Source of the DNA: Bacilli bacterium
GTDB lineage: Bacteria; Bacillota_I; Bacilli_A; Izemoplasmatales; Hujiaoplasmataceae
Assembly (NCBI GenBank): GCA_016935815.1
Contig: JAFGQH010000020.1
Coordinates: 1-33,383, forward strand
DNA length: 33,383 nt
Reading direction: 5' to 3'
In this document: positions 1-33,383 of the stretch, piece by piece
How positions within the stretch are numbered: the stretch's first letter is position 1
Layout: each line of letters opens with the position of its first letter
Made by a program: the position numbers and the translations under genes
The notes under the pieces: generated by a model
Databases searched by the model: none
What the model saw: only the letters and a program-made list of their open reading frames with translations
Told to the model about the DNA's origin: nothing

Positions 1-482
1 AACGTGCAGAAATTGCTGTACATGAATGTTTCTCCTGGTTTATGGATCAACGGTTGATTGAAGAATTTCTCAAAGATATTGTCATTTGGAGTCAATTCTT
101 TGAAAATGTCTTTTTCTTGTCCTGCAGACATGGTTAGCAAATGACGAATCTTGAGAGATTCATACTCTGGAAGATATTCTTTCACATCGTCTTGGAAATA
201 GAACAAGACATAATCGTCCAAAGCCAGTAATTTCAAGTCATACAGAATTCCTATCGCTACACTGGTAAACGATTTGGAAACCGAATAGACTTCTTCTCTT
301 GTATCTTCATCATATTCATGAGCGGAAGCACGGAAAACGCGAGAGCCGTCTTTCAGCAATAACATCGAATGGATGTTAAGTTTGTCTTCGTCGATCTGGT
401 TGAACAAATCGACCAAAAGTCCTTTGTTGATGTTGGCATCTTTCACAGACGCCTTGTTGAACTCCGTTTTGGGAAAAACCAT
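1..482 (-). CDS. Serine hydrolase / class C beta-lactamase-like protein (C-terminus cut by window edge)
   Basis: Minus-strand frame open from ATG at 482 to window edge: MVFPKTEFNKASVKDANINKGLLVDLF...EEVYSVSKSFTSVAIGILYDL...IHKPGETFMYSNFCT; SxxK (SVSK) and YSN motifs; GGAGG upstream. Missing from ORF track because no stop in window. Confidence 0.85.
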   Translation of the reverse strand, partial: MVFPKTEFNKASVKDANINKGLLVDLFNQIDEDKLNIHSMLLLKDGSRVFRASAHEYDEDTREEVYSVSKSFTSVAIGILYDLKLLALDDYVLFYFQDDVKEYLPEYESLKIRHLLTMSAGQEKDIFKELTPNDNIFEKFFNQPLIHKPGETFMYSNFCT

Positions 483-530
483 GGAAATACCTCCTGAAAT
501 TGTATGAGAATTATATCATATATTTATGTA

Positions 531-1979
531 TTATTTGTGATTGATTATGAATTGTTTGTAAAAATATACCGCTTCTGCCAAAGCTGTTTTTTGAATCGAT
601 TCATCTTTTCCGTGTATCTTCTTCAATTCTTCATTAGTCATCCGTACCGGTGAGAACCGGAACGCTGATTTTGTGATCTCGGAAAAGAATCTTGCATCGG
701 TACCTCCGAGCATGATATACGGTGTGATTTGAACATCCGGATATGCAGCTTTGATCTGACTTGTCAGATATTTGTAAGTCTCTCCTTCGGTATCGGAAAT
801 CGGAGAAGCTTCTCTGCCTTCGACGATTTCGGTTTCGATATCGTATTTATTGGCAATCTTTTGCATCACGTTCAACGAATCGGAAATATTCTGTATTGGA
901 TGGGTGCGTAAATTGCAGAGTACAAATGCTTCGGATGGAATGACATTCGCTGCTTCAGATCCCTGTTGCATAGTGAAGGCGATGGTCGTCGACAGCAGTG
1001 CCCTGCCATACGGGTTGATCTTTGGCAACAACCAGGTGATTAATGGTTTGAATAACCACATATTCCCAAACAGGAAGCGATAGGTTCCATTCATTGAAGG
1101 AGCGGCATTTTCAAACAACTCCTGAACTTCCGGAATCATTTTCGTTTTGAGCGGGAACTTCTTCTCCACATCGTGAATGAATTCAGCAAGTCTTGCAATC
1201 GGTGTATGCTTCGGTGGTGTGGAAGAGTGACCGCCTCTGCTTTTGGCAGTGAACTTCAGATTCAAATAGCCCTTTTCCAGGACTCCGACCAAAGCCAAAG
1301 GACGTTTGACACTTGGTAAAGCTCCACTGACGATGGCTCCGCCTTCGTCCAACACGATATAAGGCTCGATTTTGTTTTTTTGTAGATACTCGACAGCCGC
1401 TTCGGCACCGAAACCACTGATTTCTTCATCTGTCGAACTGGACAAATAAATATCTTGTTCCGGTTTGAACCCTTCTTCCAATAGTTCTTCGACAGCTTGA
1501 TAAAAGGCAAATAGAGTATTTTTGGTATCCAAGGTGCCTCGGCCATAGACTTCATCCTCGGTCACTTTCCCGGAGAACGGTTCATAGGTCCAATCCGCTT
1601 TGGATGCCGGAACGACATCTTGATGCGCCATCAAGACCATCGGCTTATCTGAATTCTTACCGCGCCATTTCAGCAACAAGGATCCCCCTTCGAATTCGGT
1701 TTTTCGAAGGTGGCTGAAGACATTCGGAAACAACGTTTCCATCTCCTTATGCAATTGATGGAACGGGATAATATTATCTTTCTCTCTCGTATAAGAATAG
1801 GTTTTCACCTGAATCATCTTGCTGAAGCGTTTGCCGAGAATATCGGCATACGCTTTGTCCACTGGCAGCGGTTGGCTTGTCGTATTCTTATCTTTGATCA
1901 TCTGAGAATGGACGAATGCAATCAACAATAAAATTACAACAACACCCAAAAATCCCAATAGAATATATACAAAAATCAT
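531..1979 (-). CDS. M20 family metallopeptidase (carboxypeptidase S-like)
   Basis: MAHQDVVP, YGRGTLDTKN, SSTDEEISGFGA, GGTDARFF motifs of M20 peptidases; N-terminal TM anchor. Confidence 0.9.
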   Translation of the reverse strand: MIFVYILLGFLGVVVILLLIAFVHSQMIKDKNTTSQPLPVDKAYADILGKRFSKMIQVKTYSYTREKDNIIPFHQLHKEMETLFPNVFSHLRKTEFEGGSLLLKWRGKNSDKPMVLMAHQDVVPASKADWTYEPFSGKVTEDEVYGRGTLDTKNTLFAFYQAVEELLEEGFKPEQDIYLSSSTDEEISGFGAEAAVEYLQKNKIEPYIVLDEGGAIVSGALPSVKRPLALVGVLEKGYLNLKFTAKSRGGHSSTPPKHTPIARLAEFIHDVEKKFPLKTKMIPEVQELFENAAPSMNGTYRFLFGNMWLFKPLITWLLPKINPYGRALLSTTIAFTMQQGSEAANVIPSEAFVLCNLRTHPIQNISDSLNVMQKIANKYDIETEIVEGREASPISDTEGETYKYLTSQIKAAYPDVQITPYIMLGGTDARFFSEITKSAFRFSPVRMTNEELKKIHGKDESIQKTALAEAVYFYKQFIINHK

Positions 1980-1988
1980 ATGTTCCTC

Positions 1989-2648
1989 CTAAATCCATTT
2001 CTTCTTGAACATGAAGAGTGAAATCAAAACAGTCAGGATAGCCATGACGGGAATCAATATCGTCACATTTCCATTCACAAAGGTCGGCATTGCCAAACTC
2101 AAAGCGATGATGATTACCATCGGTGCGATGACCAGTTTCCAGTTATGGCGGAAATATTTATAACCTAAAGCACCAAACAAAGCGGATATCACCCAGTTGA
2201 ATGCAGGTTGTAAAACAGTAGAATTCAAGATTGGACGTAAAGGGATCAATAAAATCACACCTAAGGTAATAATCAATACGGTGGTAATCGAAGAGAAAGC
2301 AACACTGACCGTTGCGACCACTTCATTCTCAGGAGTATTGATCTTGGTCCCACAGATTTCCGTTGCGTTCATCACACAAGGGACTTTCAAATTGACCAGA
2401 TTCCCGGTAATGAATGCCAGATATGTTGCACTGGTTCCTAAAATCGGCGAATAGGTCATCATTTCAATCAGTCCACCAGGTAAGAAAATGATTGACAACG
2501 TAAACACTCCAGCTCCAAGTCTTGCCCAGTTTGGAGCGATACCTGTCGTAATCCATACCAAGGTCGGCGCTAAAAACATCACGAGGATACCCATGACGAT
2601 GAAGATTCGTCCATAGGTATGCATCTTTTCTCTATAGAGGTCTTGCAT
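1989..2648 (-). CDS. Multi-pass membrane protein, uncharacterised; partner of upstream DUF5058-like protein
   Basis: 219 aa, several hydrophobic segments; 1-nt overlap with the 2648-3445 gene. Confidence 0.65.
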   Translation of the reverse strand: MQDLYREKMHTYGRIFIVMGILVMFLAPTLVWITTGIAPNWARLGAGVFTLSIIFLPGGLIEMMTYSPILGTSATYLAFITGNLVNLKVPCVMNATEICGTKINTPENEVVATVSVAFSSITTVLIITLGVILLIPLRPILNSTVLQPAFNWVISALFGALGYKYFRHNWKLVIAPMVIIIALSLAMPTFVNGNVTILIPVMAILTVLISLFMFKKKWI

Positions 2649-3445
2649 CAGTAGATTCCTCCTAACCCGAGTAATACGGCAACTGTCATACCGAGAATCA
2701 TCGAGAACGTCAACTGGAAGTTCTCAAGCCATTTGACCTTCTTCTCCTTGACCAGCCAATCAAATCCCATCATCGCCATGAAGCTGACGACAAAGACAAT
2801 CAATGGAACAAACGAATATTGGGTTGTGGAGTTGCCGGTGTAAGCTCCATCGACAATCTCTCTGACGTTGTATCCGAAGATGCGACTGAATGCATCACCA
2901 AAGTATGCGGCGACAAGCCCGATAAAAACCGATTGGAACAACAACGGTCCAAAGGTTCTCCCCTTCTTTTCCGTTGCTTTATCGACAACTGATTTCTGAT
3001 ATTTCTTGAACATGAACAAAGTAAACAAAGCTCCCCAAATGATAGCAATCGTCATCGTGAAAGCAATCGTTACGAAATCCTGGATCGTCATACTTGAAGC
3101 CATGATTCCTTCTGCGGCGTTGTTTACCGCCAAAAGTTCATAATGCAAAGCTCCTAAAACCGACAGACGAATCCATGGAAGTGGAATTCCCAGTAATCCG
3201 GACATCGTAATGACCCCGATGAAGATGCCAATCGAAGGCAGGATCGAAAAACTGACCGAAGAAACGACTGCTTTTCTCACATGTTCTTTCGGCATTCCCA
3301 GTTCTTTCGATCTTTGATACGCTTTGTAAGCGAAAAACAATGACCCTGAAATAATAAAAAGCGTCACAAAAGCGCCTATGGCGTAGAGCCACCACGCTTC
3401 TTTGACGACATTGACATCTGTGATTGCAAGTATCATGATAATCAT
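2648..3445 (-). CDS. DUF5058-like multi-pass membrane protein
   Basis: 265 aa with KAVVSSVSFSILPSIGIFIGVITMSGLLGIPLPWIRLSVLGALHYELLA, recalled as typical of DUF5058; recognition from memory. Confidence 0.65.
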   Translation of the reverse strand: MIIMILAITDVNVVKEAWWLYAIGAFVTLFIISGSLFFAYKAYQRSKELGMPKEHVRKAVVSSVSFSILPSIGIFIGVITMSGLLGIPLPWIRLSVLGALHYELLAVNNAAEGIMASSMTIQDFVTIAFTMTIAIIWGALFTLFMFKKYQKSVVDKATEKKGRTFGPLLFQSVFIGLVAAYFGDAFSRIFGYNVREIVDGAYTGNSTTQYSFVPLIVFVVSFMAMMGFDWLVKEKKVKWLENFQLTFSMILGMTVAVLLGLGGIY

Positions 3446-3504
3446 CCTCTCTGTGTATCATTGTATCGTATTCAAAAAACAAACACAATAAGACCATAAA
3501 AAAT

Positions 3505-3524
3505 AAGTTAAGAAAACTTAACTT
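3505..3524 (-). terminator. Rho-independent terminator downstream of queH
   Basis: Minus strand AAGTTAAG-TTTT-CTTAACTT followed by ATTTTTT; overlaps the stop codon. Confidence 0.7.
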
Positions 3525-4065
3525 ACTTTGTTTGCTTTTTATACCGGTCTTCTTCGGAGAAGACACAACCGCAATATTTCTGCATATAAAGTCCTTGTTC
3601 TCTGGCTTCTTTATTTCCTTCCCGAAAATACGGACGCGGATCGATATAATAGAACGGCACGCCAATCTCTTCTGCGATCCTGGTGGCTTCTTGTTTGATC
3701 CGTTCATGTTGTTGATAGGGACTCACGAGCAACGTCGTACTAAAGGCATCGTATCCCAATTCCTTCGCTTTTCGAGCGGTCTGATAAATCCGATCGGTAT
3801 AGCATTTGATGCAGCGCTTGCCAAACTCGAGATCGTCCGCAACCATCTGAACGAAACGCTTTAGTCCATAATCGTCCTCGATGATGGCATCCATATCTAC
3901 GGATTGCGCCAGTTTTTTCAAGGAATCCAGACGACTCTGATATTCCAGATAGGGGTGGATATTGGGATTGTACCAATATGCGGTCACATCGATCTCGTTT
4001 CGGTCGATTGCTTTCAATGTGCCCTTGGTACAAGGACCGCAACAGGTATGTAATAACAGTTTCAT
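3523..4065 (-). CDS. queH: Epoxyqueuosine reductase QueH
   Basis: LLLHTCCGPCTKGTLKAI N-terminus, WYNPNIHPYLEYQSRLDSLKKLA, CIKCYTDRIYQTA, YCGCVFSEEDRY motifs. Confidence 0.92.
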   Translation of the reverse strand: MKLLLHTCCGPCTKGTLKAIDRNEIDVTAYWYNPNIHPYLEYQSRLDSLKKLAQSVDMDAIIEDDYGLKRFVQMVADDLEFGKRCIKCYTDRIYQTARKAKELGYDAFSTTLLVSPYQQHERIKQEATRIAEEIGVPFYYIDPRPYFREGNKEAREQGLYMQKYCGCVFSEEDRYKKQTK

Positions 4066-4074
4066 AATTTACCT

Positions 4075-5787
4075 CTATAACATGGCAAGCTTCTCTTTGG
4101 CTTTTGCAAAACCAAGCCCGGAAGCTTTCCCGAAATATTCTTTTGCTTTTTGGATGTCTTTTGGAACCAATGGATGACCTTCATAAAGCAAAAGACCAAA
4201 TTCATACAGCGATTCTCCATCCAACGGACGTTTGCACGCTTCCTTCAGATAATCGATGGCAACTTCAGGTTCATTATCTTTGAGGATTTCATACATTCGA
4301 ACCATCGCCTTGGCATGTAGTTTGCTGGCGGATAGTTCAAAATAATATCTGGAAATCTTCGCGGATTTCTGTAAGAATCTCTCTTCTTGGAACAACTCTC
4401 CAAGCATATACATCGAATACGCCGTATTGACATCGGAAGTATGTGGAGAATTGACATATTCAATCAACAGATCTTTGACTTCGGCATAGATGAGATTGCG
4501 CTTTTTGGGATTCAGTTTCTTCTTGTTTGCGTTCTCATAGAGCATCTGCGCGTATTTGTATTTCGCCCCTTCGTTGCCGGCGTCGATGGCCGCTTTGTAT
4601 TCTATTTCGGAAAGTTTGGAATCGACTGCGGTTCCAATCCCTTTCTCATAGAAAATACCCAACCAATAATGAGCAAGGTGATTGCCTTTTTCTTTCGCTG
4701 TCTGCATATATTGGAAAGCTGTTTTTTGCGTACTGCCGGTTACTTGCGAACGATAATGCAATAATCCAAGATTGATCAGGGCATTGGTTTCGTTGCCTTT
4801 GGCTGCTTCCACATAGTAGTCTTTCGCACGCTGATAATTGGTTTCCACTCCATTGCCCAGACGATACATATCACCTAGCGCATTCATGGAAACACAGTCA
4901 CCTCTTGTCTGTGCGATCTCCAGATTTTCTTTGGCTTTTGTATAGTCAGCAGGAACGCCTTTCCCATAGAGATACGTCAAGCCAAGACCCAAATAGCCTT
5001 TGGTGTGGTCGAGTTCGACCAAGTCTTGGAAATACGAAATCGCTTTGTTGTAATTGACCTTGGTGACTTCACTGCCATCATAATAGGTATAAGCAACCAA
5101 AACCAAAGCGTCTTTATCTTTTGCTTTCGCTAATAATTCCTGATAATAGAATTCCATCTCTTTCAAATAGAGAACGGATTTTTTCTTGAGGTATGGATGA
5201 CTGTTATGATAGAGTTCAATCAATAGATGGATCGCGGATAAATCCCCGTTTTCTGCGGCTTTGTCCAACCAGAAAAAGCCAGCTTCAAAATCTTGTTTGA
5301 TCTGTTTGGCTTCTAAAAGCAATTTTCCGCGATAATACATGCCTTTTGCGACTTTGTTATTGGCGGATTGTTCAAAGTAAGTCATAGCATTGGCTTCGCT
5401 CTTCTTCGTACCGACGCCTTCCCAGTAGAACATACCCAATTGATGATAACTGAGCACATCATTGGCAATGGTCGCTTGTTGCATCATCTTGAAGGCTTTT
5501 TTCTTGTTCTTGCGAAACCCTTGTCCGTCCAAATACATCTGGGACAAGCGAATCATCGCTTTGGTATAACCAAGATCCTTCGCTTTGGAGAGATACTCCG
5601 AAGCTTCTTTGTATTGTTTCTTTTCAATGAAATATCTGCCGACATTGAAATACCCGACCGGATTGTTCAGGTCAGCTGCTTTTTTATAGTACGTGAAGGC
5701 CATCTCGATATTTCGTTCCGGAGAATTCGGATTGAAATATCTGTCGCCTAAATCATTCAGTTGTTTCGGGGTTTGATTGGTTACCAT
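4075..5787 (-). CDS. Sel1-like repeat (SLR/TPR) protein
   Basis: Repeated A-x2-LG-x-(M/F)Y-x2-G-x-G-x2-x-(D/N)-x3-A motifs, e.g. YLGLGLTYLYGKGVPADYTKAKENLEIA. Confidence 0.9.
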   Translation of the reverse strand: MVTNQTPKQLNDLGDRYFNPNSPERNIEMAFTYYKKAADLNNPVGYFNVGRYFIEKKQYKEASEYLSKAKDLGYTKAMIRLSQMYLDGQGFRKNKKKAFKMMQQATIANDVLSYHQLGMFYWEGVGTKKSEANAMTYFEQSANNKVAKGMYYRGKLLLEAKQIKQDFEAGFFWLDKAAENGDLSAIHLLIELYHNSHPYLKKKSVLYLKEMEFYYQELLAKAKDKDALVLVAYTYYDGSEVTKVNYNKAISYFQDLVELDHTKGYLGLGLTYLYGKGVPADYTKAKENLEIAQTRGDCVSMNALGDMYRLGNGVETNYQRAKDYYVEAAKGNETNALINLGLLHYRSQVTGSTQKTAFQYMQTAKEKGNHLAHYWLGIFYEKGIGTAVDSKLSEIEYKAAIDAGNEGAKYKYAQMLYENANKKKLNPKKRNLIYAEVKDLLIEYVNSPHTSDVNTAYSMYMLGELFQEERFLQKSAKISRYYFELSASKLHAKAMVRMYEILKDNEPEVAIDYLKEACKRPLDGESLYEFGLLLYEGHPLVPKDIQKAKEYFGKASGLGFAKAKEKLAML

Positions 5788-6737
5788 TAATACCCCCTGA
5801 TCTCGAGCAATGCTTGGTTCGCTGGCTCGTATTGTAGTTTAGCAGCTAGTTCATAGAACATGGCTGCTTTGATATAGGAAGAAGGGATCCCTTCTCCTTC
5901 TTCGTATTTTTTGGCAATCCGCATGAAAAGTTCCGGATTCTTCAAGTCCTTGTATTTCAAAAGGATTTTGAACGCTGCGTCCAAATCCTGTTTGCATCCT
6001 ATTCCTAAGCGATACGCTTCTTCCAAATCGAAGATCGCATTCACATGGTTTTCTTTGGCTGCGATTTCTAGTAATTGCAAAGCCGGTTCATATTCTTGTT
6101 TGTTCCAATGCGACTTGGCAGCTTGGTAGATATCCTGAGTACTGCGGATATCGGTTTTGGATTTGGATCCCAGCAAGCGAAAATAATTCATCGCTTCCAC
6201 ACTTCCTGCGGCTAAAGCTTTGTTCAACCACATATAGGCGTTGTCCAAGGATTTTTTAAGTCCCTTTCCTTCTAAATAGAAAGACCCGATTTTATACATC
6301 GCGTAAGCATTGTTGTATTTGGATAGTTTGACATAGAATTCGATCGCTGTTTTGAGATTCTTTTTCACAACGATTCCGTCTTCATGAAATTTAGCGATTT
6401 TGAGTAAAGCCAGTTGACTCTCGCTCTTCGCGGCGGCTTGATAGAGTTCAAAGGCTTGATTCAGATCTTGATTGGTTCCCCTGCCTTCTTCATAGCAAAC
6501 ACCCAACATATAAATGGCATCGGGATAGAGTCCTTCCCAGGCTTTCTTGAAGTGTTTGAAAACTTGAGAATCGTCCGGGGTAACGGAGTACCCATAGAAA
6601 TACATCAAACCAAGAAAATACGCGGCTTCGGTTTGTGTTCTCGCAAGTTTCTTAAAGACTGGAAATGCGTCTTTGTAATTTTTGACGCTGAAATCTTTGA
6701 TTGCTTTCGCTAAGATGTTGTCTGCCAAATGGATCAC
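5787..6737 (-). CDS. Sel1-like repeat (SLR/TPR) protein
   Basis: YFLGLMYFYGYSVTPDDSQVFKHFKKA, YMLGVCYEEGRGTNQDLNQAFELYQAAA repeats. GGAAGGAG precedes alternative GTG/TTG starts, so the exact start is uncertain. Confidence 0.88.
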   Translation of the reverse strand: MIHLADNILAKAIKDFSVKNYKDAFPVFKKLARTQTEAAYFLGLMYFYGYSVTPDDSQVFKHFKKAWEGLYPDAIYMLGVCYEEGRGTNQDLNQAFELYQAAAKSESQLALLKIAKFHEDGIVVKKNLKTAIEFYVKLSKYNNAYAMYKIGSFYLEGKGLKKSLDNAYMWLNKALAAGSVEAMNYFRLLGSKSKTDIRSTQDIYQAAKSHWNKQEYEPALQLLEIAAKENHVNAIFDLEEAYRLGIGCKQDLDAAFKILLKYKDLKNPELFMRIAKKYEEGEGIPSSYIKAAMFYELAAKLQYEPANQALLEIRGY

Positions 6738-6804
6738 TCCTTCCCTTACAATTAACTCTATTGTAATATAGTATAACAGGTTGATTCAAGTAAATATTCT
6801 TTTT

Positions 6805-9800
6805 TTACAGAATTCGTTTCAAAATCCGGTCGACAAGGGAATAAAGATAACACTCGACTGGTCTTGTCGTTTTGGATGCAATGTAGTCACGATATCCCGT
6901 CAATTGCTTGACATATGCATCTTCTTCGATGTCTTTGGTCTTATAATCAAGAATGATGAATTTGTCCGGATATTCCAGCAGCAAGTCGATGATACCGTGT
7001 TTGAATTCACCATTTCTTTCCTGAATGAATTCAAACTCTTTGTAGGCGTGGATCAATGCATTCAAATCCAAAACTTCGGTTGTAGCCAGATAACGCAAGG
7101 AATCTTGCAAGTGATTCTCTTCAATCGATTTCAAACTCTGTTCAAAATCGGAAAAATCGATTTGTTCCAGTGCTTTGTGCAATTGATTCCCATATTCCAA
7201 TGCTCGTTTGGTCTCGTCCTTGAGTTTCTCTGTCGAGGTTTTTGAATACCTTGAAGTCTGGATCGTTTGTTTTTCAAAATGGAAGTTTTTGAATGTCATC
7301 GGCGTTACATTTTGGACTTCCTCATCCCCTCTTGGATTTTGTTCCACTTTCTCCATTGGATACCTATTGTCATACTCTCTTAAAAGGGTATTCGCCAATA
7401 GGTCCTGATAGCTTGTGTAAGATAAGCGGACCTTGTCAGCCAAATATCCTTGTTCGGATAATTGTTCCTGCTTAGGTTTCAGTTTACTATGGTCTTGGAA
7501 GAGAATCAGATTTTCTTTTGCTCTTGTAAACGCCACATACAGCAAACGGATGCGCTCGGAGATCATCTCTTGTTTGACCTTGTTCAAGTACAAGGAACGT
7601 AGGAATGTAGGATAATACCCTCCATCGACTGCATTGGATATGATTCCGAATTGCTTGTCGAAAATAAAGAAACTGCGGTTTTCTTCCATGTTGAATTTCT
7701 TATTCAATCCCATAATATAGACAATCGGGAACTGCAGTCCTTTGGATTTGTGCATCGTCATCAGTTTGACTGCGTCCACATTGGTTTTGGTTTTGGAGTA
7801 TTCGATGTCCCAATCGGGATTGCTGTCGAGCCATTCCAAGTATGTGATCAAATCATTGAAATCAAATTGCTTGAAGTTGTTCAAGTTCATCGCGAAATAA
7901 TCCAGTTTTTCTTCTTTCTTGCCTGGATTATCCAAGTACTTCAAGGCTTCAAACAGATGCAAACTGCGATAGATTTTCGGTATTAAATCAGCGACTGGCA
8001 AATGATTGGAATCATACGCCAGTCTGCTTGCCTGGTCGAACAGTTCTTTGAAAACTGGGTGATTCTTGAGGTCAAAGAGAGATGCGTTGTTTTGATTCAG
8101 AAGACGGATGATGTCTTCGTCTTGGTATTGAAAGACAAAGGATCTGGCGATCGAGTAAAACGAGGTCTTCCAATGAGTGATGGCGTAATCGCTATCCTTG
8201 ATGCATCGCAAGAACGACAAATAACTTGCCAAGAACAGCATCTCGGGACTGTCGATGAATGGTTCATCGCTATAGAGGTTGACCGGGATATTGTGTTTGC
8301 TCAAGTATTTTGAGATCCGTTCGAAATCGGTTGCTCTGTCGATCAAGATTGCGATATCGGAATATTGCAATGATCGAAATGTTTCGTTTTTGACGTGGAT
8401 CTGATAATTGTTACTGATGCGTTTTTGGATATCATTGACCAAGGCTTCGACTTCAATCAAAGTCCTGTCGGTGTCTGGATTTTCTATTTTTTCTTGCTCG
8501 AGATCATATGAGATGACCTCGATTCCATAGCGTTGCTCTTTGATTTCGTGATTGAAATCCGTCAATCCATAGATCAGACTTTGACCGTCTTGATAGTCGA
8601 TACCACCAATCGTTTCCGACATCGTTTCAAAAAACGATAGATTGATATCTCGAAGGATTTGTTCTCTTGATCGAAAGTTCTCCCGCAGATCGATGGCGGT
8701 TCCACCCTTATGATCACGATACTCCATATAGCGTCTCATGAAGTTCTTAGGATTAGCCCCTCGGAAACCATAGATCGATTGTTTGATGTCACCGACCATG
8801 AAGAGATTGTCGTTGGCAATCAAACCGATGAAATCCTCTTGGAGATCGTTCGTGTCTTGATATTCATCGATCATGATTTCTTTGATCTTCTGTTTGTATT
8901 CATTTGCGATATCTGGATGTGATTTCAGCAAATCGGTCGCCAATTCCATAATATCGGAATAGGTGAATATTTGGCGATTTTTCTTTTCTTGGTCAAACCG
9001 TTTCACAACTTCGGATGCGAGTTTCACCAAAATCATGCTCATCCACTTGGTGGATTTGTGATGGTTGATCACCTCTGCTTTTGTGAACGCTTGAATCGAT
9101 TCCATTAATTTAAAACTATCTTTTAACGGTTCTCTGACCAAATCATAGGCTTCGCCAAGTACTTCCTTATATGCATCGTCGTCTTTCAGACTCGGTTTTC
9201 TTGGCAGGCTCATTGCTTGCAGAGCAATTGCCAATTCATCAAACGAGGTTGCTTGATAGATTGGTCTGGTATTGGTTTCGAGATTGCTTAAGAAAAGAAG
9301 GATCTTTTCGTTGTCACAGGATTCAAGGGTTTGTTTCATGGCTTCATAGCTATGAAGAGAATCCTTCACGAGAGCAAGCAAGAAATCTTCAAATTCATGA
9401 AACCATGAATCTATCAAGTTGTCGCTCCAATACTTGATTTCAAAAGTGTTTTCATACTCCATTGGATTTGGCTCTTTCAAGATCGTATGAGCCAATTCCT
9501 TCACACTATCTCGTAATAAGGAGTCACCCTTTTGAAAGAGCGTCAACACCAGTTGATTGAACTGGTCGTTATTCTCCAAGTAATGTTCTTTGATCACTTC
9601 TTCGATCATTTCTTGTTCGAGATGTTCGAGCATCAGTTTGTCACTGATGGTGATGTCTTTTGGTAGATCCAACAAGTAATGATATTGTTTGACTAGACGT
9701 AGACAAAAGGCGTCAAAGGTCGATATAATCGCTCGGTTGATGCGTTTTTGTTCGGACAGAAGGGTGGGATCCTTTTGAATGGCTTGCAGGATTCTGGATT

Positions 9801-9987
9801 TCATTTCAAACGCTGCTGCATTGGTAAACGTCAGGATGATCATCTCATCGATATGAACGCCTTCTTGCAAGAGACGAATGACGCGTTCTTTCAAGACCCC
9901 GGTTTTCCCGGAGCCGGCTCCTGCACTGACTAGGATATTGCCGCCACGTTTGGTAATCGCTTTTAATTGGGAGTCTGTGAATCTCAT
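6805..9987 (-). CDS. addA: ATP-dependent helicase/nuclease subunit A (AddA)
   Basis: UvrD-like helicase: Walker A SAGAGSGKT, IDEYQDTND, VGDIKQSIYGFRGANP, LRENFRS, TMHKSKGLQFPIVYIMG, LYVAFTRAKE; C-terminal nuclease motif ILDYKTK. Confidence 0.93.
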   Translation of the reverse strand: MRFTDSQLKAITKRGGNILVSAGAGSGKTGVLKERVIRLLQEGVHIDEMIILTFTNAAAFEMKSRILQAIQKDPTLLSEQKRINRAIISTFDAFCLRLVKQYHYLLDLPKDITISDKLMLEHLEQEMIEEVIKEHYLENNDQFNQLVLTLFQKGDSLLRDSVKELAHTILKEPNPMEYENTFEIKYWSDNLIDSWFHEFEDFLLALVKDSLHSYEAMKQTLESCDNEKILLFLSNLETNTRPIYQATSFDELAIALQAMSLPRKPSLKDDDAYKEVLGEAYDLVREPLKDSFKLMESIQAFTKAEVINHHKSTKWMSMILVKLASEVVKRFDQEKKNRQIFTYSDIMELATDLLKSHPDIANEYKQKIKEIMIDEYQDTNDLQEDFIGLIANDNLFMVGDIKQSIYGFRGANPKNFMRRYMEYRDHKGGTAIDLRENFRSREQILRDINLSFFETMSETIGGIDYQDGQSLIYGLTDFNHEIKEQRYGIEVISYDLEQEKIENPDTDRTLIEVEALVNDIQKRISNNYQIHVKNETFRSLQYSDIAILIDRATDFERISKYLSKHNIPVNLYSDEPFIDSPEMLFLASYLSFLRCIKDSDYAITHWKTSFYSIARSFVFQYQDEDIIRLLNQNNASLFDLKNHPVFKELFDQASRLAYDSNHLPVADLIPKIYRSLHLFEALKYLDNPGKKEEKLDYFAMNLNNFKQFDFNDLITYLEWLDSNPDWDIEYSKTKTNVDAVKLMTMHKSKGLQFPIVYIMGLNKKFNMEENRSFFIFDKQFGIISNAVDGGYYPTFLRSLYLNKVKQEMISERIRLLYVAFTRAKENLILFQDHSKLKPKQEQLSEQGYLADKVRLSYTSYQDLLANTLLREYDNRYPMEKVEQNPRGDEEVQNVTPMTFKNFHFEKQTIQTSRYSKTSTEKLKDETKRALEYGNQLHKALEQIDFSDFEQSLKSIEENHLQDSLRYLATTEVLDLNALIHAYKEFEFIQERNGEFKHGIIDLLLEYPDKFIILDYKTKDIEEDAYVKQLTGYRDYIASKTTRPVECYLYSLVDRILKRIL

Positions 9988-12251
9988 TCTTCCACACCTC
10001 CCAGATTATGATTTTTGTTGTAACAGATGGAACGGAATTCGCAGTATTCGCAAGAAATGGAATCCTTCTTCTTGCCATAAGTCGGAAGCGGATTGATTGC
10101 GAATTTTCCTGATCGCAAGTTTTCGATCATCTCACTGATTTGCGATTCCATCATACCTTTCATTTGCATCAGTTCTTGTTCCTGATAGACTTTGGAGTTT
10201 TTACTGAAGCTGTTATCTTTGTTCAAAGAAACCGAACGAATATGGGACAGATCCTCATCAAATGCCAATATTTTGGCAGGGCTGTCGATCGAGATTCCCT
10301 TCATCTGGAAAGAGTTTGTGATAGCCTTTGGCTCTTTTTTATACCGACCGATACTAGTCGTCTGATAATAGATACCTGTTGGTTTGGAATTTGGATGCAA
10401 GGTCATGAAAGCAAAGAGATAAAGCGGTAGTTGTAACATCCTACCAGCCTGGAATTCTTCCAGTTTAAACTCTTTGTCGCTCATCTTGTAATCGACCAAG
10501 ACAAAATAACTTTTGTCCTTGGTTGTCGGAAAAATCATCGCTTTGTCGATAGTCCCCGTGATGAAGAAATCTTGATATGGTATCTTGAATTCGATTTCGG
10601 TTTCGATTTGATTGTATTTGGTCTGTTTATGAAACTCCACCAGTATCGGTAATACTTGACGCAATTCCTGAAGTAACGCTTTTCGATATAGGGGTTCTTT
10701 ATAGGATTCTGTTTCGGGAAAATCAAATTCGTTCATGACGATATCTTCCAAATCGAAATCCTCGCTCTTGAGAGTTTGTTCGAAGACCTTGTGTGTCAAG
10801 GTTCCCAATACCTGATTGGCAGTCGGTTCCGACGTTCCCAATTTCAACAGGTATTTGAGAAGGTATTGAAATTGACATAGGTGATAACTCTCTATTTTCG
10901 CCCCCGTCAAGGTATTGTGTTTTTTCAAGAGGTCTTGCAAATCGTAGGGGTAAATACCGGTAAAAGCATGATCATGGATTCGGTATTCTTTCCCATAGGT
11001 GGCTTCCAACAGGTCAAAGTCATTGCGTTTTAGGTAATAGGTATTGTAATCGTATTTCGCTTTGGCGTGCTCCAAGCCACCAAGCGTGTTTAAATAAGAA
11101 TCCCCAGTCATTCTGAACTCATATGTCTTGCGTGTGATCGGGCGATTGGGAAGCAAGTCAGATGCGATATGCTCGTGATCGGAATATTCGGAAAAGAATA
11201 AAGTCAAATGCGTGACTGTGTCCAAAAATCTCTGTCTCTTCGCTTCTTTGTATTGATTGATGTCATCCAAAGATGGATAACCGATTTCTTCAAGTTCGGT
11301 TTCATTCAAATAAGACGTATTTGTCAGATAATCGACAAACCCGTCCAAACGATAATTCATGACAAGAATCTGTTTCTTGGTGTCATATCGCAAGTCATCC
11401 ATTGATAGAAATTGAATGCAGTTTGTATCATGTGGCTCTTTCAAATTTGATTCCTTCAAAAGCGATGCAAAGATATCTGGATGATTCCTCAAATCCTGAT
11501 CCATATAGCTATTTAATATTTGCAATACCGAATCTCTCAAATCCTCCTGCAAGGTTTCTATTTCATCGAGAATCTCTGCGAACGAAATAGTACCCAGTTT
11601 TCTTAAAATCGACAATACTTCGGGATGTTCGGATAGAGAGCGAGGATGATTGGACTGATATGGAATGTTGCTATCGGTCAACCATTTATCCAAATGATAA
11701 AGATCTTGCTTTGTTGCATTCAACACCACGATATCATTGATATCGATGTCTTGTTCCAACAAAGAGACGATGGTTTGATATACTGCATACGCTGCTTCCA
11801 AATCATTCTTGGCTTCTACTATCGTAACCGAATTATCGCTTTTATGATCCAATTCGTAAGTCGTAGCTTTCTCTAGTAAATGACCAGGACTTGGCATGAA
11901 ATCGACTGTATATACCGTTCGCTTTCCAAAAACAGACGAATGCAGTGGTTGATAGATTTTTGAATCGATCAAATCATGTTTTACTTTGGTCAGTTCATTC
12001 AATCTTTGCGATTGATAGGTTCGATTGACATCAAGATAATCCCAATAAGGGATCATCTGTTTGGAGTGATCCATGGAATATCCATAGCGTTCTTTCATCC
12101 AAAACAAATAACGATTGCTAAGACTACCGAACAAGTGTGTTGGATCCAAATACACCACATCGAAAAAGAGCGACTTGTCACTCCACTCTTTCAAGAGATC
12201 CGATTTTGCCTGATGATCACACAAAAATATGGCTTGTTTATCTATCTCCAA
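9984..12251 (-). CDS. addB: AddB-like PD-(D/E)XK nuclease (shortened, Fe-S type)
   Basis: 4-nt overlap with addA; SYHLCQFQYLLKYLLKL, GTLTHKVFEQ, GTIDKAM, VDYKMSDK, LQLPLYLFA, and CEYCEFRSIC (with upstream Cys = Fe-S ligands). No Walker A motif seen. Confidence 0.82.
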   Translation of the reverse strand: MEIDKQAIFLCDHQAKSDLLKEWSDKSLFFDVVYLDPTHLFGSLSNRYLFWMKERYGYSMDHSKQMIPYWDYLDVNRTYQSQRLNELTKVKHDLIDSKIYQPLHSSVFGKRTVYTVDFMPSPGHLLEKATTYELDHKSDNSVTIVEAKNDLEAAYAVYQTIVSLLEQDIDINDIVVLNATKQDLYHLDKWLTDSNIPYQSNHPRSLSEHPEVLSILRKLGTISFAEILDEIETLQEDLRDSVLQILNSYMDQDLRNHPDIFASLLKESNLKEPHDTNCIQFLSMDDLRYDTKKQILVMNYRLDGFVDYLTNTSYLNETELEEIGYPSLDDINQYKEAKRQRFLDTVTHLTLFFSEYSDHEHIASDLLPNRPITRKTYEFRMTGDSYLNTLGGLEHAKAKYDYNTYYLKRNDFDLLEATYGKEYRIHDHAFTGIYPYDLQDLLKKHNTLTGAKIESYHLCQFQYLLKYLLKLGTSEPTANQVLGTLTHKVFEQTLKSEDFDLEDIVMNEFDFPETESYKEPLYRKALLQELRQVLPILVEFHKQTKYNQIETEIEFKIPYQDFFITGTIDKAMIFPTTKDKSYFVLVDYKMSDKEFKLEEFQAGRMLQLPLYLFAFMTLHPNSKPTGIYYQTTSIGRYKKEPKAITNSFQMKGISIDSPAKILAFDEDLSHIRSVSLNKDNSFSKNSKVYQEQELMQMKGMMESQISEMIENLRSGKFAINPLPTYGKKKDSISCEYCEFRSICYNKNHNLGGVEE

Positions 12252-12328
12252 ACGATCTTTCTTCCTTTCGCTGTTTTGTTATATATTATAACATAATATA
12301 GAACTTATGTAATGCGGATAAAAAAAGA

Positions 12329-12347
12329 AACTCTCAAATTGAGAGTT
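12329..12347 (-). terminator. Rho-independent terminator after hsp20
   Basis: AACTCTCAAATTGAGAGTT followed on the minus strand by TCTTTTTT. Confidence 0.75.
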
Positions 12348-12352
12348 CTCTT

Positions 12353-12781
12353 TTAATCGATGGAAATATACTTGGTTTCTTTCTTGTTGGTTCCCTCTTT
12401 TGGAATGAACAAGTTCAAGATTCCCTTCTCGTATTTCGCTTTGATATCTTCTTCTTGGATGTCATCGCCGACATAGAAACTTCTAGCGCAAGTCCCGGTG
12501 AAACGTTCGCGTCTGACATAGTGTTTGGTTTCTTCTTCTTTGACTTCGTCTTTTTTCGCTTCGATGGTGAGATATCCCTTATCCAAAGTGATCTTGATAT
12601 CGTCTTTTCCAAATCCTGGGACGTCGACACGAAGTTCGTATCCTTCATCGGATTCCAGAATATCGGTCTTTAGGCTGGAAGCCGATGCTCTGCGTGAATT
12701 GGTAGATGTGAAGAAGTCATCAAAGATATCATTAAAGAATGGGAACGTGTTGTTGGTTTTTACTAATTTTGTCATAACCAT
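12353..12781 (-). CDS. Small heat shock protein Hsp20 / alpha-crystallin family
   Basis: LRVDVPGFGKDDIKITLDKGYLTIEA ... RRERFTGTCARSFYVGDDIQEEDIKAKYEKGILNLFIPK; GAGG SD; starts VMTKLVK or MTKLVK. Confidence 0.93.
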   Translation of the reverse strand: MVMTKLVKTNNTFPFFNDIFDDFFTSTNSRRASASSLKTDILESDEGYELRVDVPGFGKDDIKITLDKGYLTIEAKKDEVKEEETKHYVRRERFTGTCARSFYVGDDIQEEDIKAKYEKGILNLFIPKEGTNKKETKYISID

Positions 12782-12802
12782 ACCTCCTATAAAATGTGGT
12801 AT

Positions 12803-12829
12803 TTAGCACTCTACACTTCCGAGTGACAA
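12803..12829 (-). promoter_or_regulatory. CIRCE-like element (HrcA operator), promoter-downstream copy
   Basis: TTAGCACTC-N9-GAGTGACAA; left arm 9/9, right arm 7/9 to consensus TTAGCACTC-N9-GAGTGCTAA. Confidence 0.85.
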
Positions 12830-12833
12830 CTTT

Positions 12834-12861
12834 ATTATAGCACATATTTTAGCAGTGTCAA
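12834..12861 (-). promoter_or_regulatory. Sigma-A-type promoter of hsp20
   Basis: Minus strand TTGACA (12856-12861) - 16 nt - TATAAT (12834-12839), both consensus hexamers. Confidence 0.85.
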
Positions 12862-12875
12862 GTATTGAGTGCTAA
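12849..12875 (-). promoter_or_regulatory. CIRCE-like element (HrcA operator), promoter-upstream copy
   Basis: TTAGCAGTG-N9-GAGTGCTAA; left arm 7/9, right arm 9/9 to consensus; overlaps the -35. Confidence 0.82.
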
Positions 12876-12905
12876 TTATTTTGTGAATTTTTTGTGAAGA
12901 ATAAT

Positions 12906-12930
12906 AAAAGCCCTATAAATAGGGCTTTTT
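12906..12930 (-). terminator. Rho-independent terminator after the CcdA-like gene
   Basis: AAAAGCCCTATAAATAGGGCTTTTT. Confidence 0.8.
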
Positions 12931-12950
12931 ATTTGTATAAAATCGATTTA

Positions 12951-14144
12951 TTAGAAGTTGAACATAATGATATTTGGGAAGAATATCAATAGAAAACCAA
13001 TCAATAACATGATAATTCCCCCGATCACACTAGACCATTTAGAGTACTTGTTGGAGACTCCTGTCACCTTCATCGTAATCATCGCGATAATAAAAATCGC
13101 CAAGTCATCGATAAGGAAGAAAAAGACATAGATGCCAATATACATCAAGTATGTACCCATACCCAGATTGTTATAGGCAAGAATCTGTGTAAACAATAAC
13201 GGGAGTCCCGCTGAACATGCAAGTTCGATCAGATTGACCGTGATCGCCAACACGACGACTCCGACGAGTGCAAGCCAAAGACTTTGTTTCTTAACGATGT
13301 TTTTGATCTGTTCGATAATCTTTTGCCGTCTCGTTTGATCCGTCACTTCGCAACCAACATCCTGTTTCCGGTTCTTGAAATACTGATAGATGTGATACCC
13401 CCCAAATCCAAGGGCAAACGCTCCGATCAAGTAACGAATCCATAACACTGCAGTCAAACTGACCGCGAGTTGTAGCCAAGAAACCATGATCAAAAAGTAC
13501 AGTAAAGCGGATGTGAACAAGAAGGTGAACCCGATGATCCACATGCGTTTCCGATCATTGTAATTGATCAGCATCGTGATCAAGAAAATCAAAACCCACA
13601 TCGCACATGGATTGAATCCGTCCACAAGTCCCAATACAACAGCTGATAACAACAGACTTAGGGATTCGAGTTCGACTTCACCGATCAGTGGTAACACGAC
13701 CACAGATCTTTCCAAGGTATCGAAATCCCCAATCGAAACAGTTTCGCCATTGATTACTTTGTTGACGATATCGGTGCGGTAATGATTCGCCGTATAGCGG
13801 TCGATCGTCGCCTGGATATCATAAGTTGTTTGGGTATTGTATCCAACAAAGGATAATCCTCCGATCGCCACAAATGGCACTTCTGCTTTTTGATTGAAGG
13901 TCAAGGCTACGGCTTCCAATAAATCCGCGTTGTCTTGATCGCTGATTTCATAATAGATGATGTTGATGTTGTCATATTCTTCTTCCAGACTTTGGAAGAA
14001 CGTATCCATGTCCTTGCAGTGAAGACAGTATTGACTATGGAAGAAATGGATATCGATGGTTTCCTCAGCGTGAACCGTTTGGAAAAAGGGACTGATTAAG
14101 AGTCCCAATATCAATATCCACACTATATTTCTAATTCGTTTCAT
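12951..14144 (-). CDS. Signal peptide + thioredoxin/glutaredoxin-like domain fused to CcdA/DsbD-type transmembrane domain
   Basis: HAEETIDIHFFHSQYCLHCKDM (CxxC) followed by DGFNPCAMWVLIFLITML and LIELACSAGLPLLFTQIL, the two CcdA-type TM cysteines. Confidence 0.85.
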   Translation of the reverse strand: MKRIRNIVWILILGLLISPFFQTVHAEETIDIHFFHSQYCLHCKDMDTFFQSLEEEYDNINIIYYEISDQDNADLLEAVALTFNQKAEVPFVAIGGLSFVGYNTQTTYDIQATIDRYTANHYRTDIVNKVINGETVSIGDFDTLERSVVVLPLIGEVELESLSLLLSAVVLGLVDGFNPCAMWVLIFLITMLINYNDRKRMWIIGFTFLFTSALLYFLIMVSWLQLAVSLTAVLWIRYLIGAFALGFGGYHIYQYFKNRKQDVGCEVTDQTRRQKIIEQIKNIVKKQSLWLALVGVVVLAITVNLIELACSAGLPLLFTQILAYNNLGMGTYLMYIGIYVFFFLIDDLAIFIIAMITMKVTGVSNKYSKWSSVIGGIIMLLIGFLLIFFPNIIMFNF

Positions 14145-14400
14145 GCAGCTCCTCTAGTATCTGGAACAGATTCGTTTTCGATTTTTCACCGACGATCCTC
14201 TTGACCTCGATATTGTCTTTGAAAACGATCAGTTCTGGCAATATTTTGCCGATGTTGTATTGTTCGATTGCTTGGGTATCCATATCGAAATCATAATCGA
14301 TGATCTCAATGTCGGAATATTCAGCAAACACTTGTTTCCATACTTTCTTCATCGCCAAGCAACTCATACACCACATGGCGGTCACTCTAACGATTTTCAT
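14131..14400 (-). CDS. Thioredoxin-like protein
   Basis: MKIVRVTAMWCMSCLAMKKVWKQV (WCxxC) with a thioredoxin-like fold pattern; 14-nt overlaps with both neighbours. Confidence 0.8.
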   Translation of the reverse strand: MKIVRVTAMWCMSCLAMKKVWKQVFAEYSDIEIIDYDFDMDTQAIEQYNIGKILPELIVFKDNIEVKRIVGEKSKTNLFQILEELHETN

Positions 14401-15502
14401 TTAGTATCTCCTTGCACGCATCGATGAACTCATCGATTTCTTGTTTTTTCGTCAAATGCGACAAGGAAATACGAATACTGGTGCTCGCACGCTCATTTGA
14501 GTTTGTCACCCGTTTTACGGTGTGAGAAAAACTATTCTCGGAATTGCATGCGGTTTGTGTTGAAACATAGATTTTCCGTTTGGAAAGTTCATGATGCATG
14601 TGCTCCGCAGCCAAATCCAGGAATGAGACATTCAAGATTTGGGGAATTCCATCCTTGTAGTTGATCACACAATGTTTGATTTCTGCAAGACGATCTCTCA
14701 AATACTCATTCAAACCTTTGATATGCTCGATCTTCTTGTTGAAGTCTTTATAGGCAAAGCGTAATGCAACAGCCAAACTGTTCATCAGCGGTGCCGGCGG
14801 TGTTCCACCGCGAAAGAAACTATTGGATTTTCCACCGTGAATGACTGGTTCTAAATTGATTGAAGTTTTACGGAGCAACGCTCCGATCCCTTTCAAACCA
14901 TAAATTTTATGGGCGGACAACGTGACCAAATCAAGGCCTTTAAGGTCGATGGCAAGTTTCCCGATTGCTTGTGTCATATCCGAATGGAAAACGACATGCT
15001 CATGTTCCGATAAGATCTCTTTGATGGTCTCGAAGTCTTGGACGATTCCGAGTTCGGAATTGACCATGGCGATCGATACCAAAATCGTATCGCTTCTGAG
15101 TAAGTTTCGAAGTTCATTCAAATCGACAAGCCCTTGCTTATTCGTATCCAAAACATCGATCTCATAGCCATTCTTAGCCAAATAATTCAAAACAGTCGTG
15201 ACAGAGGAATGTTCATAAGGTGAAGTGATAATATGTTTGCCTTTGTCTTGATTGGCAAGAGCATAGCCTTTTAAAGCGAGATTGTTCGCCTCTGTTGCCC
15301 CGGAGGTGTAAATCACTTCATAGTTCTCTGCTCTTAGGATCTCTTTGATTTCCTTCGATGCTTTTTCGATCTGATGTTTTGCTAAAATCCCCAACTCATG
15401 GTTGGAATTGGGATTTCCGAAATACTCTTGATTGAAGATTTGATAGGCTTCGAGCACACGCGAATCTGGCGGAGTCGTAGCGGAATAATCGAGATAAATC
15501 AT
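14387..15502 (-). CDS. Cysteine desulfurase family PLP enzyme (NifS/IscS-like)
   Basis: MIYLDYSATTPPDSRVLEAY, YTSGATEANNLALKG, HSDMTQAIGKLAIDL, TLSAHKIYGLKGIGAL (PLP Lys), STQTACNSEN near the active-site Cys. Confidence 0.9.
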   Translation of the reverse strand: MIYLDYSATTPPDSRVLEAYQIFNQEYFGNPNSNHELGILAKHQIEKASKEIKEILRAENYEVIYTSGATEANNLALKGYALANQDKGKHIITSPYEHSSVTTVLNYLAKNGYEIDVLDTNKQGLVDLNELRNLLRSDTILVSIAMVNSELGIVQDFETIKEILSEHEHVVFHSDMTQAIGKLAIDLKGLDLVTLSAHKIYGLKGIGALLRKTSINLEPVIHGGKSNSFFRGGTPPAPLMNSLAVALRFAYKDFNKKIEHIKGLNEYLRDRLAEIKHCVINYKDGIPQILNVSFLDLAAEHMHHELSKRKIYVSTQTACNSENSFSHTVKRVTNSNERASTSIRISLSHLTKKQEIDEFIDACKEILNENR

Positions 15503-15525
15503 TATCGTACCTCTTTTATAAATGT

Positions 15526-15555
15526 ATTATAGTATAACGCAAAGCAATGTGTCAA
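15526..15555 (-). promoter_or_regulatory. Promoter of cysteine desulfurase-trx-ccdA operon
   Basis: Minus strand TTGACA (15550-15555) - 18 nt - TATAAT (15526-15531). Confidence 0.7.
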
Positions 15556-15588
15556 TTGATGTTACTGATTAGTTGCTGTAAGGATTGA

Positions 15589-16986
15589 TCAGTCGACAAA
15601 ATGAATTGCCAAGTGGTCAAGGCCAAGTGCGCCTTCATGGATCAACTCTGACATCGTAGGGTGTGCAAAGATGGTTTCTTGAAGCTGTTTCGCGGTTAAT
15701 TTGTTTTGGATTGCTACGGTGATCGTCGCGATCAAATGTTCCGCTTCTTTTCCGAAAATCATCCCGCCGATCAGCTGTTTGTTTTCTGGGTTGGCCAAAA
15801 GCTTGATATATCCTGCTTCGGCTTGCATGATCAATGCTTTTCCATTGGCCGAATAAGGCACTTTGATTACTTCATACGAAATCTCTTTTTCAAGGCATTG
15901 CTCTTCCGACAAACCGACTGTTGCGATTTGCGGTGATGTAAAGATAACTGCCGGAACGGCAGAGTAATCCATTTCCTTGTCATGACCCAAGATATTCTCG
16001 ACAGCGACGATTCCTTGATGGCTTGCAACATGGGCCAATTGCCAGAGATTGGTGACGTCACCGATGGCATAGATATGTTCCACATTGGTCTTAAGATGAG
16101 AATCTACCGGAATCCCTCCTCTTGTATCAAAAACAAGAGAGGTATTCTCCAATCCCAGGTTGTCTAGATTCGGTCCTCTACCGATCGCTTCCAGAATCAT
16201 ATCGCAAGCAATCGATTCTTCTTTCCCTTTACGTTCAAAGGAAACGATTGCTTGATCCCCTTGTTCTTCAATTTTCGTGACTTTGGAATTGGTCAGGATA
16301 TTCATATTGAGTTGTTTTGCATAGCGCATTAGTCTTGCCGGAAATTCTTTGTCTACGCCTGGTAATATTCTAGGTAGAAATTCAATAACGGTTACAGGTA
16401 CACCTAAACTGGCGTAGATGAATGCGAACTCCATGCCGATGATACCGCCACCGATGATTGCCAGATGCTTTGGCAATATGGTATTATCCAGTAACTTGGA
16501 TGAATCAATGACGAATTTGGAATCGATTCCCGGTATTGGTAAATGTTTGGTCTTGGATCCGGTAGCGATGATGATGTCTTTCGCAACGATTGCTAGAGGT
16601 TCTTCTCCATCCACCTTAACCGTGCTATCATCTAAAAAGGAAGCAGTACCCTGAACAATATTTACATTGTATTTTTGCAAGAGGTATTCGATTCCACTGA
16701 CCAATTTATTTTTGACTTCATTCTTATGTTCAATGATTTTTGGCAAATCCAAACTAGGGTTTTCAACAGATAACCCGATGTTTTCCAAATGCAGTAGCTC
16801 TTGATAAAGTTCTGAGGATTTCACCAAAGCCTTAGTCGGAATACAGCCGACATTCAAACAAGTCCCGCCAATTCGACTTTTATCGACCAACGTTACACCG
16901 AGTCCTTGTTTCGCTGCAAAGATCGCAGAGACATACCCTCCCGGTCCTGCACCGATAATCAGTAAATCCGTCTCTCGTTTCTCCAT
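15589..16986 (-). CDS. lpdA: Dihydrolipoyl dehydrogenase
   Basis: LLIIGAGPGGYVSAIFAAKQG, GGTCLNVGCIPTK redox disulfide, IGGGIIGMEFA, AIGDVT, HAHPT-type C-terminus (FAHPTMSE). GGAGG places the start at the ATG of MEKRETD (16986), not 17022. Confidence 0.93.
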   Translation of the reverse strand: MEKRETDLLIIGAGPGGYVSAIFAAKQGLGVTLVDKSRIGGTCLNVGCIPTKALVKSSELYQELLHLENIGLSVENPSLDLPKIIEHKNEVKNKLVSGIEYLLQKYNVNIVQGTASFLDDSTVKVDGEEPLAIVAKDIIIATGSKTKHLPIPGIDSKFVIDSSKLLDNTILPKHLAIIGGGIIGMEFAFIYASLGVPVTVIEFLPRILPGVDKEFPARLMRYAKQLNMNILTNSKVTKIEEQGDQAIVSFERKGKEESIACDMILEAIGRGPNLDNLGLENTSLVFDTRGGIPVDSHLKTNVEHIYAIGDVTNLWQLAHVASHQGIVAVENILGHDKEMDYSAVPAVIFTSPQIATVGLSEEQCLEKEISYEVIKVPYSANGKALIMQAEAGYIKLLANPENKQLIGGMIFGKEAEHLIATITVAIQNKLTAKQLQETIFAHPTMSELIHEGALGLDHLAIHFVD

Positions 16987-17077
16987 AAGTTCGATCCTCC
17001 AATAATCCAGTTTTCGTAACAATTATAACAGTTTTCGATTGGATTTACAATTTAATCTGGAAGAACTCATAAAAAGA

Positions 17078-17103
17078 AAAGCACCTTGTAACAAGGCGCT
17101 TTC
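17078..17103 (-). terminator. Rho-independent terminator after the GntR/ABC operon
   Basis: AAGCACCTTG-taa-CAAGGCGCTTT stem with minus-strand T tract. Confidence 0.7.
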
Positions 17104-17106
17104 GTT

Positions 17107-17475
17107 CTAATAATATTTTTTGATATAATCGATCAAATCCTCTTTTTGAAGTCCCAATGATTTATAGTAAGAAAGATGGGTTTTCAGACGAGATAGGATT
17201 TGCTCTTCTTTCTTCTTCTCTTTCTCGTGTTCTGTCAGCTTAGCTATAAAGCATCCTTTGCCAGGAATTGTATAGATGAATCCTTTTTGCTCCAGTTCTT
17301 CCCACGCTTTTTTCACGGTGATGACACTGATCCGAAGTTCCTTCGCTGCCGTACGGATCGAGGGCAACAATGAATCGGTTTTCAGATCTCCGCGAATGAT
17401 GTTGGAACTGATTTGTTCAAACAATTGCTGGTAAATCGGTTTCTTGGACGTCGTGGAGACTTGGATGTTTTTCAC
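17107..17475 (-). CDS. GntR family (YtrA-type) transcriptional regulator
   Basis: KPIYQQLFEQISSNIIRGDLKTDSLLPSIRTAAKELRISVITVKKAWEELEQKGFIYTIPGKGCFI. Confidence 0.92.
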   Translation of the reverse strand: MKNIQVSTTSKKPIYQQLFEQISSNIIRGDLKTDSLLPSIRTAAKELRISVITVKKAWEELEQKGFIYTIPGKGCFIAKLTEHEKEKKKEEQILSRLKTHLSYYKSLGLQKEDLIDYIKKYY

Positions 17476-18122
17476 AAGTCGATTCTCTCAAAGCGTTTTG
17501 CGGATATTTTATAAGCGATGTAATTGAATCCAGCGAACATGAGAAAACTGATAAGAAGGAAGATGACACGGAACGTGAGTTCTTGACTTGTAGACGCCTT
17601 CATCCATTGGTTTAGAGACGGGATAAAAGCTACCAACAATTCCACACCAAGTGCGAATAGAATCGCAACGACATTGCCTACGATGGTCGCTTTTCCAAAG
17701 CGATAGGCGGTCTTGAAATAAATCGGATAAAATGCCAAGTTAAACAATCCGAACATTAGGAATACGACTCCAAAATATGCCAAATTCAAATCCAATAGGA
17801 AATTCGTGTTGTGATAGAGAACACGGTTCAATATCGCAAATACACCACCGAATAGCATCGTCACGAGTTCTAATGTGATTACCGATAAAATCTTGGATTT
17901 CACATAGTCTTCCTTTTTGATCGGCATCAACATGCAAAACGCCAAATCATTTTGAGAATTATAGGTTGAATATACATTCGGAATCGTGATCCAGAAGAAA
18001 TACATCATCGCAATCAGATATACCCATTGCGGTATCAGTAACAAGGCTCCCGTCAAAATCGGAATGAACCAGAAAAATTTATGGATCGATAATTTGAATT
18101 CTTTGATCATCAATTGTTTCAT
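17472..18122 (-). CDS. ABC-2 type transporter permease
   Basis: Six hydrophobic segments; 4-nt overlaps with ATPase and regulator genes; NDLAFCMLMPIKKEDYVKSKIL. Confidence 0.82.
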   Translation of the reverse strand: MKQLMIKEFKLSIHKFFWFIPILTGALLLIPQWVYLIAMMYFFWITIPNVYSTYNSQNDLAFCMLMPIKKEDYVKSKILSVITLELVTMLFGGVFAILNRVLYHNTNFLLDLNLAYFGVVFLMFGLFNLAFYPIYFKTAYRFGKATIVGNVVAILFALGVELLVAFIPSLNQWMKASTSQELTFRVIFLLISFLMFAGFNYIAYKISAKRFERIDL

Positions 18123-18970
18123 TGTGTGTCACCTGCTTTCGCATAGTAAATCATGATATCGTCTATGCTTGGATTCGCATGGGCGATTTCCGGATATTTG
18201 TCCAATTTCACGGTTTTGATCAAACCATTGAAACCGAAGGAATTCTTCTTGAAAGCAATCAAATCCTTTTGAATGGATTGCAATTCCTCTTCTGTCCCAC
18301 TGACGACTCTATAATCATCCAAGAAATCATCTTTGGTCGCGGTCTCAACAATCTTTCCCTTTTTAATAAAGGTGATGTAGTCCGCGCATTTTTCCAAATC
18401 TGAAGTGATGTGAGTCGAGAATAGAATGCTTCTCTTACCGTTCTCGATCAACTCTTGGAACAATTCCAGAAGTTCGTCTCTTGCGACTGGATCCAAACCG
18501 GTAGTCGGCTCGTCCAAAATCAATAGTTCGGCTTGATGACTCAAGGCCAAGGTGATGGAATACTTGACTCTCATTCCCTGTGAGAGTTGTTCCAATTTCT
18601 TGTCTTCGTCCAAATCGAATTTGACCAATAGGTCTTGATACATGGATTCATCCCAAGTTTGGTAGAATCCTTTTACCACGGAAGTGATTTGTTTCAGCTT
18701 ACGCTTGCTGTAGAATGCCGTTTCGCCGAACATGAATCCGATTCTGTGTTTGATCTCTCTTTCTTTTTGTTTCATATCCATTCCGAAGATCTTTACACTA
18801 CCGTCTTCGGGATGAACCAGGTTCAACATTGATTTGAGAGTTGTGGTCTTCCCGGCGCCGTTCGCTCCAATGAATCCCATGATGTACCCTTCTTCCAATG
18901 TAAAGGATACATGGTCCAAAGTGAATTTTGGATAGGTCTTTGTCAGACCTTTGATTTCTAATATACTCAT
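18119..18970 (-). CDS. ABC transporter ATP-binding protein
   Basis: GFIGANGAGKTTTLKSML, QLSQGMRVKYSITLALSHQAELLILDEPTTGLDP. Confidence 0.95.
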   Translation of the reverse strand: MSILEIKGLTKTYPKFTLDHVSFTLEEGYIMGFIGANGAGKTTTLKSMLNLVHPEDGSVKIFGMDMKQKEREIKHRIGFMFGETAFYSKRKLKQITSVVKGFYQTWDESMYQDLLVKFDLDEDKKLEQLSQGMRVKYSITLALSHQAELLILDEPTTGLDPVARDELLELFQELIENGKRSILFSTHITSDLEKCADYITFIKKGKIVETATKDDFLDDYRVVSGTEEELQSIQKDLIAFKKNSFGFNGLIKTVKLDKYPEIAHANPSIDDIMIYYAKAGDTQ

Positions 18971-18986
18971 ACTTACCCTCCTGCTG

Positions 18987-19033
18987 TGTATATCTTACAT
19001 ATACAGTATATACGGGTATGCACAGTTTGTCAA
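18987..19033 (-). promoter_or_regulatory. Promoter plus GntR-type operator upstream of ABC operon
   Basis: Minus strand TTGACA (19028-19033) - 17 nt - TATACT (19005-19010), then inverted repeat TGTATAT-GTAAG-ATATACA (18987-19005) abutting the -10. Confidence 0.7.
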
Positions 19034-19072
19034 CCATTTTGTTTCAAAAATAAAACACATACATTGTATGTG

Positions 19073-19660
19073 TCAATTCAAATCCATCTGATCCGGTTTC
19101 GGATATTCGGGAAATACCTGCCGAAACAGGTAAGTCATCAGCTCGTTCATCGGTTTATAGAAAACTAAGAATGTCACAACGGTATTGACCGCCATAATCA
19201 ATTCCGCAGGCAGATCGGCCAGAAAATAAGTATAGATCTTTGTCCAGGTATCCAGATGCATCACAATGATGGATGCAGGCAAATATGCCCATCCATATAC
19301 GAAAGAGAACACGATTGCATATAGGAGAGATATGTAATCTTGTTTGTCTCTCAACATTCTCGCAAAGATAGCGAACAAAGGCCAGATAATAAGCATTGTC
19401 GGTGTATAGAGCAAACTGAAACTCCCCATCAAGAGATTGTCCAGCAGTACATACATCACTACCAGTGGTACAAGTTTCTGATATGACAAAAAGCGTGCAT
19501 AGACCAAGATCAATATCACAGTCAATTGCACTTGCGGGATACCAGTTAGAATATATTCTTGTACCACCAAAACGGCCAGAAGCATCGCTTGCAAAGTGAT
19601 GCTTCTGATGTTTTGCGTGGTCTTAGAAGCTTTCAATCTTGAATTGATACACTGCTCCAT
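19073..19660 (-). CDS. ECF transporter S component-like membrane protein (predicted corrinoid-related)
   Basis: Compact ~6-TM protein with IPQVQLTVILILVYARFLS; 38-nt overlap with upstream DUF4430 gene under a cobalamin riboswitch. The start may be internal. Confidence 0.65.
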   Translation of the reverse strand: MEQCINSRLKASKTTQNIRSITLQAMLLAVLVVQEYILTGIPQVQLTVILILVYARFLSYQKLVPLVVMYVLLDNLLMGSFSLLYTPTMLIIWPLFAIFARMLRDKQDYISLLYAIVFSFVYGWAYLPASIIVMHLDTWTKIYTYFLADLPAELIMAVNTVVTFLVFYKPMNELMTYLFRQVFPEYPKPDQMDLN

Positions 19661-20087
19661 CTACAAGGTCAGTTGCATCAACTCCGGTCATCGCGTAATC
19701 TCCATCAATATAGAAAGAGACATACTGATTCGCTTCGGTTGGAACCAAAGTTCCGATCGATGTCAGATAGCGTCCAAAATCACTTTCTTCGTAAGTGACA
19801 GTGAAGTTTTCCAAAATCAAACCGAATAGCGTATCATCTTCCAAAAACTCTACCTCGACAGCATAAGAAACATATTCTGTTTCCACTGCCTCCGTACCCG
19901 GATCATCACCTTGCGTAATAATCTGGATTGTGACCGTACCCAGAACAGCCTGTGAATACAGTGTGGTTTGTTCTTGAGTGGTGGTCGCCTGTGTTGTGGC
20001 TTGTTCTGTCGTGGTTGTTTGATCGCATCCCATAAAGAAAGGAATGATCAATAAGAACAGCAATAGCCCCAGTACTCTTCTTTTCAT
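19623..20087 (-). CDS. DUF4430 (transcobalamin C-terminal-like) lipoprotein
   Basis: Lipobox IIPFFMGC, Thr-rich linker, then VTIQIITQGDDP...VEFLEDDTLFGLILENFTVTYEESDFGRYLTSIGTLVPTEANQYVSFYIDGDYAMTGVDATDLVDGAVYQFKI, a DUF4430-like pattern. Confidence 0.8.
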   Translation of the reverse strand: MKRRVLGLLLFLLIIPFFMGCDQTTTTEQATTQATTTQEQTTLYSQAVLGTVTIQIITQGDDPGTEAVETEYVSYAVEVEFLEDDTLFGLILENFTVTYEESDFGRYLTSIGTLVPTEANQYVSFYIDGDYAMTGVDATDLVDGAVYQFKIESF

Positions 20088-20113
20088 CTTCTACTCCTAG
20101 TTTGTATTTAATC

Positions 20114-20247
20114 AATAGGTAGGTCTCCCGACTTATCTTCACATGCCTCTTCGCCTTCTCGTCGCCGATGGCTTTTGGAGAGTCATCCAAATCACGGTTG
20201 CTGGCACAGTTCAGGAATTACACCTGCTTCCCTGTTATACACCTATT
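20114..20247 (-). ncRNA. Cobalamin riboswitch
   Basis: Minus strand: AATAGGTGTATAACAGGGAAGCAGGTGTAATTCCTGAACTGTGCCAGCAACCGTGA...AAGCCATCGG...AAGTCGGGAGACCTACCTATT, matching the conserved GGGAA..GGTG.AAUCC..ACUG.GCC.GCAAC..UGA..AGCC.GGAGACCUGCC core; P1 arms AATAGG/CCTATT. Confidence 0.93.
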
Positions 20248-20315
20248 CATTAGCACATATGTAATTGTTGTCACATGTTTTCATATGACATGTCATAAGT
20301 TTTTATGACATAACT

Positions 20316-20344
20316 ATTATAGTATCTATATCATATTAATACAA
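20316..20344 (-). promoter_or_regulatory. Promoter of riboswitch/DUF4430/S-component transcript
   Basis: Minus strand TTGTAT - 17 nt - TATAAT (20316-20321). Confidence 0.6.
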
Positions 20345-20372
20345 GGTAAAAACATAAATATTTTCAAAAGAA

Positions 20373-20397
20373 AAAAGGCAATCATCTGTTGCCTTTT
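20373..20397 (-). terminator. Terminator after rubredoxin
   Basis: Minus strand AAAAGGCAA-CAGATGA-TTGCCTTTTTT. Confidence 0.8.
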
Positions 20398-20404
20398 GAC
20401 TCGC

Positions 20405-20563
20405 CTATTCAAGAGGGCTGAAATCTTCTTTTCCTACTCCGCAGATCGGGCAAACCCAATCCTCAGGAATATCATCAAATTCCGTACCTGGTTCGATTCC
20501 TCCATCGGGATCTCCTAGTACCGGATCGTAAACATAACCGCATACATCGCAGATATATTTCAT
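20405..20563 (-). CDS. Rubredoxin (52 aa)
   Basis: Translated by hand: [52 protein letters not shown]; two CxxCG iron-binding motifs; GAGGAGG SD. Below the ORF track length cut-off. Confidence 0.96.
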
Positions 20564-20654
20564 GTCGTCTCCTCCTCTTCTGATTACTTATAAAATAATT
20601 ATACTTGATTTGTTTTGTTTTTTCTACAAACATATTCAATTTATATGTAAATTG

Positions 20655-20683
20655 TTGAAAAGCATTGTTCATAATGATAAAAT
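20655..20683 (+). promoter_or_regulatory. Promoter of hppA
   Basis: TTGAAA (20655-20660) - 17 nt - TAAAAT (20678-20683); SD AAGGAG before the ATG at 20708. Confidence 0.7.
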
Positions 20684-20707
20684 TTAGGGTATATAAGGAG
20701 TGATCAT

Positions 20708-22801
20708 ATGAATATTTTTGCTTTTCTATTCAGTCTGTTGATTTCAATCGCAGCCTTTTTATTGGCTGGTTGGTTGTATTCGTGGGTGAATAAACAGGAT
20801 TCAAACAACGAAAAGATCAATGGTATTGCGGCTCTTATCAAGAGTGGTGCCAATACTTTTTTGAAGAAAGAGTATATTATCTTGGCGAAATTCGCCGGTG
20901 TATTAGCGGTTTTGATCTTTGTCTTTTTACCAGAACCTATCTGGAAAGGCTCGATCGGTCAAAACCTAACGATGGCATTTGCTTATCTATTCGGTACCGT
21001 CTTCTCTGCATTCGCAGGGAAAATCGGAATCTTTGTCGCAACGATTGCGAACAAAAAAACCGCAGAAGCCGCTACCAAAGGAATCAAGGAGAGTTTCCTC
21101 TCAGGGTTCCGTGGTGGAGCTGTCATGGGTATGGCGGTTGTCGGTGCGAGTTTACTCGGTGTGACTTTGGTCTTTCATTTCACCGGTAACGCTACGATGA
21201 TTTTAGGTTTCTCATTCGGTGCTTCTTCTTTGGCTTTGTTTGCGAAGGCTGGAGGAGGTATCTTTACCAAGACAGCGGACATTTCCGCCGATTTGGTCGG
21301 TAAAGTAGAACTCGGTATCGCCGAGGATGATCCAAGAAATCCGGCTGTGATCGCCGATAATGTCGGTGATAATGTTGGCGATGTTGCAGGAATGGGAGCG
21401 GACTTATTCGATAGTCATGTAGCGTCACTAGCCGCAGCCCTGGTCATGGCATCTTCGATCGATGCTGTACTCGGCGCAAACACAACCGTTACCTTGGTAT
21501 TCGTCTACGCTGCATTGGGATTGTTATCATCTATCTTCGGAATTGTCTTTGCGAAGATGGGTAAGAAAGGCAGTCCAACCAGAGCTTTGAATCTTTCCAC
21601 ATATATTACAACCGGTATTTTTACGGTATTGACCGCAGTAGTTACCTTAATCTTTTCGTTTGAATGGCGCATTTATTTGGCGACCATCATCGGTTTGTTG
21701 GTTGGAGTGATCATAGGGATTACGACTGATTACTTTACCAACGATGAAAAGAAGCCGGTTCGAAATGTCGCAGAAGCCAGCAAATCCGGTCCGGCATTGA
21801 CGATCATCTCGGGAACCAGTTATGGATTCTTATCGGTACTACCGGCAATGATTGGTATCGCTGTCAGTGCCTTTGCGGCATATAAAATCGCGGAACCGTT
21901 AGGTCCTGGATATGCTCTATTTGGAATTTCTATGGCAGCAGTCGGTATGTTGTCGATCGTCGGCATGATCATTAGCAACGATGCCTACGGTCCGATCGTC
22001 GACAATGCAAGAGGTTTGGCGGAAATGGGAGGACTCGGAGAGGACGTGATTCGCATCACGGACGAACTCGATTCTGCGGGTAATACCGTGAAAGCAGTCA
22101 CCAAAGGATTCGCGATCGGCGCAGCCGGTCTAACTGTCATCTCTTTGCTTGGGGCATTCATTTCGGAAGTCAACGATGCGGCAATCGCGCAAGGACTTGT
22201 CAGCGCAGGACAAGCGTTTATCACAGGATTCGATATCATGGATCCAGCTGTATTCTTTGGCCTTTTGGTCGGAGCCGCAGTTCCATCCGTATTTAGTGCG
22301 ATGTTGATGCTTGGTGTCAACCGCAATGCAGAACGCATGGTGGCGGAAATCCATCGCCAATTCGAAGAAATTCCTGGTCTTTTGGAAGGCAAGGAAGGCG
22401 TCGTGCCGGAATCCGATAAATGCATTGAAATCGCAACCACTGGAGCATTGAAAGAATTGATCCCAGCTGGATTGTTCGCGATTATCATAACGGTAGTCGT
22501 CGGTATCTTTGGTGGAGTCTATGCCATCGGAGGATTCTTGGCAGGCAATATCGTCAGCGGTTTGTTGCTGGCATTGTTCATGTCCAATTCTGGAGGTTTA
22601 TGGGACAATGGCAAGAAATTCATCGAAGCCGGTAACCACGGTGGTAAAGGATCCGATGCACATAAAGCTGCAGTTGTCGGAGATACCGTGGGAGATCCGT
22701 TCAAGGATACCGCTGGTCCTTCTATCAACACGCAAATCACAGTTGTCAGTTTGGTTGCCAGTTTATTGGCGGTCATCTTCTTGACTATGTCGATATTCTA
22801 A
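20708..22801 (+). CDS. hppA: Membrane-bound proton-translocating pyrophosphatase
   Basis: ADISADLVGKVELGIAEDDPRNPAVIADNVGDNVGDVAGMGADLFDS and GDTVGDPFKDTAGPSINTQI, V-PPase signatures; ~16 TM. Confidence 0.97.
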   Translation: MNIFAFLFSLLISIAAFLLAGWLYSWVNKQDSNNEKINGIAALIKSGANTFLKKEYIILAKFAGVLAVLIFVFLPEPIWKGSIGQNLTMAFAYLFGTVFSAFAGKIGIFVATIANKKTAEAATKGIKESFLSGFRGGAVMGMAVVGASLLGVTLVFHFTGNATMILGFSFGASSLALFAKAGGGIFTKTADISADLVGKVELGIAEDDPRNPAVIADNVGDNVGDVAGMGADLFDSHVASLAAALVMASSIDAVLGANTTVTLVFVYAALGLLSSIFGIVFAKMGKKGSPTRALNLSTYITTGIFTVLTAVVTLIFSFEWRIYLATIIGLLVGVIIGITTDYFTNDEKKPVRNVAEASKSGPALTIISGTSYGFLSVLPAMIGIAVSAFAAYKIAEPLGPGYALFGISMAAVGMLSIVGMIISNDAYGPIVDNARGLAEMGGLGEDVIRITDELDSAGNTVKAVTKGFAIGAAGLTVISLLGAFISEVNDAAIAQGLVSAGQAFITGFDIMDPAVFFGLLVGAAVPSVFSAMLMLGVNRNAERMVAEIHRQFEEIPGLLEGKEGVVPESDKCIEIATTGALKELIPAGLFAIIITVVVGIFGGVYAIGGFLAGNIVSGLLLALFMSNSGGLWDNGKKFIEAGNHGGKGSDAHKAAVVGDTVGDPFKDTAGPSINTQITVVSLVASLLAVIFLTMSIF

Positions 22802-22816
22802 AATAGTATTGAATAT

Positions 22817-22847
22817 AAAAGGAATGCTGGATGCATTCCTTTTTTTA
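22817..22847. terminator. Terminator between hppA and convergent gene
   Basis: AAAAGGAATGC-TGGAT-GCATTCCTTTTTTT; A and T tracts could serve both strands. Confidence 0.8.
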
Positions 22848-23924
22848 TATTGCTAATTGAAATTCTCGGAACAGAGTTTGAAACAATTCTTTGACGGAGA
22901 TGATTTTATCATTTCGATAAGCATTTTTTCCAGCAAAGGCAAACCCCTGTTTCAGATTTCCTTTCTTGGCGTTATAAAGCGCTAGGGAGATGCAATAGGG
23001 GGCTTCTTCCTTGGTGCATGTCTTGATACAATCGAAAGGACAAGCAAATGGATGTTTGGCTCCGCTTCTCACATCTGCCAGAAACGCATTGTCAATCGCT
23101 CTTCCAGGCAAGCCAACCGGACTATCGATATAAACGATGTCCTCTTCTTTGGCGTCCAGATAGGTTTGTTTGAATGCATCTGATGCATCGCATTCCGTGG
23201 TTGTTACGAATCGGGTTGCCATTTGCACACCGGAAGCGCCTTGCTTCAGAAATCGGGAGATATCGGCCCCGTCATAAATTCCTCCGGCTGCGATAATCGG
23301 TATCTTTCTCTGATATTCTTCTTCAAACGGTTTGACTGCTTGCAAGACCTCTTGCAAGAGTTTCCCGAGTTCGAAATCTTCGTTCTCAATCTCATTCTTC
23401 TTGAATCCGAGATGTCCACCGGCAAGCGGTCCTTCCAATACAAATGCATCGGGAAGGTAGTTATATTGTTGTAACCATTTCTTGGTAATGATTTTTGCGG
23501 CTCTTCCGGAGGAGATAATCGGAACCAATCTCGTCTTGGAATCCTTGGTTAGAAACTTCGGTAGATTCAATGGCAACCCTGCACCGGCGAAGATGAAGTC
23601 GATTTCTTCTTCAATCGCAGCTAGTGCCAAATCATCAAAATCCGTCAACGCTACCATGATATTCACACCTAACAATCCATTCGTCAGGGATTTCGCTTTT
23701 TTGATTTCAGAACGTAGAGCTTGAATATTATTCTCATGAGAATCTTTTATTTTTCCAAAGAACATCCCAACTCCAGCAGCCGAGATGACTCCGATGCCAC
23801 CTTCATTGGCAACGGCACTTGCAAGGTTACTCATGGATATGCCAATCCCCATCCCACCTTGTACGATCGGAACTTTTGCTTCTTTATTGCCGATTCTCAG
23901 TCTTTGCATGATTTTTTCTAACAT
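22845..23924 (-). CDS. Nitronate monooxygenase / FabK-like FMN oxidoreductase
   Basis: VPIVQGGMGIGISMSNLASAVANEGGIGVISAAGVG, VEGPLAGGHLG-type motif (LEGPLAGGHLGF), AAGGIYDGADISRFLKQGASGVQMATRFVTT. Confidence 0.9.
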   Translation of the reverse strand: MLEKIMQRLRIGNKEAKVPIVQGGMGIGISMSNLASAVANEGGIGVISAAGVGMFFGKIKDSHENNIQALRSEIKKAKSLTNGLLGVNIMVALTDFDDLALAAIEEEIDFIFAGAGLPLNLPKFLTKDSKTRLVPIISSGRAAKIITKKWLQQYNYLPDAFVLEGPLAGGHLGFKKNEIENEDFELGKLLQEVLQAVKPFEEEYQRKIPIIAAGGIYDGADISRFLKQGASGVQMATRFVTTTECDASDAFKQTYLDAKEEDIVYIDSPVGLPGRAIDNAFLADVRSGAKHPFACPFDCIKTCTKEEAPYCISLALYNAKKGNLKQGFAFAGKNAYRNDKIISVKELFQTLFREFQLAI

Positions 23925-23956
23925 CTGAACCCTCCAACTGTCATTGATTTCATGCG

Positions 23957-23979
23957 ATTACTATATCACACATAGTAAT
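23957..23979 (-). promoter_or_regulatory. Operator-like inverted repeat within promoter of nitronate monooxygenase-like gene
   Basis: ATTACTAT-N7-ATAGTAAT perfect 8-bp arms; minus-strand promoter TTGCAA-17-TATAGT with the -10 inside the repeat. Confidence 0.6.
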
Positions 23980-24167
23980 TTGTTGCAAGCAGTATTTTCA
24001 AATATAATTGCGTAATTTAGCGGTTTATGATGATATTGTGAAGTTATTATTAAAGCGAAAACATCTTGACATTTTGGTAAATTCACTGAATTTCACACAA
24101 ATGTTTTCAATCATTTGCAAAAGCTGTTAAATGTCGAATAATTGGTTTTTTATGATCCATAAAAAAA

Positions 24168-24183
24168 GGATGCATTCGCATCC
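24168..24183 (-). terminator. Terminator after cupin gene
   Basis: Minus strand GGATGC-GAAT-GCATCC followed by TTTTTTT. Confidence 0.8.
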
Positions 24184-24186
24184 CGT

Positions 24187-24552
24187 TTATTTCAATTGAT
24201 CTTCAATCGTTTTGGAGTGTTCGGTGATCACGTCACCGGTATGTAACGTTTCCTTCTTTTCAATCAACAAGACCCAACACTCCTGTTTTGCCAATGGTGA
24301 ATGGCGAATCCCTTTTTTCACGACATAGTATTCCCCTTGATTCAGATGAATGATTTCTGCTTCCAGTTGGATTTCCAGATGTCCTTTTACGATGTAGAAC
24401 ATTTCATCTTCATGTTCATGGGTATGCCAGACAAAATCGCCTTTCAACTTGGCGATTTTGATATAATCATCATTTACTTCTGCGATGATTTTCGGTGACC
24501 AATATTCCGTTATCTGATCAAATAACTCTTTGATATTTCCAAAATCCTTCAT
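24187..24552 (-). CDS. Cupin domain protein
   Basis: DFVWHTHEHEDEMFYIVKGHLEIQLEAEIIHLNQGEYYVVKKGIRHSPLA, cupin motifs 1 and 2. Confidence 0.92.
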   Translation of the reverse strand: MKDFGNIKELFDQITEYWSPKIIAEVNDDYIKIAKLKGDFVWHTHEHEDEMFYIVKGHLEIQLEAEIIHLNQGEYYVVKKGIRHSPLAKQECWVLLIEKKETLHTGDVITEHSKTIEDQLK

Positions 24553-24562
24553 AGTTTACTTC

Positions 24563-25291
24563 CTAATTCGGTGTCGTTTCGATCACAGGGTGTTTTTTGT
24601 GATACAGCCAAAACGGTAAAAACCAGATGAACATCATCGTTACTGCTGTCGCAATGACTCCCAACAAGTAGAGCAGATATCCTCCGCCTTCGAATATTTC
24701 GAATGGCGTTCCTTCGGAGTTCAACATGAACATCAGATTTCTCTGTGTCAGTTGACTGAAGAGAATCATCAAGGCTGTGATACCTATTAAGACAACAATA
24801 CTTTGTTTCAGGTTCTTCCAGGTCGGATACCATTTATAAACAAAGATCATATAGATATACATAAAGAAAAAGAACATATGACCGATCATGAATTGATAGA
24901 ACCGAAATCGGTCATAACTAAAGGCGATATCCGGAAACAAAACAGAAGCCATCGCTCCCCAGGTCCAGAAATAGCCGATTGCAAAGGTTGTCTTGTTTTT
25001 GAAAAACAAGGAATACATGCCAACAAACAAGGTATATGCGCATAATCCGATCGGCAGGACATCTGCCCAATCGGTAATACCGTTCCCTAGTTTCCAGGCA
25101 TAGAGAGAAAACTCCCAAAACAAAGCGAACAACGCCATCGATTTGGCGATTCTTCGTTCGTGCTTGTAATTCGCTATTTTATCACGGAATACATACAGCA
25201 AAACAATTCCTATCAGAATCAAGACAAACAACAAACAGTGCAGTAAAGAGAATGGTTCGAACACCACTCCCACATCATCGGAAAAGAACAT
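24563..25291 (-). CDS. YwaF/TIGR02206 family integral membrane protein
   Basis: LPIGLCAYTLFVGMYSLFFKNKTTFAIGYFWTWGAMASVLFPDIAFSYDRFRFYQFMIGH, typical of this family. Confidence 0.8.
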   Translation of the reverse strand: MFFSDDVGVVFEPFSLLHCLLFVLILIGIVLLYVFRDKIANYKHERRIAKSMALFALFWEFSLYAWKLGNGITDWADVLPIGLCAYTLFVGMYSLFFKNKTTFAIGYFWTWGAMASVLFPDIAFSYDRFRFYQFMIGHMFFFFMYIYMIFVYKWYPTWKNLKQSIVVLIGITALMILFSQLTQRNLMFMLNSEGTPFEIFEGGGYLLYLLGVIATAVTMMFIWFLPFWLYHKKHPVIETTPN

Positions 25292-25320
25292 CTCGCACCC
25301 CCATTACGAAGTATTATACT

Positions 25321-25791
25321 CTAAACAATGGTTTCGTTCAATGCCTTGACGTCTTCTTCCACCTGTTTCATGACCGATTCATACAACGGTCCTTCGCTTT
25401 CTTTGACAAAGTAATAGGTGTAGTCCATCGCTTTGATGGCTCCGCGTTTCACCAAAATCGATTGCATCTTCTCTGCCGCATAACCAAATCGGGCTGCCAG
25501 TTTGACGAGGACTTTGCTGCCGACTTCCGTAACGTCCATACGCGTATCAAATACCCAAAACTTCTTCGTCTTGTAATCCAGACTTTTCAAAGCTTTCTTT
25601 ACTTTTTTAGTCATATTGAAGGCTCTTGTCGGTGATCCGAAGATCACGAGATCTGATACATCGACTTTATCCTGTGTGATCAAATCCACTTTGATCAACT
25701 GGACATCGACATCATTCAATTTTTCTTCAATACTTTTGGCGACTTTTTGTGTATTTCCATAATAGCTGTCGTACACAATCAAAACTTTCAT
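25321..25791 (-). CDS. Flavodoxin
   Basis: MKVLIVYDSYYGNTQKVAKSI FMN phosphate loop; VIFGSPTRAFNMTKKVKKAL. Confidence 0.88.
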   Translation of the reverse strand: MKVLIVYDSYYGNTQKVAKSIEEKLNDVDVQLIKVDLITQDKVDVSDLVIFGSPTRAFNMTKKVKKALKSLDYKTKKFWVFDTRMDVTEVGSKVLVKLAARFGYAAEKMQSILVKRGAIKAMDYTYYFVKESEGPLYESVMKQVEEDVKALNETIV

Positions 25792-25811
25792 AACAACACC
25801 CCTAACTATAT

Positions 25812-27050
25812 CTATTTTTTATTTATCGATTTTTCTTCTTCATTGATTTGTTTCACATACATTTCTATGTCGAATTTGCGTTTTAACCCGTTATCATTCA
25901 TATATCTTAGTTTCCCAAAGATCGGTCTTTCGATCCATGCTCTGTCATGTTTTCCAAAACACCATGCAACCCCGGTATATCCGTTTGGTGTGTTCCCATC
26001 CAGAAAATACTCGTTGTTGAGTTCGATGGCTAGGTTATAAGCAAACTCATAGGATGGTGACCATTCGATGATCTTCTTGGCCCAATACATTCGCATATAG
26101 GAATGCATTCTTCCGAATAAAACCATTTCTTTCATTGCCGCATTGAAATATGGGTCATGGGTTTTGAAATGGATGTAATCTTCTTTCTCATACAAATACG
26201 CTCTTGGATCATGAAGATGCATTTGCATGGTCTGATATGCCCAAGGATAAGTCATTCCATCGAACTTGTCATAGTTCTTGTTGAAGAGGACAAAATTATA
26301 GGCGAGTTCTCTTCTCACAATCAGCTCTTCCAGGAAACTCTCATAACCGGGTTTTTTTGTTTTCACAACGATATCGTAAATCACGTTTGGCGAGATAAAC
26401 CCATATTTTAGGTAGGGACTGAGTCCGGATCGATAATCCTTGGATGGATCGTTGGCATCTTCATAATGTATCAGTTTTTCTTCGATAAACTGATTCAAAA
26501 GATCAAAAGCAGCCTGTTCTCCGATATGAGTCTCTTCCTTCATCAAAACTAATGGTTGCAGCATGAGTCTCCAGATTTTATCCCGAATCGTTTTGGCGGA
26601 GTACTCCTCTTTATCTGTCACATCAAGAGCTGGTTGAAAGACATTCGAGTCTACTTCTAATACTGAAATTCCTTGATTTTTGGCGACTTCCACAATCTTA
26701 TGAACTTGAGAAAAATCTTCTCTTAGATAAGCTTTATCCAGTACAATACCACGATATTGCGACAATTCTTGAACCCATAAATCCTGCCAATCCAATCGTT
26801 TCACTTGATCTGACAAGAGACTTAATTTCTCTTCAAGGTCTTTGGTGTGGTTTGCGAAAAACTGTTGATTGCGTTTGGATGTTTCCAAAGGCTTCATGAT
26901 AAATACTATCAAATTCCCACCATGCTTTTCTTTGCGATTCAACGCTTCATACAGTGAGTAGTTGTTCCGGATTCGGAAGGATTTGTTCATGATGTAAAGG
27001 ATATTCTTATTTTTGTTTTCTGCATAATGCAATAGTCTCACACGGCCCAT
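25812..27050 (-). CDS. Class II CPD photolyase (deoxyribodipyrimidine photo-lyase)
   Basis: FGRMHSYMRMYWAKKIIEWS, LNNEYFLDGNTPNGYTGVAWCFGKHDRAW, ELIVRRELAYNFV: FAD-binding class II photolyase motifs. Confidence 0.93.
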   Translation of the reverse strand: MGRVRLLHYAENKNKNILYIMNKSFRIRNNYSLYEALNRKEKHGGNLIVFIMKPLETSKRNQQFFANHTKDLEEKLSLLSDQVKRLDWQDLWVQELSQYRGIVLDKAYLREDFSQVHKIVEVAKNQGISVLEVDSNVFQPALDVTDKEEYSAKTIRDKIWRLMLQPLVLMKEETHIGEQAAFDLLNQFIEEKLIHYEDANDPSKDYRSGLSPYLKYGFISPNVIYDIVVKTKKPGYESFLEELIVRRELAYNFVLFNKNYDKFDGMTYPWAYQTMQMHLHDPRAYLYEKEDYIHFKTHDPYFNAAMKEMVLFGRMHSYMRMYWAKKIIEWSPSYEFAYNLAIELNNEYFLDGNTPNGYTGVAWCFGKHDRAWIERPIFGKLRYMNDNGLKRKFDIEMYVKQINEEEKSINKK

Positions 27051-27083
27051 AGGATTCTCCTTTTTTATGATAGATATGCCAAA

Positions 27084-27103
27084 AAGCAGCTGATTGGCTG
27101 CTT
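27084..27103 (-). terminator. Terminator after HAAS-domain gene
   Basis: AAGCAGC-TGATTG-GCTGCTT, overlapping the stop codon. Confidence 0.6.
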
Positions 27104-28094
27104 ATTTGGATTGTACTTTTTTGAAATATGTGGATGCGATGTCACTAACCGCACCAAGGCCTGTCAAAACAGCTAAGACGGTAAATGCAACATGGATTCC
27201 ATTTTCAATGACATCTACTGATCCATCAACCAATGTTGCTATTTCCGTTAAAAACTCCGGATTCATCAGATTGGCTGAAGTCAAGAATACGATCGTCGCA
27301 ACTGCAGAAATAATTTTCGCCGCTCCATAGAAGGCATAAACCTTGAGATTCCAGCGTCTGACTGTCAATCGATATAGATCCTCTGCGATTGTAATCGCAA
27401 AGCAAACGACAAGTAGTGGCAACAAGGCATCGGTAGTTGCGTAATTAAAGATTGGATAACTTACTGTTAATTGTAAGTTTTCATCGAACCAGAATGCGGT
27501 AAATGTATGCGACCAAAACAGATATAGGAACAAGACTCCGAAAATCATGGAGAAAATCAGTGAAAATACCGTACCTGTTTTGGAGATCTCTTTATCTCCT
27601 TGTTTTGGAAGTTCTGGCAAAAATCGCAATTCAAATTTCCACGTTCCCTTCTTCGCTCCTTGTTCAATCGCAATAAAGATCAAGGTCACAACAGCGAATG
27701 CGCTGAATGCGGAATCGATTCCTCCGGCTATCGCTTTGAAGAAGACTTCGAAGATCTTACCGATCAAACCACTTGACTCCGGATTCAATACGGAATCAAT
27801 CAATGCGACAACAAATCCGATCGACGCCATGATGATGATAGCGATTTTCAATACCATCAGATAATCATCCATCCATTCCGGACCGATCAGGTAGCGTTCT
27901 TTGCCACGATATCCGTTTGCCATTTTTCTCGGATGACCGAGTGACAGCAATACTTCTTCGATTTCTTGATCTGTCGGGTTGTCTGACAACATGTCATCGA
28001 TATTCGCTCTTAGTTCTTTTTTGACTTCCTCTCGTTGTTTCTCCGGCAAGCGTCTTGTCACATCATAGATATAACGCTCTATCATTTGTTTCAT
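27102..28094 (-). CDS. HAAS signalling domain-type membrane protein (PadR partner)
   Basis: N-terminus IERYIYDVTRRLPEKQREEVKKELRANIDDML...EEVLLSLGHPRKMANGYRG plus TM segments; adjacent to PadR. Confidence 0.8.
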   Translation of the reverse strand: MKQMIERYIYDVTRRLPEKQREEVKKELRANIDDMLSDNPTDQEIEEVLLSLGHPRKMANGYRGKERYLIGPEWMDDYLMVLKIAIIIMASIGFVVALIDSVLNPESSGLIGKIFEVFFKAIAGGIDSAFSAFAVVTLIFIAIEQGAKKGTWKFELRFLPELPKQGDKEISKTGTVFSLIFSMIFGVLFLYLFWSHTFTAFWFDENLQLTVSYPIFNYATTDALLPLLVVCFAITIAEDLYRLTVRRWNLKVYAFYGAAKIISAVATIVFLTSANLMNPEFLTEIATLVDGSVDVIENGIHVAFTVLAVLTGLGAVSDIASTYFKKVQSK

Positions 28095-28429
28095 TATCTT
28101 GTTCCCCCTATAAGTTTACTCATTTCATTGGTTATATCATTCCACTCTTCTAAGAGGAAATGATATAATTCATACCCTTCATCACTCAAAGTATAGTATT
28201 TTCTCGGCCTTGACTCCGTAGTATCCCATTCTGCCACAAGCAATCCTTGGGATTCCAGGCGTCTCATCAATGGATACAATGTCCCTGCTTCGATATTGAC
28301 TCCCTTGTCGATCAGTTTCTGTAACAAGGAGTATCCGTACTCTTTCTCAAACAACTGACTCAAGACAATCAAAATCTGCGTTCCCCTTCTGAGTTCTGTT
28401 TTGTAGGATTGGTATTGAGTTTGATCCAT
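28094..28429 (-). CDS. PadR family transcriptional regulator
   Basis: LRRGTQILIVLSQLFEKEYGYSLLQKLIDKGVNIEAGTLYPLMRRLESQGLL...RPRKYYTLSDEG; GAGGTG SD supports the start at MDQTQYQ (28429) rather than 28477. Confidence 0.93.
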   Translation of the reverse strand: MDQTQYQSYKTELRRGTQILIVLSQLFEKEYGYSLLQKLIDKGVNIEAGTLYPLMRRLESQGLLVAEWDTTESRPRKYYTLSDEGYELYHFLLEEWNDITNEMSKLIGGTR

Positions 28430-28447
28430 TTGCATCACCTCGATATC

Positions 28448-28477
28448 ATTATACTGTATGTCATACACTATTGTCAA
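28448..28477 (-). promoter_or_regulatory. padR promoter with palindromic operator in the spacer
   Basis: Minus strand TTGACA (28472-28477) - 18 nt - TATAAT (28448-28453); TGTATG-T-CATACA palindrome 28455-28467 inside the spacer. Confidence 0.72.
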
Positions 28478-28533
28478 TACTTTATTATTATTTTTTTCAT
28501 TAGTTTGTATCTCGCACTATATAAAAAGAAAAA

Positions 28534-28549
28534 AGCACCTTACGGTGCT
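28534..28549 (-). terminator. Terminator after DUF2177 gene
   Basis: Minus strand AGCACC-GTAA-GGTGCT followed by TTTTT. Confidence 0.75.
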
Positions 28550-28572
28550 AATCAGTTTGAATTGAAAAGATA

Positions 28573-28971
28573 TTACCAGAATAACTGGTACAGATAATAG
28601 GTAGCTACTGAAATGACAGTTGATAATACACTTCCCCACGCCAAATCGACGATGGTGACAATGATCGGCCAATCCTTGACCGTAGCCAAGTTGGTCAAAT
28701 CATAGGTCGCATAGGTGATGAATCCGAACAACAGTCCACCGATAATAATCTTTGAGATACTCTGTGCATCAATGCCTGGTTGGATCACGAAGTAAACCAA
28801 ACCAACGATGAATACCAGATAAAAGATCAACGCTGCCACATAATTCGGTGTTTCTTTCATTAGGAAACCAAGGTGTTCTTTATAGAACTTGTTTGCAACA
28901 AACGTCAACCAGACTGCATCTACTGCTAAAAATACAACAAAAGCAACCAAATACATTTTTAAGAATGTCAT
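28573..28971 (-). CDS. DUF2177 family membrane protein
   Basis: VFLAVDAVWLTFVANKFYKEHLGFLMKETPNYVAALIFYLVFIVGLVYFVI...GLLFGFITYATYDLTNLATVKDWPIIVTIVDLAWGSVLST. Confidence 0.9.
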   Translation of the reverse strand: MTFLKMYLVAFVVFLAVDAVWLTFVANKFYKEHLGFLMKETPNYVAALIFYLVFIVGLVYFVIQPGIDAQSISKIIIGGLLFGFITYATYDLTNLATVKDWPIIVTIVDLAWGSVLSTVISVATYYLYQLFW

Positions 28972-28983
28972 TGTGAACCTCCT

Positions 28984-29739
28984 CTATTTTTTCAGGAACG
29001 GAATGAACGCACTGGTGTGTTTGGCATATTCATCCCATCCCGGATATTTACTCATGCGTTTTTCCAGCAATGGAACCCCGCTCACATATCGTAACAACAA
29101 GGTAATCGCAATCGGCGCTAGGACAAGATACCATGGACCTCCTGCAAGTAAGACTATCAACCAGATGCCCCACCAGATCACAGCTTCTCCGAAGTAATTT
29201 GGATGTCTGGTATATTTCCAAAGCCCAGTTTGAATCAAAGTACCCTTTTTGCTTTTGTCACTCACATGATTTCTGAGCTGTCTGTCTCCGACAACTTCAA
29301 AGAAGTATCCAACCAAAAAGACAAAGCCTCCAATCGCTACCCAAGGAGTAAGCGTCAAATCGTTGACATTGGCGTAGTTCACTGCCAAACCGACAACGAA
29401 CATGAAGAACCCTTGCAACATATAGACTTGCAATAAGGCTCTTGGAATAACGTATTTTCCCCATTCCTCCCGCCACTTCTTGTAGCGAAAATCCTCTTCT
29501 TTGAACAAGTTGCGTTTCAAAATGTGATAGAACAATCGCAGTCCCCATAAACTCACCAAAGCATTCACAAGGATTTTGATCCAGGTGACGCTACCGGACA
29601 GAATCATCAACAACCAGGCGACCACAACGAATCCAAGTCCCCAGCCGACATCGACGATACTGTTGTTTTTGAGAATTGTTCCTAAAAGAAAGAAAATCAG
29701 AAAATATCCTAAAATAATCAAAACCGCTGTTCCCATCAT
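28984..29739 (-). CDS. DUF1295 family membrane protein (steroid 5-alpha-reductase-like)
   Basis: LIQTGLWKYTRHPNYFGEAVIWWGIWL...YVSGVPLLEKRMSKYPGWDEYAKHTSAFIPF. Confidence 0.92.
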   Translation of the reverse strand: MMGTAVLIILGYFLIFFLLGTILKNNSIVDVGWGLGFVVVAWLLMILSGSVTWIKILVNALVSLWGLRLFYHILKRNLFKEEDFRYKKWREEWGKYVIPRALLQVYMLQGFFMFVVGLAVNYANVNDLTLTPWVAIGGFVFLVGYFFEVVGDRQLRNHVSDKSKKGTLIQTGLWKYTRHPNYFGEAVIWWGIWLIVLLAGGPWYLVLAPIAITLLLRYVSGVPLLEKRMSKYPGWDEYAKHTSAFIPFLKK

Positions 29740-29745
29740 TTCCTC

Positions 29746-31515
29746 CTAATTGCGGATGTAACCGATCGCTACTGTTCCGATTCCGCTATGAATCGCAACC
29801 GCGCTCGATACTTCCGTGATGTATTCCGGACCGAAACCGATGATTTCGGTAAACATGGTTCTGTAAGTTTCTACCAATTCCTCATTCAAGCAATGAACCA
29901 AACCATAGGCTTTGATTCCTTGTGCCTGCATTTCTTTCTTGACGAGTTTGACGATGATTTTGGTAATGCCTTTTTTCGAGAATGCCATTCCATATGCCGC
30001 TCCGTGACCTTCTTTGTCCAAGGTCATGATCGGCCTCATTCTGATGAAGTTCCCAATCTTGCCGACGGCTTTGGGAACCCTGCCTCCCATCATCGCATAT
30101 TTGAAGGTATCCAAACAAACAAGAATGCTTGTTTTTTGTTTGTCGGCTTCGATCACTTGAACGACTTCATCCAATGACTTTCCTTCATTCAATAAATCGA
30201 CAGCTTGTTTGACAAGCAATCCTTCGGTGATCGAATTGTTCAAGGTATCGATCAAGCGGATCTTCTTTCCAGAATCGACATATGGTTTGATCGCTTCTTG
30301 CAGCACACCATGGGTGGCGCTTAATTTTGAAGCGACAGATAGAATCAGAATCTCTTCAAAACGAGTAGTCACTTTTTCTAATAGGTCGTGAATGCCTTTT
30401 AGAGTAGGTGTCGAAGTCGTTGGATATTCGGAAGCATTGTCTATGATATCAAACAATATCTCATTGTTGATCGTGAGTTTGTCGAAGTAATCGACACCTC
30501 CTGCATTCACACCCATTGGTAAGACAACAATATTGTTGTCATTGATATAGTCCTGTTTCAAATCCGCGATGGAATCGGTGATGACAAGAGTCTTTTGTTT
30601 GCTTTCATCCAAAGCGATATCCAAAATCATATTATCGACTTTTTGAGAGATGACTGTACCATATTTATTGAGTTCTACAAATACTTGATCCGGATGATTT
30701 GTGTGGATATGGATCCGGAAGATATTCAATCCTTTGGCGATAATCAAGGAATCTCCGTAAGTATCGAGTACTTTACGAAGTTCGGATTCATTCAAAACCT
30801 GTTCGGTTCTAACCAAACCTTCCGTACAATAACGGAAATTGACGGATTCATCGTGACGATGCGTGTCGTCCATTTCGATGGTTTCCGTGTTCATCGCTTC
30901 GAGGATCTCTTTATTATAATAGCTGTTGATTCCTTGCAAGAACAAAACAAAGCCAAAAGCACCGCTATCGACGACATTGTTCTTCTGAAGGATGGCAAGT
31001 CTTTGTTTGGTGAGTTCCAAACTCTGTTTGGCATGTTGAAAAGCCTGTTCAAAGACATGCTTGACATCATCAAACTTCTGTTTGACGATCTTAGCAAGGC
31101 TGGCAGCCCAGTCCTTGATCACCGTCAACATCGTTCCTTCCACAGGATTGGAAACGGATGCATAAGTGTAATTGACACTTGCATTCACCATTTCAGCGAA
31201 TTCTTCGATGGTCACTTCTTCTTTTCCACCCGAAGCGCTACGGAGTCCGTTGACAAACTGTGCGAAGATCACTCCACTATTGCCTCTGGCTCCATAAAGA
31301 GCAGATTCGCTGATGGTTTCCAATGCTCTGTGGAAAGAAGGATCTTTTTTCGCTTGTTTTGTGATTGCTTGCATCGTGGATGCTAAATTGTTTCCGGTAT
31401 CCGCGTCGGGAACAGGAAACACATTGATATCATTTAAGGTTTTTCGCATATTGACGATTTTGATTGTTCCATAGTGGAACATGTCATAAAGATCATATCC
31501 ATTGATTGTATTCAA
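29746..31515 (-). CDS. DAK2 (DhaL/FakA-like kinase) - DegV (FakB-like) fusion protein
   Basis: N-term NDINVFPVPDADTGNNLASTM and ALYGARGNSGVIFAQ (DAK2); FakA-like middle domain; C-term TDSIADLKQDY, TTSTPTLKGI, GGRVPKAVGKIG (DegV). AGAGGA SD favours a TTG start at 31515; the ORF track ATG is at 31569. Confidence 0.88.
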   Translation of the reverse strand: MNTINGYDLYDMFHYGTIKIVNMRKTLNDINVFPVPDADTGNNLASTMQAITKQAKKDPSFHRALETISESALYGARGNSGVIFAQFVNGLRSASGGKEEVTIEEFAEMVNASVNYTYASVSNPVEGTMLTVIKDWAASLAKIVKQKFDDVKHVFEQAFQHAKQSLELTKQRLAILQKNNVVDSGAFGFVLFLQGINSYYNKEILEAMNTETIEMDDTHRHDESVNFRYCTEGLVRTEQVLNESELRKVLDTYGDSLIIAKGLNIFRIHIHTNHPDQVFVELNKYGTVISQKVDNMILDIALDESKQKTLVITDSIADLKQDYINDNNIVVLPMGVNAGGVDYFDKLTINNEILFDIIDNASEYPTTSTPTLKGIHDLLEKVTTRFEEILILSVASKLSATHGVLQEAIKPYVDSGKKIRLIDTLNNSITEGLLVKQAVDLLNEGKSLDEVVQVIEADKQKTSILVCLDTFKYAMMGGRVPKAVGKIGNFIRMRPIMTLDKEGHGAAYGMAFSKKGITKIIVKLVKKEMQAQGIKAYGLVHCLNEELVETYRTMFTEIIGFGPEYITEVSSAVAIHSGIGTVAIGYIRN

Positions 31516-31735
31516 AACGGCACATCCTCTCAAAGTTGTATATTTCTTGACAACTACTATGTCTGACATAGATATTATATCACGAATCGATTCGAATGTG
31601 ATTTCGATTCCGTAATTTCATATCCATCCAGTAAATATTTTACTAAAAGTAAATAAAATTTCAAGCAAATTGCTTTGAATTTCAAATCAAATAAGATATG
31701 CTATTGTTGAAATCAAAATATAGGAGGGTTCAACT

Positions 31736-32527
31736 ATGGAACAAGTGAATGTTCTAAAACTGAGACGTTTTAACATGATTATGGGTGGATTGCACCTGAT
31801 TCAGGGAATTCTCATGCTGATCTTAGCAAGCAGCGTGATCCAAAACATTGCCGAATTCAAACCAACAATCACTCAAATCTATTTATCGTTCAACACCACG
31901 ACCATGTCACTGGAGACGGCCGTGAAAGCGTTGTTCGATCTACCATTCGGAGTATTGGTCGCTGTCTTCTTGTTGCTGTCGGCTTTGGCGCATGCAATCA
32001 TCTCTTTACCGAAGAAAACCAATGCGATCTACAATCGGGATTTGGAAAAAGGCATCAATAAATTCCGTTGGTTCGAATACGCGCTTTCTTCATCGATCAT
32101 GATTGTTTTGATCGCAACTTTGTTTGGTATTTATGATATCGGATCCTTGATTCTCATCTTCGTTTTGAATGCGATGATGAACATCTTCGGTCTTTATATG
32201 GAAGTTCTGAATTCAGGAAGGGAAAAGAACAACTTGAAATGGGGTCCGTTCATCTACGGATCGATTGCCGGGCTCACACCTTGGATTGTAATCATATTGT
32301 ATATGGTTGGAAACGGCAATTATGATATGGTACCTTGGTTTGTTTGGGCAATCGTCGGGACTTATTTTGTAGCTTTCAATACATTCCCGATCAATATGAT
32401 TTTGCAGTACAAACGCGTTGGCAAATGGAAAGACTATCTCTATGGAGAACGGACTTATATCGTTCTGAGTCTAGTTGCGAAATCGATTCTTGCATGGCTT
32501 GTACTGTTTGGCGCAATGCAACCGTAA
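31736..32527 (+). CDS. Heliorhodopsin
   Basis: 7-TM protein with LRRFNMIMGGLHLIQGILM, RWFEYALSSSIMIVLIATLFGIYDI, WGPFIYGSIAGLTPWIVI, LQYKRVGKWKDYLYGERTYIVLSLVAKSILAW. Lys249 (codon 32480-32482) matches the retinal lysine, Glu114 (32075-32077) the Schiff-base counterion, His20/His86 the conserved His pair. GGAGGG SD. Confidence 0.95.
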   Translation: MEQVNVLKLRRFNMIMGGLHLIQGILMLILASSVIQNIAEFKPTITQIYLSFNTTTMSLETAVKALFDLPFGVLVAVFLLLSALAHAIISLPKKTNAIYNRDLEKGINKFRWFEYALSSSIMIVLIATLFGIYDIGSLILIFVLNAMMNIFGLYMEVLNSGREKNNLKWGPFIYGSIAGLTPWIVIILYMVGNGNYDMVPWFVWAIVGTYFVAFNTFPINMILQYKRVGKWKDYLYGERTYIVLSLVAKSILAWLVLFGAMQP

Positions 32528-32536
32528 TCACAAATG

Positions 32537-32567
32537 AAAAGGACTTACATCATCGTAAGTCCTTTTT
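32537..32567. terminator. Terminator between heliorhodopsin and convergent kinase gene
   Basis: AAAAGGACTTAC-ATCATC-GTAAGTCCTTTTT. Confidence 0.8.
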
Positions 32568-33180
32568 CTTGTAATAATTGGAATCGTTCTTCAATGCTAC
32601 GGATGATACTGTCGAATTCTTCTCCCTGGAACATATCGTCCACCGGCAAGTACAGGATTTTGTCTTCCGGGACTTTATATGCTTTGAACAGGCGTTTCAA
32701 GACATCGTAGTAATTCGCATAATGGAACTTCAAGTAATCTTCTTGGTCCTTTTCGATATCTCTACCGCGCTTGCGAACATTTTCGAAGAGTTGGTCTTCT
32801 TTACGAACCAAGACGAGATGGATATCGATGTCCGGGATTCGCTTCATGTGTTCATCCGCAATCGCATATGTCAAAGCAACTTCATATGCGGACATGATGC
32901 CTTCCAAACGCAATAGCTCGGTAAACACCAGATTCGAGAACAATGTGGAGTCGCAAACCACATTCGGAAGCTCTTTCGTTCTCCACATCAAGAGAAACAA
33001 TGAGCTATAGAACGCATTTTGGCTTAAAAGCGCAAATGTCTCCTTATCTTGATAAAATAGTGGTAAAAATTCGTTCTTCTCTACTGGTTCTTCAACAATC
33101 GGGAAGTTGTAATGCTCTGCCAACAATTTTGTCAAGGTAGATTTGCCGCTACCAATCGGTCCTATGATGCCTATTCTCAT
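32545..33180 (-). CDS. Deoxynucleoside kinase (deoxyadenosine/deoxyguanosine kinase-like)
   Basis: MRIGIIGPIGSGKSTLTKLLAEHYNFPIVEEPVEKNEFLPLFYQD P-loop and dNK motifs; AAGGAG SD places the start at 33180, not 33315. Confidence 0.9.
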   Translation of the reverse strand: MRIGIIGPIGSGKSTLTKLLAEHYNFPIVEEPVEKNEFLPLFYQDKETFALLSQNAFYSSLFLLMWRTKELPNVVCDSTLFSNLVFTELLRLEGIMSAYEVALTYAIADEHMKRIPDIDIHLVLVRKEDQLFENVRKRGRDIEKDQEDYLKFHYANYYDVLKRLFKAYKVPEDKILYLPVDDMFQGEEFDSIIRSIEERFQLLQEKGLTMM

Positions 33181-33216
33181 TATGCTCTCCTTATATTTTA
33201 CAAAATCTTTAAAATC

Positions 33217-33245
33217 ATTATACCTAAATTTCAACTTCAAGTCAA
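33217..33245 (-). promoter_or_regulatory. Promoter of deoxynucleoside kinase
   Basis: Minus strand TTGACT - 17 nt - TATAAT (33217-33222). Confidence 0.7.
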
Positions 33246-33304
33246 AGCAAAATCCGGTTTTTCTGATATCTTTTACAAATGAAAAAGACAAGTGCGAATT
33301 GAAG

Positions 33305-33383
33305 TGAACCCACAAAAGTAGACACCTAAAAAAGGACGTCTACTTTTTTTTATTTCTACGCCGTTTTGTATTATAAAATAACA
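33305..33383. mobile_element. Possible terminal end of an IS3-family-like insertion sequence (truncated by window)
   Basis: TGAACCCACAAAAGTAGACACC followed by a 10-bp stem AAAAGTAGAC/GTCTACTTTT; resembles IS3-family terminal repeats from memory. No transposase ORF visible in the window. Confidence 0.4.

Follow-up and report, generated by a model that had tools for sequence, protein, structure and literature searches.

What a heliorhodopsin (HeR) does for the bacterium that makes it is the question raised by this locus. The role of HeRs is unsettled, and the proposals for it rest on a few partner studies. The window, a stretch of 33,383 nucleotides, spans an entire contig of a genome of 1.41 Mb that is about 80% complete, and the host is very likely an uncultured, wall-less member of the Izemoplasmatales. 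HeR is present once in that genome, and a photolyase gene stands close to it in a divergently oriented operon.

The heliorhodopsin gene and its product

The gene and the signals read around it are:

31675 to 31702, + strand: candidate HeR promoter TTGAAT-16-TATGCT (8 of 12 consensus matches; read by hand; weak)
31722 to 31728, + strand: ribosome-binding site AGGAGGG of HeR, 7 nt before the ATG (read from the sequence)
31736 to 32527, + strand: HeR gene, 263 aa, ATG start (PF18761, NF038020, PDB 6is6 and 6su3, AlphaFold model)
32537 to 32566, no strand assigned: hairpin terminator common to HeR (+) and the convergent deoxynucleoside kinase gene (−) (minus-strand pattern; plus-strand T run read from the sequence)

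The initial annotation had taken this open reading frame for a heliorhodopsin, and profile searches bear it out. The Pfam family PF18761 matches the protein at E=1.4e-98 (329.5 bits, cut-off 26.7) over the whole length of the profile, 1–242 of 242, and the NCBIfam equivalog NF038020, 'heliorhodopsin HeR', at E=4.3e-91 (304.8 bits, cut-off 100). The nearest solved structure in a PDB sequence search is TaHeR (6is6, E=3.3e-57), with 48C12 (6su3, E=4.9e-48) further down the list. An AlphaFold model made from an alignment of 30 relatives (pLDDT 88), compared with the known structures, leads to the same family: its top ten PDB matches are all heliorhodopsin chains, the best being 6is6 (E=7e-18, TM 0.89/0.93), and type-1 rhodopsins trail at E ~1e-4. 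From homology and structure prediction together it is as good as certain that the window gene is a bona fide heliorhodopsin.

The motifs quoted at the first reading all lie where it put them (LHLIQG with His20, SALAHAII with His86, RWFEY with Glu114, and SLVAKS with Ser245 and Lys249). Alignment also agrees with the parts assigned to these residues: Lys249 (SLVAK) falls on the Schiff-base lysine of 48C12 and TaHeR, Glu114 (FRWFEY) at the counterion position falls on Glu107/Glu108 of the solved HeRs, and His20 and His86 on the two cavity histidines of 48C12/TaHeR. Each of the four is identical in 108 of 108 HeR homologues. The SxxxK motif, Ser245-Leu-Val-Ala-Lys249, is within a predicted helix (residues 234–260), and its serine is kept in all but one (107/108). 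Loops BC, DE and FG have 4, 3 and 4 lysines or arginines respectively, as against 2, 0 and 0 in AB, CD and EF; these charges and the predicted fold agree on the inverted topology that had been expected, probably with seven helices and a cytoplasmic N-terminus.

This is a genuine, intact gene under selection. When it is compared with a 90%-identical relative, the differences at the three codon positions number 38/12/141, a pattern showing purifying selection on the reading frame, and 130 synonymous codons are counted with 25 non-synonymous ones. With its own ribosome-binding site, and a hairpin after its stop codon, HeR looks monocistronic. A promoter scan did not report the hand-read promoter, whose score is under the scan threshold.

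HeR is present in 63 of the 120 related genomes. Two genomes of the same genus have HeRs 90% and 87% identical to the window's, each with the same kinase gene downstream, and one of these two has the whole HeR-photolyase block. Contamination is thus unlikely. A limited literature search found no relevant paper on HeR in Tenericutes, Izemoplasma or Peloplasma. [Sister-family genomes of 0.7–1.9 Mb have up to three HeR matches (G048, G055, G058 and G065), and type-1 rhodopsins (PF01036) occur in eight of the 120 relatives (G048, G058, G062, G064, G065, G081, G082 and G113), none with detectable Blh. On contig C12 of G031, HeR is split, with a TAA, between two matches that overlap; this may be a pseudogene or an error of assembly, and the genome keeps its photolyase. 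The HeR open reading frame of locus L033 (8524–9525) has about 70 extra N-terminal codons; since its HeR part begins at a TTG codon that lines up with the ATG of the window HeR, the extension is probably untranslated.]

The divergent photolyase operon

A 166-bp gap separates HeR from a tightly packed minus-strand operon, whose order from HeR outward is DegV/FakA, DUF1295, DUF2177, PadR, HAAS and class II photolyase. This photolyase operon beside HeR is absent from the initial annotation. In the order met on moving away from HeR, its features are:

31557 to 31571, no strand assigned: perfect palindrome CTATGTCTGACATAG, candidate PadR operator, just downstream of the extended −10 of the photolyase operon
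29746 to 31569, − strand: DegV-DAK2 fusion, fatty acid kinase FakA/FakB-like, first gene of the operon (PF02645 E=1.8e-53, PF02734 E=4.6e-37)
28984 to 29739, − strand: DUF1295 membrane protein, steroid reductase/ICMT-like (PF06966 E=4.3e-64)
28573 to 28971, − strand: DUF2177 membrane protein (PF09945 E=4.9e-45)
28094 to 28477, − strand: PadR-family transcriptional regulator (PF03551 E=1e-16)
27102 to 28094, − strand: HAAS-domain membrane protein, overlapping the PadR gene (PF22564 E=5.1e-9)
25812 to 27050, − strand: class II CPD photolyase, 412 aa, short-linker clade, candidate HeR partner (PDB matches, TIGR00591, AlphaFold model)

The true start of the DegV-DAK2 gene is probably a TTG at 31515. 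An extended −10, TGATATAAT, reads into the operon on the minus strand. The palindrome CTATGTCTGACATAG may plausibly be a site for the PadR repressor, the assignment of the regulator being inferred. A genome-wide search finds the exact sequence once. A wider function, as operator of a whole regulon, was considered and rejected: near-matches are at background, 8 as against 6 in the reversed control. With a single exact copy and near-matches at that level, the palindrome is at most a local operator. A copy with two mismatches lies at 23961–23975, upstream of a nitronate monooxygenase/FabK-like gene (22845–23924).

The photolyase is predicted to have the fold of the class II CPD photolyase of Methanosarcina mazei. 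Its PDB matches include 8oet (E=1.9e-68) and 2xry (E=2e-67), both of that enzyme, and its AlphaFold model (pLDDT 92.8) has a TM of up to 0.91 to it. TIGR00591 (phr2) matches at E=5.6e-98, but the 329 bits are below the curated cut-off of 550. Equivalents of M. mazei E301, W381, W388, N403 and W421, FAD and repair residues of that enzyme, are kept. W360 is replaced by Phe and W305 by Arg, as in most Bacilli homologues, and the protein lacks a linker of some 36 residues.

Two ways in which these differences might have reflected an adaptation to HeR were discarded. The short photolyase has not lost its antenna domain for the sake of HeR, as the gap is the ~36-residue linker and the model keeps the N-terminal alpha/beta domain. 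Nor were key tryptophans given up for it: W360F and W305R are found equally in photolyases unlinked to HeR, and both changes are therefore uninformative on HeR. [At the equivalent of the catalytic Glu301 the window's short photolyase retains Glu, and 19 of 30 long-form photolyases (444–507 aa, HeR-linked and unlinked) have Gln.]

Linkage of heliorhodopsin and photolyase across genomes

In the window the two genes are 4.7 kb apart and divergent. Opposite strands and several intervening genes exclude their co-transcription there. Photolyase is the commonest HeR neighbour found, in 28 of 106 distinct HeR loci and always within 6 kb, a rate biased towards the window's kin because the set includes 80 named loci chosen by similarity to the window HeR. 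An unbiased figure comes from a survey of the window's own family, where HeR and photolyase are within 6.5 kb of each other in 10 of the 16 genomes with both, the expectation being 0.15; these genomes are related, and the independent events are fewer.

The family shows two arrangements: in one the short photolyase belongs to a divergent block, and in the other a long photolyase and HeR form a close pair, again divergent. The window's block is also present in seven relatives (L033 and L120–L125), and the cultured relative Peloplasma aerotolerans has the divergent pair (L037). Other arrangements are an operon in Trichococcus, one with a class I-type photolyase in Anaerolineaceae, and, at locus L107, a same-strand run DUF1295-DUF2177-HeR-photolyase in which HeR and photolyase are spaced by 35 nt. 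On the best topology of the HeR tree, linkage has to change state at least 10 times, and five of these changes are forced by well-supported branches. Other members of the operon recur too: DUF2177 is near HeR in 9 loci, DUF1295 in 9 and DegV/FakA in 10.

Presence of the two genes is also associated. Among the 120 related genomes, 46 have both, 15 and 10 have one only and 49 have neither (Fisher p=7e-11, uncorrected for kinship). In the sister family, none of the 29 genomes with both genes has them linked, and in eight HeR-bearing members of the window's family photolyase is undetected. One of these eight is of the window's genus, is 87% complete and has a HeR that is 90% identical.

[Two further genes were seen at HeR loci. 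A tocopherol-cyclase-like gene (PF14249) is directly 3′ of HeR on the same strand in seven loci, among them L129 (10353–11306) and the Peloplasma/Acholeplasmataceae HeR loci L037, L055, L079 and L084. A GGDEF (diguanylate cyclase) gene adjoins the photolyase of the divergent HeR-photolyase pair in L079 (7213–8346), L037, L053, L055, L060 and L084.]

Possible roles and known systems

The initial annotation had left the choice between photoreceptor, enzyme modulator and transporter. The genomic context favours an enzyme-modulating photoreceptor with photolyase as its partner, and nothing favours a transporter. Helping the photolyase is the leading function, at a probability of about 0.5, on the grounds of the linkage and of a published homologue from Trichococcus flocculiformis, TfHeR, which is 76% identical to the window HeR and likewise has a class II CPD photolyase nearby. 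TfHeR binds that enzyme, weakly (Kd ~22 uM, from one laboratory), boosts its repair about threefold and extends repair to green light (PMC9769723). The window HeR, with its N-terminus predicted to be in the cytoplasm, all-trans retinal on Lys249 and Glu114 as counterion, would by analogy be a green-light sensor whose cytoplasmic loops act on the class II CPD photolyase of the divergent operon. On excitation it may bind the enzyme and raise or broaden DNA repair, as in the Trichococcus pair. The other genes there, DegV/FakA, DUF1295, DUF2177, PadR and HAAS, would complete a light-stress response operon that is probably repressed by its own PadR. The two systems differ in that TfHeR and TfPHR are in one same-strand operon while several genes separate the divergent window pair, and in that the photolyases are of different clades, the window's having the shorter linker.

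Either of two substitutions in TfHeR, R162Q and K227Q, abolishes photolyase binding (PMC9769723). R162 is R162 in the window HeR, K227 is R227, a conservative change, and E97 is Ala. A test for co-evolution of the R162/K227 pair with photolyase linkage is negative: of the 72 loci that could be assessed, Lys or Arg stands at both positions in 12 of the 28 with a linked photolyase and in 20 of the 44 without one (Fisher p=1). The residue match with TfHeR therefore gives no independent support, and the model of HeR as a photolyase helper rests on the linkage and the published homologue. That the claimed contact residues do not follow linkage would also suit a HeR that is a general light sensor in a light-stress regulon shared with photolyase, with no contact between the two. 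Its output would go to another protein, be it DUF2177, DUF1295, DegV/FakA, a kinase or a regulator, and only their common usefulness in light would keep the genes together. Recurrence of the first three near HeR, the L107 operon with DUF1295 and DUF2177 in line with HeR, and the HeRs that elsewhere adjoin glutamine synthetase, ABC transporters or histidine kinases (PMC9529153, PMC11109279, PMC8612252) all point that way. This main rival is possible, if on the unlikely side, as photolyase is the single commonest neighbour, with varied companions and in Anaerolineaceae even of a different class, and as a direct HeR-photolyase interaction is published. Far less probable is a light-driven ion transporter. 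One member of the same family, the viral HeR V2HeR3 of Emiliania huxleyi virus, carries a proton current (PMC9448325), but the 76%-identical Trichococcus HeR pumps no ions (PMC9769723) and the neighbours of the window HeR give no hint of bioenergetics.

All of this supposes a chromophore, for which no synthesis gene was found in the genome or its family. No phytoene synthase is found in the 34 genomes of the family by a search that works, 25 sister-family genomes being positive. No RPE65-type dioxygenase is above cut-off in the 120 relatives, with controls detected. The initial annotation had suggested looking in the genome for Blh or another retinal source; none was found there. For Blh nothing exceeds the cut-off in the window's genome, the 120 relatives, 392 genomes of the phylum, 24 other HeR genomes or 301 genomes from the phylum of an Anaerolineaceae HeR bearer; since no positive control exceeded it either, absence of Blh is likely, with the sensitivity of the search unproven. 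An organism so lacking in retinal synthesis might make a HeR that is retinal-independent or leave it unused. This is improbable, as invariance of Lys249, Glu114, His20 and His86 and strong purifying selection would be hard to explain in a protein that never binds retinal, and external retinal can enter HeRs via a lateral opening. Just such uptake was proposed earlier for TaHeR, whose host cannot make retinal and which has a lateral opening (cited in PMC9385722; also PMC9296517). An invariant retinal site, together with no carotenoid or retinal synthesis gene found, makes external uptake the most economical reading, and retinal is probably scavenged from outside.

Returning to HeR as a photolyase helper, a broader proposal can be made tentatively, and is rather doubtful as a whole: that HeR, photolyase, DUF2177, DUF1295 and DegV/FakA constitute in this lineage a recurrent light-stress module, in more than one gene order, in hosts without carotenoid or retinal genes, with HeR as its retinal-scavenging sensor. 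HeR would then tie DNA repair and the adjustment of membrane lipids to light from outside, and perhaps to retinal from outside. The locus and its relatives, with their linked orders, several lineages and family genomes with one gene only, offer a panel for asking whether the partnership is general or specific to Trichococcus, and the lack of carotenoid and retinal genes throughout the family makes it a clean test case for retinal scavenging.

Of the solved HeRs, TaHeR (6is6) and 48C12 (6su3) share fold, retinal-site residues, length and inverted topology with the window HeR. They are ~40–44% identical to it, are from archaeal or actinobacterial hosts and have different neighbours. The HeR family was already known, as were photolyase, DUF2177 and DegV as neighbours. 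Cho et al. 2024 (PMC11109279) distinguished ten groups of HeR neighbours, photolyase and DUF2177 among them; in that survey DUF2177 is paired with an alpha/beta hydrolase and photolyase with DUF2238. DegV appears as an earlier-published neighbour in a citation within PMC9385722. Lack of carotenoid genes throughout the family is new. In contrast to the groups of that survey, the window has photolyase and DUF2177 at the same locus, where DUF1295 and DegV/FakA are present too. Photolyase, DUF2177 and DegV together in one locus are thus new, and so is the recurrence of HeR-photolyase linkage, in several gene orders, in Izemoplasmatales and Acholeplasmataceae-type genomes.
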